Shown here: positions 1 through 64,000 of the stretch, piece by piece
Layout: each line of letters opens with the position of its first letter
How positions within the stretch are numbered: position 1 is the stretch's first letter
NCBI RefSeq assembly: GCF_018599195.1
Contig: NZ_JAHFVK010000001.1
Location: forward strand, 1,302,001-1,366,000
Reading direction: 5' to 3'
DNA from: Croceibacterium selenioxidans
GTDB taxonomy: Bacteria; Pseudomonadota; Alphaproteobacteria; Sphingomonadales; Sphingomonadaceae
DNA length: 64,000 nucleotides
Notes under the pieces: model-generated
Seen by the model: only the letters and a program-made list of their open reading frames with translations
The model's database searches: none
What the model was told of the DNA's origin: nothing
Made by a program: the position numbers and the translations under genes

Positions 1-306
1 ATCCCTCTCGATCCGTTCGCGGAAACCGGCAAGGGCGCAGCCCAATAGCGACCGGCCTTATCACACGTCAAAAACGGAACAGCTCCGCGATCGCAGCATT
101 TCCGGCCTGGACGCGTCGCGGCCCTCACCACTCGGCGCGTCCACCATCGCCATCGATCGATCCAGGTTAAGGCATTCGGCGCGGCCGGCGCTACGATTGC
201 CCTGGGCGCGTCGTGCCTGTTGGAGCCAGCATCGCGGCGCGCCCGCCGTTAACCTCAGGCATTCGCAAGTCTTACAAACTCAAAGCCCTCGTGATACGGC
301 GCAGCA
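1..306. other. Left edge, no recognisable gene
   Basis: No reading frame in this stretch gives a protein I recognise. One plus frame stays open from the window edge to about position 306, but its composition is Arg/Ser/Pro-rich and looks like a GC-driven shadow. The element that fills the next 17 kb may extend past the left edge; I cannot see an attachment site here. Confidence 0.4.
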
Positions 307-981
307 ATGGTAAAGAGGGAGATTGGTGGGTTTATTGGTTCGGCAGCGGCCATCGTCGTGGCGTTTTTGCTGCCCCTTACCTTTCCTCGCTTATCGGGTT
401 GGCCGCTTTGGGGGGCGTGGATCGTGTGCGCCGCCGCACTTGTTGTTGGCGGATGGTTATTCTTCCATAAACCCAAAGAAGCTTCGCCGCCCGCTGCGCG
501 GACATGGAAGAATGTGAGGGAGTTCTTCGAAACAGATTTCTCCACCACGCTAAAGGTTAGTTCGACCTTCGAGTGCGGTCCCCCTGAGGAGATTATAGCA
601 GTCGAAATCGAATGCCATCGGGACTTCGAAACTCAGGTGGATTTTCTGTCCATCTATGTCCCGCCGACTCCCATTACAGTAGGCGTCATTACAGTCTTCG
701 CCCGCCATGCGCGCCGCTTGTACCGAGAGCTGGTCAGAGATGTGGGCGTTGTCACAATAGGCCCAGGCGACGTTCGGTCTTCAACGAGTTCGGCTCAAGC
801 TTTCCCTGGTCGCGTATTCGTCTACCACGATACTCACCTTGAGCCCCGCGAGGCAGCGAACATCGTGGAGGCATTTGAGGCGGAGGGGCTGAACGTGCAG
901 TTGAGAGGCCTAGCCTATGCCGCGGCGGCAAACGCCCGAGGCACCGACATCATCAATCCTCGGGCATCTCTCGCGCAATGA
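307..981 (+). CDS. Hypothetical membrane protein
   Basis: A 224-residue protein with two hydrophobic segments near the N-terminus, about residues 7-27 and 31-53, followed by a soluble region of about 165 residues with mixed alpha/beta composition. I do not recognise the family. It lies on the plus strand, opposite the phage operon whose last gene ends at 1107, so it looks like cargo at the element's left end or flanking chromosome. No Shine-Dalgarno sequence is obvious within 10 bases of the ATG, so the start is uncertain. Confidence 0.6.
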   Translation: MVKREIGGFIGSAAAIVVAFLLPLTFPRLSGWPLWGAWIVCAAALVVGGWLFFHKPKEASPPAARTWKNVREFFETDFSTTLKVSSTFECGPPEEIIAVEIECHRDFETQVDFLSIYVPPTPITVGVITVFARHARRLYRELVRDVGVVTIGPGDVRSSTSSAQAFPGRVFVYHDTHLEPREAANIVEAFEAEGLNVQLRGLAYAAAANARGTDIINPRASLAQ

Positions 982-1106
982 TCCACTTAGGCTTCTGAGG
1001 CTTCTCCATTGGCTCGGCAGTGATGTGCGCCTTGCGCACCCCGCACTCCTGGTCGCACTAATCGCCCTCTTACGCACGATTTAGCCTACGCCAGCAGCAG
1101 TCGAAG

Positions 1107-1391
1107 TTAGTCGGTTTTGCCCCCGTCGATGACCGTGAAGGTCGGCGGACCCTGCTCCCAAATCTGGAGCATAAGCGACAAGCGATCGCGAATGTATTCA
1201 TTATCATGAAAATGAATATGCTCGCGGATGGTCTCAATAACTGACTCGCGATCAAGCAATCTTGCTTTGATCAGAAGGGAAAGCACGAGACCGATCTTGG
1301 CATCAATCTCGCCCATGACTTCGCCTTTCGCATGACCGAGTGCCTCAGCGAGGAAATGAGCGGTAACGAGTTGCTTCTTCAGATCGTCCAC
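1107..1391 (-). CDS. Hypothetical phage-element protein
   Basis: A 94-residue, largely helical protein with no recognised domain. It begins with GTG, preceded by a G-rich run that can act as ribosome binding site, 9 bases after the stop of the Ntn-hydrolase-like gene. It is therefore the last gene of the leftward phage operon. Its Leu/Ile/Met-rich middle (about residues 25-65) looks amphipathic rather than membrane-spanning. Confidence 0.55.
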   Translation of the reverse strand: MDDLKKQLVTAHFLAEALGHAKGEVMGEIDAKIGLVLSLLIKARLLDRESVIETIREHIHFHDNEYIRDRLSLMLQIWEQGPPTFTVIDGGKTD

Positions 1392-1400
1392 ACGCCCCCC

Positions 1401-2177
1401 TTAGCCCAGCACGCGACCAACCGCCGCGTTGAAAATTTGTCTTGCCGTATCCCACTTCGAGGCAATCTCGGCTAGCCGACTGCCCAAAGTTGTCGACCGA
1501 ACCGAAGCTTCGGGATTGATCCGACGTCCGACCCTGTCTGGCCAAGCCTTGAGCACCTTGCTGCAAACGCCGCTCGCATCGACCCTAGTCAGCACCGCCT
1601 CCCCGCCAATGCTGTGGCGGCCATGCAGAATATCCGGATCGCGGCGCTGGGCTTCGATCAGCTTTTCGGCGTCTCGATCCGGCTCCCAGTGTCGCGGATC
1701 ACAGAAATCGGATTGAAGCAGTGTGACGTTATCGGGATTGAACTCGGTCAAATGTCGCGAGGTCTGCTTCAGTTCGTATGGTCGATAGCCTGGCGGGAAG
1801 AGCAGATTGTCGTTCGCAATTCGATATCCGATCGGCCGGCTTCGCTCATGGTCAAAAGCCGCTATCACAGCTGCCATTGAGCCCGCCGCGTCTCGCTTCT
1901 TGAGTGCCCGCTCGGTAGCGCGGAATACCTCCGGGAACTCCTCCAGAAATCCGGATAGCGACTGTGGAGATATCTCGTCCATCCGCTCGGCAAGATCGCT
2001 TGGCTCCAGCCGTCCCGATACGGCAACTGCTGCAACGGCCCGGCCATCGATGTAGACCGGGATTACCTTTGAACCGAAGTGCGCCACCTTCCCGCTGCGC
2101 GACCATATTGAGGCGGTGTCGGTGAGCAGGAACGCCGCCCGAGCCCGTGCCTGTACGATAAGGTTCATCGCAGTCAC
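1401..2177 (-). CDS. Phage protein, possible Ntn-hydrolase fold
   Basis: A 258-residue protein. The first 60 residues (an LTDTAS stretch, then a glycine-lysine turn, FGSKV and a hydrophobic AVAAVAVSG strand) resemble the N-terminal strands of proteasome-beta-like Ntn hydrolases found in some phage tail regions. This is pattern resemblance only. Its start overlaps the stop of the upstream 67-residue gene by ATGA. It sits where large tail-tip genes normally follow a DUF6950 gene, which are absent. A second ATG three codons in would serve equally well as start. Confidence 0.6.
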   Translation of the reverse strand: MTAMNLIVQARARAAFLLTDTASIWSRSGKVAHFGSKVIPVYIDGRAVAAVAVSGRLEPSDLAERMDEISPQSLSGFLEEFPEVFRATERALKKRDAAGSMAAVIAAFDHERSRPIGYRIANDNLLFPPGYRPYELKQTSRHLTEFNPDNVTLLQSDFCDPRHWEPDRDAEKLIEAQRRDPDILHGRHSIGGEAVLTRVDASGVCSKVLKAWPDRVGRRINPEASVRSTTLGSRLAEIASKWDTARQIFNAAVGRVLG

Positions 2178-2392
2178 GCGGTTTCTCCATCTAACGTGAG
2201 AGTCGATCCAGCGCGCCGTGGCTTAATCGCTGTCTCACCGGTTTCGACCTTTGGTGCCGAGGCACCGAGGCCCAATAGGCCCGCCCCTTCCGAAAGTGCC
2301 ATCGCCGCAAATGGCAAAGCCAGCTGAGGAACGAGCACGGCGCCGACGGCCATGGCGGTTATCGTCAGAACACGACTTAGGGTCTTACCCAT
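2174..2392 (-). CDS. Small phage membrane protein
   Basis: About 72 residues when started at the ATG at 2392, which has a GGAG sequence about 8 bases upstream. A longer start at 2407 is possible but lies inside the restored reading frame of the DUF6950 gene. Residues 8-35 form a hydrophobic Ala/Val/Leu-rich segment, probably one membrane helix or a signal sequence, followed by a polar tail. It overlaps the next gene by ATGA. Small hydrophobic proteins at this position are common in tail modules of related prophages, but I cannot assign a role. Confidence 0.6.
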   Translation of the reverse strand: MGKTLSRVLTITAMAVGAVLVPQLALPFAAMALSEGAGLLGLGASAPKVETGETAIKPRRAGSTLTLDGETA

Positions 2393-2804
2393 GTTCAGGG
2401 TCTCCATGCTGCAATGACATTGAGATGATCTTTACCGGCGAAATGAAGCCCTTTCGGCCGCTTGATGGCGCAGCGCTCGCCGGTCCAGATCGCACCGGCC
2501 TCCAACGGGCCGAGAGAGAGAGTATCGCGATGTCACCAACTTCAAGCCCATCAATGGGGACTTGAGGCAGCGTCTCGCCGATACCTTCACGCCAGAGCTC
2601 GATCAGTCCGTCAGAGGCGGCTTCCTCGCACTCCACTTCGCCGACGATATGCCGCCACTTGGCCGCGAAGTCCGGGTGGCCCAGCGCCACGCACCAATCC
2701 GCTGCGAGAGTGGAGCAGTTCCACGGCCCCCGGTCCTTTGCCGCGGCCTGAAGGAAGGCCCCCAGCGAGACAGGATCGCAATCCATACGAACCGGGCTCA
2801 GCAT
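2385..2804 (-). CDS. DUF6950 family phage protein, apparently frameshifted
   Basis: The first 100 residues match the DUF6950 family of phage tail-region proteins, with the typical WNCSTLAADWC segment early on. The frame as read ends in an unrelated Arg/Ser/Pro-rich tail. Dropping one GA unit from the (GA)5 run at 2512-2522 restores a family-like C-terminus containing GAIWTGERCAI and KGLHFAGKDHLNVIAAWRP, ending at a stop at 2395, three bases from the next gene's likely ATG at 2392. The start overlaps the tape measure stop as TGATG. It is therefore a slipped or mis-sequenced gene, or a length-variable switch. Confidence 0.75.
   Translation of the reverse strand: MLSPVRMDCDPVSLGAFLQAAAKDRGPWNCSTLAADWCVALGHPDFAAKWRHIVGEVECEEAASDGLIELWREGIGETLPQVPIDGLEVGDIAILSLSARWRPVRSGPASAAPSSGRKGFISPVKIISMSLQHGDPEHG
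2512..2522 (-). repeat. GA dinucleotide run at a frameshift point
   Basis: Eleven bases of alternating G and A inside the DUF6950 gene. Removing one dinucleotide unit joins the family-like N-terminal and C-terminal halves in one frame. Dinucleotide runs of this kind are slippage-prone. Confidence 0.7.
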
Positions 2805-4516
2805 CAGGTGCCGTCCTTTTGGAACTGTGCCATCCGGGCCGGCACGACCCTGAGCGTCTGTTTTGCTGCGTGGACATCCATCGCCATGGCCTGTCGACCG
2901 GCTTCCTGGAGCAGCATCCGACCGAAGTCGTCTGCGAGCCAGGCGCCGCGCGCGTCCACCTGGAACGTCTGAGCGACCATCGTTCCGCCATTCCCGCCCT
3001 TCGACAGGCTGGGATTCGTCACGTTGAGCGTCTCGCCCGAAGAGACCTTGGCTATGGGCCGACCGTTGAGAGACAAGACGTTGCGGTCCACGCCGCCACG
3101 GCCGCCGATTGTCATCGAGCCGCCGGTCGCGAAGCCCGGCAGCACCGAACCAATGGCCATCCCGAGGGCATCGCCAAGGTTGAAACCGCCTCCGCCAAGC
3201 TTGGCGGCCGTGAACCGCGCCAGGACCTCCGCTACGACGGCAAAGCCGATCTGCTTGAAGTTGTCCCAGATCGCATCGGTGCCGCCCTGGAACGCATCGT
3301 AGTAGAGCTGCGCCAGGGTGCGAATTTGCATTTCCTGCTGTCGGGCCGCTTCGGCCTCCAGTGTCTTACGCTGCTCGGCCTGCTCCTTCTGGCGCTTCTC
3401 TGCTTCGGCGAACCACTCGTCGAGCGCGTCCTTGGCGGCCTTACGCCCATAAGCTTCCTCGATCGTCGCGCGCGCGATCTCCTTGAGGATGGCGAGACGG
3501 TCCTTGTCGGCCTGCGCCACGGATTCCGCCAGCTCGGGAAACTGCGACTCGATGCGGTGGTTTGCCTCAAGGATGTCGGCTTCCATCTTCGCCGAGTCGG
3601 TTCCCCGATCGCGCAGTTCCTGGAGTTGGCGCTCGAGTTGCAGCTGCTCCCGCGTGCTCTCATAGCGCTTGTCTAGTGCTGCGGCTTCGCGGGCGATGCG
3701 CTCACTCTCACGTTGGGCGGCCTGTGCGTCTCCCTGGCTAGCCCTGTTCGCTCGCGTCGAGCCGCCACCGCGATCCGGACGCGCGTCAAAAATGGCCTGG
3801 TTGCGGTCCCGCACGGTGCGAACGGGGTTGGTTGGGTTGGTCGCGAATTCCAGATCGCGGCGGATCACAGCGATTTGGCGACGGAGATCTTCTGCCTGTT
3901 GCTTGTAATAGAGACCACCGGCGCCTCGATTTGCGCCGGCCTGCGCAGCACGCCGCTCCAGTGCAGCCGCCCGGCCTTCCAACTGCAGCATCTCTTTCGT
4001 TTTGAGATCGAGGTCTTCGGTCCCAAACTTCAGATTTCGGAGGTTCTCGGTCGCCTGCGCCAGACGAGTGGTTGCCCCGGCAGCGGCGTCCGCCGCATCC
4101 GCCGTATCCCAGAGCTTGCTGACGAACACACCGGCAATGGACGTGGCCGCGAGCAGTGCTGCACCCCACGGACCGCTGAAGAACGCGGCGAGGCGGCCAG
4201 CTACACCGCCCACGCCTTCGAGAGCATTCGCGACCTGAGGCGCTTGCTGCGCCAGGATCAGGAAGGGGCTTTGTCCTGAGGCCAGTTGCGTACCAATGTC
4301 GCTGATCTGGTAGCCCAACAGGCGGGAGCGCTGCGCCGCCTGATCAAAGGATCGGCCAATCACGGCGCTCGACCTCGTGGCAGTCCTTTCCGCCTCCATG
4401 AAGGACCTGTCGACCCTGCCAAGGCTTTGCTCGGCCAGACTGGCTGCGCCCCTCATCCTGCGCTCGTATTCTGCGATGTCGGCCCTCAGTTCGACCGCGA
4501 TCTCGTCGACCTTCAT
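2804..4516 (-). CDS. Phage tail tape measure protein
   Basis: A 570-residue protein. The N-terminal 110 residues match the tape-measure N-domain (PF06791-like: VDEIAVELRADIAEYERRM, then SRLLGYQISDIGTQLASGQ and FLILAQQAPQ). A hydrophobic stretch near residues 125-145 follows, then long Glu/Arg/Gln-rich helices at about 265-390, and a Gly-rich C-terminal part. It sets tail length and is carried in the tail of siphoviruses; 570 residues implies a short tail of roughly 85 nm by the usual 1.5 angstrom per residue rule. It overlaps its neighbours by ATGA (gp10-like) and TGATG (DUF6950). No tail tube or assembly-chaperone gene precedes it, which is abnormal. Confidence 0.9.
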   Translation of the reverse strand: MKVDEIAVELRADIAEYERRMRGAASLAEQSLGRVDRSFMEAERTATRSSAVIGRSFDQAAQRSRLLGYQISDIGTQLASGQSPFLILAQQAPQVANALEGVGGVAGRLAAFFSGPWGAALLAATSIAGVFVSKLWDTADAADAAAGATTRLAQATENLRNLKFGTEDLDLKTKEMLQLEGRAAALERRAAQAGANRGAGGLYYKQQAEDLRRQIAVIRRDLEFATNPTNPVRTVRDRNQAIFDARPDRGGGSTRANRASQGDAQAAQRESERIAREAAALDKRYESTREQLQLERQLQELRDRGTDSAKMEADILEANHRIESQFPELAESVAQADKDRLAILKEIARATIEEAYGRKAAKDALDEWFAEAEKRQKEQAEQRKTLEAEAARQQEMQIRTLAQLYYDAFQGGTDAIWDNFKQIGFAVVAEVLARFTAAKLGGGGFNLGDALGMAIGSVLPGFATGGSMTIGGRGGVDRNVLSLNGRPIAKVSSGETLNVTNPSLSKGGNGGTMVAQTFQVDARGAWLADDFGRMLLQEAGRQAMAMDVHAAKQTLRVVPARMAQFQKDGT

Positions 4517-4911
4517 TCGGCTTCTCCTGACCGCCGCATCGTCGCCACGACCAGCGATTTCATCTCCGCCGCGACTTTCCTTGCCGCGGGCCGCATGAAG
4601 GGGCGCTCGGCCATCTTCGAGGTTCCGAACTCAAGTGCTGCGGCATAACGAGCACCGGCAACCACCCGAGCAGAGAGCTCATCGATCTGGTCGACACGGA
4701 TGGACGAAGCGAGGTGGCCGGTGTCGGCGTTGGGCGGCTCCCCTGGGGGCGAAGGGATGTGGTTCTTGCCCCCGACCGCTCCGTTCGTGATGGATATCGC
4801 AGCCTCGCTGGCCACCATGTCGGCTGCAGCGTAGACCGCAAGTTTCAAGGCACGGCGGTGCTTCTCCGGAAGGCGCCTGAGACGGGCGAGGTAGCGATCG
4901 CGGCCCTTCAT
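4513..4911 (-). CDS. HK97-gp10-like phage protein
   Basis: About 132 residues. The segment with PSPPGEPPNADTGHLASSI, then a GARYAAALEFGT turn and ERPFMRPA, is the signature of the HK97 gp10 family, head-tail closure or tail-completion proteins. The ATG at 4911 is chosen because it overlaps the terL stop as ATGA; the frame is open further upstream, inside terL. Normally this gene lies several genes downstream of terL, after portal, protease, capsid and connectors; here it follows terL directly and the tape measure comes next. Confidence 0.85.
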   Translation of the reverse strand: MKGRDRYLARLRRLPEKHRRALKLAVYAAADMVASEAAISITNGAVGGKNHIPSPPGEPPNADTGHLASSIRVDQIDELSARVVAGARYAAALEFGTSKMAERPFMRPAARKVAAEMKSLVVATMRRSGEAE

Positions 4912-6188
4912 AGCACGTCGAACACCGATCGACCGGCGCCGCTCAACTCGGTCAACGCCCACACCAGGGCATCAACTCGATCAGGCGAGCCCTCGCCTTT
5001 GAAACCGGCGCCGGTCATGAAACACATCTGGCTTTCGAGCAGGCCGAATTCGCCGACGTGCGACACCTTGCCTTGCTCGTAGAGCGCGGCGATCGGCTCC
5101 GCCCGAACGACCTTTCCGCGCGAGGCCGTCACCATCTTGATTGGGAGGTGAGGCGCCGCAGTGCGCAGTACACTCTCTATCATGGCACCGCCAAAATTAG
5201 CCTCGGCGACGACCCGATCTGCGCTCCACTTGTCGTATGTCCGGGCAACCTGGCGTGCCCAGCCATCCGGGCTCAGATTGCAGCTGGCATCCTCAAGGAC
5301 ATAGAAACGGCCATCCCTGCCCTTGCCGGCCGCCACGATACCAATGTCGTCACCACCGCCGTTGCCCTTCGTGCCGCTCGGGTCGACGGCGACCACGACG
5401 CGCTGCAGATCGGGCATTGAGCGAACCCGTTGTCCATCGATCATGTCGGCCGTCCAGAGCGCGCCCTCGACGTTCTCGAGCAGCTCGGCGAACAGTTCTT
5501 GGCGGCCCAGCCGGGTGCCCTCATAACGGTCACGGAGGTGCGCGAGCGTTCCTTCAGGGAGATTGGCGGCGTTGTCGAACGTGGATCCCCGCGTGATCAT
5601 CACGCCCTCGGTCCGGACAAGCTTGAGGATCAGCGGTGTCGGCTTCGGCGTCGTGGTGGCAATGACTTGTGGATGCTGACCGAGACGCAAGCCGAACAGC
5701 ATCTGGTCCCACGCCGCTGGATCGGGAAACGCAGCGAGCTCATCGCACCACGCGAAATGGTGCTGCGGGCCTCGGAGGCGTTCCGGCTCGGTGGCGCTGA
5801 AGAGCTTATAGCGCGTCCCGTTGAACAGGATCAGTTCGCCAAGGCTGCGATTGTAGGTCTCAACGCAAGTCTTTGGCAGGACCGCCAAAAGCCCGCTCTC
5901 GCCTTCTATGCAAGTGTCCCGCGCATCCTGGAATGTCGGCGCAATGACAGCTATGCGCGCTCCGGGATTCTGAACTCCGAGCCAAGCGGACTCTTCACTT
6001 CCCACCCTCGTCTTGCCAAAGCCCCTGCCGGCGAGGAGAAGCCATGTTCTCCAGTCGCCCGGCGGCGTCACCTGATCCGGTCTCGCCTGCGATAACCACC
6101 GGCTGCGTGCTGTGGCTGCTGCTCGCAATGGTGGCGCTAGCTCTGTTAAGAGCTTCTGCGACGGCGGCGAAGGCATCATCACTTCCAC
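4908..6188 (-). CDS. terL: Phage terminase large subunit
   Basis: A 426-residue DNA-packaging motor of the GTA/Terminase_6 type. Walker A is AGRGFGKT at residues 53-60, Walker B is FAWCDE near residue 145, and the C-terminal RNase-H-like nuclease shows AVDPSG and DRVDALVWAL. The length is complete for the family. The frame starts at 6188 and overlaps the terS frame by 194 bases. No start codon is visible between the first three Met codons (6188-6176) and the ATPase motif, so the overlap seems real unless a frameshift is present. The expected next gene, the portal, is missing. Confidence 0.92.
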   Translation of the reverse strand: MEVMMPSPPSQKLLTELAPPLRAAATARSRWLSQARPDQVTPPGDWRTWLLLAGRGFGKTRVGSEESAWLGVQNPGARIAVIAPTFQDARDTCIEGESGLLAVLPKTCVETYNRSLGELILFNGTRYKLFSATEPERLRGPQHHFAWCDELAAFPDPAAWDQMLFGLRLGQHPQVIATTTPKPTPLILKLVRTEGVMITRGSTFDNAANLPEGTLAHLRDRYEGTRLGRQELFAELLENVEGALWTADMIDGQRVRSMPDLQRVVVAVDPSGTKGNGGGDDIGIVAAGKGRDGRFYVLEDASCNLSPDGWARQVARTYDKWSADRVVAEANFGGAMIESVLRTAAPHLPIKMVTASRGKVVRAEPIAALYEQGKVSHVGEFGLLESQMCFMTGAGFKGEGSPDRVDALVWALTELSGAGRSVFDVL

Positions 6189-6519
6189 TTACCAGCGCCC
6201 CAATCGCGACCGGTCTATCGCGATAGGAATGCGAGATTTTTCCAAGAAACCAGCGCCTTGAATCGAATACGAGCCGAGCCTTGATTGGATCCTTGCACTT
6301 CTCGACGTCGGCAAGGGTACGCTCCGCGAGGTCGTGATAGCCGATTTCCCGCGCCTCAAGGATGCGCTTGGCGAGCTGATCGTCGGCGTTGGACCAAGCC
6401 CATATCGTTGAGGCGTTGGGCATCCGTTGATCCCGGCAAATCGAACGAATGGACTCACCCTTCGAAAGTCGCTCGAGCAGCTCCTCGATGATGTCGTCTT
6501 CAAATTCGCGGAATGCCAT
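5995..6519 (-). CDS. terS: Phage terminase small subunit
   Basis: 174 residues from the ATG at 6519, which has GAGGG about 6 bases upstream; the frame is open to 6642 but that extension has no such signal. The N-terminal half (FEDDIIEELLERLSKGESI, then PNASTIWAWSN) is the helix-turn-helix DNA-recognition region typical of phage TerS proteins. It guides TerL to the packaging site. The last 60 or so residues overlap the start of terL in another frame, and the final stretch is less protein-like, so the natural C-terminus may have lain earlier. Confidence 0.82.
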   Translation of the reverse strand: MAFREFEDDIIEELLERLSKGESIRSICRDQRMPNASTIWAWSNADDQLAKRILEAREIGYHDLAERTLADVEKCKDPIKARLVFDSRRWFLGKISHSYRDRPVAIGALVSGSDDAFAAVAEALNRASATIASSSHSTQPVVIAGETGSGDAAGRLENMASPRRQGLWQDEGGK

Positions 6520-6613
6520 GGTGTCCCTCTGGAACTGTTGCGGGGCGGGCGCGCCGCACAGAACGCCCGCCCCGCGTCCTCGACGGCCGACAGTGAAACG
6601 GCCGCGGGGATCA

Positions 6614-7456
6614 TTAGAAGCTCCCCCCGGACGGGAGGCCAATGCGCTGATTGGCTGCTGCTAGCTCGACTTCGCAGCCAGCCTTTTTAGCCTCGGCGAC
6701 CTGTTCGGAATTCATGAGGAAGATCGCCGGGGAAAGGACCACGCTCTCGCCGCTGTGCGTTGCGATGGTCGGTTCGCCCTTTTCCGGAGGCGTGACAAAA
6801 TACCGCTTCCAGCGAGCCCGTTCCTCTCTCGCGCGCTGGATCGCTATTCCGTACTGATCCTGGTGCGCAGGCGGAATTGACCGAGGCGCCGCCGGCCAAA
6901 TCCGGCCTGGTCCATCAAGACGCGGAATCTTCATCTCCGCGAAGCGATCGACCGGCGAGGAGTTCATGTACCAGTTGCCCGGCACATCACGAGCCTCTGC
7001 CTCGGCGTCTCGCACGTGAAGCCCCAGGGCTTTCAGCCGTTCGGCATTTTGGGCGATAGCTGCAAACAGTTGGACCAGGTCAGCGACGGCTTGGGGCACG
7101 AGATCTCGAAACCGATCAGCGAGTTCGTCGCGCTCAGCCAGAGCGGCAGTCCGATTTGCTTCGGCCGCTCGACGGCTGTCGCTTTCGCGCTTCGTCGCCA
7201 ACTTTGTGCGTAGCTGTTCGAGTGCCTTGGCAAGCGCAATAGCGTTGCGATTGGCGCGTTCGGACTTCCTGGCCGCATCTTCGCGATCGTCCTCCGACAG
7301 GGCGAAATCGAGACTGTCGGCTGAGTTGCGCGCATGGGCTACAACAAGCCGTTTGTGCTCGGCTTCAGCTTCGGGGATCAGTTCCTCGAGAGTTGTGATG
7401 GTGACGCGGTCAGTGGACAGCGCCGAGGCGATGCGTTCATCCAGCGGTTTGGCCAT
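6614..7456 (-). CDS. Hypothetical phage protein with coiled coil
   Basis: A 280-residue protein. Residues about 25-115 are rich in Glu, Arg, Ala and Lys with heptad-like spacing and probably form a long coiled coil; the C-terminal half contains Pro-rich turns and a compact end. No family recognised. Its stop lies about 95 bases before the terS start. Position next to terS suggests a packaging or head-region accessory gene, but this is only an inference. Confidence 0.6.
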   Translation of the reverse strand: MAKPLDERIASALSTDRVTITTLEELIPEAEAEHKRLVVAHARNSADSLDFALSEDDREDAARKSERANRNAIALAKALEQLRTKLATKRESDSRRAAEANRTAALAERDELADRFRDLVPQAVADLVQLFAAIAQNAERLKALGLHVRDAEAEARDVPGNWYMNSSPVDRFAEMKIPRLDGPGRIWPAAPRSIPPAHQDQYGIAIQRAREERARWKRYFVTPPEKGEPTIATHSGESVVLSPAIFLMNSEQVAEAKKAGCEVELAAANQRIGLPSGGSF

Positions 7457-7462
7457 GGCGCG

Positions 7463-7792
7463 TCACCCGCCGTACTGCTGGGCGCGCGCCAGATCGCGAA
7501 CGCGCGAGCTGCTGTCCCCAAGAACAGTGCCGCTTGATGGGGCCGTGGAAACGCCGCCGTCCTGGAGCACGCACCTATCCGGAAGCGTGTATTGGGCATC
7601 GCGAACCATATCGCGGAGAGCGCGGTTCGACTCGATGGCCGTCTTTTGCGTGTCGGTAAGGAAAACTGAGCTACGCGACGCTCCGTCACGCATGGTGACG
7701 TCGAAGCGGGCATATTCGCCATCTTCGAGGACGCGGCTCCGACGGCGGCGCTCTTCGTCGCTGACGTGATTTAGAGGGGCTAGAAACGTCAT
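7463..7792 (-). CDS. Hypothetical phage protein
   Basis: A 109-residue charged protein (Arg/Asp/Ser-rich) without a recognised domain. It ends 6 bases before the start of the 280-residue coiled-coil gene, so the two are probably co-translated. Its 5' end faces the plus-strand cargo gene at 7954, leaving a divergent promoter region of about 160 bases. Confidence 0.55.
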   Translation of the reverse strand: MTFLAPLNHVSDEERRRRSRVLEDGEYARFDVTMRDGASRSSVFLTDTQKTAIESNRALRDMVRDAQYTLPDRCVLQDGGVSTAPSSGTVLGDSSSRVRDLARAQQYGG

Positions 7793-7953
7793 TCTCTCAC
7801 TCCGATGCCCTCAGTCTGGCGAAGGGCGGCGCGACCTGCGTTGTGCCGATCGGGGAGAAAGTGTCTGTCATGCCGAGAGTTTACTACGGACGGGTCAGAG
7901 CAAATGATCCAGGTACCGAACGATGGAACAGCGCGTACCTGGGAGGGGGAATT

Positions 7954-8559
7954 ATGAACGAAGCATCGATCACGACCTACTGCGGTTTGCTGGAGGAGAT
8001 TAAATACCGAACCGAAGCGATCCAGTCGCTCTTAGCAGGTCAGTTGCCTGTTCGAGCGAAGATCGGCGAGGAACTTTGCTACCTCCAACTTCGAATGATC
8101 TGCGAGTTGATCGCGCTTGGCTGCCTAGTCATCCACGGCGATCTCAAGCCTAAGGCCAAACTGTATCGGACGTACAAAGCAGACTGGATCATTAGCGAAC
8201 TCGAGAAACTACATCCACAGTTCTATCCCACTCCGCTTGAAAACGAGGATGACCATTCCGACGCGATTCCATCCTGGCGCCACAAGAAATCCGGCTTTTT
8301 GACACGACAGGACCTTAGTAAACTCTGGAATAGAGAGGCGGGCTCCAAGCTTCATCGCGGCAGCGTCAAGAATATTTTAGCAAAAGATGACAACTTATCG
8401 TTGTCAACTGTAAAATCTTGGCTTGAAAAGGTCATCTCCCTGCTTAATCGTCACATTATTATATCTCCCGACGAGAAACAGATATACTATTTTGTTATGC
8501 AATCGAAGAATTCCGGTTCTGTAGATTACAACATTTTTTCTCTCCGCTCTGATCGCTGA
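7954..8559 (+). CDS. Cargo protein with HEPN-like Rx6H motif
   Basis: 201 residues from the ATG at 7954, which follows a GGGAGGGG ribosome binding site; the frame is open upstream to 7843. The protein is helical, with a HEPN-like Arg127-x6-His134 in a Leu-rich helix (context KLWNREAGSKLHRGS), as seen in HEPN ribonuclease families. I do not recognise a named family. The gene runs against the phage operon, and its second half is clearly AT-richer than the surroundings, both typical of recently acquired phage morons. An abortive-infection or toxin role is possible but not shown. Confidence 0.6.
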   Translation: MNEASITTYCGLLEEIKYRTEAIQSLLAGQLPVRAKIGEELCYLQLRMICELIALGCLVIHGDLKPKAKLYRTYKADWIISELEKLHPQFYPTPLENEDDHSDAIPSWRHKKSGFLTRQDLSKLWNREAGSKLHRGSVKNILAKDDNLSLSTVKSWLEKVISLLNRHIIISPDEKQIYYFVMQSKNSGSVDYNIFSLRSDR

Positions 8560-8648
8560 ATTCTGATGCATCAGAGACTCCGCGCGATTGACTCACGCCG
8601 CATCGAAACCGAAACAGGCACGGGAAGCGGGACTTTGGGGGGCGAAGC

Positions 8649-9371
8649 ATGGGCGTGCTAATCTGGATTATCATCATCGGCGGGATTGGCTGGATGATCG
8701 TCAATGGAATCCAAAAGGGCAAAGCCAAGGCGGCCCTGAGAGATTCCTTCATGGCCCAGTACAAGGGATGGGACGTCTACGTCTCGTCATATGAGAATTC
8801 GGTTATTGCTGTTGATCAGACGGCGCGCCGGATCGCACTCGGAACCATGGAAAGTCCGATCCAGGTCGCGTGGGAACAAATCGCCAGCGTCGAAATCGAG
8901 AGAAACGGTCAATCCCTTTCGCAGACGAACCGCGGATCCCAGGTGATGGGCGCTGCAGTTGGCGGCTTGCTGCTCGGTCCGGCGGGCTTACTGCTCGGCG
9001 GCCTGACCGGCTCAAAACGCAATGTGCAGTTAGTGAACGAGCTCAGTCTGAAGGTGGTCATCGATGACCACACGATGCCCGTACACCGAGTGTCCTTCTT
9101 CAAGATTACGGGCAATGGTTTGAAGCCAGACAATGCCCTGATCAAGCCGCTCGCCGATCGCCTCGAGCATTTCCACGCGCTTATCTCGAACGCGATCCGC
9201 GCCGAAGAACGCGCCCGTCAGGTCGTTTCGGAGGCGCCAGCGTTGCCGAACAACACTCCGGCTCAGATCGAGCAGCTCTGGGGTCTACGGCAAAGCGGAG
9301 CGCTGACCGATGATGAATTCACTGCTGCAAAGGCAAGACTGCTTGCCGCTCCAAACGCTCTGCCAGGCTGA
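8649..9371 (+). CDS. SHOCT domain membrane protein
   Basis: A 240-residue protein with an N-terminal membrane helix (about residues 3-20), a beta-rich middle, a glycine-zipper-like hydrophobic stretch near residues 100-122 (GAAVGGLLLGPAGLLLGG) and a C-terminal SHOCT module (IEQLWGLRQSGALTDDEF, about residues 205-235). SHOCT modules are short helical hairpins at the ends of many bacterial and phage proteins. It follows the HEPN-like gene by 89 bases on the same strand, so the two may form a cargo unit. Function unknown. Confidence 0.75.
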   Translation: MGVLIWIIIIGGIGWMIVNGIQKGKAKAALRDSFMAQYKGWDVYVSSYENSVIAVDQTARRIALGTMESPIQVAWEQIASVEIERNGQSLSQTNRGSQVMGAAVGGLLLGPAGLLLGGLTGSKRNVQLVNELSLKVVIDDHTMPVHRVSFFKITGNGLKPDNALIKPLADRLEHFHALISNAIRAEERARQVVSEAPALPNNTPAQIEQLWGLRQSGALTDDEFTAAKARLLAAPNALPG

Positions 9372-9373
9372 AC

Positions 9374-9643
9374 TCAGTTGGGGGTCAACGCCGCGTCAAT
9401 CATCGTTTGCCAGACCGATTCTGACTGTGCTCGGTCGCGACTTGGGTGAAGGGCTTCGTCACCGATGTCGAAGACTGCGTCGTTCATCGCCATTGACGGT
9501 CTGCGCATGGTCGCGATGATCTGACGGGCATCGCCGACGTAGTCGTTCCAACCCGTTTCATCGTTGCCCCGGCACACTCCGCCATTTGCTTTCGTGAGTT
9601 CGCGCAATTTGCGGGCCACGCGTTCGACCATATTGTCACACAT
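9374..9643 (-). CDS. Hypothetical phage protein
   Basis: 89 residues from the ATG at 9643, which has AAGGAA about 12 bases upstream; the frame extends to 9694. The N-terminal ERVARKLRELTKANG segment followed by a WNDYVGDARQIIATM helix resembles small conserved prophage proteins of Alphaproteobacteria with no known role. Its 3' end lies 2 bases from the end of the convergent SHOCT gene. Confidence 0.55.
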   Translation of the reverse strand: MCDNMVERVARKLRELTKANGGVCRGNDETGWNDYVGDARQIIATMRRPSMAMNDAVFDIGDEALHPSRDRAQSESVWQTMIDAALTPN

Positions 9644-9855
9644 TGCTAACGCAGTTCCTTCTTTCGCCCAGATGAGCGAGGGAGACTGCAGCAACCCTCC
9701 GGGGTTAACCTCGGCCTAGCTGGTCATTCCTATCTAGCGCGTATCTGAGCGGACCCAGAACATTGGCGCTTGTGGTATTCGGGACCGCAGTGTCACCGTC
9801 GCTGCATTGTAGCGATATGGTGAAGCGGCCCGCTGAATGACAAGTCCAGCGCCAA

Positions 9856-10099
9856 TTAAGCTGACGTAGGGTAGCGCAAAAGCAACACTGCCTCGACCGA
9901 CACGCGTTCCCCAAGTACCGGCCAGCACATCACCTTGCCGTCGTCCTCGATCTCGTACTCTTCCCGTGCCTCCTTCGGCGCCGCCTGCAGCATCGGGAAC
10001 CAGTCGATCGGCGTTTCGATCGCGCGGCCGTCGGCCAGGTCGAACACTACGCGGTTGCCAGGGAACCGGGCCTCGTAGAAGCGGGGAGTCGACTAACAT
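9856..10099 (-). pseudogene. DUF2442 protein, frameshifted near its start
   Basis: The intact part (from a GTG at 10047) encodes the DUF2442 core: FDLADGRAIETPIDWFP, then a helix, then WPVLGERVSVEAVLL. In this frame no start precedes the conserved N-terminal strand, and a stop lies just upstream. The ATG at 10099, which overlaps the stop of the upstream gene as TGATG, is in another frame. Deleting one base from the GGGG run at 10083-10086 joins them and gives MLVDSRFYEARFPGNR leading into the core. DUF2442 proteins are small and are often linked to toxin-antitoxin or phage loci. Either the gene is broken or the base count is wrong. Confidence 0.7.
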
Positions 10100-10356
10100 C
10101 AGTGCACCCTTTGCGGCTCGGCTGAGCCGGCTTCGACGACAACGTGAGCGTGGGTTGCTCCGGTGCTTGCCTGTCGCTCGGCCTCTCCCAAGGCAAGGGC
10201 ATAGGCCCGCCGCGCCTCTTCGACTTGATGCGGCTCGATTTGCACCTCCTCAGCGCAACCTGGACACCTTCGGATCAAGTCTAGTTCGTTGATCGGCAAT
10301 GCGAGCACCTGTCCGCAGCTGTGCCGAGCATGCACCACTCCCTGAACTCGGATCAT
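10099..10356 (-). CDS. Hypothetical protein with possible zinc-binding cysteines
   Basis: 85 residues from the ATG at 10356, chosen because it overlaps the stop of the preceding gene as ATGA. It contains HSCGQVL and, 16 residues later, RRCPGCAEEV, a spacing that could form a zinc ribbon. The rest is an Ala/Glu-rich helix. It probably binds nucleic acid or a partner protein; no family assigned. Confidence 0.55.
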   Translation of the reverse strand: MIRVQGVVHARHSCGQVLALPINELDLIRRCPGCAEEVQIEPHQVEEARRAYALALGEAERQASTGATHAHVVVEAGSAEPQRVH

Positions 10357-10652
10357 GCGCGGGCGCTCCGCTGCCCTGCCCTCAATTGGCGGAGGCGCTG
10401 ACGATACTCTCGTCGCAGGGCGAACAGCGTCTCGCCGCCGCAATCATCGATCCAGCGGCGATTGCAGCCGGTGCGTGAGCCGTAGGCTTCTTCGACCCCG
10501 CGCCAGCCGACGCGGATAAAGACCTCGGCGAATGCTGGCGGAGCGGGCTTGTGGCGATGGGCAGAGCCAGAACGTGCGACGACAGGTGTGTCCACTTGAA
10601 CGGCTGTTTCCACCTCATCGGCCTCCAAATGTGGGAACTGGTGTGGACTCAC
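10353..10652 (-). CDS. Hypothetical phage DNA-binding-like protein
   Basis: A 99-residue protein starting with GTG. The C-terminal half (GWRGVEEAYGSRTGCNRRW then a helix with many Arg) has the look of a helix-turn-helix segment found in small prophage regulators. It ends in an ATGA overlap with the zinc-ribbon-like gene. It is separated by about 70 bases from the RepA-like gene upstream. Confidence 0.55.
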   Translation of the reverse strand: MSPHQFPHLEADEVETAVQVDTPVVARSGSAHRHKPAPPAFAEVFIRVGWRGVEEAYGSRTGCNRRWIDDCGGETLFALRREYRQRLRQLRAGQRSARA

Positions 10653-10722
10653 TGATAATCCGCTTTACCATAATGGCGCAATACCATGAATTTCAGAACG
10701 GTGCATGGCTCCTGCAATAGGA

Positions 10723-12261
10723 TCAACCGCTGCCTTTCGCCGATCCGACATCGGCCCGCGCACGCGCGCGTACCGCTTGGATGAGCGGCTGGAGTACCTC
10801 ATTCCCCCCCTCCTCTTTACCAGGCGCGGCGGCCTCAGTGGCCGCGCCCATAAGATACGTAGTATCTACAGTGTGTGGTGTGCCGAGTTGTGCAGGGACA
10901 TGTGCGCGGTTGTGCGACAGTGATGTGCGAGGGATGTGCGGCGAGTTGTGCAACCCTCCATCGACCTCCTGGATGATGAAGCCAGAGCGCCCACTCTTCT
11001 TGTTTTTCACCTCCACTGACTCGATCGCTCCGATCGCGAACAGGCGGTCCATGGCACGTTTGAGCACGGCCTTCTTGAAGCCCTTGGCAGCCGCCATTCC
11101 TTCGAACTGGGCCGGTGCATAATTCGGGCCGGGCGATGGGCCGACGGCTCTTCCATCACCTTGTGCAACGCGCTCCTGCAAGCACGCTAGGAAGGCCGCG
11201 TTCTCGCCGGTGACCCGAATGGAATCTGCGAGATCTGCTGCATAGTCAGATGGCAAGTCTTCATCGCGAACAAAGGTGCCGTGATGCCAGCGGAAGTGGA
11301 TCTTTCCGCCGCTGGGCCCGTAGTTTGCCTTGGGATTTTCGATCATCCTGGCGTCAGCGTCACGATCTTCGTCGGCCTTAATGATCAAACGCGAGCGGAC
11401 CTTGGTATGCCACGCGACAGACCCGAGCCAATCGTCACCGGCCTTGTTCGGGTGGTGAATGATCATCGAGACGCCATCCATCTCGATCGCTAGACCGGTA
11501 AGTAAGTTCATGAAGCTGGCAACCTCATGAAGGTCGTTGTGGTCAGCGTCCAAGGCGTCAGTAGCATTGTCGAAACCATAGATCCGGATACGGTGGGTCG
11601 TGCAGGTTGACCGAAGTTGTTGCCATCGCGACGTCGGATTCAATGTGCCGTGTTCGTCCGACGCCAGTAAAGCCGTGTCCTGGACGCCCGCCAGCGAGAC
11701 CAAAAAGAGCTTCCCCACAACTGCAGAAATAGGAACGCCGATCGCTGCGCAGATGGCCTTCTGCCGACGCCACAACTCGCTCTCATCATCCTCGCAGGTG
11801 ATGTAGAGCGTGTTCATCTGGACCGTCTTCATTCCGAGGAATGGGAGGCCGAGTGCGATGTGAGTGAACAACGCCTGTTCAAATAGGCTCTTTCCCACCC
11901 CGCCTTGGCCTGTGAGCATCGTCGTTTGATGGAATGGGAGCCAATCACCCCAAGCCGACAGGCGCGGAGGAGGTTCCTCGTTCCATCCGGACATGTCGAT
12001 CACGGGAAGTAAGGCCGGCTCCGTTCGATGCGCAAACTCTTCCCGCACCTTGTCGAAGCCCTGCAGCGAGGCAACATCGTTGGCGTCGTAGTTCCGCGGC
12101 CTTGCTTCAACGTCACACTCGTCAGGCCCTGGATCCTCCAAATCTACGAACTGGCTCGCGACGGACGCCCAGCCTTGAGCCTCACCGTTCTGCTTTCGGT
12201 CGCCTTTTGGGGCCCGACCCATCCAGCCAGGCGCGCCCTCGCCTTCGGGAAGCGACGTCAT
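10723..12261 (-). CDS. RepA-like AAA ATPase (replicative helicase type)
   Basis: 512 residues from the ATG at 12261, which overlaps the stop of the upstream gene as ATGA. It contains Walker A GQGGVGKS, then a LYITCEDDESELWRR segment typical of the AAA_25/RepA hexameric helicase family, and a Walker B-like region followed by IIHHPNKAG. The C-terminal third lacks a recognised domain and may be a winged helix. It likely unwinds DNA at the element's replication origin or acts in recombination. With no primase or polymerase nearby, the element would depend on host replication proteins. Confidence 0.85.
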   Translation of the reverse strand: MTSLPEGEGAPGWMGRAPKGDRKQNGEAQGWASVASQFVDLEDPGPDECDVEARPRNYDANDVASLQGFDKVREEFAHRTEPALLPVIDMSGWNEEPPPRLSAWGDWLPFHQTTMLTGQGGVGKSLFEQALFTHIALGLPFLGMKTVQMNTLYITCEDDESELWRRQKAICAAIGVPISAVVGKLFLVSLAGVQDTALLASDEHGTLNPTSRWQQLRSTCTTHRIRIYGFDNATDALDADHNDLHEVASFMNLLTGLAIEMDGVSMIIHHPNKAGDDWLGSVAWHTKVRSRLIIKADEDRDADARMIENPKANYGPSGGKIHFRWHHGTFVRDEDLPSDYAADLADSIRVTGENAAFLACLQERVAQGDGRAVGPSPGPNYAPAQFEGMAAAKGFKKAVLKRAMDRLFAIGAIESVEVKNKKSGRSGFIIQEVDGGLHNSPHIPRTSLSHNRAHVPAQLGTPHTVDTTYLMGAATEAAAPGKEEGGNEVLQPLIQAVRARARADVGSAKGSG

Positions 12262-12542
12262 GCGGCATCTCCAAGCAAACGGTCGGCGCAAAGGGAGGCC
12301 TGAACGCAGCAGCGACACAGGGTCACAGCGTCGTTCAACTCTCGCTCGGTCAGATCCGCAAAAACTGTCTTGCCCGCTGTTTCATGAGCGAGCTGAGCCA
12401 GGTTGTAAGCGTCGGGGTGAGTGGCCTTGGCCAGCATGCCGGCCGCGAAGTCCCGAGCCTTCAGTAACGCCAGCCGGTTTTCGAGCTCGGAGCCATCGGC
12501 TCCCGGCACGTGCTCGTGGATGATGAAACGCAGATCGGTCAT
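12258..12542 (-). CDS. Hypothetical phage protein
   Basis: A 94-residue helical protein without recognised domain, containing a CRCC cluster near residue 77. It is locked into the replication operon: its start overlaps the preceding stop and its stop overlaps the RepA-like gene's ATG, both by 4 bases. Confidence 0.6.
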   Translation of the reverse strand: MTDLRFIIHEHVPGADGSELENRLALLKARDFAAGMLAKATHPDAYNLAQLAHETAGKTVFADLTERELNDAVTLCRCCVQASLCADRLLGDAA

Positions 12543-12802
12543 GCCAACCTCGCCAGCGATTTATGCTCGCCCAATTCCCTGCGGCGCTGCGCGAGCAAGG
12601 CCTCGAGATCGTCACGCTCGAAGTCCAACAACGTCCGGCCGACGATCAGTATCTCCCCCCGCATAGCGTCGAGCTGCCCATGGGACTGAGCATCGACGAT
12701 ACGGGACCAAAGGATGGCGACGCGTGCAGGGTTGTCGAGACTGCCTGTTCTGCGAGAGCGCGCTTCGCGATAGCGATGAAGATCGACGATCTCAGCGACC
12801 AT
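12539..12802 (-). CDS. Hypothetical phage protein
   Basis: An 87-residue, charged, helical protein; the C-terminal DFERDDLEALLAQRRRELGE region is probably a helical hairpin. Overlaps the VRR-NUC gene stop by 11 bases and the next gene by 4. No family recognised. Confidence 0.55.
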   Translation of the reverse strand: MVAEIVDLHRYREARSRRTGSLDNPARVAILWSRIVDAQSHGQLDAMRGEILIVGRTLLDFERDDLEALLAQRRRELGEHKSLARLA

Positions 12803-13235
12803 TGCGCACCTCAGTCACCGGAAAGCCCTGCTCGCGCAGCCATGAAACGGCGCTGCAGGGATCGAAGAAGCAGCCGCACGGGATGCCTAGCGCGGTCATG
12901 CGGTTGCCGAACTCGATCTGATTGGTGCTCAGAGATCCAGCTCGGCCGCGGCTGTCGTATCCCTTCATTTCCACATAGGCGATGAGGCGCGGGTAAGAGT
13001 GCCAGACCGTGTCGAATGCACCGCTCCGGATGCCTTCTCGGCGAGCCTGCATCGGATTGCGCTTTCCGGCGTTGGGGACGGCCATACCGAAGACCTTCGG
13101 CGCTGCCATTCGCATGACGCTGAACAGCGTGGTTTGGCGGCCTATCTCCGTCCAATCCCTGATGCCGTCGGGCATTTCGACAAGGAACTGCGGTTTGGGA
13201 CTTAGCGAGGTTTCGAGTTCGTCTGCCCAGGTCAT
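12792..13235 (-). CDS. VRR-NUC-type nuclease
   Basis: 147 residues from the ATG at 13235, which overlaps the preceding stop as ATGA. The order of motifs AVPNAGKRN, then RSGAFD, then AYVEMKG, then TNQIEFGN matches the VRR-NUC branch of PD-(D/E)xK nucleases (catalytic D, ExK and Q visible). In phages these enzymes cut branched DNA such as Holliday junctions during replication and packaging. Placement in the replication operon next to the RepA-like ATPase fits this role. Confidence 0.8.
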   Translation of the reverse strand: MTWADELETSLSPKPQFLVEMPDGIRDWTEIGRQTTLFSVMRMAAPKVFGMAVPNAGKRNPMQARREGIRSGAFDTVWHSYPRLIAYVEMKGYDSRGRAGSLSTNQIEFGNRMTALGIPCGCFFDPCSAVSWLREQGFPVTEVRNGR

Positions 13236-13417
13236 GCCGCACCCCGGCAAACGTTGGCCGCGATGCTCTCGATCTCGCTGACGGGCATCCCGTAGCTGCG
13301 TGAGAGCGAGACCTTGTCGCTGTCCGACAATGGCTTGTCTCGCATGGTCAGGAGCGCCGTGAGTGCAGCGCGCTGATGGGCCTTGTTGGGCGTCTTGTTT
13401 GCGAAACGGCGCGTCAT
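13232..13417 (-). CDS. Small phage protein, possible HTH
   Basis: 61 residues from the ATG at 13417, which overlaps the preceding stop as ATGA. The C-terminal DKVSLSRSYGMPVSEIESIA resembles a helix-turn-helix. The frame extends to 13552 but the extension lies over the preceding gene. Confidence 0.5.
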   Translation of the reverse strand: MTRRFANKTPNKAHQRAALTALLTMRDKPLSDSDKVSLSRSYGMPVSEIESIAANVCRGAA

Positions 13418-13605
13418 GCGGCCCTCCGCACAGCCCGGCGCGGACGCCACTGCCAGGCCGGCGGCCACGTCAATGCCCGCAACTGCAGAGCCATGCGCAG
13501 GGTCGATTGGATGATCGGTCGATACGGTGTGGGGCTGAGACGTCCGCCGCAATGGACATTCCAGCCCTCGCGCCCTTGCCCGGGGCGGGGGCTTTGCCGC
13601 TCCAT
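13414..13605 (-). CDS. Small basic phage protein
   Basis: A 63-residue protein rich in Arg, Pro and Trp (pI clearly high). Support comes from its junctions: its ATG overlaps the excisionase-like stop as TAATG and its stop overlaps the next ATG as ATGA. Without that coupling I would have treated it as noise. No family recognised. Confidence 0.45.
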   Translation of the reverse strand: MERQSPRPGQGREGWNVHCGGRLSPTPYRPIIQSTLRMALQLRALTWPPAWQWRPRRAVRRAA

Positions 13606-13790
13606 TACGCGGCCTCGCCTTCCACGAAGGCGCGAAGTGCGTCTGCCGGAATCAGCGTGCGACGGCCGATCTTACGGGTGGCAATCTTGCCTTGGCCAAT
13701 CAGCTCGTAAAGTCTGGTTCGGCCGATCGACGTAACGCGGCACGCGTCGGCGACACTGTAAGCAAGCGGCGCGGGGGTTGGGATATTCAT
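13605..13790 (-). CDS. Excisionase-like HTH_17 protein
   Basis: A 61-residue MerR/AlpA-type helix-turn-helix of the HTH_17 family: YSVADACRVTSIGRTRLYEL is the recognition helix pair, followed by the GKIATRKIGRRTLIPADAL wing. Such proteins act as excision directionality factors or as activators in integrated elements. It is the first gene of the leftward replication operon, with about 95 untranslated bases upstream, so its expression would set that of the whole operon. Confidence 0.85.
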   Translation of the reverse strand: MNIPTPAPLAYSVADACRVTSIGRTRLYELIGQGKIATRKIGRRTLIPADALRAFVEGEAA

Positions 13791-13850
13791 GGGCTACCGG
13801 CTCCGTTCGTTGGGGTCCGGCAGTTCAGTTATCCCTCTGATATTCGTGCG

Positions 13851-13897
13851 CCAAAATCGTAAGAACGATTTCCCGACGAATTAACTCACGATTTTGG
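13851..13897. promoter_or_regulatory. Cluster of AAATCGT/ACGATTT sites upstream of the excisionase operon
   Basis: CCAAAATCGT at 13851-13860 is repeated inverted as ACGATTTTGG at 13888-13897, with a third copy ACGATTT at 13866-13872. The second and third copies are 22 bases apart in the same orientation, two helical turns. They lie in the leader of the HTH_17 gene; the third copy also codes for the last residues of the upstream AT-hook gene. They may be operator half-sites; no promoter hexamers are clear. Confidence 0.4.
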
Positions 13898-14581
13898 GGG
13901 GCGCCCCCGCGGGCGCCCGTGCACGCTGCGCCATTCGATGCGCCAAGCGGACTGTTTCGTGCCGTCAAAGCGCGGGTGGCGCTTGTACTCGCGGTGCGCT
14001 TCATCACCGTCGGCAATCTCGCAGGTTTCCATCCACTCGCGCCGCTCATCATCGTTGAATGGCGGGACATGCGCCTCGTCGCGTACGTTGGAGTGGGCGA
14101 CTCCAAGCGGTGTCAGTCCGTCAATCTGCAGCCTGCGTTCAACATCTTCCATGGCTATGCGGACCCCGGAATACACAATACGGGCCAGAGGGTGGCGCTG
14201 CGTCGCAAGGCGGTGAGATAGCTCGCTGGCCTGCCAAAAATCTTGCTCATCAAAGCCCGCCTCAGCTGCCGCTAGCCAATCTGAAGCGGAAACCTGCACC
14301 TCGGTTACCATCGAGTGCTCCAGCGGAAGCTCGGAGGCATTGAGGATGCCCAGTTTCAATGCGGCACGAACCGGGTCGCCCCCAGGCTTAGCATCGACCG
14401 GCGACATTGCCGGCCGGGCTTTATCAACCCACTTTTCAACCTCTAGGGCAATGAGTCTGACCTTTCCTTGCCAGAACCAGCCGTAGAGACGCTGGCGAGC
14501 CGCGCCACTGAGCAGCGCCCCGCTGCCTAGCGCCCCGGCGACATGCCGTTCTGCTTCGGATGGTGTGATCCAGGTCGTCAT
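13886..14581 (-). CDS. Hypothetical phage protein with C-terminal AT-hook
   Basis: A 231-residue protein. The last 11 residues, HGRPRGRPPKS, form a textbook AT-hook (core RGRP), which binds the minor groove of AT-rich DNA. Most of the rest is helical with several Trp residues and is not recognised. It lies immediately upstream of the excisionase-like operon and could regulate it. The GC palindrome at 13897-13919 is simply the coding sequence of the AT-hook. Confidence 0.6.
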   Translation of the reverse strand: MTTWITPSEAERHVAGALGSGALLSGAARQRLYGWFWQGKVRLIALEVEKWVDKARPAMSPVDAKPGGDPVRAALKLGILNASELPLEHSMVTEVQVSASDWLAAAEAGFDEQDFWQASELSHRLATQRHPLARIVYSGVRIAMEDVERRLQIDGLTPLGVAHSNVRDEAHVPPFNDDERREWMETCEIADGDEAHREYKRHPRFDGTKQSAWRIEWRSVHGRPRGRPPKS

Positions 14582-14618
14582 GTCACCTGCCCGCCTCCCT
14601 CAGCGGCTCCCAAGTGGT

Positions 14619-14673
14619 GGCAGGGGAAGCGCGTGGGATGCGCGCTTGTCGGCTGGCCGGCCTATCCCCTGCC
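14619..14673. other. Nested inverted repeat between two phage genes
   Basis: GGCAGGGGA (14619-14627) pairs with TCCCCTGCC (14665-14673), enclosing a second perfect stem AAGCGCG (14627-14633) with CGCGCTT (14641-14647) and a GGCTGGCCGGCC segment. In RNA this could fold as a three-way junction. It sits between the stop of the 158-residue gene and the start of the AT-hook gene. No U-run follows, so it is not a standard intrinsic terminator. Confidence 0.5.
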
Positions 14674-14722
14674 CAATGCTACTCAATTGCTCCGCTAGCC
14701 ACAAATCGGCATCCTGGGGCAC

Positions 14723-15199
14723 TCAGTTTTGTCGGTATATCCCGACCACCTTTCCGACAAAGTCGCGACCAAAGGCCCAGTCGTAGTATGGCCCGTCGAC
14801 GTGTCCGCTCGCCAGGCGAACAGCCCAGTTGTCCTTCGGGCGGTCTCCCAGTGGCCAGCGGATTGCTTGAACGACCTCTCGGCGGGTTTTCAAAGGGCTT
14901 GTAGGCTGAGCGCGTCGGCGAACATGACCGTCGTCAAGTTCGTACCTAAGCCAGTCCTCCCAGGGCATGCACGCCGACGGATGCTGGCTCTCGCGGACGT
15001 AGAGATATCCCTCAAGGAAGCCTTCAACGTGGATGGACACTCGGTCGTAAACAATCACGCCGCCGTTCAATTTGACGATGTCATAGTTGTCGTCGGGCGG
15101 AATACGGCCGAACACACGAAGATCGTGAAGGTCGAAGTCGTCGTCTTGTTCCACGGCACGCAACGAAGGCGCTGCAACGGTGAGGGAGCTATTAGCCAT
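14723..15199 (-). CDS. Hypothetical phage-element protein
   Basis: 158 residues from the ATG at 15199, which overlaps the preceding stop by 8 bases (the frame extends to 15244). The closing FVGKVVGIYRQN and the beta-rich body are faintly like the C-terminal strands of S24/LexA-type peptidases, but the Ser-Lys catalytic pair is not evident, so I leave it unassigned. It lies in the early region near the integrase. Confidence 0.5.
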   Translation of the reverse strand: MANSSLTVAAPSLRAVEQDDDFDLHDLRVFGRIPPDDNYDIVKLNGGVIVYDRVSIHVEGFLEGYLYVRESQHPSACMPWEDWLRYELDDGHVRRRAQPTSPLKTRREVVQAIRWPLGDRPKDNWAVRLASGHVDGPYYDWAFGRDFVGKVVGIYRQN

Positions 15200-16286
15200 T
15201 GGCCTGGCCCTCTCTTTCAAGAACGTGGGCCTTGCTCTTTTCATCTAAGGCGCCGTGTTGCCGTACGTACGCTGCCATTGCTTCGCGGGCGCCGCGCCGG
15301 CCTAGAGTAAGCTGATAGCGCTGGAGCATCCTACGCATTGGATACCCATCATAGTGCTCTGCCTCGATGCGCTCTTCGTCGTACGGCGTGGTCTCCTCAC
15401 ACTGGCCATCGGGTAGGACATAGATGCGTCCGCCGAATCCTAGGTAAGCTTCAGCCGCTTCCTCGATCGATCCGAACGGTTGATTGTCCGCGAACCGCCC
15501 GCATAGATTTAGCGTGTCTATGACGTCCTGTCGGCGGGACTTCCCGCGGCGCAATTGAGCCCTCAGAGCGTCCAGGCGATGAAGACGGAGTTTCTCCTGC
15601 CCGTCACAAGGGCAACCTAGCATCAGATGGTCCACGCCATCGGCTTCCCGCATTACCGTGACATCAATGCCGGAATCCTTGCAGGCTTTGATAAAGGCCG
15701 TGGGGTAATTGTTGCGAAGCGCGGCCAGGCTCTTGATTACTTTTTCGATGGGCTCGGCCGACCCAAGGTCGGGACCCACGAGATCTGGCTCTCGCGTCTG
15801 CTTTGCCGCCATCACACTCAGTCCGTATTGGTCGTCGCCAAGTATTCGCCGACAATCCGCAACTGTCTGCGCGACGAATTCGAGGCTCCAGGCAGACACG
15901 CAACCGTCACCATTGCGATCAGCTAGCAGGTGATCCAACTTCCATAGCAGCGCTTCGCCGTCCGGCGCGGGCATAGCTACAAGGGCGTCCTCCAGGTCGC
16001 AGCGCACGTCCTGCAGGCGTTCCATCTCGTCATCTACCTCAGACGGAACGAACTCCTCTGGATGCTCCTCGAAGAGCTGCCGCCTGTCGCCACCCCAGAC
16101 CTTTACGAATTTCTTCTCCCGCTCATAAGCGGGGGTCCAAACCTCAACGTCATATCCGTCCTCCGCCTTCTTCGCAGCGAGATAGGAAGCCATAAGGCCT
16201 CCCCAATCGTCCTTGTTCAAAGGCGAGTGAATTCCACCCAGGCCGGTCAAAGCGGTGGTCGAGTGGATCGCAGTCATCATGTTCAT
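15192..16286 (-). CDS. Hypothetical phage-element protein
   Basis: 364 residues from the ATG at 16286, which has GAGAGGAG about 9 bases upstream; the frame extends to 16451 without such a signal. It is acidic and helical, with a CPCDG cluster near residue 225 and no recognised domain. It lies between the integrase and the early genes, and overlaps the next gene by 8 bases. Confidence 0.55.
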   Translation of the reverse strand: MNMMTAIHSTTALTGLGGIHSPLNKDDWGGLMASYLAAKKAEDGYDVEVWTPAYEREKKFVKVWGGDRRQLFEEHPEEFVPSEVDDEMERLQDVRCDLEDALVAMPAPDGEALLWKLDHLLADRNGDGCVSAWSLEFVAQTVADCRRILGDDQYGLSVMAAKQTREPDLVGPDLGSAEPIEKVIKSLAALRNNYPTAFIKACKDSGIDVTVMREADGVDHLMLGCPCDGQEKLRLHRLDALRAQLRRGKSRRQDVIDTLNLCGRFADNQPFGSIEEAAEAYLGFGGRIYVLPDGQCEETTPYDEERIEAEHYDGYPMRRMLQRYQLTLGRRGAREAMAAYVRQHGALDEKSKAHVLEREGQANG

Positions 16287-16475
16287 GTCGTCACTCCTCT
16301 CCTGATGCTCACCGGCGGTATCGCCGGCTTCGCACAGGATACTCCGGTCGACCCGAGGCTCCGCGGAGCGGGAGGAAGTTGTTAACGACGATGATTGATT
16401 GGCGGGTACAGATTCCGCCCGTAAACGGTCCTTAGCCATTGATGCCTCCACGAAAGGCGTTGATGGTCAGGCCGG

Positions 16476-16497
16476 CGAGGGTGTTAGCGCACCCTCG
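16476..16497 (-). terminator. Hairpin downstream of the integrase
   Basis: CGAGGGTG (16476-16483) and CACCCTCG (16490-16497) form an 8-base-pair stem with a 6-base loop, about 20 bases after the integrase stop. No U-run follows, so termination is possible but weakly supported. Confidence 0.4.
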
Positions 16498-16518
16498 TTC
16501 GGCCGCTTTATCGCCGGC

Positions 16519-17721
16519 TCATCCGGTCGATTTCTTCGCCGCGTCTAACGACACGACATTGTCTCCTTCACCAGAGAGCGACGGGGCCACAAAGCGACCC
16601 CACGCATCCATCAGTGATTGGCGCATGTCCCGCAGATCCGACCGCAGATAGGCTTGCTCGGTGGCCGTACCGACCTTGTGAGCCAGCGCCATCTCGGCAA
16701 CCATGGCCGGAATGGTCGGCATCATCTCTGCCGCCCAATCGCGGAAGCTCGAACGAAAGCCATGCACGGTGGCAGTCTGCTTTGACGCGCGCATGATTTT
16801 GGAAAGCGTCATATCGCTAAGTGTGCTTTTGGGACGCGAACCCGGGAAGATGAGACCCACTTTGCCGAATAGCTCACCAGCTCGTTTCAAGATCGCGATC
16901 GAAGCCTCATTGAGCGTCACGACATGCTTGTCGCGCATCTTCATCATCACAGCAGGCCTGGTCCAGGTGCGCGCTTCCAAATCGACTTGCGTCCATTCAG
17001 CATTTCGCACTTCCCCGCTCCGCGCGGCGGTCAGGATGGTAAACAGAAGCGCGAGCCGGCCCGAGGTATCCTCCTTACCCAGCTGGTCGGTCATGAAGGC
17101 AGGTACGTCAGCAAACGGCATGGCCGCGAAGTTTCCACCTTTGGGCTGCTTCGCGAGGCCGTCACTGATGTCCTTGGATTCTGGTACAGGTCCGCGCCAA
17201 CCCTGTGCCTTGGCGTAGCGGAGCACCTGCATGACGCGTGCTCTGAGCTTTTTCGCAATCTGCGGCTTGGCAATCCAGGTTGATGACAGCGCAGCTATCA
17301 CGGCGGCAGCGTCGACATCGTCGACGCGTTTCGCGCCGATCCGCGGTACGATGTGATCTCTCAAAGACTGCTCGAAGCTCTTCGCCGCTTTGTCAGTCCA
17401 CCCCTTCTTCTTTTCACGATGGGTGGCCTCCATCGCCGCCGTAAAAGTCGGAATGGAGACTTTTTCACGATCCCGTTCAGCTATCGCGTTGGCACCACGA
17501 CGAGCGAGCTTACGCAGCTTCGCGGCCTCCTCACGGGCCTCTGCGAGCGAACGATCGGCGGGATATCCTCCTAGGCCAATATCCTGGCGACGACCCTGGA
17601 ACTGCACACGCAAGACCCAGGATTTCGCACCACTCGGCTTCACACGAAGGTATAGCCCAGCACCATCACCATAAGTGCCGGGCTTTGCATTTTTGACCTT
17701 CAGTTCGGTAAGCTTGCCCAC
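16519..17721 (-). CDS. Tyrosine integrase, P4/DUF4102 type
   Basis: A 400-residue site-specific recombinase with GTG start. The N-terminal DUF4102 arm-binding domain is visible (GDGAGLYLRV, then RQDIGLGGYP), then a core-binding SAM-like helical domain, then the catalytic domain with Arg234 (TAARSGEVR), His320 and Arg323 (HGFRSSFRDWAAE), His348 (ALAHKVG) and nucleophile Tyr358 (AYLRSD). All catalytic residues are present. This family usually integrates at the 3' end of tRNA or tmRNA genes; I see no tRNA remnant in the 200 bases to its right. Confidence 0.95.
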   Translation of the reverse strand: MGKLTELKVKNAKPGTYGDGAGLYLRVKPSGAKSWVLRVQFQGRRQDIGLGGYPADRSLAEAREEAAKLRKLARRGANAIAERDREKVSIPTFTAAMEATHREKKKGWTDKAAKSFEQSLRDHIVPRIGAKRVDDVDAAAVIAALSSTWIAKPQIAKKLRARVMQVLRYAKAQGWRGPVPESKDISDGLAKQPKGGNFAAMPFADVPAFMTDQLGKEDTSGRLALLFTILTAARSGEVRNAEWTQVDLEARTWTRPAVMMKMRDKHVVTLNEASIAILKRAGELFGKVGLIFPGSRPKSTLSDMTLSKIMRASKQTATVHGFRSSFRDWAAEMMPTIPAMVAEMALAHKVGTATEQAYLRSDLRDMRQSLMDAWGRFVAPSLSGEGDNVVSLDAAKKSTG

Positions 17722-17922
17722 GCGCGGGAACCCTCGTTGGTTCCCACATCTTGACGCGACTTTGAGCGACTGTCAACGAACAGATACGGACACCCAACTG
17801 CCTAACACCTAGGATTTGCGCGTCTTTTTGAACAATAATGAACGACGCCGGACGTTAGTTATAGTCCAACTCGGGGAGCCACTCTTCAACACTAAATAGC
17901 CGAATTTGCGCGAGTTCCGCCC
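17722..17922. other. Probable right junction of the element
   Basis: About 200 bases with no gene between the integrase start and the chromosomal methyltransferase stop. It contains a 9-base direct repeat ATTTGCGCG at 17814-17822 and 17904-17912, and the palindrome CCTAGG. The attachment core should lie here, but without the left junction it cannot be defined. Confidence 0.4.
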
Positions 17923-18669
17923 TCAGGCGGGCTTGCGGAAACGCATGGCGAATTTTTCGGTTTCACCCTGTACCGAGGGGTCCCGGACGCCGGCGGTCTT
18001 CGGATCGGCCGGATTCTTGAGCAGGTCGGACTGAGCATCGAGCGCGAAGCCGGCTGCGGTCATTTCCCGCACCACCGCGGCCGGTTCGATGCGATGCAGT
18101 GTCGAGGTGACCGTCGTTCCCGCACCGTCCGCCGCCGCGTGGTCTTCGACGAAGAAGATGCCTCCCGGCTTCAAGGCCGAGAAAACCGAGCTATTGATCG
18201 CGGCGACGTTCGCCGTCGGACCGTTATGGAAGTCGTGATAATTCTCGGTCGTCCAGACAAGGTCGACGGGCTCGGGCAACTTTATGTCAGCATAGTCGAC
18301 GGTGACGACCCTCACGTTGGGATATTGCGCCGCCAGCGCGTTGATGGCGTCCATCGCGCCGGGACGGTTGGCAAAGGCCGCGGGCACCATGGCGTAGACC
18401 TTGCCTTCAGGTCCCACCGCCTTGGCGAGGATGCGGGTGTAATATCCCCCGCCCGGTGCCATCTCAGCCACGATTGCACCCGGTTTCACCCCGGCAAAGG
18501 CCACGATTTCCGCCGGCTTGCGCGCCGCGTCCCGCGCTGTGTCGGTCTCGGGACGCTGAGCATCGGCCACAGCAGCCGCGATTGCCGCGACAGGATCGGC
18601 TCCCTGAGCGATTGCCGTGCCCGACAAGGCCAAGCCGGAAACCACCAAGGCCAACGCCACTCGCTTCAT
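17923..18669 (-). CDS. Exported class I SAM-dependent methyltransferase
   Basis: About 248 residues from the ATG at 18669, which begins a clear Sec signal peptide (MKRVALALVVSGLALSGTAI, cleavage after AQG or just before). The mature part has a Rossmann methyltransferase core: VAEMAPGGGYYTRILA is motif I, VDLVWTTENYHDF motif II-like, and LKPGGIFFVEDH motif post-II, matching the COG4798 predicted methyltransferases. The signal peptide places it in the periplasm, where SAM is not expected, so the ligand or location is open. Divergent from the DUF808 gene. Confidence 0.85.
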   Translation of the reverse strand: MKRVALALVVSGLALSGTAIAQGADPVAAIAAAVADAQRPETDTARDAARKPAEIVAFAGVKPGAIVAEMAPGGGYYTRILAKAVGPEGKVYAMVPAAFANRPGAMDAINALAAQYPNVRVVTVDYADIKLPEPVDLVWTTENYHDFHNGPTANVAAINSSVFSALKPGGIFFVEDHAAADGAGTTVTSTLHRIEPAAVVREMTAAGFALDAQSDLLKNPADPKTAGVRDPSVQGETEKFAMRFRKPA

Positions 18670-18765
18670 CGACTTTCTCCCACGCGCTGTTGTTTGGCTT
18701 GCAATGCCATCGCAAGTCATGGACTGCCAGCATATTGCGCCAGTGCGCAGGGATCAGGAGTTTGC

Positions 18766-19701
18766 ATGCCCGGGGGATTGGTCGCGCTGCTCGATGACAT
18801 CGCCACGTTGGCGAAGCTTGCTGCGACGTCGATAGACGACGTCGCCGGAGCAGCTGGCAAGGCAGGCACAAAAGCGGCCGGGGTCGTGATCGACGACACG
18901 GCAGTTACGCCGAAATACGTCGTGGGACTCTCGCCCGAGCGCGAGTTGCCGATCATCGCCAAGATCACTCTGGGCTCCTTGCGCAACAAGCTGCTGTTCC
19001 TTCTGCCTGCGGCGCTGCTGCTCAGCGCATTCGCCCCTTGGGCGATAACCCCCCTGCTCATGGTCGGTGGCGCCTATCTCGCCTTCGAAGCGACCGAGAA
19101 GATCTGGGAATCCCTCTCCCACACCAGTCACGCGGAGGAAGTGACCGAGATCACCGACGCAAAGGAACTCGAGGACCGCCAGGTGGGCGGCGCAATCCGC
19201 ACCGATTTCATCTTGTCCGCGGAGATCATGGCCATCGCGCTGAATAGCCTGCCCCCCTTGTCGCTGCCGATGCAGGCAGCGGTGCTGGCGGCTGTGGCGG
19301 TCGTAATCACCCTTGGCGTCTATGGAGCCGTGGCCCTGCTGGTGAAGATGGACGACCTGGGATTGCACCTGTCCGCGCGGCCCCAGGCCTACCTGCGCAA
19401 GATCGGACATGGTCTGGTGAACTCGATGCCCTACCTCCTCCAGGCGCTCTCGATCATTGGCACTGCGGCGATGCTATGGGTTGGCGGCGGAATCTTCGTC
19501 CATGGGCTTGAGCAATTCGGCCTCGGCGTGATCCCGCACACCATCCACGACCTGGCCGTTGCCGTAAGCGAGACCGTCTCGTTCGCTCCCGCCGTGCTTC
19601 AATGGGTCGTCGAAGCGCTCGGAGCGGCGGTGGTCGGTCTCATCGTCGGCAGCGCGATTATCGCGGTGCTTCACGTGCTACCGAAGAAGAAACCGGCCTA
19701 A
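18766..19701 (+). CDS. DUF808 (YedI family) inner membrane protein
   Basis: 311 residues from the ATG at 18766, with CAGGAG 6 bases upstream; the frame is open far upstream, over the methyltransferase, but that part is shadow. The start MPGGLVALLDDIATLAKLAA and the later ITPLLMVGGAYLAFEATEK are hallmarks of the DUF808/YedI family, with about five to six membrane helices. Role unknown. Its stop overlaps that of the convergent MFS gene (19698-19701). Confidence 0.9.
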   Translation: MPGGLVALLDDIATLAKLAATSIDDVAGAAGKAGTKAAGVVIDDTAVTPKYVVGLSPERELPIIAKITLGSLRNKLLFLLPAALLLSAFAPWAITPLLMVGGAYLAFEATEKIWESLSHTSHAEEVTEITDAKELEDRQVGGAIRTDFILSAEIMAIALNSLPPLSLPMQAAVLAAVAVVITLGVYGAVALLVKMDDLGLHLSARPQAYLRKIGHGLVNSMPYLLQALSIIGTAAMLWVGGGIFVHGLEQFGLGVIPHTIHDLAVAVSETVSFAPAVLQWVVEALGAAVVGLIVGSAIIAVLHVLPKKKPA

Positions 19702-20888
19702 GCCGCCACCACCCGCGCCTTGTCTGTGATCCGCACCGCCTGCAACGCGACGAGCGCCACCAGCCCGATCATTACCGCACCCACGTACCAGGGCGCGTCA
19801 TGGCCAACCTGGCCGTAGATCAGACCGAACAACGGCGGCATGACGATACGGCCGACCGCGTTCGAAGCCATCATCAGCCCCATAGTGCTACCCTGCCGTT
19901 CAGGAGGCGTATTGCGCGACAGCAGCGCACCGGCCGAAGGAAACGCAAGGCTGTGGCCCGTCATCAGCAGCCCCATCAGCAGCACACCGGAGATCGGCAT
20001 ACGGATGATGGGCTGCAGCGCCATCGATAGCGCCAGAAGCGAAAGCCCAATCACGATCACCCGCGCTTCGCCATACCGCGCCGCAAGCGGGCCGATCAGG
20101 AACAACTGGCTTAACAAACCGCCTCCGCCGATGGCGAGGAACGCGAAGCCGAGATCCTTGGCGTTCCAACCGAAGTTCTCCTCGCTCCAAAGCCCGTAGA
20201 TCGCCTCCATCGAGGCGAACAGGGCGATGCCGAAGAACGAGATCACAAACAGTCTTAGCAACAGCGGTTGACCGCCGACGAAGGCGAAGGCCTCGCTGTA
20301 CTTGGGCAGCGGCGCGCCCTTTCCCTTGGGTGGCACCGCGTCACGGAGGACGGCAAGGCACCAGAGTGAGGCGAGGATCGAAAACCCGCCGGCAATGAAG
20401 ATCGGCAAGCGGAAGCTGGCGGCCACGGCCTCTTCACCAGCAAACAAGCCGCCGATGACCGGCCCGAAGGCAAAGCCGAGACTGAAGGCCGCGCCGAACA
20501 GACCCATGGTCTTGGCCCGGCGTTCAGGCGTGGAGACATCGGCGATGAAGCCCTGCGCGACGCTCAGGGTTCCGGAAAAGAACCCGCTCACAATGCGGAT
20601 GAGGATAGCGGCCCAAAGTGTGGGCGCATAAGCGAAAGCGAAATAGCTCAGCCCGGCAACGAAGGTTGTGAGCGCCAAGACCTTGCGTCGTCCCCAAACG
20701 TCCGACTGCCGGCCCCAATGGATTTCTCCGAACACGTTGCCGAAGCTATAAGCCGCGAACAGCATGGCGATTTCGTAGGGCTGCGCGTCGAACACCTGCC
20801 CGTAGAAGGGCAACAGCGGCAGAATCAGGCTGAATCCCGCGATGTTGATGAAGACCGCGACCAGCAGCGGTGGAAGGCGTTTATCCAC
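19698..20888 (-). CDS. MFS transporter, Tet/TCR-like
   Basis: About 396 residues from a GTG at 20888 that overlaps the stop of the SMP-30 gene by 8 bases; a longer frame to 20951 lies within that gene. Twelve hydrophobic segments are visible. The loop between helices 2 and 3 reads GRQSDVWGRRKVL, the MFS signature. Overall it resembles the drug:proton antiporter branch that includes TetA. Coupling to a lactonase-type gene suggests sugar-acid or small-metabolite export or uptake rather than drug resistance, but substrate cannot be read from sequence. Confidence 0.85.
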   Translation of the reverse strand: MDKRLPPLLVAVFINIAGFSLILPLLPFYGQVFDAQPYEIAMLFAAYSFGNVFGEIHWGRQSDVWGRRKVLALTTFVAGLSYFAFAYAPTLWAAILIRIVSGFFSGTLSVAQGFIADVSTPERRAKTMGLFGAAFSLGFAFGPVIGGLFAGEEAVAASFRLPIFIAGGFSILASLWCLAVLRDAVPPKGKGAPLPKYSEAFAFVGGQPLLLRLFVISFFGIALFASMEAIYGLWSEENFGWNAKDLGFAFLAIGGGGLLSQLFLIGPLAARYGEARVIVIGLSLLALSMALQPIIRMPISGVLLMGLLMTGHSLAFPSAGALLSRNTPPERQGSTMGLMMASNAVGRIVMPPLFGLIYGQVGHDAPWYVGAVMIGLVALVALQAVRITDKARVVAA

Positions 20889-21747
20889 GGTATCTTGGCT
20901 CCGGCAGGCCGCGCACACCGAGGCCGTCAATAACGTAACACCATCCGTCACCCACAGCCGGCTCGCGACCGAGGAATGAAGGGTCGATGCTGGGAACGAA
21001 GAGTCGATCGAGATCAGGGCCGAAGAACATGCAGCTGGCGGGCAGCTTGGTCGGCATCTCGATCACCTGTTTGACTTCACCGGCAGGAGATAGGCACAGG
21101 ACCACCCCTCCTTCGCAGATCGCTACCCACATGTTGCCGTCGGCGTCGATCGTCGCCCCGTCGGGAATGGGGCCATAATCGGTGGTATCGAAGAATACTC
21201 GCCGGTTCGACGCCGTGCCCCGCGCGAGGTCGTAGTCGTAAGCGTAGATCGCCTGGCGCATTGAGTCAGCATGATAGAGGATAAGGCTATCGGGCGAAAA
21301 ACACGGGCCGTTGCCCAAAGTTACGCCGTCGTCGAGTTGGGTGATGCTGCCGTCCGGACCCAATGTGTAGAGACCGCCAATGGGGTCTTTCGCCTGACGA
21401 TGGCTGGTCCCAAACAGGAAGCGCCCGGCCCGGTCGACTTTGCCGTCGGCCAGCTGCGTCGCAGGGTCTGGCGGGTTGAAAAGGGCGAACGGGGTGACTT
21501 CGCCGCTCTCGAAATCGAGAGCGTGGATCCCATCGGGCAGCGACACGATCGCACCGCCCTGTTCGCGCAAAGCCATTGATCCAATCATCGCCGGGACGGC
21601 CCAACTCCGGTGATCGCCGGACGCCGGGTCCCAACGAAAGACCCGTTTTTCAAGAATATCGATGTAATAGAGCGCTTGCTCGCCCTCATCCCAAACCGGA
21701 CCCTCGCCCACCGAGCAGCGAGGGAGCGGCAAGCGCGTGATCTTCAT
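20881..21747 (-). CDS. SMP-30/gluconolactonase family protein
   Basis: A 288-residue six-bladed beta-propeller of the SMP-30/LRE family. The start CSVGEGPVWDE carries the metal-binding Glu, and NGPCFSPD and the GATIDADGNMW segment hold further metal ligands. It likely hydrolyses a sugar lactone with a divalent metal. It is followed with overlap by an MFS transporter, so the pair may handle a sugar acid. Confidence 0.88.
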   Translation of the reverse strand: MKITRLPLPRCSVGEGPVWDEGEQALYYIDILEKRVFRWDPASGDHRSWAVPAMIGSMALREQGGAIVSLPDGIHALDFESGEVTPFALFNPPDPATQLADGKVDRAGRFLFGTSHRQAKDPIGGLYTLGPDGSITQLDDGVTLGNGPCFSPDSLILYHADSMRQAIYAYDYDLARGTASNRRVFFDTTDYGPIPDGATIDADGNMWVAICEGGVVLCLSPAGEVKQVIEMPTKLPASCMFFGPDLDRLFVPSIDPSFLGREPAVGDGWCYVIDGLGVRGLPEPRYRG

Positions 21748-21825
21748 CGCCGGCTTCCTTTCCCGGCGACATTACTAACAGGTGTTACAATGGGGGCAAG
21801 GCCGAGGCTCGCTCAGCCGCTGATC

Positions 21826-21850
21826 CTCCCCGAGCTAGGGTCTCGGGGAG
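21826..21850 (-). terminator. Hairpin downstream of secA
   Basis: CTCCCCGAG (21826-21834) pairs with CTCGGGGAG (21842-21850), a 9-base-pair stem with 7-base loop, just after the secA stop at 21861. No U-run is present, so it may work as a weak terminator or 3' stabiliser. Confidence 0.55.
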
Positions 21851-21860
21851 AATCCAGCGT

Positions 21861-24605
<2,745 letters not shown>

Positions 24606-24691
24606 GAGGCGAATCCTGTCTGTATGAAGCTAAGGCGGCCGCGCGCCAGCGCGTGGCCGGAGTTACCGAACGGAATTGGGATGTCGCCGCG

Positions 24692-24958
24692 CTATTCGCG
24701 CGCGCGGTCAGCCTGGAGCATCACCGTGGGAACGATGAGTACGATCTTCGGCGGCCGCGGGCACATCTTGGGCTGGGCCGCGTCCCTGTCCTGACGGACG
24801 GCGAGACGCGCAGCCGAAGCTCCCACTTGCGCAGAGCAGGCGTAACCAACATCGACTGTCCGCACGCTCTCGACGTCGAAAATCCGCGCCTGCGCAGGCT
24901 GCGCGAGGACGGCCAGACCCGTGAGGAGGAACAGAAGAGCGGCTAGCTTCCGAAGCAT
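24692..24958 (-). CDS. Small secreted protein
   Basis: 88 residues from the ATG at 24958, starting with a signal peptide (MLRKLAALLFLLTGLAVLAQ, probable cleavage after AQA). The mature part is about 65 residues with two cysteines (YACSAQ and PKMCPRPPK) that could form a disulfide, and a hydrophobic IVLIVPTVML strand. No named family. It lies upstream of secA on the same strand and divergent from argJ; a peptidylprolyl isomerase I would expect beside argJ in related genomes is absent here. Confidence 0.65.
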   Translation of the reverse strand: MLRKLAALLFLLTGLAVLAQPAQARIFDVESVRTVDVGYACSAQVGASAARLAVRQDRDAAQPKMCPRPPKIVLIVPTVMLQADRARE

Positions 24959-25046
24959 CGCGGAGAAAGATAGTTCGTGCTCTGGCAAAGGTCCAGCAGC
25001 AATGCGCGTTTACGCGGGCACAGCTGGGTATTACAGGCGCTTGCCC

Positions 25047-26273
25047 ATGGACCTCGAACGCTCTCCGCTCGCCCAGCCCTTTCCCGAGATTCCCTCGATC
25101 GACGGTGTCACACTGCGCATTGCCCGTGCCCACTACAAGTCCTGGGATCGCTGCGATTTGACGTACGTCGAGTTGGCGGAAGGAACCACGGTTGCCGGGG
25201 TATTCACCAAGAACGTGTGCTGTTCGAGCGAGGTTGAGCTGGGGCGCGAGCAGGTACGGCTTGGACGTGCACGGGCCCTTGTGGTGAACGCGGGGAACTC
25301 CAACGCCTTTACCGGCTATCGAGGACGGGAAGCGGTCGAGCAGATCATGGCCCAGGTCGCCGCCCATCTCGATTGCCAGCCAAGCGACGTCTTCGTGTCG
25401 TCCACCGGCGTGATCGGCGTGCCCTTGCCGAAGGACAAGGCGCGCGAAGGCGTGGCGTCAGTGCTGCAGGCTCCTGCCTGTTCATGGGAAGATGCCGCCA
25501 TAACCATCGGAACGACCGATACTTTCTCAAAAGGCGCGGTAGCCAAGGCGGTTATCGGAGATAGGACGGTCACGATCGGCGGGATCATCAAGGGTTCCGG
25601 CATGATTGCGCCAGACATGGCCACCATGCTCGGCTACATTTTCACCGACGCCGCGGTCGAGCCCGGGTTCTTGCAACAGTGCCTCTCTGCCGCGAATGAA
25701 AGCACCTTCTCGTGCATTACGGTCGATAGCGATACCTCGACCAGCGACACGGTGTTGGCGTTCGCCACCGGCAAAGCCGGAAATGTCCCGCTCGCCTCGT
25801 TGGAGGATATCGGAAGCGAGGCCTTCGCCGCCGCGCTGCACGACGTGTGCAAGAGATTGGGCATGCTGGTCGTGCGCGATGGCGAAGGCGCCCAGAAGTT
25901 GATCGAGGTTCAGGTCTCCGGAGCTGTTTCCGATGACAGCGCGCGCCGGATCGGTCTCGCCATCGCAAACTCCCCGTTGGTCAAGACAGCCATCGCCGGC
26001 GAGGACGCCAATTGGGGCCGCGTAGTCATGGCTGTGGGCAAGGCGGGCGAGCCGGCTGACCGCGACAAGCTCTCGATCGGTTTTGGCGGGGTTTGGGCCG
26101 CGAAGGAGGGCCTGCCACTCGCCGACTATGACGAAACGCCGGTTGCGGCGCATCTCAAGGGCCGGGAGATCGACATCGAGGTCGACCTTGGTCTTGGTGA
26201 AGGGAGCGCCACGGTGTGGACCTGCGACCTGACCCACGGCTACATTGCGATAAACGCGGACTACCGCTCGTGA
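25047..26273 (+). CDS. argJ: Glutamate N-acetyltransferase / amino-acid acetyltransferase ArgJ
   Basis: 408 residues from the ATG at 25047; a longer frame to 24921 overlaps the small secreted gene. ArgJ makes N-acetylglutamate and recycles the acetyl group from N-acetylornithine in arginine synthesis. The self-cleavage site is seen at Ala192-Thr193 within KGSGMIAPDMATMLGY; Thr193 becomes the N-terminal nucleophile of the beta chain. The C-terminus GYIAINADYRS is conserved. It overlaps the next gene as GTGA. Confidence 0.97.
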   Translation: MDLERSPLAQPFPEIPSIDGVTLRIARAHYKSWDRCDLTYVELAEGTTVAGVFTKNVCCSSEVELGREQVRLGRARALVVNAGNSNAFTGYRGREAVEQIMAQVAAHLDCQPSDVFVSSTGVIGVPLPKDKAREGVASVLQAPACSWEDAAITIGTTDTFSKGAVAKAVIGDRTVTIGGIIKGSGMIAPDMATMLGYIFTDAAVEPGFLQQCLSAANESTFSCITVDSDTSTSDTVLAFATGKAGNVPLASLEDIGSEAFAAALHDVCKRLGMLVVRDGEGAQKLIEVQVSGAVSDDSARRIGLAIANSPLVKTAIAGEDANWGRVVMAVGKAGEPADRDKLSIGFGGVWAAKEGLPLADYDETPVAAHLKGREIDIEVDLGLGEGSATVWTCDLTHGYIAINADYRS

Positions 26274-27079
26274 CGCCCAACGCGCTTCATAGCGCGATGC
26301 ATGAGCTGCTGCGCGATGTCACGCGACGGGCGATCACCCCTTATTATCAGAAGCTCGCTGCTGACGAGGTCACGGCCAAGGCTGCCGATGACGTCGTAAC
26401 GGTGGCCGACAACCTGTCCGAGGAGATGCTTGCCGAAGGCCTGGCCAAGATCATTCCCGGCCTTCCTATCGTCGGCGAGGAAGCGGCGCATGCCGACGCT
26501 TCGGTGCAAGACCGTCTTTCCAGCGATTGCTGGATCGTCGACCCGCTCGATGGCACGCGCAATTTCGCCAAGGGCCAGCCTCCGTTCGGCATCCTCATCG
26601 CCATGGCCTCGGGCGGTGAGGCCCATACCGGATGGATTTACGACTGCCTGACCGATCGCTTCTGCGTGGCCCATCGCGGCAAGGGCGCGTTCGTCAACGG
26701 CGAGAAAATCAGCGCCCGCCCGACCGGCGAGAGCCCGCCGGTCGCGGCCATCTCGCTTATCTTCATGGAGGGTGCCCGGCGCGAGGCGGTCAAGGAAGCC
26801 GCCGCTGGCTATCGCCTGGTCGACGTCCCTTATTGCGCCGCGGAGCAATATCCGCGCCTGGCCCTGGGAGTGAACGACGTTTCCATCTTCGAACGCACGC
26901 TCGCCTGGGACCATGCCGCAGGGGTGCTGTGGCTCAATGAGGCAGGCGGAAAGGTCGCGCGCCTCGATGGCTCACCGTACCGGGTCGACGAGTGGGCTCG
27001 CAAAGGCCTGGTCGGCGCAGCGTCACCCGCTTTGTGGGATGAAATGGCCACCCGGCTGGCAAACCTGCCGCCGGAGTGA
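26270..27079 (+). CDS. Inositol monophosphatase family phosphatase (histidinol-phosphatase-like)
   Basis: About 269 residues from a GTG at 26270 overlapping the argJ stop; an ATG nine codons later is an alternative. Metal-binding motifs are complete: GEEAAH (about residue 70), WIVDPLDGTRNF (about 88-99) and WDHAAGVLWLNEAGG (about 213-227). The family includes HisN-type histidinol-phosphatases in Alphaproteobacteria; coupling with argJ would fit amino-acid synthesis, but inositol or CysQ-like substrates cannot be excluded. Confidence 0.88.
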   Translation: MTPNALHSAMHELLRDVTRRAITPYYQKLAADEVTAKAADDVVTVADNLSEEMLAEGLAKIIPGLPIVGEEAAHADASVQDRLSSDCWIVDPLDGTRNFAKGQPPFGILIAMASGGEAHTGWIYDCLTDRFCVAHRGKGAFVNGEKISARPTGESPPVAAISLIFMEGARREAVKEAAAGYRLVDVPYCAAEQYPRLALGVNDVSIFERTLAWDHAAGVLWLNEAGGKVARLDGSPYRVDEWARKGLVGAASPALWDEMATRLANLPPE

Positions 27080-27080
27080 G

Positions 27081-27104
27081 TCCCCTCCCGCCAACGGGAG
27101 GGGA
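27081..27104. terminator. Bidirectional terminator between the phosphatase and trxA
   Basis: TCCCCTCCCG and CGGGAGGGGA form a perfect 10-base-pair stem with a CCAA loop between two convergent genes, followed on the plus strand by a short T-containing tract. It can serve both strands. Confidence 0.8.
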
Positions 27105-27111
27105 GTAACTT

Positions 27112-27432
27112 TTAGATGACGCTTTCGATCCAACCCTTGAGCTGGCTCTTCGGTGCAGCGCCGAGCTTCTGCGCGATGGGCTGACCGTTCTTGTAGAGGA
27201 TCATCAGCGGAATCGACTGCACGCCAATCTGGCCGGGCACTTCCGGATTCTCCATGATGTCCATCTTGGCGATGGTCACCTGACCGGCCAATTCTTCGCT
27301 GATTTCCTCCAGCGCAGGAGCGATCATCTTACAGGGGCCGCACCAATCCGCCCAGAAATCGACCAGCACCGGAGTCTCGGAATCGAGGACGTCCGCCTGG
27401 AAGCTGGCATCGGTAACGTTTTTGGTGGCCAT
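27112..27432 (-). CDS. trxA: Thioredoxin
   Basis: A 106-residue thioredoxin with the WCGPCK active site at about residues 30-35, the cis-Pro in SIPLMILYKNG and standard length. It is the general disulfide reductase of the cytoplasm. It follows addA on the same strand by 58 bases. Confidence 0.97.
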   Translation of the reverse strand: MATKNVTDASFQADVLDSETPVLVDFWADWCGPCKMIAPALEEISEELAGQVTIAKMDIMENPEVPGQIGVQSIPLMILYKNGQPIAQKLGAAPKSQLKGWIESVI

Positions 27433-27490
27433 GTCTTAGCTCCTGTTCTTGGACCGATTATCTAGGCAGCCTGATCCAAGTGGCAACGGC

Positions 27491-30400
27491 TCAATTCACA
27501 AAGCTTTCCTGCTCCGGGGTCAAGCCGGCGTTGAGACCCGGCCGATGCGCGGCGAGCAGATCGGCTGGTATCGGGATCAGTTGCGGGGTCTGGGTATAGA
27601 GTATCGCCGCCTCGATCCTGCGCCCCGGATAAATCGCGGCGAGCGCAGCAGCATAGGCCGCCATCTGGCGCAGAGTTGAAAGCGGCACTTCTTCGATTGA
27701 GCGCGGCGGCCGGCGAGCCGTCTTGAAATCGGCGACGAGTACCCGGTCCGGTTGGACCAGCAATCTGTCGACCGTACCGGAAATGACCTGTCCCTCGACT
27801 ACGGCGGCCAACGGCACCTCGGCTAGCGTGTCCGGCGAGAACAGTTCCGCCCACTTCGGCTCCGCGAGGACGGTCAGCGCCCGCGAAACCATGCCGGTGC
27901 GCTCATCCTCGGACAGCGTCGCAGCGTTGCGCGCCAGCCAGGAGACGGCCAATAACTCCCGCTCGTCTGGTGCGATATCGGGCAGGCGTTCGAGCAGTCG
28001 GTGGATCAACACCCCGCGCTGGGCCGCAGTGGCGAGAGCTTCGGCCGGCAACGGCGGATCGGCGCCCTGGTCTTCTCCAACCGAAGAAGGAGCAAGAGGC
28101 CTCGGCGGTCGTGGCTCCGGCCCGACGGTTCGCAGCGCCCATGCAGGAGGCGCAAGCGGAATGGCGAGTTCCTCCTGCACCGGCTTGAGAGCCGCTGGTG
28201 CCCGCTCTCCGAGTTCTCGAAGCTCGCCCCAGATCGGATCGGCCACGCGATCGCTCTGCACCAGCAAGTCGAGCCGGGCGTACCAGCTATCCGCTGCCGG
28301 CTCCTTCTCTCGCTTCCCCAGCGCACCACCGATGAACAGCGCCTCCTCTGCGCGTGTCATGGCGACATAGAGCAGACGCCAGTGCTCCTCGCGCTCGGCC
28401 TTCTTCGTAACTTCCGCCGCTTCGGCGACGCGGCCGACGCGCAAGTCCTTGCCCAGGTCGAGGATAGGGATCGTTCGTTCACCCGGCGGCTCCTTGAGCG
28501 ACAGGCCGCGCTGCTGCGAACGGTCGGGATCGCCTGTCGCGTCGGCCAGGATCACTATCGGCGCCTGCAGTCCCTTGGAGCCGTGGACCGTCATGACGCG
28601 CACAAGGTTCTCGGCTCCGCCGGCCTCGCGCTTCAACTCGCCCTCGCCCGCGTCGAACCACTGGATGAAGCCCTGGAGGCTCGGTGTGTTAGAAGATGAA
28701 TAGGCCAGCGCAGCGTTGAGCAGTTCGTTGATCGGATCGTTCGCTTCGCGGCTCAAGCGGGCGACGAGCTTGCGCCGCCCTTGCCACGGACCAACCAGGA
28801 GCCACTGCAGCAGAGCTTGTGGCGGCTCGAAGTCGGCGCGGGCCAGCAGAGGATCGAGCAAATCGCGCAGAGCGGCAACTTCGGCGTGACGCGACCGCCT
28901 GAGATGATCCCACAGAGGCACCTTCGGAGAGCGGTAACCGTGTTCGAGAAGTTGCTCCTGGCTCCATCCGACGAGCGGGGACACCAATAGCGCTGCAAGG
29001 CTGAGATCGTCGCGCGGCTGGGCTGCAAAGCGTAGCGCGGCCATCAGGTCCTTGACCGCCAACGGCGCGCCCAGTCGCAAACGGTCAACCCCGGCCACCG
29101 GCACGCCCGCCGCGTGAAGCCGGGCTACGATCAATCCGGCGAGTTCGCGGCGCTTCCTCACCAACACCATGAAATCGCCCGGAGCGGCGGTCCGTCCACC
29201 CTCCTTTGCAAGGGTAAAGCGGCCAATCATAGACTTGATCTGGTCCGCGATCTTATCCGCCATCCGCCTTTCGGGGGCCGAGAGCCAGGTCTCCGGCCCC
29301 TCACCATCGTCTTCATCGTCGGGACGCGAGTTGACCGGGTTCCAAAGGGTGACGAGGCCCGGCCGCGCATGACCAACATGGCGCTCCGGCAAGTCCTTCA
29401 AGCCGAAGTTTTCCGGACCGATCGCCTCAATGGCCATATCGACGAAATCGAGCACGGGCTGAGAAGTCCGGAAAGATCGGCCGAGGCCAAGCTCGACCAA
29501 CTCGCGCGCCTCGATCGGCTGGCGCAGCTCGGCAGTGTTGCGCGCCAGTTCTGCCATCTCCCGGGCATAGGCGTTCTTGGCGGCTTCGAAATTCTCGGGG
29601 CTAGTGCCCTGGAAACCGAAAATCGCCTGCTTGTAGTCGCCGACGACGAAGATCGTGCGCAGCTTGTTGTCGCGTTGCCCCTCCCCGGTAAAGAACTCAC
29701 CGGTCAGCGCGCGGATGATCTCCCACTGCGCCTCGTTGGTATCCTGCGCTTCGTCGACGAGGATGTGATCGAACTGCCGGTCTAGCTTGTAGGCGATCCA
29801 GCGCCCCTGGCTCTCGGACTTCAGCAGCCCCGCCGCGCGGCGGATCAGGTCGTCGAAATCGACCAGCCCTTCCCGCTGCTTCGCCTCTTCCCACGCCAGA
29901 GCGAACCGGCGACCGACTGTAAGCGCAGGTGTGAGCAGGTCGGCAAGGGATAGCAGGGCTTTTTGCCGCTGCACCCGCTCGAGGCACTGCATCACCTGGG
30001 CGATGGCGTCACCATAGCCCGGGTCTCGCTTGAGGATGTTGTTGAGCTGCTTGGGCTGACCGTCGGTCTTGTTGAGAACCGTACCGTAGAACGTTTCGAT
30101 CGTTTCGGCTCGCCCGGCCGGATCCAGCGCGAGCCAGGCACGCACGACCCCGGCCCCGTCACGACCTGTCTGACTGTCCCAGGCCTCGAGCGTGGTAAGG
30201 CAGCGCCGTAACGAGATCGTGTCGAACATCGCGTCCTCGCACAAGGCCGCAACGTTCACGGGCCCCGTGCCGGATTCAAGACCAAGAAGCGCTTCGACGC
30301 GATGGCGGAGCGGCTCTTGCCAGGAACCCGGACCGAACCACGCCTCACGAGCTTCGGCGCACCGCATCAGCCAGCTCCGCGCCTTGTCGGGGCCAAACCT

Positions 30401-30955
30401 GAGCGAGAGTCCTTCGAGCGCGGCGATCAAGTCGGTCTCGCGCCGACTTTCCCACTCGATCAGCAAATCCGCCAGGACCTGGTGCGCCAGCAACTCCCGA
30501 TCACGGTCTTCCATCGCCCGAGTGCCAGGAATGAGACCCGCTTCCTCGGGAAAGGCGCCGAGCAACCATTGGGCAAACGCGTGGATGGTATCGATACGCA
30601 GTCCCCCGCCGGGACAATCGAGCACGCTGGCGAACAAGGTCCGCGCGCGCTCGATGACTTCGGAAGTCGGGTCGGCCCCGATGTGTTCGAGCTCTGCGAA
30701 CAGTCTGGTCCGCTCAAGCCGCACCCAGCGCGCGAGAACCGAACTCACGCGCTCCGCCATCTCTGCCGCACCGGCCTTGGTGAAGGTCAGGCAAAGGATG
30801 TTCTCTGGGCGCACACCCGGTGTCAGCAGGAGCCTCAACACGCGGGCCGAGAGCACTTGCGTCTTGCCCGTTCCGGCAGAGGCCGACAGCCAGACGCTGT
30901 CCGAAGGGTCGACCGCTCGGGCCTGGTCGCCCTTGAGGGGATGGACCTGGCTCAT
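27491..30955 (-). CDS. addA: Double-strand-break repair helicase-nuclease AddA
   Basis: 1154 residues from the ATG at 30955, which overlaps the addB stop as ATGA. A UvrD-type helicase: Walker A SASAGTGKT at residues 24-32, Walker B VDEAQDTN, and motif VI-like LLYVAMTRAEE. The C-terminal PD-(D/E)xK nuclease shows VLVADFKTARRP. With AddB it resects broken ends and loads RecA, the alphaproteobacterial equivalent of RecBCD. Confidence 0.95.
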   Translation of the reverse strand: MSQVHPLKGDQARAVDPSDSVWLSASAGTGKTQVLSARVLRLLLTPGVRPENILCLTFTKAGAAEMAERVSSVLARWVRLERTRLFAELEHIGADPTSEVIERARTLFASVLDCPGGGLRIDTIHAFAQWLLGAFPEEAGLIPGTRAMEDRDRELLAHQVLADLLIEWESRRETDLIAALEGLSLRFGPDKARSWLMRCAEAREAWFGPGSWQEPLRHRVEALLGLESGTGPVNVAALCEDAMFDTISLRRCLTTLEAWDSQTGRDGAGVVRAWLALDPAGRAETIETFYGTVLNKTDGQPKQLNNILKRDPGYGDAIAQVMQCLERVQRQKALLSLADLLTPALTVGRRFALAWEEAKQREGLVDFDDLIRRAAGLLKSESQGRWIAYKLDRQFDHILVDEAQDTNEAQWEIIRALTGEFFTGEGQRDNKLRTIFVVGDYKQAIFGFQGTSPENFEAAKNAYAREMAELARNTAELRQPIEARELVELGLGRSFRTSQPVLDFVDMAIEAIGPENFGLKDLPERHVGHARPGLVTLWNPVNSRPDDEDDGEGPETWLSAPERRMADKIADQIKSMIGRFTLAKEGGRTAAPGDFMVLVRKRRELAGLIVARLHAAGVPVAGVDRLRLGAPLAVKDLMAALRFAAQPRDDLSLAALLVSPLVGWSQEQLLEHGYRSPKVPLWDHLRRSRHAEVAALRDLLDPLLARADFEPPQALLQWLLVGPWQGRRKLVARLSREANDPINELLNAALAYSSSNTPSLQGFIQWFDAGEGELKREAGGAENLVRVMTVHGSKGLQAPIVILADATGDPDRSQQRGLSLKEPPGERTIPILDLGKDLRVGRVAEAAEVTKKAEREEHWRLLYVAMTRAEEALFIGGALGKREKEPAADSWYARLDLLVQSDRVADPIWGELRELGERAPAALKPVQEELAIPLAPPAWALRTVGPEPRPPRPLAPSSVGEDQGADPPLPAEALATAAQRGVLIHRLLERLPDIAPDERELLAVSWLARNAATLSEDERTGMVSRALTVLAEPKWAELFSPDTLAEVPLAAVVEGQVISGTVDRLLVQPDRVLVADFKTARRPPRSIEEVPLSTLRQMAAYAAALAAIYPGRRIEAAILYTQTPQLIPIPADLLAAHRPGLNAGLTPEQESFVN

Positions 30956-33891
30956 TCGCGCCCCATCCATTCGTCGAGACGCATGAGCTGGTCGTAAGTG
31001 TCGTATCCGGGTGCGTCGGGATTGAGCCGGGCGGTGAAAGGTTCGTCACCCAAAATCCAGCGATCGAGTGCCTCGTTCAAATAACGCGAAGCCTCGGGGA
31101 GGAATGCTTCAGGCGGGATGCCGACCCGCTTGTTGCCCTCAAGGATCGGCGTGGTGACGTATCCGAACCCCGTCTCGCTGTCCTTGCTGGATCCGAGCGA
31201 CCAGTACTCGAACCTCACCGGCTCGCCCCGCACTTTCTCAAAGGCGCCCCGTTCGGCCATCAGCCCGAGAGTGCCCAGCTGCAAGGCGTAGCCCGCCTCA
31301 ACTTCGCGGCCACTCGGCGGTGCGCCGGTCTTGTAGTCGACGATGGCGAGCGTGCCGTCTTCGAAACGGTCGATTCGGTCGGCCTTACCGAAGATCTCGA
31401 CCCCACGGACCTCCATCTTGCCCCAGTCTTCAATGACCGTCGGGACTCGGGCGGGGTTGGCGGCGATCTGTCCCTCGATCCATTCTAGGGCCTTGAGCAG
31501 TCGAGGCCGCCATAGCGCGCGCATCAGCGGGTGCGCGTTCATTTGGCGAAGTTCATCGGCGGCGAGCGTTTCCAGCGTGCCCTCGCCCTTGTGCCACCGC
31601 TCGAGGATCTTGTGCGCGACTTCTCCGCGCCAAGCCGGAGACGGCTCGGCGTCGAGCGGCTCCAGTTCCTTCAGACGCAAGATCGAGTTGGCATAGTATT
31701 GGAACGGGTCCGAGCGCAGACGATCGAGCGCGGTGACGCTGAGGCGGACCTGGCGCTGCTCTGGTGAAGGCTTGGGTTGCGGCCGGGCGTGAGGAGCAGC
31801 GGGCTTGCCATCGTCCAATGAGCGAGCGAGTTCGGGAATTGCCGTTTCGAGATGGTTCTTCAGAAGATCCTCGCCGAGCATCGCCTGCACGCGCAGCCAG
31901 AACCGGCTCGCGATCGCCGGACCAGCGGCATCGCGGCGGCACCGGCTGAGCACGACTTCGGGCGCGCCCAGGAGGCCGGCCAGATCATGGGCGGCGAGAC
32001 CAATGCGGAAGTCCGCGCCCGGCACGCCGAGAGCGCGCAGGACCGCCGGAGCGAGCAAGGGGTCGGGGGCCGGAGTGGCCGGCCACACGCCCTCGTTGAG
32101 CCCGGCGCAGATCACCAGTTCGGCCCGCGTCATGCGCGATTCCAGCAAACCGTAAACCGCCACGCGTGAATGGCCACCATAGGGAGGCCGCACCGCGACC
32201 CGGTCCATCGCGTCGCGCAAGACCGCCGGTAAGTCGGCGGAGTCCAGCAGGGTGCCGACATCGCGCGCTTGCAATCGCAGGTCTTCCACCAGGGCTGCCA
32301 GGGCGCGACCGTCCTCGCGCGCCCACAATCCTTCTCCACATAACTCTTCGCCCGCGAGGACCAAGCGGTCGAGTTGGTCGGCAAGCAGCGCCTCTCCCGG
32401 CTCGATCAGCGGCGCGAGTATCGCTTCCACCTCGTCCCACCACGGCCTGACCTGTGCTGCCTGCGCTGGCTCTCGTATTGATGCAATACCCGGAGCCGGC
32501 CGGGGGCCGCGTAGCTCCAGCTCCAACGCACGGGCAGCTTCGAGCCAGTCTGCGCGCCTTTCCCCAGCGCGAACGAGCGGATGCTCGAGCAGCGCGACCA
32601 ACGAAACCGGGGCCGCCTGTTCTGCGCCCACCTCAGCCAATAGCAGCAGCAACCGCCCGGCCGCGGTCTGCGACAGGGCTCGCCCGGCGGAATCGTCGGC
32701 CTCGATATTCCAGCGCCGCAAGTGCTGCGCCACCCGGCCCGCTAGCCCACGATCCGGGGTGACCACCGCGACCCGCTTCTCGGGTTCCTCCAGCGCTTCC
32801 CGCACGAGAAGAGCGATGGCCTGGGCTTCCTCCTCCGGATGATCGGTCAGCATTAGGCGCACGTCCGAAAGCCTGCGTCTTTCGGGAGGCAGCCCGGCCC
32901 ATTCCTTGCTTGCCTCTGGCGGGAGGAACAAGCTGGAGATCGCATGACTGCGTTCGGGCGGCCCTTTGCCAAGGCCAGCGCGGTGCCAAGGCTGCACTTC
33001 ATCGCGAGAGATGCGCATGCGGTTGAGAAGCAGCTTGAGGTGATATTGCGGGTGGGTAACCGCATCGCCACGCATCATCGGCTGCTCGGCATCAGGAGCG
33101 CCCGCTGCGCCAAGCTCGTCCCACACGTCCGCGCTCATCGACAGGTCGAGATCTGGCAGCACGACGGCACCGTTCGGCAGCCGCGCCACGGTTCGCAGGA
33201 GCGCGGCGACGCCCTTGGCCGCGCTAGTCACCCCCGCCGCGACGATCGGCGTGGCCGGCGGATCGGCGCGCCAGCGCTTGGCGGCAAAGCGGAACAGCCG
33301 ATTGCGCCGGTCGGCCGGATCGACCTCGCCGCGCGCCATCAACTCCTGATACCAGCGATCCTGCACGATCATGAACAGCGCCAGGCTGCGCTTCCAGTTG
33401 TCGGCCATGTCGCCCAGCAGGCCCATGACGCGCTCCTGGTAGAGTTCCTCCGGACCGATTTCCTCTACGAGCAAGCGGTCCATGGCCCGCCCCATCTCGA
33501 AAGCAAGCCGCAACAAGGCGCTGCCCTTGGGGGCATCGGCTCCGCGCACCTCGCGGATCATCTCGGCCAGGCGCAGCCAACGACGGGTTAGATCGGCAGC
33601 CGGGGGAATCCCATCGCCAGCTCCCAGCGGGTCGAGCAAAGGTCCCAGCGTCTCGTCGAGGTCGAGGTCGCCGACCGCGACCATTCGCGGCATCAGCAGG
33701 CCGGAGCCGGAATGGCGGATGAAGGCTTCGCTCATTGTCCGCACCGCGCGGCCGCTCGGCAGCAGGAGCGTCAGCCGGGCCAGACCCAACTCGGAATCGG
33801 CATAGCGCGGCACCAGGCCCGCGACGAGCGCATCGGCGAACCCGCGATGCGCGGCTATCGAATAGACGTTGGGTCCTGGACGGTCAGGCAC
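30952..33891 (-). CDS. addB: Double-strand-break repair protein AddB
   Basis: A 979-residue partner of AddA, with GTG start overlapping the murU stop by 8 bases. It has an inactive-helicase-like body without a Walker A motif, as in the alphaproteobacterial AddB type, and a C-terminal nuclease domain with LAIVDYKTGAPP. The length fits the family. Confidence 0.93.
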   Translation of the reverse strand: MPDRPGPNVYSIAAHRGFADALVAGLVPRYADSELGLARLTLLLPSGRAVRTMSEAFIRHSGSGLLMPRMVAVGDLDLDETLGPLLDPLGAGDGIPPAADLTRRWLRLAEMIREVRGADAPKGSALLRLAFEMGRAMDRLLVEEIGPEELYQERVMGLLGDMADNWKRSLALFMIVQDRWYQELMARGEVDPADRRNRLFRFAAKRWRADPPATPIVAAGVTSAAKGVAALLRTVARLPNGAVVLPDLDLSMSADVWDELGAAGAPDAEQPMMRGDAVTHPQYHLKLLLNRMRISRDEVQPWHRAGLGKGPPERSHAISSLFLPPEASKEWAGLPPERRRLSDVRLMLTDHPEEEAQAIALLVREALEEPEKRVAVVTPDRGLAGRVAQHLRRWNIEADDSAGRALSQTAAGRLLLLLAEVGAEQAAPVSLVALLEHPLVRAGERRADWLEAARALELELRGPRPAPGIASIREPAQAAQVRPWWDEVEAILAPLIEPGEALLADQLDRLVLAGEELCGEGLWAREDGRALAALVEDLRLQARDVGTLLDSADLPAVLRDAMDRVAVRPPYGGHSRVAVYGLLESRMTRAELVICAGLNEGVWPATPAPDPLLAPAVLRALGVPGADFRIGLAAHDLAGLLGAPEVVLSRCRRDAAGPAIASRFWLRVQAMLGEDLLKNHLETAIPELARSLDDGKPAAPHARPQPKPSPEQRQVRLSVTALDRLRSDPFQYYANSILRLKELEPLDAEPSPAWRGEVAHKILERWHKGEGTLETLAADELRQMNAHPLMRALWRPRLLKALEWIEGQIAANPARVPTVIEDWGKMEVRGVEIFGKADRIDRFEDGTLAIVDYKTGAPPSGREVEAGYALQLGTLGLMAERGAFEKVRGEPVRFEYWSLGSSKDSETGFGYVTTPILEGNKRVGIPPEAFLPEASRYLNEALDRWILGDEPFTARLNPDAPGYDTYDQLMRLDEWMGRE

Positions 33892-34600
33892 CGGCCAAGG
33901 CCGCCTCCGTCGGTGCGATCGCCTCGGGGTCGCCTACCTCGAACCACTCGCCGGTGAAGGCCATGCCGAACAAACGGCCCTCTTCAATCGCGCGGCTCCA
34001 CAGCACGTTGGTCGAGAACGGGCCTTCCGGCGCGTCGCGCAGCAATCGCTTCGAAACCAGTTGCACGCCGGTGTAGATGAACGGAGCGATCCGGCCTGAG
34101 CGCCGGCGGCTCAGCCTGCCCGTACCGTCCATATGAAAGTCGCCCTTGCCGCTATAGTTTGAGGCCCGCGTATGCGAGACCAAGAGCAACAGAGCGTCCA
34201 TCCGCGCCCCATCCCATACGCGCGAAAGCTCGGCAAACGCGTTGGCTGGTCCATCCAGCCAGACATTATCGCTGTTCACGCAGAAGAACGGGTCCGACAA
34301 CTGCCCTTGGGCCTTAACCAAACCGCCACCGGTTTCGAGCAACAGGGCGCGCTCGTCGGAGAACGTCACCCGCGGCGAGCGACGTCCCGCGAGATGAGCT
34401 TCGATGGCCTCGGGAAAATAATGGACATTGACGACCGCCCGCTCGACCCCGGCTTCGGCCAGGCGATCGAGCGCGTGATCTATCAGGGGCTTGCCAGCCA
34501 CTTCCACCAGTGGCTTGGGCCGATCGTTGGTCAACGGACGCATGCGGGTTCCAAGCCCGGCAGCAAGCACGATTGCGCTATCGGCGGCCAGCCCGGTCAC
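33884..34600 (-). CDS. murU: N-acetylmuramate 1-phosphate uridylyltransferase (MurU-type)
   Basis: A 238-residue nucleotidyltransferase with the signature VLAAGLGTRMRPLT near residue 11, followed by PKPLVEV and the metal site in FFCVNSDNVW. GTG start overlapping the amgK stop as GTGA. Its pairing with an AmgK-type kinase matches the peptidoglycan-recycling route known in Pseudomonas that remakes UDP-MurNAc and bypasses fosfomycin-sensitive de novo synthesis. Assignment rests on sequence plus this neighbour. Confidence 0.85.
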   Translation of the reverse strand: MTGLAADSAIVLAAGLGTRMRPLTNDRPKPLVEVAGKPLIDHALDRLAEAGVERAVVNVHYFPEAIEAHLAGRRSPRVTFSDERALLLETGGGLVKAQGQLSDPFFCVNSDNVWLDGPANAFAELSRVWDGARMDALLLLVSHTRASNYSGKGDFHMDGTGRLSRRRSGRIAPFIYTGVQLVSKRLLRDAPEGPFSTNVLWSRAIEEGRLFGMAFTGEWFEVGDPEAIAPTEAALAGA

Positions 34601-35574
34601 AGGATTTCACCACCGCCTGTATCACGTAACCCCTGCGGCACATTGGCGGCAAACCAGTCCGCCACGGGTGCCAGTGCGGGATGCTTCAAGTCCCGTTCCA
34701 TCGCTTCCCACACGCGGGGGATCATCGCGAGATAGCGCGGCTTCCCATCGCGTAGCCACAGGCGGGCGAAAATGCCGACAATCTTGGCGTTCCGCTGCGC
34801 ACCAAGGCGGGCGTAGTCTGCCTCGAAGTCCGGTCCCGCATCCACCTTGGCCAGATAGCGGTCCAGCATCCTGCGTTCGAGCGCAGGCGAAACGTCGCGC
34901 CGCGCGTCCTGAAGCAGTGAGACGAGGTCGTAGGCAGGGTGGCCCACCAACGCGTCCTGGAAATCGATCAGCCCTTGCCCGCCATCGGGAAGCAGCATGA
35001 TGTTTTCGGCATGATAATCTCGCAGTACCGTCACGCCCGGCCGCTGACGCGGGAGCATCGGTTCGAGCACCTCGTTCCACGCTTCGCGCCAGCCCCCGTC
35101 GTCGACCGACAGTTTCATGGCGGGGCAGTACCACTCGGTAAACAACCCGACTTCGCGCTGATAAACAGCCATGTCATAGGGCTCGAAAGGCCCCGGCGGG
35201 CAGCCGTGCAACTCGACCAGCGCATCGACGGCGCGCGAGTAGATCGCCTCTTCCGCCTCTTGATTGACGTCGAGCCAGTCGCGCATCCGGTCGGCACCGA
35301 AGTCCTCGATCAGGACCAGCCCCCGCTCGGGCTGTTCAGCGTAAATTACCGGCGCTCGCAGACCATTTGCGGTCAGCCACTTGCCCACGTGGAGGAATGG
35401 ACCAGGATCTTCGTGCGGAGGGGGCGCATCCATCAGCATCGCACTTCCGGCATCCCTTCGGATGCGGAAGTAGCGGCGAAAACTGGCGTCGCCGGGCAAA
35501 GGCTCGACGATCGAGCCGCTCCACCCTGCATCCTCTAGAAACGCCTCGAGACCATCCGGCAGTTCTGAATTCAT
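34597..35574 (-). CDS. amgK: N-acetylmuramate/GlcNAc kinase, AmgK-type phosphotransferase
   Basis: 325 residues from the ATG at 35574, which overlaps the tsaE stop as ATGA. An aminoglycoside-phosphotransferase-fold kinase: catalytic loop LRDYHAENIMLLPD, then metal-binding LIDFQDALVGHPAYDL. AmgK adds phosphate to the anomeric carbon of MurNAc, feeding MurU encoded just downstream. The gene order supports this function over antibiotic resistance. Confidence 0.86.
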   Translation of the reverse strand: MNSELPDGLEAFLEDAGWSGSIVEPLPGDASFRRYFRIRRDAGSAMLMDAPPPHEDPGPFLHVGKWLTANGLRAPVIYAEQPERGLVLIEDFGADRMRDWLDVNQEAEEAIYSRAVDALVELHGCPPGPFEPYDMAVYQREVGLFTEWYCPAMKLSVDDGGWREAWNEVLEPMLPRQRPGVTVLRDYHAENIMLLPDGGQGLIDFQDALVGHPAYDLVSLLQDARRDVSPALERRMLDRYLAKVDAGPDFEADYARLGAQRNAKIVGIFARLWLRDGKPRYLAMIPRVWEAMERDLKHPALAPVADWFAANVPQGLRDTGGGEIL

Positions 35575-36014
35575 GGAAGGCGCCCTAGCCAATCAGCCCC
35601 GGGTTCGACAATCGCCCTGCGGCCACTACCCGCAATTTCCAGCGTGATGGAGAGGCAGCCCGGCTCGCGGGCAAATCCGCCCGCCTGTTCGGGCCACTCC
35701 GCAATCAACACCGCCCCCTCGCGATAGTCATCAAGACCCAGCTCCTCCGCTTCCTGCGGCCGTTTCAGCCGGTAGAAGTCGGCATGGACCAGCGGCAAAC
35801 GCACGGCTGGTGGATCATAGGTCTCCAGAATGGTGAAAGTCGGCGACGGGACCTCTCCCTTGTGACCGAGCCCGGCGATGATCGCTCTGGCGAGGGTAGT
35901 CTTGCCAGCGCCCAAACCGCCTGTGAGCGCAATGACGTCCCCCGGTCGCAAGGTCGCCGCGATCCGCTGGCCCCATTGCTCCATCGAAACGAGGTCCGGT
36001 AAGTCAACGGTCAC
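35571..36014 (-). CDS. tsaE: tRNA threonylcarbamoyladenosine biosynthesis ATPase TsaE
   Basis: A 147-residue ATPase (YjeE family) with Walker A GGLGAGKTTLAR at about residues 32-43 and the conserved PSPTFTILETY and HADFYRL segments. It works with TsaB and TsaD to install t6A37 on tRNAs reading ANN codons. GTG start overlaps the divL stop as GTGA. Confidence 0.95.
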   Translation of the reverse strand: MTVDLPDLVSMEQWGQRIAATLRPGDVIALTGGLGAGKTTLARAIIAGLGHKGEVPSPTFTILETYDPPAVRLPLVHADFYRLKRPQEAEELGLDDYREGAVLIAEWPEQAGGFAREPGCLSITLEIAGSGRRAIVEPGADWLGRLP

Positions 36015-38356
36015 GGCAGCACGATCGTCGCGGTTGTTCCGGAGCCCTTTTCCGACTGGAGTTCCAGCCGGCCGCCATGCGCTTCGATCAGCTGTCGGGC
36101 CAGCGGCAGGCCAAGGCCGCCACGCCGGCTTTCCGGCTTGCCGTCCGCGCCCATCCGATAACCATCGAGCGCGCGCGCGAGCTCGCTCGGCTTCATGCCC
36201 GGGCCGTTGTCCGATACCACGATCCGCACACCTTGTTTACGACGGGAAAGAGCGACGAGAATGCGCCCGCCCGTCGGTGCTGCCTTGATTGCGTTGTCGA
36301 GCAAATTGCCGATGGCGCGTTTCAGCTGACGGATATCGGCCATGATCGTCCCTGCCGAGCGGTCACCGCGCAAGTCGAGCGTCAGGCTCTTGTCCTCGAT
36401 GGCATCTTCGCGTTCGCGCACGATCTGGGTCACGAAAGTGAGCAGGTCGGTTTCCTCGGTCGCGATCGGCAGCAGCCCGGCCTCGCTTTGCGTCAGGTCG
36501 AGCACGCTTTCGATCTGGGCACTCAACCGCCCTACAGAGGCGAGGATTGCTGCGACATATTCCTGCCCCTGATCGCTGAGCTGCCCCGCGACGCCGGTCT
36601 GCAAGAGTTCGGCGAACCCACCGATCGAAGTTAGCGGGGTGCGGAACTCGTAGGACATGTTGGCGAGGAACCGCGTCTTTACCGCATCGGCTTCTTCCAG
36701 CGCCGTATTGCGTTCGCGCAGGGCATCCTCGGCTTTCTTGCTGTCGGTGACGTCAAGCACGGTAAGCAACCCGTTGCCATCGGGAAGCGGCACACCTGCA
36801 AACTCCAGGGTGCGTCCGTTCGAGAGTTGCACCCGCCCACCCCGCTGCTTGCGGTCTAGGGTGGCGGCGCGCACGACCTCGCCGATCGCTTCCCTTTGGC
36901 CCGGCCGCGCGAGCCTCGATCCAATACGCTCGAGCAGGGACTCGATCCGCGGATGTTCGTCGAACCATTCCTCCGGAAGCCCCCAGATTTCGGGAAAGCG
37001 GCGGTTCCATAGCTGCATCCGGCCATCCGGCGCGAACACGGCGAGAGATTCGAACAGACTGTCGAATGTCGCGGTTCGCGTACGCAGGAGCGTATCGCGC
37101 CCGGCTGAAAGCGCCAATTGCTCGGAGCGGTCCTCGGCAACCATGAACAGCCCGCCGTCGGGCAAAGGCTGGGCGACAATCCTGAGGTGGGTTCCGTCCG
37201 ATAGCGTCCAGGCATCTTCGCTCGCCTCACCGGCCGTGAACCAGCCCCCAAGCTCACGACGCCAGACCGGGAAGTCGCGCACCTCGGGCAAGCGGCCCGC
37301 CTCACGCGCGGTGTCGAGGAAGCGATCGAACTTCAGCGGATCGAGACGCGCGGCAGGCGGCATCGCGAAGATGCGCTGGAAGGGCTGGTTGGCGAAGGTC
37401 AGCACCCGGTCCGCGTCGAACTGTGCCACGCCCACGGAAAGCTGGTCGATGATCGAACGCTGAGCTTCGCGGAATGCGCGGAATTCGCGAGCCTGCTCTT
37501 CCATCTCCTCGATGTCGATGGCGTAGCCGGCGACGCCTTCCTTACCGAGCGGAAGATCGCTGACCCGCAACGTGCGGCGCTGGGTCCCGACCGTGGCCTG
37601 GACGATGCGCTCCACCGGCAGATCCTTGTCCGCTGCCTGCCGCGCGACTTGGGCCGCGCTGAGCCCATCGACCACCTCGATCAATTCGACCTGATTCTTG
37701 ACGCAGTCCTCGGCGCTCTCGCTCCCGACCGCTTCGACATAAGCACTGTTCACGAGGCGCAGCTTCATGTCCGGACCGCGGAACCACATCGGCGTGGGCG
37801 CCGCCTCTATCAGACCGACAAGCGCGGCGAAGTCAGTCTTGGCCCTTGCGGTTTCGCTGCGCAGGCGTGCCAATTCTCCCTGGCTTTCGGAGAAGTCGAA
37901 CCACCAAAGCAAAGCCGCTCCGTTCGGGGCGATGACGGGATCGGCCAGGTGACCGCGTATCGCCAGGCTCTTGCCCGAACCACGCGGCGTGGCGACCATG
38001 CTGAAGGGCGCCGCGGTCTTTTGCGTCTTGCGGACCGCGTCGCGCAATTGATCGAGGTCATCGGCCTCGAGACCGCCGGCCTCCCCGCCATCGAGTTCGC
38101 TCAGGTATCCCGGCAATTTTGCCAGCCCAAGCCATGCCGCGAGCCGTTCCGGGCCCTCGATCTTGCCGTCCGACCTCACCAACAGCGGAATAGCCGGAGA
38201 ATCGTCTATCATGCGCGTAAGCCGCCGCGCCGTCGACCGGGCCGTGCGGGCGTGCCGGGCGCGGCTTTGCGCCGCCAGCACCAGCCAGACCGCACCAAAA
38301 GTCCATGCCGCCAGAAGGAGGCCCAGCATGACCAGCGCGACAGGAGATAATTCCAT
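36011..38356 (-). CDS. divL: DivL-like PAS sensor kinase with Tyr in the H-box
   Basis: A 781-residue protein: N-terminal membrane helix (about 7-28), several PAS-type sensory repeats between about 50 and 540, a DHp helix pair and a complete HATPase domain (GNLLDNAIKA, DNGPGM, GGLGLPLA). The H-box reads LANMSYEFRTPLTSIGG, so the phosphorylated His is replaced by Tyr569 (codon at 36650-36652), as in Caulobacter DivL. DivL is a pseudokinase-like partner that controls CckA and hence CtrA during the cell cycle. It opens the operon continuing into tsaE. Confidence 0.92.
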   Translation of the reverse strand: MELSPVALVMLGLLLAAWTFGAVWLVLAAQSRARHARTARSTARRLTRMIDDSPAIPLLVRSDGKIEGPERLAAWLGLAKLPGYLSELDGGEAGGLEADDLDQLRDAVRKTQKTAAPFSMVATPRGSGKSLAIRGHLADPVIAPNGAALLWWFDFSESQGELARLRSETARAKTDFAALVGLIEAAPTPMWFRGPDMKLRLVNSAYVEAVGSESAEDCVKNQVELIEVVDGLSAAQVARQAADKDLPVERIVQATVGTQRRTLRVSDLPLGKEGVAGYAIDIEEMEEQAREFRAFREAQRSIIDQLSVGVAQFDADRVLTFANQPFQRIFAMPPAARLDPLKFDRFLDTAREAGRLPEVRDFPVWRRELGGWFTAGEASEDAWTLSDGTHLRIVAQPLPDGGLFMVAEDRSEQLALSAGRDTLLRTRTATFDSLFESLAVFAPDGRMQLWNRRFPEIWGLPEEWFDEHPRIESLLERIGSRLARPGQREAIGEVVRAATLDRKQRGGRVQLSNGRTLEFAGVPLPDGNGLLTVLDVTDSKKAEDALRERNTALEEADAVKTRFLANMSYEFRTPLTSIGGFAELLQTGVAGQLSDQGQEYVAAILASVGRLSAQIESVLDLTQSEAGLLPIATEETDLLTFVTQIVREREDAIEDKSLTLDLRGDRSAGTIMADIRQLKRAIGNLLDNAIKAAPTGGRILVALSRRKQGVRIVVSDNGPGMKPSELARALDGYRMGADGKPESRRGGLGLPLARQLIEAHGGRLELQSEKGSGTTATIVLP

Positions 38357-38548
38357 GACCTGTCAGCTATTAGCGCCGAGGGGGGGATGCAATGCCTGAA
38401 GCCCGCTCCTGCACGACTATTCGGACCGGATGAGCGCGCAATCCTGCCTGAGAGCGAACCTCAAAGGAAGGTGGTGCGCGTGTTGAGGGAGTGACGGAGG
38501 GCCGTTGCGTAATCGCAGCTCCTTCACCCATTCCGCGTGTCCACCCTC

Positions 38549-38573
38549 CCCATCGCTTCGCGACAGGGAGGAT
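38549..38573. repeat. REP-like palindromic repeat, copy A
   Basis: CCCATCGCTTCGCGAC followed by AGGGAGGAT matches the copy at 60585-60609 at 24 of 25 positions. It is palindromic (CCTCCC with GGGAGG, inner TCGC with GCGA) and lies about 20 bases past the ahcY stop, so it may end that transcript. Confidence 0.65.
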
Positions 38574-38592
38574 GGGGTTTCTCGCAGAACCC

Positions 38593-40002
38593 TTAGTAGC
38601 GGTAGTGGTCGGCCTTGAAGGGACCGCTCACTGGCACGCCGATGTAATCGGCCTGGCGCTGGCTCAATTTGGTCAGCTTGGCGCCGAGCTTGTCGAGGTG
38701 CAGAGCGGCGACCTTCTCGTCCAGGTGCTTGGGCAGCACGTAAACGTCGTTCTGGTACTGCTCACCCTTGGTGTAGAGCTCGATCTGCGCCAGCACCTGG
38801 TTGGTGAAGCTGCAGCTCATCACGAAGCTCGGGTGACCGGTGGCGCAGCCGAGGTTCACCAGGCGGCCCTTGGCGAGAATGATGATCTTCTTGCCATCCG
38901 GGAAGGTGACCAGGTCGGTGCCCGGCTTCACTTCCGCCCAGTCGTAGTTGTCGAGGGCGGCGATCTGGATCTCGCTGTCGAAGTGGCCGATGTTGCAGAC
39001 AATCGACATCGGCTTCATCGCCTTCATGTGCTCGGCGGTGATGACGTCTTCGTTGCCAGTCGCGGTGACGAAGATGTCGCAGCGCTTCACCGCTTCTTCC
39101 ATCGTCACGACTTCATAGCCTTCCATCGCGGCCTGGAGAGCGCAGATCGGATCGATCTCAGTCACCATGACGCGAGCGCCGCCATTGCGGAGACTGTCGG
39201 CAGAACCCTTTCCGACGTCACCGAAACCGGCGACGCAGGCGACCTTGCCGGCCAGCATCACGTCGGTCGCCCGACGGATCGCGTCCACCAGCGATTCCTT
39301 GCAACCGTAGAGGTTGTCGAACTTCGACTTGGTGACACTGTCGTTCACGTTGATCGCCGGAAACGGCAGCTTGCCCTGCTTGGCCAGGCTGTAGAGACGA
39401 TGAACCCCAGTGGTTGTTTCCTCGGACACGCCGTGGATCGCCTGGACCGTCTTGGTCAGGTAGCCCGGCTTGGCCTTGAGGAAGGCCTTGAGCGCGCGGA
39501 CGAACTCGATTTCTTCGGCGTTGGAAGGTTCGAACAGGTCCTCACCGGCTTCGACACGCGCGCCCCACAGCGCGAACATCGTGGCGTCGCCGCCGTCGTC
39601 GAGGATGATGTTGCAAGTGGTATCGTCACCCCATTCGAAGATCTTGCCGACGTAGTCCCAGTATTCGGCCAGGCTCTCGCCCTTGATCGCGAACACGGGA
39701 ATGCCCCGCGCGGCGATGGCGGCGGCGGCGTGGTCCTGGGTGGAGAAGATGTTGCAAGTGGCCCAGCGTACTTCCGCCCCGAGAGCAACGAGCGTCTCGA
39801 TCAGAACGGCGGTCTGGATCGTCATGTGCAGCGAGCCAGTGATGCGCGCGCCCTTGAGGGGCTGCGATGGGCCGTATTCCTCGCGCAGTGCCATCAGGCC
39901 CGGCATCTCGGTTTCGGCAATGGCAATCTCGGCCCGGCCGTAGTCGGCCTGCGAGATGTCCCGGACGATATAGTCTTTTTCTACGACGGCAGCGGTAGCC
40001 AC
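38593..40002 (-). CDS. ahcY: Adenosylhomocysteinase
   Basis: 469 residues from a GTG at 40002 with AGGAG about 9 bases upstream; the open frame to 40164 upstream is not protein-like. It splits S-adenosylhomocysteine to adenosine and homocysteine. Substrate-region [10 protein letters not shown], the NAD-binding [11 protein letters not shown] and the C-terminal KADHYRY are all present. The 150-base leader separates it from the divergent ECF41 unit. Confidence 0.97.
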
Positions 40003-40158
40003 GGTGCAACACTCCTGTGCTTTGGGGTGAAGGCGCAGCCGGGGCTCCATGCCGACGCCGGTATCGCGAACGCACATAGTCCGTCGCGCCGCGCATGGCA
40101 AACACGCCTTGGTCGATCCACCCGCTGAACGGGTAGAACGAAGAATTTTCGCCCGCGA
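40003..40158 (-). other. ahcY leader region
   Basis: The leader contains ACCCG (40120-40124) pairing with CGGGT (40130-40134) around a 5-base loop, and GC-rich segments. I looked for SAM-II and SAH riboswitch cores and do not see them, so I only note a possible structured leader. Confidence 0.3.
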
Positions 40159-40185
40159 TGTCACATCCGCGTTGGCTGCCTCGTC
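40159..40185 (+). promoter_or_regulatory. ECF41-type promoter
   Basis: TGTCACA at 40159-40165, a 16-base spacer, then CGTC at 40182-40185. This is the published -35/-10 pair for ECF41 sigma factors. It lies 24 to 40 bases upstream of the possible starts of the first gene in an operon that encodes an ECF41 factor, so it is probably autoregulated. Confidence 0.8.
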
Positions 40186-40208
40186 AAGGCATCGTCCCTC
40201 AAAATGAA

Positions 40209-40679
40209 ATGGATGTGATCATCATGACGATGCGCCTCAATCCCTACACCGCCGCGCCGGAACTCATAAAAGCCTGGCTCGATCATTCGAATCAGGTTGC
40301 CGAGAGCGGTCTCGAGAAGCCCTTGGTCGAGCTGGTAAAAATTCGGGCCTCGCAGATCAACGGCTGCGCCAATTGCCTCAATATGCATACGTTTGAAGCG
40401 CGTCAGGCTGGGGAGACCGAACAGCGGATCGCTCTGCTAAACGCATGGGAGGAAGCGCCCTGCTACAGTGACCGCGAACGCGCCGCGCTGGCCTGGACCG
40501 ATCACCTCACACTGGTTGCCACCAAGCGCGCCCCCGCCCCCGTCTATGCCCGACTGGACGAGCTGTTCAGCAAGGAAGAACAAGTGAAACTCACGCTAAT
40601 GATCAACGTGATCAACGGCTGGAACCGCCTCGCGGTTGCTTTCGAATTGTTCGATCCGGGGTTAGGCTGGAAGGCATGA
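40209..40679 (+). CDS. Carboxymuconolactone decarboxylase/AhpD-like protein
   Basis: 156 residues if started at 40209 (ATG also at 40224 and 40230); any start must lie downstream of the promoter at 40185, which excludes the longer frame from 40158. It carries the redox CxxC in [12 protein letters not shown] (about residues 51-62) of the AhpD/CMD family. Such proteins are the most common partners of ECF41 sigma factors. The stop overlaps the sigma gene as ATGA. Likely a peroxidase-like or oxidative-stress enzyme. Confidence 0.9.
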
Positions 40680-41530
40680 ACGAGACGGTCGCTCAGTTCG
40701 AAGCATTAAGGCCGCGGCTGCTCCGCGTTGCCTACCGCATGCTCGGGTCGATGGGCGATGCCGAAGACGTGGTGCAGGACGCGTGGCTACGCTGGCAGGC
40801 GGCAGATCGTGCCGTCGTGCGCACGCCAGAGGCGTACCTGCGCCGCGTGGTCACGCGGCTGTGTCTAGATCAGCTCAAATCGGCGCGGGCGCGGCGGGAG
40901 GACTACGTTGGAACCTGGCTGCCCGATCCGGTGGTGGAAGCGGAGGAAGAGGACGACGTGACACTTCCGCTCATGCTCGCCCTCGAACGGCTCTCCCCGC
41001 TGGAACGCGCGGCCTTCCTGCTTCACGATGTCTTCGGCGAGAGCTTCGAGCAGATCGCAGAGACGCTTGGACGTGATCCCGCCGCCTGCCGCCAACTCGC
41101 CCGCCGGGCCCGCGAGCATGTGAGAACGGAAAAGCCGCGCTTTCCTGTCGACCACGCCCACGGGATGGAAATGGCCGAGGCCTTCTTTGCCGCCTCGCGC
41201 GAAGGCGACACCGCGCGGCTCGGGACGATGCTGGCCAGCGACGTCGGTTTCTATTCGGACGGTGGCGGCAAGCGGCCAGCCGTGGCCAGAGTGATGCGAG
41301 GAGCCGATGAGGTGGCTCGGACTTACGCCGCACTCGCCCGGCTGACGCGCGGGCACAGGGGATCACTGATCCGCTATGCGTATGTGAACGGTCTTCCCGG
41401 ATACATAACGCGCGAGGCGGACGGCGTGCTGCAGACCACCGCGCTCGTGATCGAAGAAGGCAAGGTCCGGGCAATCTACGTCATGCGCAACCCCGACAAG
41501 CTCCAGCATCTGGAAGGTGCACTTCATTAG
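40676..41530 (+). CDS. sigJ: ECF41-family RNA polymerase sigma factor (SigJ-like)
   Basis: A 284-residue sigma factor: region 2 (LRVAYRMLGSMGDAEDVVQD), region 4 (LERLSPLERAAFLLHDVFGE) and a C-terminal SnoaL-like domain of about 115 residues. The ECF41 hallmarks WLPDP, DGGGK and NPDKL are all present. In this group the C-terminal domain replaces an anti-sigma factor and controls activity. Co-transcribed with the CMD-like gene from the matching promoter at 40159. Confidence 0.93.
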   Translation: MNETVAQFEALRPRLLRVAYRMLGSMGDAEDVVQDAWLRWQAADRAVVRTPEAYLRRVVTRLCLDQLKSARARREDYVGTWLPDPVVEAEEEDDVTLPLMLALERLSPLERAAFLLHDVFGESFEQIAETLGRDPAACRQLARRAREHVRTEKPRFPVDHAHGMEMAEAFFAASREGDTARLGTMLASDVGFYSDGGGKRPAVARVMRGADEVARTYAALARLTRGHRGSLIRYAYVNGLPGYITREADGVLQTTALVIEEGKVRAIYVMRNPDKLQHLEGALH

Positions 41531-41608
41531 GCGCTAATTCGTTCGCGGTTGCGCCCCGGGCGGCAGAACCTATGTACGCAGGCGCACTCACACAGGAGAA
41601 CGGTTCAG

Positions 41609-42088
41609 ATGACAATTTCCAAGGGCGACAAGCTGCCTGACGTGACACTGGTCAAGGCGACCGAGAACGGGCCGGAGAAGGTCCAGAGCGGCGAGTACTT
41701 CGCCGGCAAGAAGGTCGCCCTGTTCTCTGTGCCGGGCGCGTTCACACCGACTTGTTCGGTCAAGCACCTTCCCGGCTTCGTCGAGAAGGCCGCCGAACTG
41801 AAGGCCAAGGGCGTCGACGAGATCGTCGGCACCGCGGTGAACGATGCCTTCGTGCTCGGTGCATGGAACAAGGCCTCCGGTTCGTCGGACATCACCATGC
41901 TGGCGGACGGCAACGGCGATTTTGCCGAAGCGCTGGGCCTGACGATGGACGGCAGCGGCTTCGGCATGGGCAAGCGTAGCCAGCGCTATTCGATGATCGT
42001 CAACGATGGTGTGGTCGAAGAGCTGAACGTTGAAGCTCCGGGCGACTTCAAAGTCAGCAGCGCCGAGCACATGCTCGGACAGCTCTAA
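41609..42088 (+). CDS. Peroxiredoxin (Prx5-like)
   Basis: 159 residues from the ATG at 41609, with AGGAGA about 11 bases upstream. It reduces hydroperoxides; the peroxidatic Cys sits in GAFTPTCSVKHLPGF (about residue 49), and the overall pattern matches the Prx5 branch using glutathione or glutaredoxin. It follows the ECF41 unit by 78 bases, but I see no ECF41-type promoter in front of it. Confidence 0.93.
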   Translation: MTISKGDKLPDVTLVKATENGPEKVQSGEYFAGKKVALFSVPGAFTPTCSVKHLPGFVEKAAELKAKGVDEIVGTAVNDAFVLGAWNKASGSSDITMLADGNGDFAEALGLTMDGSGFGMGKRSQRYSMIVNDGVVEELNVEAPGDFKVSSAEHMLGQL

Positions 42089-42096
42089 GTCAATGC

Positions 42097-42120
42097 AGGG
42101 GCGCTCTGCGGAGCGCCCCT
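42097..42120. terminator. Strong hairpin between the peroxiredoxin and murA
   Basis: AGGGGCGCTC and GAGCGCCCCT pair over 10 bases around a TGCG loop, 8 bases after the peroxiredoxin stop and 10 before the convergent murA stop. It can end both transcripts. Confidence 0.85.
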
Positions 42121-42130
42121 CACCTTTCGT

Positions 42131-43429
42131 TCAGGCGTTTTGCACCCACTGCACGTCCGCGCCGAGCGACACGAAGTTGTCGATGAACCCAGGGTGCGCA
42201 CGGCGGATCGGGTCTGCATCGAGAATGGTCGACTCACCCTTGATCGAAGATGCGACCATCAGCAGCGCGATAGCGACGCGGATGATGTACGGGCTCGTAA
42301 CCGTCGCCGGCGCCAATTCATCTCCGCCGAAGGTGATCAGGCGATGTGGGTCGCACAGGAGCGTATGGGCGCCGAACAGCGAGAGTTCGGTGTGCCAGGT
42401 GAGCCCGCCCTCGTAGACCTTGTTCCAGAACATCACCGAACCTTGCGCCTTTACGCCAAGCGCAATGAAGATCGGCAAAAGGTCGGCCGGAATGTAGGGC
42501 CACGGCGCCGCCTCGACCTTCGTGATGAGGTGCGAGGTGAAGTTCTCCTCGACTACCAGCCGTTTCGGCGCCGCCAGTCGCGACCAGCCTCCTTCGTGCT
42601 TCACCTCAGCTCCGAACTTGCCGAACGTGCGGTCGATCAGGTCGAAGTGTTCCGGGTGATTGTTGCGCACCTGGATGTCACCACCGGTTACCGCCGCCAG
42701 TGCCAGGAACGTGGCGATCTCGTGAAAATCGTCGATGAAGGTGTAGTCAGCCCCGCCGAGCTTCGTCCCGCCCTCGACCGAAACCATCGACGTTCCCTTG
42801 CCGATGATCTTCGCGCCTAAGAGCTCGAGGAAGGTGCACATTTCCTGCACGTGAGGCTCGCAAGCAGCGTTGACGATCTGCGAGGTCCCCTGAACGGTAA
42901 GGGCGCTGAGGATGAAGTTCTCGGTCGTGGTTACGGAAGCATACTCGAGCCACATACGCGCGGCCTGTCCCTTGCCGGATGCGCGGAACACGATGTCGTG
43001 CCCGCTCTGGCTGACTTCGGCTCCGAACGCACGAAACACGGCGACGTGAGGATCGATCTCGCGCGCACCGAGGGTGCAGCCCTTGACCTCGTGCTCGAGG
43101 CGGGCCTCGCCCAGCCGGACGATCAGGCCAGGGATCATCATGATCGAGGCGCGCATGGCTTGCGGCAAGCGGGCATCCGTCCCCTTTGCCACCGTCGAGT
43201 GGTCGATCTCGAGGATCTTGACTGCCTTGTCCCAATTCACCTTGGAACCGAGCGTGCCAAAGAACTCCACGATCCGGGAAACGTCGGTGATCTCGGGAAC
43301 ATTGCGCAAGGTGATCGGCGCATCAGTGAGCAAGGTGGCGCACAATACCGGAAGCACGGCGTTCTTATTGGCCGACGGTTCGATACGGCCAGTAAGGGGC
43401 TTGCCGCCCCGCACGAGTAGAGCGGTCAA
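42131..43429 (-). CDS. murA: UDP-N-acetylglucosamine 1-carboxyvinyltransferase (MurA family)
   Basis: 432 residues with an apparent TTG start 1 base after the folE stop (a GTG five codons on is an alternative). It transfers enolpyruvate to UDP-GlcNAc, the first step of peptidoglycan synthesis. The Lys-Asn pair in SANKNAVLPVL, the active Cys in KGCTLGAREID, the Asp in PADLLPIF and a C-terminal Arg (YIIRVAIAL) are retained, but overall spacing and wording differ from typical MurA, so it may be the second, divergent paralogue. Confidence 0.88.
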   Translation of the reverse strand: MTALLVRGGKPLTGRIEPSANKNAVLPVLCATLLTDAPITLRNVPEITDVSRIVEFFGTLGSKVNWDKAVKILEIDHSTVAKGTDARLPQAMRASIMMIPGLIVRLGEARLEHEVKGCTLGAREIDPHVAVFRAFGAEVSQSGHDIVFRASGKGQAARMWLEYASVTTTENFILSALTVQGTSQIVNAACEPHVQEMCTFLELLGAKIIGKGTSMVSVEGGTKLGGADYTFIDDFHEIATFLALAAVTGGDIQVRNNHPEHFDLIDRTFGKFGAEVKHEGGWSRLAAPKRLVVEENFTSHLITKVEAAPWPYIPADLLPIFIALGVKAQGSVMFWNKVYEGGLTWHTELSLFGAHTLLCDPHRLITFGGDELAPATVTSPYIIRVAIALLMVASSIKGESTILDADPIRRAHPGFIDNFVSLGADVQWVQNA

Positions 43430-43430
43430 A

Positions 43431-44039
43431 TCAGTATCCCATCAGCTTGAGGACTTCCTGGCGACTCTTGTCGTCGCGGCGGAAGATTCCCATCACCCGG
43501 CTTGTTACCATGTTCACCCCCGGTGTCCGCACCCCACGCGCGGTCATGCACGCATGGCTCGCCTCGATCACCACGGCCACGCCCTTGGGCTGCAGCTCAT
43601 CCCAGATGCACTGCGCGACTTCGGCCGTCAGGCGTTCCTGGATTTGCAGGCGGCGCGCATAGGCGTGCAGCACCCGAGCCAGCTTCGAGATACCCACGAC
43701 CCGGTCCGTAGGCAGGTAGGCGATGGCCGCCTTGCCTATGATCGGAGCCATATGATGCTCGCAATGGCTCTGGAACGGTATGTCCTTGAGCAGCACGATT
43801 TCATCGTACCCTCCGACTTCCTCGAACATGCGGGAAAGGTGGCTGGCCGGGTCTTCGGTGTAACCCTGGCAATATTCCTTCCACGCGCGCGCCACGCGCT
43901 TCGGCGTGTCGAGAAGGCCTTCGCGCTCGGGATCGTCCCCAGCCCAGCGAATCAGGGTGCGGACGGCTTCCTGCACGTCCTCCGGTACTGGCGGCTTGCC
44001 ACGCGGATCGTCCTCATCGGGACCGTCCAAACTGCTCAT
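43431..44039 (-). CDS. folE: GTP cyclohydrolase I
   Basis: A 202-residue enzyme that makes dihydroneopterin triphosphate, the entry to folate synthesis. The zinc ligands and active site are visible in SHCEHHMAPIIGKAAIAY and EASHACMTARGV. The ATG overlaps the PLD stop as ATGA. Confidence 0.97.
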   Translation of the reverse strand: MSSLDGPDEDDPRGKPPVPEDVQEAVRTLIRWAGDDPEREGLLDTPKRVARAWKEYCQGYTEDPASHLSRMFEEVGGYDEIVLLKDIPFQSHCEHHMAPIIGKAAIAYLPTDRVVGISKLARVLHAYARRLQIQERLTAEVAQCIWDELQPKGVAVVIEASHACMTARGVRTPGVNMVTSRVMGIFRRDDKSRQEVLKLMGY

Positions 44040-45604
44040 TGGGGGCGGTACTTCCTCTTCACCCTGGTCATGCCACGGGCCAATAGTCCGCCCTTGCGCA
44101 AAAGGCCACGCCTTGGGCGGCGTATCTGGAACATGTCTGCCGGTTCCTCGGGATCGAGCACCTCATTCGCCGCCAGCTTCATCGGCAATTCCGGGAGAGG
44201 CTCTGGATGAAACGGTCGCAAGTGTCGGTCCGAATCCCTTCCAAGCCATGCGATCATTTCAGCCATCGAACCCGTTCGTTCGATCAACTCCGCCACCTTT
44301 TCAGCCGAGATACCGCAATGCTCGGCCAGCAGCGAATGCCGCAAATCGCGAATCACGTCACCGCAATGCCCATTGGCGGGACGCTCGCAGTCGATGAAGA
44401 CATCGCATTCGCTATCGAGCCCCATGGAGCGATTGTTGAAGTTCGCCGATCCGACCCGCAGGATTCGGTCGTCCACGATCAGAACCTTGGCATGGACGTA
44501 GATTGGCGTTTCTCCTGAATAAGGCGTGTAGATATGAAAGCGGCCCTGCCGGTCGATCTCGCGAATGGCGGCCACGAGTTGCGCTCTTGCGGGATCCATC
44601 GCAGCCGCTTCGATCCACCCATGCGCGGTGACAGGCTGGACGATCACCACCTCCGGCGCATTGGCTTCTGCCATTCGCGCTATGATTGCCTCGGCAATGA
44701 CGCGTGAGGCGAAATATTGGCTCTCGGCATAGATGAAGCGCTGGGCCCGGGCGATGTGCTGCTTGAACAGTTCTTCGATCTCGCGCACGCCCGGATCGCC
44801 GTCGTACTCCGGCCTCGTCCGCGCGATCCCTACCTCAACATTCTCGAAATGAGGATCGAGCCCGTCGGGCCAAGCGCTCTCATCTGCGGGCTTGGAGGGT
44901 GTGAGACGCTTTCCCCCAGCCCGTAGCCAACGGTTCAGGCCGAGTTCTTCAAGCTCCCCCGCGATGGGGCCCTCGAGCATCATCGTCATGTCGTGCCAGG
45001 GGGCGTAGGAAGCTCCATTGGGCGTCGTTCGCCGCGGATCCTGTTCAAGGTGTTCGCAGGTGTCCCAGCGCCCCACCGTCATGTCGATCCCACCGCACAC
45101 GGCAAGGGCTTTGTCGACCACGACAATCTTTTGGTGATGGCTGCATCCAATCGGATGAATCGTGTCGAACTTGAAGTCGATCCTCCGATTCGGGAACCAG
45201 CGGATCAAGTCCAGCACCATCGATCCGCGCACCGCAAACTTGAGGGCGCCCACGCCCCACTTCAGGATCCGAACCTCCAAGCCTGGCCGGTGGCGGGTCA
45301 ACCAAGGGATGAAGCCGCCCAACCGCGCCGGATAGTCGCGCTTCCAGGCTCTTTGCCACCAGCGCCTGCCATGGGTGAGGTGAACGCGGGTGTCCACGTC
45401 CCATCCGATGAGTAGAATCCGTTGCCGTGCTTTGAGCATCGCCTGCTGAGCGAGATCGAAATAGACCTCCGCATCGACGATGAGCCGCACGCGCGATGCC
45501 ATCGCATAGCGCCACACGCCGGGCTCGATGGAACTGTCGTCGAATTCAGGATCGATCTTCCCGGCGTCCAAGGCCCCTCCGCTTGTGTCATCTCTAAGTT
45601 CCAC
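44036..45604 (-). CDS. Phospholipase D family protein, cardiolipin-synthase-like
   Basis: About 522 residues from a GTG at 45604; the frame opens at 45658 and an ATG 33 codons later is also possible. Two HKD motifs are present: HHQKIVVVDKALAVCGG and VHAKVLIVDDRILRVGSANF, each with the expected downstream Asn/Asp. No N-terminal membrane helix is evident, unlike classic ClsA. It probably acts on phospholipid head groups, either hydrolysis or cardiolipin-type transfer. Confidence 0.85.
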   Translation of the reverse strand: MELRDDTSGGALDAGKIDPEFDDSSIEPGVWRYAMASRVRLIVDAEVYFDLAQQAMLKARQRILLIGWDVDTRVHLTHGRRWWQRAWKRDYPARLGGFIPWLTRHRPGLEVRILKWGVGALKFAVRGSMVLDLIRWFPNRRIDFKFDTIHPIGCSHHQKIVVVDKALAVCGGIDMTVGRWDTCEHLEQDPRRTTPNGASYAPWHDMTMMLEGPIAGELEELGLNRWLRAGGKRLTPSKPADESAWPDGLDPHFENVEVGIARTRPEYDGDPGVREIEELFKQHIARAQRFIYAESQYFASRVIAEAIIARMAEANAPEVVIVQPVTAHGWIEAAAMDPARAQLVAAIREIDRQGRFHIYTPYSGETPIYVHAKVLIVDDRILRVGSANFNNRSMGLDSECDVFIDCERPANGHCGDVIRDLRHSLLAEHCGISAEKVAELIERTGSMAEMIAWLGRDSDRHLRPFHPEPLPELPMKLAANEVLDPEEPADMFQIRRPRRGLLRKGGLLARGMTRVKRKYRPQ

Positions 45605-45791
45605 GGCGGCAACAAGCGATAACGGTTCCCGGTTCCGGCTCGGGCAACAAGGTATCACCGCACCGCAGCTTCAAATCTTCCCGCCTCGCATCTTCGACCT
45701 GCTGGAATGACCTACCACCCAGGTTGGGTAATCTTAACTTTACCTCGTTAACCCTGAGGGAACTCAAGAAGTTACCAAGGCCCCCGCCCGA

Positions 45792-48092
45792 GTGCGCACG
45801 CTAAATCAGTACATCGACCGTGCGACCGATTCGCTTCTGGGTGCAAGGATGCAGGTTTCACCTGCCATCCGCACTCAACTCGAGGCGGGGCTGTTTGGTT
45901 CGGTACCCATTTTCCTCGGTGGAATATTCAACAGCATCGCTGTTGCAGGGATCGCCGTGTGGCGGCAGCCCACCACTCCGTTCTTCATCTGGTTGGCGGT
46001 CGAGATCGGCCTGGGCATTGTTCGCCTTCCTGTCCTGCTGGCAGGGCGTCGAGCGCTCAGGAATGGCAGAACTCCACCCAAGACCACGGCGGCCCTCCTT
46101 TCCTCTGCTTGGGCCGCCTCGATCGGCTTTGGGGCCTATTTCTCGCTGACGAATCACGACTGGGTCCTGTCCACCATTGTCTGCTTGTCCGCCGCGGCAA
46201 TGGTCAGCGGTATCTGCTTGCGCAACTTCGGGACGCCGAGATTGGCCGCACTCATGGTGTTTCTCGCCCTCGCCCCGTCGACCATCGCGGGTTTGATCGC
46301 GTCGGAGCCGGGCATTGCGATCATTTCCGTCCAGCTACCGGTCTTCATCCTCACCATCTTCTCGGCTTCATTCGTCCTCCACAGGATGATGGTTTCGCAG
46401 ATGACGGCGCTGAACGATCTCGAGAAGAGCGAGTTCTTCAATCGGATCATTCTTGAATCGAGCCCCGACTACACGCTCATCCTCAACGAGCAGCATGACA
46501 TCATCTTCTGTAATCGTCCGAACTCCGCCCTACGCGACAGCGACGATCTGATCGGGATTGCCTGGCTTTCCTTGCTCCACCCGTCGGATCAAGCGCTCGG
46601 CGAAAAGGCTCTTGCAGCTGTGGTACGCGATGGGTCGGCCAATCTAACGACACGGCGCATCGATCCCGACGGCAGAATGCGCTGGTTCGACGTTATCGCC
46701 AGCCGCATCTCCGATGAGTCCGGTCGGATCTTGATCGTCGCGCGTGACATCACCCACCAGAAGCGCTCGGAGGAGCGCGCCTTGTGGATGGCAAGGCACG
46801 ACCCGCTCACCGGTTTGCCAAACCGAGCAGTACTGCAGGATCAACTCGACGCGATTCTGGAGACAGACCAGCCGGCGGCGGCTTTGCTGATGCTCGACAT
46901 CGACAACTTCAAGACAATCAATGACACGCTCGGCCATGACGCGGGGGACCGCATGCTCTCGACCTTCGCGGCGAGACTGCAGGCGGCTCTGGGCGAGGAC
47001 GAACTCGTCGTTCGCCTCGGCGGGGACGAGTTTGCCATTCTGATCTCGGCACGGTCGGACGCCGATGTCTGGAGCGCGGGCGCGCGAATCTACTCGGGGC
47101 TTTGCGAGCCTTTCGAATATCAGGGAAGACTGCTCGCTTGCGGCGCAAGCATCGGAGCCAGCCGTTTGGGGTTGGATGGCGGGAATCGCTCCGAAATCAT
47201 GAAGGCCGCCGACATTGCCCTTTACGCCGCGAAAACCGCCGGACGTGGTCAGCTCAAACTTTTTGAGTCCTCCATGAAGGCGGAGGTGGAAGGTCGAGAG
47301 ACGATGGTGGCTGCCGCGCTCACGGCGCTGAAGCGCGACCGTGTGATGCCTTTTTTCCAGCCGAAGATCTCGCTTGGCACCTCAAGGATAGTTGGCTTCG
47401 AGGCACTGCTACGCTGCACTGGGGTCGATAATCAGGTCCTGGGCGCCGAGGACATCAAGGCAGCCTTCGACGATCCAGCGCTATGCGCCGTCCTGAGCGA
47501 GCGTATGATCGAACGCACGCTGGCACAGATCGAAAGCTGGTTGGCGGCCGAAGTGCCCTTCGGCCACGTCGCCATAAACCTTACGGCCGCCGATTTCCGC
47601 CGGGAGGGGTTCGTCGAGAGCCTGCTGACCCGAATGAAGCGCAAGCGAATTCCGCCTTCTTGTCTCCAGATTGAGGTGACCGAGACCGTCTTCCTTGGGC
47701 GTGGAGCCGGATACGTGGAGGCCGCGCTCAGATCATTGAGCGAAAGTGGCATTTTGATCGCGCTGGACGACTTCGGAACTGGCTATGCGTCGCTCTCACA
47801 CCTCAGTCAGTTTCCGATCGACTTGCTGAAGATCGACCGCACGTTTGTCCAACAGCTAGGGCAAAGTCCGGAAGCAGGGGCGATTTCCGCCGCAGTCATC
47901 AATCTGGGCCACTGTCTGGGAATGCAGATCGTCGCCGAGGGCGTTGAGACCTTGGCGCAGGAGTCTGCCCTGATCGCCCTTGGTTGTGACGTCTGCCAGG
48001 GCTTCCTTTATTCAAAGGCCATGCCCGCCGAGGCCGTGCCAATGGTGCTGCTGGGCCAGGACGTCACGCCGCTGCGAGTCCACCGGGCCTGA
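45792..48092 (+). CDS. GGDEF-EAL cyclic-di-GMP enzyme with PAS and membrane domain
   Basis: 766 residues from a GTG at 45792 (ATG at 45849 possible). Order: membrane domain with six or seven helices (about 30-205), PAS (about 220-335), GGDEF at residues about 411-415 (RLGGDEFAIL), EAL (GFEALLRC, about 535-542) with NLTAADF, DDFGTGYASLSHL and LLKIDRTFV. Both active sites look intact, so it may make and break c-di-GMP. No RxxD inhibitory site precedes GGDEF. Confidence 0.93.
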   Translation: MRTLNQYIDRATDSLLGARMQVSPAIRTQLEAGLFGSVPIFLGGIFNSIAVAGIAVWRQPTTPFFIWLAVEIGLGIVRLPVLLAGRRALRNGRTPPKTTAALLSSAWAASIGFGAYFSLTNHDWVLSTIVCLSAAAMVSGICLRNFGTPRLAALMVFLALAPSTIAGLIASEPGIAIISVQLPVFILTIFSASFVLHRMMVSQMTALNDLEKSEFFNRIILESSPDYTLILNEQHDIIFCNRPNSALRDSDDLIGIAWLSLLHPSDQALGEKALAAVVRDGSANLTTRRIDPDGRMRWFDVIASRISDESGRILIVARDITHQKRSEERALWMARHDPLTGLPNRAVLQDQLDAILETDQPAAALLMLDIDNFKTINDTLGHDAGDRMLSTFAARLQAALGEDELVVRLGGDEFAILISARSDADVWSAGARIYSGLCEPFEYQGRLLACGASIGASRLGLDGGNRSEIMKAADIALYAAKTAGRGQLKLFESSMKAEVEGRETMVAAALTALKRDRVMPFFQPKISLGTSRIVGFEALLRCTGVDNQVLGAEDIKAAFDDPALCAVLSERMIERTLAQIESWLAAEVPFGHVAINLTAADFRREGFVESLLTRMKRKRIPPSCLQIEVTETVFLGRGAGYVEAALRSLSESGILIALDDFGTGYASLSHLSQFPIDLLKIDRTFVQQLGQSPEAGAISAAVINLGHCLGMQIVAEGVETLAQESALIALGCDVCQGFLYSKAMPAEAVPMVLLGQDVTPLRVHRA

Positions 48093-48269
48093 CGGCATCT
48101 GCGCTGTTCGTAGCTTCCACACCGGGTTTGCGCGCCATCAGCGCTTTTCCGCTTTGTGCGAAGGGTTCGCCATTCCCGGGCGCCATGAGCGCGTTCAAGA
48201 CGGATACGTAGCGACATCGCGCCCGACAAAATGCCGCGCGGCCTCAGGTCTGTGACGACGTTTGAGAAT

Positions 48270-48346
48270 TGGCGCGCCCGAAAGGATTCGAACCTCTGAC
48301 CCCCAGATTCGTAGTCTGGTGCTCTATCCAGCTGAGCTACGGGCGC
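48270..48346 (-). tRNA. tRNA-Arg (ACG)
   Basis: Cloverleaf on the minus strand: acceptor GCGCCCG pairs with CGGGCGC, discriminator G, encoded CCA at 48272-48270. Anticodon stem CCAGA/TCTGG encloses the loop CTACGAA, anticodon ACG (read as ICG). T arm contains GTTCGAATC. Confidence 0.97.
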
Positions 48347-48391
48347 GCTTGGAGGGCGCCACATAGGGAGGCCTTTCTGGCTTGGCAATAG

Positions 48392-48823
48392 CTATGATCG
48401 GACTTCGGGACACAATCCTTCAAGTAGTGCGCGATCCATCGGGGGCATGGCCAGTTCAGCGGCCTGCGCGGGGCTGAACCAACCCCACGCCTGACCCTCG
48501 CGGCCTACTGGATCGCCCTCCCACACGGGGCAATTGTAAAGGAACAGGACAATTCCAGGGCGAACGGATTCGGCTGCCTCCTCCGCAAAGCCCGCCGGTT
48601 TCATGCCTTCCAGATCAAGCTGAATCCCGAGCTCCTCGTAGACCTCACGACGAACCGCAAATCGCGGAGTTTCGCCATTTTCCACCTTCCCCCCGGGGAA
48701 CTCCCAGAGGCCCCCATGACGTTTGTGGGACAAGGCCTGCTGCAACAGCAATCCGCCCGATTCATCGCGGATAGCCGCCGCCACCACGGGCATGAATGTC
48801 GGACAATTTTCCACGTTAACCAA
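48392..48823 (-). CDS. Nudix hydrolase (MutT-like)
   Basis: Up to 143 residues; the frame opens with TTG at 48823, with GTG at 48814 and ATG at 48793 as alternative starts. The Nudix box GGKVENGETPRFAVRREVYEELGI-type consensus is complete at about residues 43-66 (G, E and REVYEELG all in place). Sequence is closest to 8-oxo-dGTP pyrophosphatases that clean the nucleotide pool. 45 bases lie between its stop and the tRNA-Arg 5' end. Confidence 0.9.
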   Translation of the reverse strand: MVNVENCPTFMPVVAAAIRDESGGLLLQQALSHKRHGGLWEFPGGKVENGETPRFAVRREVYEELGIQLDLEGMKPAGFAEEAAESVRPGIVLFLYNCPVWEGDPVGREGQAWGWFSPAQAAELAMPPMDRALLEGLCPEVRS

Positions 48824-48897
48824 TCCAATCCATCATTTGTTAGGACAGCGGCGCGATAACGCCGTTCGATCAGACCGATGTCGTGGGGTAACTATCG

Positions 48898-49080
48898 ATG
48901 TTCAGGGGCGAACTATACTGCAGAGTATTGCGGGACAACCGCGGCGCAACTGCCATCGAATATGGCCTGATCGTCGCATTGATTGTCATTGCCATCATGG
49001 TTTCGCTTAGCTCTCTTTCCGACAGCGGCAACGGCCTTTGGGCCGTCGTCAAGGACAAGGTGGTGTTCGCAACAACCTAG
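48898..49080 (+). CDS. Flp family type IVb pilin
   Basis: A 60-residue prepilin. The cleavage/processing motif RGATAIEYGLIVALIVIAIM has the conserved Gly at the cut and Glu5 and Tyr6 of mature Flp pilins, followed by one hydrophobic helix. It forms Tad pili for adhesion. GGGG 9 bases upstream serves as ribosome binding site. No tad/cpa assembly genes are nearby. Confidence 0.88.
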   Translation: MFRGELYCRVLRDNRGATAIEYGLIVALIVIAIMVSLSSLSDSGNGLWAVVKDKVVFATT

Positions 49081-49193
49081 ATCTTAGGCTTTTGTCAACG
49101 AATGCGAAGTAATGCTGAGACACTTGATCTCTACCTTGGGTCGAAATGGGTAAGGTCAAGTTGGGTACCGAAGACCTAACTTAGGAGACGATC

Positions 49194-49367
49194 ATGAAGT
49201 TCTTCAACAAGCTGCTCCGTGACGAGCAGGGCGCCACCGCCATCGAATACGGCCTCATCGCTGCTCTGATCGCGGTTGCCGCGATGGCCGCCATGGGCAC
49301 CATCGGCACTCAGCTGAACAGCACCTTCACCAAGGTTGGCGGTCAGCTCGAGAACGCGAACAAGTAA
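49194..49367 (+). CDS. Flp family type IVb pilin
   Basis: A 57-residue prepilin beginning MKFFNKLLRDEQGATAIEYG, with the same G/ATAIEYGLI processing site as the gene 113 bases upstream but a smoother hydrophobic helix and an STFTKVGGQLENANK tail typical of major pilins. TAGGAG lies 7 bases upstream. A strong terminator follows, so it is probably a highly expressed single gene and the major subunit of the pair. Confidence 0.92.
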   Translation: MKFFNKLLRDEQGATAIEYGLIAALIAVAAMAAMGTIGTQLNSTFTKVGGQLENANK

Positions 49368-49377
49368 TCGCAAAAGT

Positions 49378-49391
49378 CGAGCTTCGGCTCG
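49378..49391 (+). other. Small UUCG hairpin after the pilin gene
   Basis: CGAGC and GCTCG pair around a TTCG tetraloop 10 bases after the pilin stop, probably a stabilising 3' hairpin upstream of the terminator. Confidence 0.5.
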
Positions 49392-49400
49392 CGAGATTAA

Positions 49401-49427
49401 GGCGGCAGGGCGACCTGCCGCCTTTTT
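49401..49427 (+). terminator. Intrinsic terminator of the Flp pilin gene
   Basis: GGCGGCAGG pairs with CCTGCCGCC over 9 bases with a GCGA loop, followed by five T. This is the clearest Rho-independent terminator in the window. Confidence 0.92.
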
Positions 49428-49448
49428 CTATTGTCGCCGGTCTTTAGC

Positions 49449-50912
49449 TCAGCTGCCGCGGACGACGATCTTGTACTTCTCACCCGGCACGACCTGCGCA
49501 TTGGCTGACAGGCCGTTCAGCACGCGGAAGCGATCCATCTGGGCATCGGAATAGGCCATTCGATTAGCAAGCGACTGAACCGTATCACCGCTGCGCGCGG
49601 TGACGACATCGATCCGCCTCGGAATCACTTGCGCCGCTTCTTGCGCCGAAATGCGACGCATCGAATTGTACATCGGGTTGAACACGGCCGCTTGTCCGGC
49701 CGGAGCAATCGAGGCGAAATGGTAGGCCTGATTGTTTGCGAACTGATAGGCCACGACGGTCACGTCCACCGCACCCTGGCTGGAATTCACTCGCGATGTT
49801 CCGATAAGTGTCTCGAGACCGTTTATGCGGGTCCGCTGCAAATTTTGAGGTGCGAGTTGATTTCGCCCCCCGATCGTCTGGAACGCCTGTCTGACATAGT
49901 TCTCGAGATTTCCGTCAAACGCTGCCGTCGTCAGTTGAGCCTGACCACTCTGGCCGTTCACCGAAACCTCAGTCGATCCATTGACCATGTAATAGCCCTG
50001 CGGAACGGTGAAGGTCAGCCTTAGGTCCGGATGGATGAAAGTATTTCCCTCAACAACGCCCTGATGGGGATCGTCTCCGTAAATCACGCCATCGATGCGG
50101 GTCAAAAACGTGTCCCGATTGGTCACGCCCGTGAGGTTGCCCGCCAAGCTATTGGCCCCCTGGGCTCGGCTTGCCGGATCAGGGTGACTAGAGGCCCATT
50201 CGGGAAGGGTTGCATCGCGTCCTGCGAGGCGCGCATCGAGCGCTTCCTGAGCCGCAAGGCTTTGCAGCACCGTCGCCATAGCGTGCGGATCGTATCCAGC
50301 GTTGCGCAGATATTGCACACCGAGGCGGTCGGCCTCGGTTTCCTGCTTGCGCGAATATTTAAGCGTCAGCAGTTGCGGCGCGGTCGAGAACACCTGCTGA
50401 CCAAGTTGACCGAGCGCGTTATTCCCAAGCAGAACGCCCGACAGGATCGAACCGAGCGCTCCAAGCACGCTATTCCGCGTAGCGGCGTTCTGGCGCTGTT
50501 TCGAATGGCGAGCGGCAACATGGCCAACCTCATGGCCGAGCACGCCGGCCAATTCCGCTTCGTTGTTCATCAAGGCAACGAGCTGGCGGGTGACGTAAAC
50601 GTAACCGCCTGGAATGGCGAAGGCGTTGTTGACCGAGCTGTTGAGCAAAGTGACGTTGAACGCCGACGCCGAGTTCGACAGGCCGGATTGGACCGCGATG
50701 TTTTGACCCACTTGCTTGATGTAGTCAGCTTGAGGCCCGGTCATCTCTCCGCCGAATTCACGTAGGAGTTCCGGGTGATACTCGGCGCCTTGCTGGGCTT
50801 CGGCCGGAGTAATGGCGCTGCCGGCGCGCTGCGCTACAACTGGGGTGGCGCAGATTGAAATAGCGGCCGCACCGGCTAGCGCAGCGCGCCTGAAGCCAGG
50901 TTTGAATTTCAC
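49449..50912 (-). CDS. Exported M48 metalloprotease with C-terminal LysM
   Basis: About 487 residues from a GTG at 50912 with AAGGAGCC upstream, giving a signal peptide (RRAALAGAAAISICATPVVA). Zinc protease motif HEVGHVAARH (about residues 125-134) and ETEAD supply the ligands; the C-terminus has a LysM-like fold (ARSGDTVQSLANRM) that binds peptidoglycan. It resembles BepA/LoiP-type periplasmic quality-control proteases. Convergent with the pilin genes. Confidence 0.9.
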   Translation of the reverse strand: MKFKPGFRRAALAGAAAISICATPVVAQRAGSAITPAEAQQGAEYHPELLREFGGEMTGPQADYIKQVGQNIAVQSGLSNSASAFNVTLLNSSVNNAFAIPGGYVYVTRQLVALMNNEAELAGVLGHEVGHVAARHSKQRQNAATRNSVLGALGSILSGVLLGNNALGQLGQQVFSTAPQLLTLKYSRKQETEADRLGVQYLRNAGYDPHAMATVLQSLAAQEALDARLAGRDATLPEWASSHPDPASRAQGANSLAGNLTGVTNRDTFLTRIDGVIYGDDPHQGVVEGNTFIHPDLRLTFTVPQGYYMVNGSTEVSVNGQSGQAQLTTAAFDGNLENYVRQAFQTIGGRNQLAPQNLQRTRINGLETLIGTSRVNSSQGAVDVTVVAYQFANNQAYHFASIAPAGQAAVFNPMYNSMRRISAQEAAQVIPRRIDVVTARSGDTVQSLANRMAYSDAQMDRFRVLNGLSANAQVVPGEKYKIVVRGS

Positions 50913-51021
50913 GATTATCGGGCTCCTTATTGGGGCAGTGTGCAGCTTATGCCGCGCATTCACGCCACACGAACCCGCTCAAAAAGGCAATGTTCCCGTT
51001 TTGCCTCACCAAAAATCGGGA

Positions 51022-51972
51022 CTAACCCTCGGCGCCCATCGTAAGGAAACGTTCCTCGCGAAGACGGAGCAACTCCTGCGGCGTCTTCTGCGACAGGGCA
51101 TCCAACTCTTCGGAAATCGCGCCACCAAGAGCCACGGCCGCGGCCTGTGGATCGCGATGAGCACCACCGGTTGGCTCTGGTACGATTCGATCGATAACGC
51201 CGAGTTGCACGAGGTCCTGTGCGGTCATCTTCATGGCTTCAGCCGCCTGCGGGGCTTTTTCCGCGGTGCGCCAAAGGATTGAAGCACACCCTTCCGGAGA
51301 GATCACCGAATAGACCGCATGCTCGAACATTAGTACCCGTTCCGCGCTAGCCAACGCAACGGCGCCGCCGGATCCCCCCTCGCCCACGATCGCCGAAACC
51401 ATCGGCACCCTGAGCGCGAGGCAGGCTTCGGTCGAGCGAGCGATCGCTTCCGCCTGCCCCCGCTCTTCAGCCTCGACGCCCGGGAATGCGCCGGAAGTAT
51501 CCACGAGCGTCACGACGGGCAAACCGAAGCGGCCGGCCATCTCCATCAAGCGGATCGCCTTGCGGTAACCCTCAGGCTTTCCCATACCGAAATTATGACG
51601 CAGCCGGCTTTCGGTGTCGTTGCCCTTCTCGTGCCCGATCAGCATGACCTTGCGTCCGTTGAGCCTGGCAAGCCCACCCATGATCGCCTGATCGTCTCCG
51701 AAATATCGATCGCCGCCAAGCGGGACGAATTCCTCGAAGGCCATCGCGACATAGTCACGAAAATGCGGCCGGGACGGATGTCGCGCAACCTGGGTCTTCT
51801 GCCATGGCGTCAGCGCGGCGTACGTTGTCGTGAGCAAGTCGGCACTCTTGCGCTCCAGCTTTGCGAGCTCACTGGACAAATCCACGTCGCCCCCTTCGGA
51901 CGCGGCGCGCAGTTCAGCGATGCGAGCTTCCAGCTCAGCAACCGGCTTTTCGAAGTCGAGGTAAGAAATCAT
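51022..51972 (-). CDS. accA: Acetyl-CoA carboxylase carboxyltransferase subunit alpha
   Basis: A 316-residue subunit that with AccD moves the carboxyl group from biotin to acetyl-CoA, the first step of fatty-acid synthesis. The N-terminal [14 protein letters not shown], the crotonase-like [20 protein letters not shown] and [15 protein letters not shown] segments and the length are as expected. It follows xerD by 9 bases. Confidence 0.96.
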
Positions 51973-51981
51973 TTGGACGCG

Positions 51982-52893
51982 CTAACCGTCCGGCTCGCCG
52001 CTCGCAAGAGGATGGCGTTGATTGACCAACGCAACCAGTCGGGCGGCATCGACGTGCGTGTAGATTTGAGTTGTCGCGATATCGGCATGTCCGAGCAGCA
52101 TCTGCAGCACCCTGAGGTCAGCACCACCTTCGAGCAAATGCGTGGCGAAAGCATGGCGTAACACATGCGGGCTGACTTTCGCGGGATCTATCCCGGTCCT
52201 GATCGCCAGGTCCTTGACGAGCTGGAACAGCCGTATCCTGGTCAGATGCTTGCCGCGGGACGGAAAGAGATATCCACCGCCCTGAGGACGCACAGCCAGC
52301 CAGCGGGAAAGCGCCTGTCTAGCCCGTGCTGAAACCGGAACCATTCTTTGTTGCGAGCCTTTGCCTGTGACTGTCAGCAACGGCGCATCACGCGGTACGG
52401 CGGATAAGGGCAGCGACACCAGCTCGGTCGCCCTCAACCCGGATCCATAAAGCAGCTCGAGAAGCGCAAGCAGGCGTACCGCGTCAGGGCGATCACTCCC
52501 TGCTTCCTGTTCGACCCGAGCGAACAGGGCTTCCACCTCGCCATGGGACAATATCTTGGGGAGCGGGCGTCGCGCCGCCGGCCGCGGCAGCGCCGGTGAG
52601 GGATCGTCCTCGCGTTCCCCTTCGTCCAACAAGAAGCCGTAGAACTGGCGTAAGGCCGACGCTTTTCTGGAGACCGTCGAGGGAGCAAGGTCAGCCCACG
52701 CTTGCCCTAGTCCGTTGAGCGCGGCACGATCAGCGGACGCTAGATCGCCGACAATCTCTTGAGCGCCTTCCAGATCTCGGCGGTAGGCAGCGAGCGTGTT
52801 GGCCGCAGCACCCCGTTCGGCCGCCAGCATGGCAAGGAAAGCGTCTATCGCTCCGACGATGGCCTCATCCCCGCGCCACGGCTTCGGCTGCAA
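51982..52893 (-). CDS. xerD: Tyrosine recombinase XerD
   Basis: A 303-residue chromosome-dimer resolution recombinase. Catalytic residues Arg154 (GSGLRATEL), Lys178, His243, Arg246 (HVLRHAFATHLL), His269 (LLGHADI) and Tyr278 (IYTHV) are all in place. It has no phage context and sits in a chromosomal operon, so it is XerD rather than an integrase. The start overlaps the preceding gene by 29 bases. Confidence 0.9.
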   Translation of the reverse strand: MQPKPWRGDEAIVGAIDAFLAMLAAERGAAANTLAAYRRDLEGAQEIVGDLASADRAALNGLGQAWADLAPSTVSRKASALRQFYGFLLDEGEREDDPSPALPRPAARRPLPKILSHGEVEALFARVEQEAGSDRPDAVRLLALLELLYGSGLRATELVSLPLSAVPRDAPLLTVTGKGSQQRMVPVSARARQALSRWLAVRPQGGGYLFPSRGKHLTRIRLFQLVKDLAIRTGIDPAKVSPHVLRHAFATHLLEGGADLRVLQMLLGHADIATTQIYTHVDAARLVALVNQRHPLASGEPDG

Positions 52894-54697
52894 TCATGCG
52901 AGCCTCCGCGTTGAGGCCCGCCTGATCGAGCGCGCGCACGATGTGATAGAGGTGACGGGCGGTCATTTTGTCCCATCCCGAACCCTGCATCCCCAGTCCC
53001 GCCAGCAGCGCGACGAGCGTCTGATTGCGAAGTTCGCCCGCGCGATCGATCTTGCGGCTCCAGGGACTTTCGCGGTTGAGATTGACGCCAAGATCGTTGC
53101 CGAGGCTTACGGCGGTCGAGAAGTCGAGCCGTCCGAGCCCGGCGAGACCCGCCACAAGGAACCGCGATTTGCGCTGATTCTCGCTAGAATCGTCGTCGAT
53201 GAATTGACTGACGGCACCCCGTCCCACCTGCCCGGTACCACCGGGCTGACCGACCGCCAGCAGGGCCCAGCCTTCGCTACCCTCTGCCACGGCCGAACCC
53301 CAGCGCATGGCATTCCTGTCGAGACCGGCGGCGAGCATCGAGCCGATGATTCGGGGGGCATCGTCCACCAACGGCTCGGAAACCGGAAGCCGAGCCGCTG
53401 CGTAGGCGGTGAGCACCCAGCGCCCATAGCTGGTTCCATCACCCCAAAGCTGCTGCATGGCCGCGAGGCGATCCGCAGGGTCACTCGCCACGTAAGCCTC
53501 GCGCAATGTGCTGGCGCGAGTACGAGCCTCGCCCTCGAGTTGCTCACTCCACAATTGCGAATAAAGATCGACCATGGCCGCGGACGACAGGATCCCGCGT
53601 TCCCCTGCCACATCCATCACCGCCACGCGTTCGGGCAGCGGCACGGCAGGGATCAGGACATCTGAGATATCGTACGTAGGCCCCGCCCCGTTCCTGAGGC
53701 CAGCCGGCAGCTCCACCCCAAGCTGACGCGACAGACCGAAACGCCACGGGGTCAATTCATCGACATTGTTCCATTCGATGTTGACGGCCCGCCGCCCTTC
53801 GCCCGCGGCACCAGCGAAGCGCTGTGCCAACAGCGCATCGATGCGCGGCGCCTCCCCGTAATAGAGCATGCGCTGCAGATCACGCTCGGCCTGCCGAGCT
53901 TCTCCGGCGTAGGCGGCACAGATCGCCCGCGCCATATCCCACTCGGCGTCTTCGATCAGCGTGCCTTTCAGTCGAGCGACCGGGCATATGCCCAAGAGGT
54001 CGCCCGTCGCGAGATAGGCGTCGAACGCCGCGCTCGCGAGTGCAGCGTTATAGTTGGACGAATCGACATCCTGGACAAGAGCCCGAGCCGCCAGCCCTTC
54101 CCCTATTCGATTGAGTAACGAGGCCCTCAAAGCGATAAATGAAGCCGGATCCATGCCCTGAGGTGCGTCGAGCCGGCTCGCCAAGGCGCGCCGCAACAGA
54201 ATGTGGCCCCAACGGGAAACTAGCGGACCTCGCGTCGCCTGAAGTGCGGCCTGGACCAGCGCGGGTGGCTGAGCGGCCAGAGAAGTACTGTCGAAGCCGC
54301 CTTCGTCCTGGCCGATCACGCCGACTTCGCGCAGGGCGCGCCGCGCCGCGGGCGGAATATCGAACTTGGGCTTGAGTCCGAGAAGCTCGTCGATCTGATC
54401 GGGATCCATCGCCTCGAGCTCGGCAAGCGAGGGGAAATTCGCCGGGAGCGGGATGTCTGGAAGAGCGATGGCACCGGGGTCGGTAATTCCCGGAAGAGGC
54501 TGGATAACCGGCTCGGACACGGGAGGCGCCGCGGGCGCGTTCTGCGCAGGAGCAGGCGACGGAGTGGGTGCGGGCCGCGGCGCGGGCGTTGGCGCCGGAT
54601 TGTCGAAACTGGGCGGAAGCAGCGATTCGGGCGCGGCAAGGGCCAGCGTTGAACATAGCGCCAGAGCAGCGCCCGCTAGCAGGACAGCGCGCCTCAT
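52865..54697 (-). CDS. Large exported hypothetical protein
   Basis: A 610-residue protein with a signal peptide (MRRAVLLAGAALALCSTLAL, cleavage near AA-PE), a Pro/Ala-rich linker at about 25-75, then an Ala/Leu-rich helical body suggestive of repeated helical hairpins. I do not recognise a named family. Its ATG overlaps the 44-residue membrane gene as ATGA. An envelope role is likely from the signal peptide; nothing more is supported. Confidence 0.75.
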   Translation of the reverse strand: MRRAVLLAGAALALCSTLALAAPESLLPPSFDNPAPTPAPRPAPTPSPAPAQNAPAAPPVSEPVIQPLPGITDPGAIALPDIPLPANFPSLAELEAMDPDQIDELLGLKPKFDIPPAARRALREVGVIGQDEGGFDSTSLAAQPPALVQAALQATRGPLVSRWGHILLRRALASRLDAPQGMDPASFIALRASLLNRIGEGLAARALVQDVDSSNYNAALASAAFDAYLATGDLLGICPVARLKGTLIEDAEWDMARAICAAYAGEARQAERDLQRMLYYGEAPRIDALLAQRFAGAAGEGRRAVNIEWNNVDELTPWRFGLSRQLGVELPAGLRNGAGPTYDISDVLIPAVPLPERVAVMDVAGERGILSSAAMVDLYSQLWSEQLEGEARTRASTLREAYVASDPADRLAAMQQLWGDGTSYGRWVLTAYAAARLPVSEPLVDDAPRIIGSMLAAGLDRNAMRWGSAVAEGSEGWALLAVGQPGGTGQVGRGAVSQFIDDDSSENQRKSRFLVAGLAGLGRLDFSTAVSLGNDLGVNLNRESPWSRKIDRAGELRNQTLVALLAGLGMQGSGWDKMTARHLYHIVRALDQAGLNAEARMIAAEAVARG

Positions 54698-54828
54698 TTC
54701 ACTCCTTCCGGCAGCTCAATCGGCTGCTCGATCATCCGTTGAGGCTCTCGCCCGCCATCATACCAGGCAACCGCGAGGAAGAGCACTAACAGCGCCAGCA
54801 ACCCCAGCCAAATCTTCTTGACGCGCAT
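54694..54828 (-). CDS. 44-residue single-span membrane protein
   Basis: The sequence MRVKKIWLGLLALLVLFLAV starts a basic N-terminus and one membrane helix, then a short polar tail ending IELPEGVK. Support: its stop overlaps the next ATG as ATGA, and it is the first gene of the leftward operon facing aroK across a 67-base divergent promoter region. No function assigned. Confidence 0.7.
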   Translation of the reverse strand: MRVKKIWLGLLALLVLFLAVAWYDGGREPQRMIEQPIELPEGVK

Positions 54829-54895
54829 CGCGACCAAAAACCGAACCTTCCGTAAACTTGCACGGGCGGTTAGCCCATCTATAGCGCATGCGGCA

Positions 54896-55465
54896 ATGAC
54901 CATCGAAACGCCAAGCCTTACCGATACCGAGATCAAGATTCTCGCCGCCCGTGTCGATCGCCCACTCGTGCTCGTGGGTATGATGGCCGTGGGCAAGTCA
55001 ACAGTCGGCCGCAAGATTGCGCAGCTTCTCGATCTTCCTTTCGCGGACGCCGACGATGAAATCGAGCAGGCGGCGCAGATGAGCGTCTCCGAAATCTTCG
55101 AAAAGTTTGGCGAAGAGCATTTTCGGGACGGGGAGCGGAGAGTGATCGCGCGCCTGCTCGAACGTGGCCCGTCCGTGCTCGCGACCGGCGGTGGCGCATT
55201 CGTGCAGCCGGATACTCGGGCCCTTATCCTCGATCGGGGAATCGCCATCTGGTTGGATAGCGAAGTCGATACCCTGATCGAACGTGTCGGTCGGAAGGAC
55301 AACCGTCCGTTGCTGCGAGGCGGCGATCGCAGGGAAATTCTCGCCCGCCTCAAGGTGGAGCGCGAACCCTCCTATGCGCAAGCACCAATCAAGATAATGA
55401 GCGACGCCGGACCGCATGGCGAGACGGTCAATCGTATCCTGTGGGGAATATCCGAATGGCTGTAA
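54896..55465 (+). CDS. aroK: Shikimate kinase
   Basis: 189 residues from the ATG at 54896; the open frame upstream is over the promoter region. Walker A VGMMAVGKSTVGR, the shikimate-binding DADDEIE and the TGGGAF turn are present. It phosphorylates shikimate in chorismate synthesis. It overlaps aroB by 10 bases. Confidence 0.95.
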   Translation: MTIETPSLTDTEIKILAARVDRPLVLVGMMAVGKSTVGRKIAQLLDLPFADADDEIEQAAQMSVSEIFEKFGEEHFRDGERRVIARLLERGPSVLATGGGAFVQPDTRALILDRGIAIWLDSEVDTLIERVGRKDNRPLLRGGDRREILARLKVEREPSYAQAPIKIMSDAGPHGETVNRILWGISEWL

Positions 55466-56565
55466 TTCCGGTCGAGCTTGCTGGCCGCTCCTACGAAGTT
55501 CGCGTCGGCGGGAACCTGCTTGCCGACATCGTCGCGCAGTGCGGCAAGCTATTGCGCAAGAGTCGCGTCCCAATCGTGACGGACTCGAACGTGGCGGCGC
55601 ACTGGCGCGATACCGTCGATGGCTCGCTGCACGCAGGCGGGTTCGAGCCGCGCTGGCTCGTGCTTTCCCCTGGGGAAAGCGCGAAGAGCTGGGCCGGGCT
55701 CGAGCAAGTGATGGACTGGCTGCTGGCCGAGGAAGTTGAACGCGGTGACCACGTCCTCGCGCTCGGCGGCGGCGTGATCGGCGATCTGACAGGTTTCGCA
55801 GCGGCCATCCTCAAGAGAGGCTGCGGCTTCATCCAGTTACCGACGACGCTGCTGGCTCAGGTCGATTCGAGCGTCGGCGGCAAAACGGCGATCAACACCG
55901 CAGCCGGCAAGAACCTGGTTGGCGCGTTCCATCAGCCGAGCCTGGTGCTGGCAGACCTCGGCGCACTCACCACGCTCCCGGTTCGCGAAATGCGCGCCGG
56001 GTATGCAGAGGTGATCAAGTACGGCATCCTGGGCGACCGGGCCTTCTTCGACTGGTGCGAGGCAAACGGCGCCGATGTCGTCGGTGGCGTGGTGACCGCA
56101 CAAGACTATGCCGTCACCGAAAGCGTGAAAGCCAAGGCCCGCATTGTGGCGGAAGACGAGCGCGAAACCACGGGCATGCGCGCGCTGCTCAACCTCGGGC
56201 ACACGTTCGGCCATGCACTCGAAGCTCAGACCGGTTTTTCCGAACGCCTGTTGCATGGCGAAGGCGTGGCACTGGGGATGGTGCTCGCCGCACGCTATTC
56301 AGCGCGGCAGGGCTACATCTCTCACAGCGACGCCGAGCGCGTAGCGGGGGCCATTGGCGCCTCGGGCCTACCCACCGAAATTGCCCCGCTCGGTCTCAAT
56401 TGTGATGGACGCGCGCTGGTCGCCCATATGCTGCACGACAAGAAAATGGACGCCGGCACCCTGCCCTTCGTGTTGCTGCGCGCAATCGGCGAAGCCTTTC
56501 TCGATCGGCAGGTCTCGCTCGACGACGTGGGGGAATTTCTCGACGGGCAATTGCAGCGGCGTTGA
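55456..56565 (+). CDS. aroB: 3-dehydroquinate synthase
   Basis: 369 residues from the ATG at 55456, which overlaps the aroK stop. The NAD site ALGGGVIGDLTGFAAA, the PTTLLAQVDSSVGGKT segment and the zinc ligands in LNLGHTFGHALE are intact. It catalyses the second step of the shikimate pathway; aroK-aroB order is common in Proteobacteria. Confidence 0.97.
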   Translation: MAVIPVELAGRSYEVRVGGNLLADIVAQCGKLLRKSRVPIVTDSNVAAHWRDTVDGSLHAGGFEPRWLVLSPGESAKSWAGLEQVMDWLLAEEVERGDHVLALGGGVIGDLTGFAAAILKRGCGFIQLPTTLLAQVDSSVGGKTAINTAAGKNLVGAFHQPSLVLADLGALTTLPVREMRAGYAEVIKYGILGDRAFFDWCEANGADVVGGVVTAQDYAVTESVKAKARIVAEDERETTGMRALLNLGHTFGHALEAQTGFSERLLHGEGVALGMVLAARYSARQGYISHSDAERVAGAIGASGLPTEIAPLGLNCDGRALVAHMLHDKKMDAGTLPFVLLRAIGEAFLDRQVSLDDVGEFLDGQLQRR

Positions 56566-56609
56566 AGCGGGCCTAGCCAGTTGCATTCGTAACCGGTCGG
56601 GGAGAGTCG

Positions 56610-58010
56610 ATGACCACAGCCGAAGCCACGCCAGACCTCGACATCGAGACCCGGCACGACCGCGCGTTTCTTGGACATCCGAAGGGTCTGGGCTACCTCG
56701 CCTTCACGGAGGCGTGGGAGCGGTTCTCCTATTACGGCATGCAGACCTTGCTGGTGCTGTACATGGTCAACTTCCTGCTCAAGCCGGGGCAGATCGAATA
56801 TGTCGCCGGCATCGAGCAATTGCGTGCGCTGTACGGCGGGCTCGAGGGGCAGGCTTTCGCCTCGGCGATCTTCGGCACTTACGCGGCAAGCGTCTACCTG
56901 ACGCCGATTTTCGGCGGATGGCTGGCGGACCGGGTACTGGGCAAGCGGCGCACCGTATTGCTCGGTGCGGTGACCATGGCGCTGGGCCACTTCCTGATGG
57001 CTTTCAATGTCACCTTCCTGTTCGCGCTGCTGTGCCTGATCATCGGTTCTGGCATGTTCAAGGGCAACATCGCCAGCCAGGTCGGCGCGCTTTACAAACC
57101 CGATGACCTACGTCGGGCGGACGCGTTCCAGATCTTCTACCTTGGCATCAACGCTGGCGTTATCGCTTCGCCATTGATCGTTGGGACGCTAGGCGAGACC
57201 GTCGGCTGGCATTGGGGTTTCGGCGCCGCGGGCGTGGGCATGCTGATCGGCCTCGTCATTTACATCTCCGGGCAGAAATACTTGCCCAAAGAGCACTTCG
57301 ATGTGCCCGATAAATCGGCCGAACCGCGCGAGCCCATGACCGGTGCGGACTGGCTGGCGACGCTGGCGCTGATCCTCCTGATCCCGGTGATGGCGATCGC
57401 CATCGTGCCCAACAACCAGATCTTCAACGCCTACCTCGTGTGGGCCGACCGCGATTTCGACCTCGTGTTTTTCGGCACCAAGCTGCCGACCAGTTGGCTG
57501 GTCTCGCTCGACGCTGTGGTCTCGGTCAGCTTCCTCGCCATCGTCGCCCTGTTCTGGCGGTGGTACGGCAAGCGGCGCCCAGAGCCGGACGAGCTTTCCA
57601 AGCTGATTATCGGCTCGGCCTTTTCGGTCCTTGGCATGTTCTGCCTCTACCTTGCGGCCGAGACCACTCCGGCGGGCAGCAAGATCGGGCTGTTCTGGCC
57701 CGTCATGTTCCACGTCCTGAATTCGATTGGCTTTGCCCATATGCTGCCGGTCAGCCTCGCGCTCTTCGCGCGATTGGCGCCCAAGCAGATCAACGCCACC
57801 GTGATCGGGCTGTACTACCTCGCCTTCTTTGGCGCGAACTCGCTGGTCGGATGGGTCGGCGGCTGGTTCGAGACCATGCCGACTACGCAGTTCTGGATCA
57901 TCCACATGGGCTTTGCGGCCACCGCGGGTCTGGTGTTCGTCCTGTTCAAGCTCCTGCTTGCACCCCGCCTGATGCACTCTGCCCAACCGGAAGACGTGGC
58001 TTTGGCGTGA
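56610..58010 (+). CDS. POT family proton-dependent oligopeptide transporter
   Basis: A 466-residue PTR2 family protein with about 12-14 membrane helices. The FTEAWERFSYYGMQTLLVLY helix with the ExxER-like motif, GSGMFKGNIASQVG and FYLGINAGVIASP are family signatures. It imports di- and tripeptides with protons. It lies 44 bases after aroB, with a GGGGAGAG ribosome binding site. Confidence 0.93.
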   Translation: MTTAEATPDLDIETRHDRAFLGHPKGLGYLAFTEAWERFSYYGMQTLLVLYMVNFLLKPGQIEYVAGIEQLRALYGGLEGQAFASAIFGTYAASVYLTPIFGGWLADRVLGKRRTVLLGAVTMALGHFLMAFNVTFLFALLCLIIGSGMFKGNIASQVGALYKPDDLRRADAFQIFYLGINAGVIASPLIVGTLGETVGWHWGFGAAGVGMLIGLVIYISGQKYLPKEHFDVPDKSAEPREPMTGADWLATLALILLIPVMAIAIVPNNQIFNAYLVWADRDFDLVFFGTKLPTSWLVSLDAVVSVSFLAIVALFWRWYGKRRPEPDELSKLIIGSAFSVLGMFCLYLAAETTPAGSKIGLFWPVMFHVLNSIGFAHMLPVSLALFARLAPKQINATVIGLYYLAFFGANSLVGWVGGWFETMPTTQFWIIHMGFAATAGLVFVLFKLLLAPRLMHSAQPEDVALA

Positions 58011-58216
58011 GCGTCAGTAGCGGTACACCCTTCTGGCCTTGCTCGAAAAGTGTCAACTTGGGCGCGACGCCGGACATTTAAACTGCGACCGACAAGGAAG
58101 CATCCACAGCCGGAACCCTGCAGCATCATTGGGCCTGTAGGAAAGCGGATTCTTGTTGAATATCAAAACGTAGCGAGGATCCGGAAAACAATTATCACTG
58201 CCCCTGAGCCGGAGGG

Positions 58217-58660
58217 TCAGGGAAGAACCGGCTCCAGATCGACCCTCGCAAAGTCCGGAAACAGGGCATCGAACAACAGCGAGCGGTGGCACTCGGCCGC
58301 ATCGCGCTCATAGCAAAGCAGCGCGACCTGCTTCTCTTCCGCCAATGTCCTGAGCTCCGCCATCTGGGCCATGGCTTCGGGCAGTTCCAATTGTCCGGCA
58401 TAAACCCGTGCCAATTCGGCATGGTCGTGCCTGCGCGCCGCCGCGCGACCCTCTGCCGGCGTGCCGAGTTGCTTGAAATGCCTGTAGCCGATCCCCGCCT
58501 CTTCGGCGGCCGCCTTGAGGGAGCTCTTGGAGAACCCCGGCCTCCGCGACAGCGGGAGGTAGCGGATATCCGCCAGCACCTCGACCCCGGCCTCCTTCAG
58601 CGTCGCGACCACCGCGGCCTGGGTCACTTGTTCGTAGCCGATGGTGAAGATCGTGGGCAT
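58217..58660 (-). CDS. DUF488 family protein
   Basis: A 147-residue protein starting TIFTIGYEQVTQAAVVATLK, with VLADIRYLPLSRRPGFSK and a VALLCYERDAAECHRSLL segment, the DUF488 signature. Some members are nuclease-like or YeaO-like; no activity is firmly known. Last gene of the pccB operon. Confidence 0.9.
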   Translation of the reverse strand: MPTIFTIGYEQVTQAAVVATLKEAGVEVLADIRYLPLSRRPGFSKSSLKAAAEEAGIGYRHFKQLGTPAEGRAAARRHDHAELARVYAGQLELPEAMAQMAELRTLAEEKQVALLCYERDAAECHRSLLFDALFPDFARVDLEPVLP

Positions 58661-58664
58661 CGCG

Positions 58665-58895
58665 CTAACCGGTCCGCAGCCCGTTGAAGTCGACGCCCCA
58701 CATGCCCAGCACGATCAGCATCATCGCGATCCAGAACCACTGCGTGACGACGAAGGCCCAGAAGGTCACCGGCTTTTCCGAGCGCCGCACCACCATGCCC
58801 ATCTTCTCCACTCTGCCCGTGCGAAGGGTCTCACGCGTGGCCCAGAAGAGAATCGCGATGAGGATCGCAGGGATGAGGGGGAAGTACCAGTTCAC
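58665..58895 (-). CDS. Small membrane protein in the pccB operon
   Basis: 76 residues from a GTG overlapping the pccB stop as GTGA. Two hydrophobic helices, about residues 4-18 and 46-66, flank a basic middle. Unknown family. The precise coupling and 4-base gap to the DUF488 gene support it. Confidence 0.75.
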
Positions 58896-60418
58896 AGCGG
58901 CAGATTATCGTGCTTCTTCCATGGGTTCTCGAGCTGCTTGTTGCGCAGCTTTCTCAGCCCCAACGCAATCCGTTTCCGTGTCGAATGCGGATAGATCACC
59001 TCGTCGATATACCCGCGTGACGCGGCCACGAACGGGTTGGCGAACCGGTCCTCGTATTCCTTGGTCTTCTCCGCGATCCCTTCCCCCGAAAGCCCGCGGA
59101 AGATGATTTCGACGGCGCCTTTTGCCCCCATCACCGCAATCTCTGCCGTGGGCCAGGCATAGTTCAAATCCCCGCGCAGATGCTTGGATGCCATGACGTC
59201 ATAGGCGCCGCCGTAGGCCTTTCGGGTAATGACGGTGATCTTGGGCACGGTCGCCTCGGCAAAGGCGAACAGCAGCTTGGCGCCATGCTTGATGATGCCG
59301 TTATGCTCTTGGGCTGTACCTGGGAGGAAGCCCGGCACATCGACAAACGTCAGGATCGGGATGCCGAACGCGTCGCAGAAGCGCACGAACCGCGCGGCCT
59401 TTTTCGAGGCGTTGATATCGAGCACACCTGCAAGCACCATCGGCTGGTTCGCGACCACTCCCACCGTGCGCCCTTCCACCCGACCGAATCCGCAGATGAT
59501 GTTGGCGCCATGGGCGGGCTGGATTTCGACGAACTCCCCGTCGTCGAGCACCTTCCGCACCAGCTCGTGCATGTCGTAGGGCTGGTTGGCGCTGGCGGGG
59601 ATCAGAGTGTCGAGGCTGTCCTCCTCCCGATCCCAGGGATCCTCGGTGGGCAAGACCGGAACCCCGCTGCGATTGTTTTCCGGCAGGAACGAGATGAACT
59701 CGCGCGCCGCCATCAGCGCCTCGATGTCGTTATCAAGCGCCAGGTCCGCGACGCCGGTGCGCGTCGTATGCGTAACCGCCCCGCCCAGCTCCTCCTGAGT
59801 CACGACCTCGTTGGTGACCGTCTTCACGACATCGGGGCCGGTGACGAACATGTAGCTGGTGTCCTTCACCATGAAGATGAAGTCGGTCATCGCCGGCGAA
59901 TAGACCGCACCGCCCGCGCAGGGTCCCATGATGAGAGAAAGTTGCGGGATGACCCCGCTCGCAAGCACGTTGCGCTGGAACACCTCGGCATAGCCGGCCA
60001 GACTGGCGATCCCTTCCTGGATTCTCGCGCCACCGCTGTCGTTGAGGCCAATCACGGGCGCGCCGACCTTCATCGCCATATCCATGACCTTGCAGATCTT
60101 CTCCGCGTGGCGTTCGCTGAGTGAGCCGCCAAACACGGTAAAGTCCTGACTGAATACGAAAACCAACCGTCCGTTGATCGTGCCACTGCCGGTGACCACA
60201 CCGTCGCCCGGAACGCGCTGTGCCTCCATCCCGAAGTCGGTGCAGTTGTGTTCGACGTACATGTCGAGTTCTTCGAAGCTGTCGGCATCGAGCAGCACCT
60301 CGACCCGTTCACGCGCGGTCAGCTTGCCCTTGGCATGCTGCGCCGCCATTCGCTTTTCGCCGCCGCCCAGCAAGGCGGCGGCGCGGCGACGTTCGAGTTC
60401 GGGAATGTTGGCGGACAA
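58892..60418 (-). CDS. pccB: Propionyl-CoA carboxylase beta subunit (acyl-CoA carboxylase)
   Basis: 508 residues from a TTG at 60418 with GGGAG about 9 bases upstream; the frame extends to 60616 but that part is not protein-like. It is the carboxyltransferase for acyl-Co[14 protein letters not shown] and [16 protein letters not shown] in the N half, [20 protein letters not shown] and [17 protein letters not shown] in the C half. Length and wording favour PccB over methylcrotonyl-CoA carboxylase. The biotin subunit is not in the window. Confidence 0.92.
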
Positions 60419-60584
60419 TACGCTCTCCCTGCTGCCCTGGTGCAGGGGTAGAGCCGCGCACCGGACTTGCCAAGTTCCTCCCTGTGACTGCGCGGTAGTC
60501 ATAGGAGGTGTCAGACGCCGAAGGCGGCTGACAGAGGGGCTTGTGGCACCGCTTGCCCCTTCCCCACGCTTCGCGCGGTCCCCG

Positions 60585-60609
60585 CCCATCGCTTCGCGAC
60601 GGGGAGGAT
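60585..60609. repeat. REP-like palindromic repeat, copy B
   Basis: CCCATCGCTTCGCGAC followed by GGGGAGGAT, 24 of 25 identical to the copy at 38549-38573. It begins about 8 bases past the gor stop. A partial echo CGCTTCGCG lies at 60568-60576. Confidence 0.65.
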
Positions 60610-60616
60610 TTGGCAT

Positions 60617-61960
60617 TTACCGCATCAGCACCAGTTCTTCGGCCATGGTCGGGTGGATCGCCACGGTCGCATCGAAATCAGCCTTGCTGAGGCCCGCCTT
60701 CACGGCGACCGCCGCGCCCTGCAGGATTTCAGGAGCGTCGGGTCCGAGCAGGTGGATACCGACGACCTTGTCGGCATCGTCGCAGACCATCTTGTAGAGG
60801 CTCCGCTCGTTACGGCCGGCGAGGACATTCTTCATCGAGCGGAAGTCGGAGGTGTAGACCTTGACCGAGCCGAGCTTATTGCGCGCCTCGCTCTCGGTCA
60901 TGCCGACGCCGCACATCGGCGGATGGCTGAAAACGGCGCTCGGCACGCAGGAATGATCGACCGCGGTCGGCTTGTTCCCGAACACGGTGTCGGCGAAAGC
61001 ATGGCCCTCTCGGATCGCCACGGGCGTCAACTGCACGCGGTCGGTCACGTCGCCGACGGCGTAGATGCTGTCTATGTTGGTCTTGCTGAAGCGATCGACC
61101 TTGATCTCGCCCTTTTCGCCCAGTTCGACACCGATCTCGGCGAGCCCGAGCCCTTCGGTGTTGGGCAAGCGACCGGTCGCATACATTACCGCATCGACTT
61201 CTAGCGGATCGTGGTTGGTCATCGAGACCTTGAGCGCGCCGCTCTCCAGCTTCTCGATCCCGCGGAACTCGGCATTGAAGCGGAAGTCGATGCCCTTGGT
61301 GAGCGAGATCTGCAGCAGGCGGTCGCGCAATTGCTCGTCATAGCCGCGCAGCAGCTTGTCGCTGCGGTTGATGATGGTCACGTGCGTCCCGAACTCGTTG
61401 AAGATGCCGGCGAACTCGTTGGCGATGTAGCCGCCGCCGGCGATCAGGATGCGCCTGGGCAACTCGTCGAGATGAAACGCTTCGTTGGAGGTGATGCCGT
61501 GCTCATGGCCGGGGCAACTCGGGACATGCGGTCGGGCGCCGACCGCGATGAGGATGTATCTCGCGGTGAGCTTGGTTCCGTCGCCCAGAGTCACTTCGTT
61601 CGGCCCGGTAACGGTGGCGCGCTGGGGGATGATCTCGACTTTGTTGTTCTCGAGCGTCTGGGTGTAGAGCCCGTTGAGCCGATCGACGTCCTTGAGCACG
61701 TTGTCGCGCAGGACTTTCCAGTCGAAGGTGCAGTTGTCGACGGTCCAGCCGAAATTCTTCGCGTCCTGCAGGTCTTCAGCGAAATGAGCGCCGTACACCA
61801 GCATCTTCTTGGGCACGCAGCCGCGGATCACGCAGGTGCCGCCAACGCGATATTCCTCCGCCACGGCGACTTTGGCGCCATAACTGGCCGCGATGCGGCT
61901 GGCCCTTACGCCGCCCGAACCGGCGCCGATGGTGATGAGATCGTAATCGTAGTCGGCCAT
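60617..61960 (-). CDS. gor: Glutathione-disulfide reductase
   Basis: 447 residues from the ATG at 61960 with GGAG upstream. Flavoprotein with FAD site ITIGAGSGGVRAS, redox pair in GGTCVIRGCVPKKMLVYG, NADPH site AGGGYIANEFA, and the C-terminal active His-Glu in VAIHPTMAEELV. CVIRGC with the following PKK distinguishes it from lipoamide dehydrogenase. It keeps glutathione reduced and would support the Prx5-type peroxiredoxin at 41.6 kb. Confidence 0.95.
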   Translation of the reverse strand: MADYDYDLITIGAGSGGVRASRIAASYGAKVAVAEEYRVGGTCVIRGCVPKKMLVYGAHFAEDLQDAKNFGWTVDNCTFDWKVLRDNVLKDVDRLNGLYTQTLENNKVEIIPQRATVTGPNEVTLGDGTKLTARYILIAVGARPHVPSCPGHEHGITSNEAFHLDELPRRILIAGGGYIANEFAGIFNEFGTHVTIINRSDKLLRGYDEQLRDRLLQISLTKGIDFRFNAEFRGIEKLESGALKVSMTNHDPLEVDAVMYATGRLPNTEGLGLAEIGVELGEKGEIKVDRFSKTNIDSIYAVGDVTDRVQLTPVAIREGHAFADTVFGNKPTAVDHSCVPSAVFSHPPMCGVGMTESEARNKLGSVKVYTSDFRSMKNVLAGRNERSLYKMVCDDADKVVGIHLLGPDAPEILQGAAVAVKAGLSKADFDATVAIHPTMAEELVLMR

Positions 61961-62030
61961 GAATAGCTCCCGCTCTGCGCGGCGCGATATGGCCGTGCAG
62001 AGCGGGTTTGCCAACTACGGCGCAGGAGAA

Positions 62031-63632
62031 TTAGGCCTGGACGGCTCGCTGGCCGCCGGGACGGCTACCGCGATTGCGGCGCCGGTGGTGACCGTTGCCG
62101 CCATTGCCGCCGTTACCGCCGGGCTTACCGCCCGGTCGGCCCTGGCCTCCGCCGTGACCCTGGCGACGCTCACCCTGGGCACCACCGTTATGCTCGCGAC
62201 GTTCGCCCTGACCCCCACCGTGTGCCGGACGACGTTCGCCCTGACCACCGCCGTGGGCGGGACGACGTTCGCCCTGGCCGCCACCATGAGCGGGACGGCG
62301 TTCTCCTTGTCCGTTGGACTGGCCCTGACGGCGCTCGCCCTGCTGACCGCGGGGCTCGACGCGGACCTCTCCCCGCGCGTCGCGCTGAGCTTCCGTGCGA
62401 GTGTCGCGGCGCGGCGGCTGGCCGCGGCCTGGCTGACGACGCGGACCGCGGACCGGCTCGGCGTGCTTGGCCACGATCGCGACTTCGTCACGCAGACCTT
62501 CCGGCAGCGGCACCTGATCGAGGGTGACCTTGGTCAGGCGCTGGATGTCGCGCAGGTAATCGCGCTCGTCGTTGGCGCAGAAGCTGATAGCCACGCCTTC
62601 ACGCCCGGCACGCGCGGTGCGGCCGATGCGGTGGACGTACTGTTCGGCAACGTTGGGCAGCTCGAAGTTGACCACGTGGCTGACACCGGAGATGTCGATG
62701 CCGCGCGCGGCGATATCGGTCGCCACGAGCACCTTGACGCTGCCCTGCTTGAATTCGTCGAGCGCGCGTTCGCGCTGGGGCTGGCTCTTGTTGCCGTGGA
62801 TCGCGTTGGCGCGAATGTTGCTCTGGACGAGCTTCTTCACCACCCGGTCGGCGCCATGCTTGGTGCGGGTAAACACTAGCACGCGGTCCATCTCGCCGGC
62901 CTTGAACCCGGCGCGCAACGTAAGCGTGAGCAGGCCTTGCTTTTCGGGCTGGCCGACGAAGCAGACGTATTGCTCGACGCGTTCAGCGGTCGTGGCGGCC
63001 GGAGTCACCGAGACCTGGGCCGGATCGGTCAGGTACTGGCCGGCCAGCTGCTTGATCGCATTGGGCATCGTCGCCGAGAAGAACAGCGTCTGGCGCTGCT
63101 TGGGCAGGAGCCTCACGATAGCGCGCAGGGCGTGGATGAAGCCGAGATCCATCATCTGGTCGGCTTCGTCGAGCACGAGGATCTCGACCTGCGACAGGTC
63201 CAGCGCATTCTGCTCGGTCAGGTCGACCAGGCGGCCCGGAGTAGCGATCAGGATGTCGACGCCACGCGCCACGTCCTGACGGTTCTTGTTGACCGAGGTT
63301 CCACCGAACACGGTGACGACCTTGAGGTGCGAGAACTGGCCGTATTCGCGAGCGCTCTCGGCGATCTGGCCGGCCAGCTCGCGCGTCGGGGCAAGCACCA
63401 GCATGCGGCAGCAGCGAGGCTTGGGCCGCTTGTCGGACGCGATCAGGCGGTCGATCGAGGGCAGCATGAAAGCTGCGGTCTTGCCGGTACCGGTCTGCGC
63501 GATGCCAAGAAGGTCGCGGCCGTCGAGCACGTAGGGGATCGACTGTTCCTGGATCGGGGTAGGCTGCCCGTAGCCCTTGAGCTCGAGCGCCTGGAGTACG
63601 GGCTGCGAGAGCCCGAGTGTTTCGAATGTCAT
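62031..63632 (-). CDS. rhlE: DEAD-box RNA helicase, RhlE type, with C-terminal repeats
   Basis: 533 residues from the ATG at 63632. Q-motif (GYGQPTPIQEQSIP), Walker A AQTGTGKTAAF, DEAD, SAT and HRIGRTARAG motifs are complete. The C-terminus from about residue 400 is Arg/Gly/Gln-rich and includes about five copies of an 11-residue unit PAHGGGQGERR before a final GNGGNGHHRRRNRGSRPGG tail, a disordered RNA-binding tail. The ATG has no clear Shine-Dalgarno sequence and is preceded by a 14-base palindrome. Confidence 0.92.
   Translation of the reverse strand: MTFETLGLSQPVLQALELKGYGQPTPIQEQSIPYVLDGRDLLGIAQTGTGKTAAFMLPSIDRLIASDKRPKPRCCRMLVLAPTRELAGQIAESAREYGQFSHLKVVTVFGGTSVNKNRQDVARGVDILIATPGRLVDLTEQNALDLSQVEILVLDEADQMMDLGFIHALRAIVRLLPKQRQTLFFSATMPNAIKQLAGQYLTDPAQVSVTPAATTAERVEQYVCFVGQPEKQGLLTLTLRAGFKAGEMDRVLVFTRTKHGADRVVKKLVQSNIRANAIHGNKSQPQRERALDEFKQGSVKVLVATDIAARGIDISGVSHVVNFELPNVAEQYVHRIGRTARAGREGVAISFCANDERDYLRDIQRLTKVTLDQVPLPEGLRDEVAIVAKHAEPVRGPRRQPGRGQPPRRDTRTEAQRDARGEVRVEPRGQQGERRQGQSNGQGERRPAHGGGQGERRPAHGGGQGERRPAHGGGQGERREHNGGAQGERRQGHGGGQGRPGGKPGGNGGNGGNGHHRRRNRGSRPGGQRAVQA
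62150..62345 (-). repeat. 33-base tandem repeat in rhlE
   Basis: Degenerate 33-base units encoding PAHGGGQGERR and variants (EHNGGAQGERR, QGHGGGQ) in the helicase tail. The boundaries are approximate. Confidence 0.7.
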
Positions 63633-63647
63633 GTTAAGTTCTAAACT

Positions 63648-63661
63648 CGCAATATATTGCG
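63648..63661. promoter_or_regulatory. 14-base palindrome in the rhlE leader
   Basis: CGCAATATATTGCG is a perfect palindrome 16 bases upstream of the rhlE ATG, where a ribosome binding site would be expected. It could be an operator, or in RNA an accessible or closed hairpin controlling translation. Confidence 0.45.
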
Positions 63662-63732
63662 TCGGCGCGCAGCCGTAACGGCGCGCGTCAGCGGGTGGCT
63701 GAACGACCCGCGTGAAAAGGGAAGCTCTTTGG

Positions 63733-63918
63733 CTAAAAACGAAGCGCGGCCGGGGCGGATTTTTCCGCCAGTTCACGCTGCCGAGGCGCTTCGATGGCGG
63801 CCATATGGTTTCGCAGTTGCGAAATGTCAATCGAATCTTGCGCCAACTGGTAATCTTCGAAGGCTTTCCCGGGAACGGCGAGCGGTCTATGACCCGGGGA
63901 AATGCGTGGGGACTTCAT
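63733..63918 (-). CDS. Small hypothetical protein
   Basis: 61 residues from the ATG at 63918, which has GAGGG about 10 bases upstream. Composition (DYQLAQDSIDISQLRNHMAA) is not that of a GC shadow, which supports it as real. It overlaps the 5' end of the plus-strand gene at 63902, so one of the two starts may be wrong. Confidence 0.5.
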   Translation of the reverse strand: MKSPRISPGHRPLAVPGKAFEDYQLAQDSIDISQLRNHMAAIEAPRQRELAEKSAPAALRF

Positions 63919-64000
63919 CAAAATCGCCCTCGGGTTATGGGCCGTCTGGCTCGTTTCCTGGCACATCGCCGCGCTCTGGCGAAGCCGACCCACGGTCAAG
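63902..64000 (+). CDS. Partial membrane protein, cut by window end
   Basis: The first 33 residues include the hydrophobic helix ALGLWAVWLVSWHIAALW, as seen at the start of isoprenylcysteine-methyltransferase-like membrane proteins. The rest lies outside the window, so the call is tentative. The ribosome binding site is poor. Confidence 0.45.
   Translation, partial: MRGDFIKIALGLWAVWLVSWHIAALWRSRPTVK

Follow-up and report, generated by a model that had tools for sequence, protein, structure and literature searches.

A question raised by this locus is whether a short sequence motif, a CMD/AhpD-type gene and an overlapping sigma-factor gene make up one self-activating unit and, if so, does the sigma factor serve that unit alone or other genes as well? 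The first-pass annotation of the window, i.e. the whole 64-kb stretch of DNA under analysis, had proposed a complete ECF41 module with a readable promoter, and promoter, CMD gene and sigma factor are all confirmed (Table 1). We place at roughly 93% the probability that these parts constitute a complete ECF41 operon that would be autoactivated by its own sigma factor.

Table 1. The ECF41 operon and its neighbours. Positions are those of the window; residues are those of the sigma factor.
Feature	Location	Strand	Basis
ahcY, adenosylhomocysteinase	38593-40002	-	start assumed at GTG 40002; TIGR00936 582.2 bits (cut-off 497.6)
ECF41 promoter, -35 element TGTCACA	40159-40165	+	TGTCACA in 91/96 and TGTCACG in 5/96 non-identical promoter sequences
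ECF41 promoter, -10 element CGTC	40182-40185	+	16 bp from -35 element; CGTC in 96/96 non-identical sequences
Expected transcription start region	40191-40194	+	spacing from -10 element
CMD/AhpD-type protein, 151 aa, CxxCxxxH (CANCLNMH)	40224-40679	+	Pfam CMD PF02627; NCBIfam ahpD_dom
ECF41 sigma factor, 284 aa	40676-41530	+	Sigma70_r2 and r4_2; NCBIfam SigJ; PDB 5xe7; AlphaFold2 model
sigma2	residues about 8-71		Sigma70_r2 57.7 bits, above cut-off
sigma2-sigma4 linker with WLPDP	residues 81-85		
sigma4	residues about 99-148		r4_2 54.4 bits, above cut-off
Predicted NTF2/SnoaL-fold C-terminal domain	residues about 157-283		AlphaFold2 model and structure comparison
DGGGK	residues 195-199		
NPDKL	residues 272-276		
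Peroxiredoxin (Redoxin family)	41609-42088	+	Pfam Redoxin E 2e-34

The sigma factor is recognized over most of its length. It scores 393.7 bits with the NCBIfam SigJ model NF007214 (cut-off 271) and matches the sequence of M. tuberculosis SigJ (PDB 5xe7) over residues 4-276 with an E value of 1.3e-53. The WLPDP, DGGGK and NPDKL motifs that had been read from the letters are present and, in the forms WLP[DE]P, DGGG[KR] and NP[DE]KL, recur in 110 of 110 loci, this one included; DGGGK and NPDKL are presumably the motifs published for the ECF41 extension. Members of ECF41 are expected to have a SnoaL-like C-terminal extension of about 100 residues and a linked CMD, oxidoreductase or epimerase gene. 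A WLPEP-type linker motif has been named for ECF41, and the extension is described as having "three conserved motifs" (PMC3426412). For the C-terminal domain, the Pfam SnoaL_2 score lies below its cut-off (19.6 versus 27 bits), and the assignment of the fold therefore rests on the AlphaFold2 model and the SigJ match. This model, built from an alignment of 39 sequences, has a mean pLDDT of 77.5 and a pTM of 0.58, with residues 71-81 and 197-201 below 50. Its best structure matches among the 50 listed are both SnoaL-fused sigma factors, SigG1 (7qh5, Z 16.4) and SigJ (5xe7, Z 16.2); both cover almost the entire protein, with rmsd values of 6.3 and 6.5 Å, respectively, which perhaps reflect a different placement of the domains. 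The C-terminal domain taken separately matches many folds of the NTF2/ketosteroid-isomerase type (Z 11.5-13 among the matches listed). This is the one ECF41 gene of its genome, the sole other match being partial, at 31%, and a linked anti-sigma gene is absent among the three direct neighbours of the module or its sigma gene, namely the CMD gene, ahcY and the peroxiredoxin gene. Five of the features by which ECF41 membership is judged (sigma2 and sigma4, linker motif, SnoaL-like extension, linked CMD gene and promoter) are found here.

By its domain matches, the upstream gene product belongs to the CMD family and has an AhpD core domain, outside AhpD proper. It scores 80.3 bits with the Pfam CMD model (E 1.1e-22, cut-off 23) and matches NCBIfam ahpD_dom at E 9.1e-17; AhpD proper (TIGR00777) was rejected at 26 bits versus a cut-off of 191.95. 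Where does this gene begin? Its longest open reading frame opens at 40158, on the A one base 5' of the -35 element, and it cannot begin there on a transcript from that promoter. The first-pass annotation had argued that the promoter pushes the start of the CMD gene downstream of 40185, and the aligned starts of relatives bear this out in favouring ATG 40224: the corresponding place holds ATG in 105 of 109 loci and GTG in two, with ATG one codon earlier in the remaining two. Two further in-frame codons, ATG 40209 and GTG 40215, are without counterpart between promoter and start in three same-genus loci (L010, L011 and L012). A weak, Shine-Dalgarno-like GGA lies at 40211-40213 and is weaker than the corresponding element of most relatives. 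We note separately that automatic annotation may put the start of this gene at 40158.

The CMD and sigma genes are closely coupled. As the earlier reading had it, they overlap in the window, sharing the four bases ATGA; CMD lies upstream of the sigma gene in 109 of 110 loci, own included, and the two genes overlap or touch in 29 of 109, as judged from the aligned first residue of the sigma factor. Such tight coupling could mean that the CMD protein is a regulator, an anti-sigma-like partner, instead of an output of the system. Against this idea, co-expression of the CMD protein was reported to be without effect on Ecf41Bli-dependent promoter activity in B. subtilis (PMC3426412); at one locus (L077) CMD was not found upstream, and yet a perfect TGTCACA-N16-CGTC stands shortly before the sigma gene; and all 109 CMD proteins retain CxxCxxxH (83 counted by a pattern with preceding NG, and 26, which differ at G, read by eye), as expected of an enzyme. 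We consider a regulatory CMD protein quite improbable, and continue with the CMD protein as an enzyme produced under the control of the sigma factor.

The promoter calls for more caution if its letters are taken by themselves. The stretch TGTCACATCCGCGTTGGCTGCCTCGTC spans 40159-40185 exactly as first read, with TGTCACA, a 16-bp spacer and CGTC directly before the CMD gene, and it is flanked by the conserved A at 40158 before the -35 element and by T at 40181 and A at 40186 on either side of the -10 element. From the usual distance between an ECF -10 element and the point of initiation, transcription would be expected to begin 6-9 bases past CGTC. With spacers of 14-18 bp, TGTCACA-CGTC matches the window once; when the window was shuffled 100 times, the mean was 0.12 matches, and 10 of the shuffled sequences had at least one. 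Across the 3.44-Mb genome, the same pattern returns 5 rows versus 5 for its reversed form, and hence the motif alone is not above the reversed control genome-wide. At a spacer of 16 the window site is the only row in the genome, and one other row, at C2:1277197 with a spacer of 17, falls within 16±1. Could the match then be due to chance, or be unused, with the operon read from another promoter? The shuffles and the equal reversed counts speak for this possibility. On the other side, a sigma-70 promoter scan of 39900-42250 returned no site, and the motif is identical with the mapped promoters of further ECF41 systems (PMC3426412, PMC6180224); in particular, Wecke et al. (2012, PMC3426412) report a mapped, sigma-dependent promoter in B. 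licheniformis and R. sphaeroides, with a G start and a leader of 22 or 23 nt in the two species. What decides the matter is position and conservation, which make the site credible where the motif alone does not: all 109 CMD-linked loci, that of the window among them, have the promoter at 10/11 matches or better, and its -10 element lies 28-38 bp upstream of where the CMD starts align (38 bp in the window), with much of the spacer variable. On these comparative grounds we rule out a chance motif, and the alternative of a chance or unused site is the least probable that we weighed. The operon is most probably read from the ECF41 promoter, and we infer its autoregulation from this site together with published relatives. 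A search for Rfam matches in 38000-43500 gave none up to E 0.1.

How much weight can the comparison bear? ECF41 genes were found at 67 places in 62 of 298 genomes of the family (E<=1e-30), and the 110 loci comprise the best 30 of these 67 places, own included, plus 80 selected from the 289 places confirmed in named genomes; they are nearest relatives, unevenly sampled and not independent of one another, the two sets overlap, and 11 upstream regions are exact repeats. Within this sample, 104 of the 109 CMD-linked promoters match at 11/11 and 5 at 10/11 (TGTCACG). Read backwards, these 109 upstream regions reach at most 9/11, as does their opposite strand, and of 545 shuffles 7 reach 10/11 and 1 reaches 11/11. 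Among the 96 non-identical promoter sequences, the spacer is 16 in 72 and 17 in 24, and conservation reaches beyond the core elements: A precedes TGTCACA in 92, T precedes CGTC in 94, A or T follows CGTC in all 96, G is the third base after CGTC in 90, and C stands six bases before CGTC in 86. The S. meliloti promoter has all these conserved flanking bases. The closest sigma factors are those of two same-genus genomes, G147 (90%) and G275 (85%), followed by an Altererythrobacter MAG (L039, 77%), whose sigma protein equals that of the same-genus genome G199, and by Sphingomonas at up to 76%; G147, G275, the MAG and the Sphingomonas relatives carry the same promoter and CMD gene as the window. 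A tree of the sigma factors, which omits 9 of 110 rows whose matched stretch crosses a stop and in which 30 of 89 inner branches have below 80% support, places the window within a larger, sphingomonad-dominated branch.

The association between motif and sigma factor is also visible at the level of whole genomes. A strict form of the motif, ATGTCACA-N15/16-TCGTCA, occurs at 49 places in 43 of the 298 family genomes, and its reversed pattern at none. It is present in 39 of 62 ECF41 carriers versus 4 of 236 other genomes (odds ratio 98 by Fisher test, with kinship ignored). Several of the 23 carriers in which the strict motif is absent are explained by variants at the promoter of the operon: G280 has TGTCACG, in G160, G209 and G282 the base after CGTC is T, and in G224 CGTC lacks its preceding T. 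G042 belongs to the 39 through a strict match at a distant CMD gene, its operon promoter being likewise a variant. In the non-carriers G127, G278 and G003, the site overlaps long open reading frames that appear unrelated by eye. A separate observation concerns G245, in which a perfect ECF41-type promoter precedes a broken CMD gene (L134, about 2368-2580, minus strand); the genome has no ECF41 match at E<=1e-30, and the site looks like a decayed module.

If the sigma factor activates its own operon, does its reach end there? Divergent from the module and outside it lies ahcY on the left. To the right and in the same orientation as the sigma gene, the peroxiredoxin gene begins 78 bp past the sigma stop, and a scan listed no terminator-like site between the two; since both CMD and peroxiredoxin could plausibly act on peroxides, the sigma factor could control more than its own operon, including peroxiredoxin by read-through, as part of a wider oxidative-stress regulon. 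The same-genus genomes weigh against such a regulon. The module is present in four of six (own, G147, G275 and G199) and absent from G079 and G240, the latter 86% complete, and in these two cassette-free genomes ahcY and peroxiredoxin are direct neighbours. The gap between them is 173 bp in G240, where the 58 bp beside ahcY align with the left flank in the window at 91%; it is 779 bp in G079, where the likeness of the flank is weaker. Upstream of peroxiredoxin, the window has a block GGTTGC ... CCTATGTACGCA, and a cassette-free same-genus genome has CGGTTGC ... GCCTATGTACGCA; the portion GGTTGC ... CTATGTACGCA is identical in the window, G147, G275 and G240 and partly kept in G079. Peroxiredoxin thus probably has its own promoter, to judge from this conserved block, and, as it keeps its own upstream block, it is probably not an ECF41 target. 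Further points against the wider regulon are that the window has no second match to the ECF41 pattern, that in four more distant loci retaining all three genes (L055, L061, L063 and L071) a gap of 0.7-1.9 kb separates the end of the sigma match from the peroxiredoxin start, and that Wecke et al. reportedly found no reproducible phenotype, oxidative stress included, in two species (PMC3426412). A wider regulon of this kind is unlikely, and an operon ending with the sigma gene is the reading that we retain. Two observations by eye may be added on peroxiredoxin: its upstream block resembles a housekeeping promoter, with none reported by the sigma-70 scan, and a G+C-rich inverted repeat at 42098-42120, after its stop, is absent from the terminator scan listing and may end the transcript.

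These comparisons point to one fixed site between ahcY and peroxiredoxin that is either occupied by a CMD-ECF41 cassette or empty. Among the 110 loci, many of which are short, ahcY was seen in at least 12 and peroxiredoxin in at least 10. Because all loci bearing either gene fall in one 35-row, sphingomonad-dominated branch of the sigma tree, loss of the cassette from G079 and G240 appears no less likely than its recent gain.

Elsewhere in its own genome, candidate targets of the sigma factor are few. The pattern TGTCACN-N14..16-TCGTC occurs at four places versus three for the reversed pattern, and one of the four is the window site. The regions around C2:570587 and C2:624761 (L119 and L120) were screened for the four window proteins and gave no match. 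C2:1277197 was rejected as a target, as it lies inside a 776-aa open reading frame that is CheA-like by eye. A protein search (E<=1e-40) found the genome to lack the second class of CMD paralogue described below. The CMD-ECF41 operon is probably the main or only target in this genome. The genome does hold another CMD paralogue (L009, C2:197711-198136), which is 46% identical and follows a gene of NAD(P)-binding type by eye; genome-wide pattern scans gave no exact ECF41 motif near it. In the published account, ECF41 factors generally control one gene or operon, the CMD-type and sigma genes being the only conserved candidates (PMC3426412). An ECF41 factor of A. brasilense controls motility and lateral flagella, according to a title cited in PMC8999054, and a single target is therefore no general rule.

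Other genomes of the family may provide an exception of a different sort. We read 12 strict-motif places in 11 stretches of DNA; 7 of the 12 (in G253, G144, G293, G042 and G017, and two in G125) precede a second type of CMD gene, and the rest comprise one ordinary CMD-ECF41 operon in G125, the broken CMD of G245 and three sites inside unrelated-looking open reading frames. Used as a query (E<=1e-40), the second CMD protein returned 12 close relatives (at least 77%) in 10 genomes and 9 distant relatives (52-56%) in 8 genomes. In the close class, 11 of 12 genes carry the motif at 10-11/11, always with a spacer of 16, the exception being in G057, and the motif lies 44-57 bp upstream of the position that corresponds to the first residue of the query; 7 of these 12 relatives had originally been found through the motif, which makes the count partly circular. 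Among the five picked without regard to the motif (two in G011 and one each in G155, G057 and G266), four carry it. In the distant class, the motif score is at most 9/11 in all 9. The two classes differ in the sigma factor as well, with ECF41 present in 10 of 10 close-class genomes versus 3 of 8 distant-class genomes. In six genomes the motif-bearing CMD gene stands away from any ECF41 gene found (L127, L128, L129, L130, L141 and L156). The distance is 2.7 Mb along the contig in G144, 282 kb in G155 and 45 kb in G293; in G042, G253 and one of the two cases in G011, the CMD gene is on another contig, and as these are draft genomes the distance is unproven. Screens of 3.5-kb stretches around the second CMD gene in G042, G144, G253 and G293 gave no ECF41 match.

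These data suggest that in these bacteria ECF41 has a second target remote from the sigma gene. We would extend this, tentatively and at a little less than even odds, to the proposal that in several genomes of the family ECF41 also drives a distant second CMD paralogue, so that it would command a few conserved enzymes of the redox type; the window module, as a cassette present or absent between ahcY and peroxiredoxin, would be the one-target form.

How might such a sigma factor be switched on? By analogy with published ECF41 systems, the C-terminal domain would keep the sigma factor inactive by way of the linker; once this domain responds to a ligand or redox cue, the sigma factor would be free to work with RNA polymerase and would transcribe its own CMD-sigma operon, yielding positive feedback along with the CMD enzyme as output. 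A separate anti-sigma factor would not be expected. Published work on related proteins informs this scheme. A 2022 review describes inhibition by the C-terminal domain via contact with the linker (PMC8999054). Removal of the whole extension is reported to abolish activity in B. licheniformis and R. sphaeroides, and shortening the protein only partly, to a length of 204 or 206 residues, to raise it about 20- and 120-fold (PMC3426412); as partial and whole truncations act oppositely, it is the cut site that decides the outcome of a C-terminal deletion. No signal for ECF41 is named in the portions of PMC3426412, PMC6180224 and PMC8999054 used here.

What, then, does this locus contribute? First, the relatives provide a fuller description of the ECF41 promoter: A-TGTCACA, a spacer of 16 or 17, and T-CGTC followed by A or T with G at the third base. 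Second, the unlinked, promoter-bearing CMD paralogues, if they are real targets, offer a route to the signal and output of ECF41, since the possible substrate is easier to delimit when one sigma factor governs two enzymes. Third, a cassette that is present in some members of one genus and absent from others allows for natural with/without comparisons.

In closing, the window operon agrees with published ECF41 systems in its promoter, CMD partner, gene overlap and sigma motifs, as the first-pass annotation had maintained, and it is an added member of a type already described. Ecf41Rsp of R. sphaeroides (RSP_0607), with the CMD gene RSP_0606, shares with it overlapping genes, a TGTCACA -35 element, a CGTC -10 element and a long C-terminal extension, and is reported to have a single target operon (PMC3426412); it comes from another alphaproteobacterium, in which activity was demonstrated, whereas for the window we infer it. 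In S. meliloti, RpoE9 likewise has its CMD gene, SMb20029, upstream; its promoter, ATGTCACA...GCTGTCTCGTCATGG, has an identified start, and CMD is the single target found (PMC6180224). In S. meliloti the bases that follow CGTC are ATGG, whereas those in the window are AAGG. Finally, SigJ of M. tuberculosis (5xe7) has the same arrangement of sigma2 and sigma4 with a fused SnoaL domain, matches the window sigma factor over nearly the full length in both sequence and model, and is 40% identical to it in the structure alignment.
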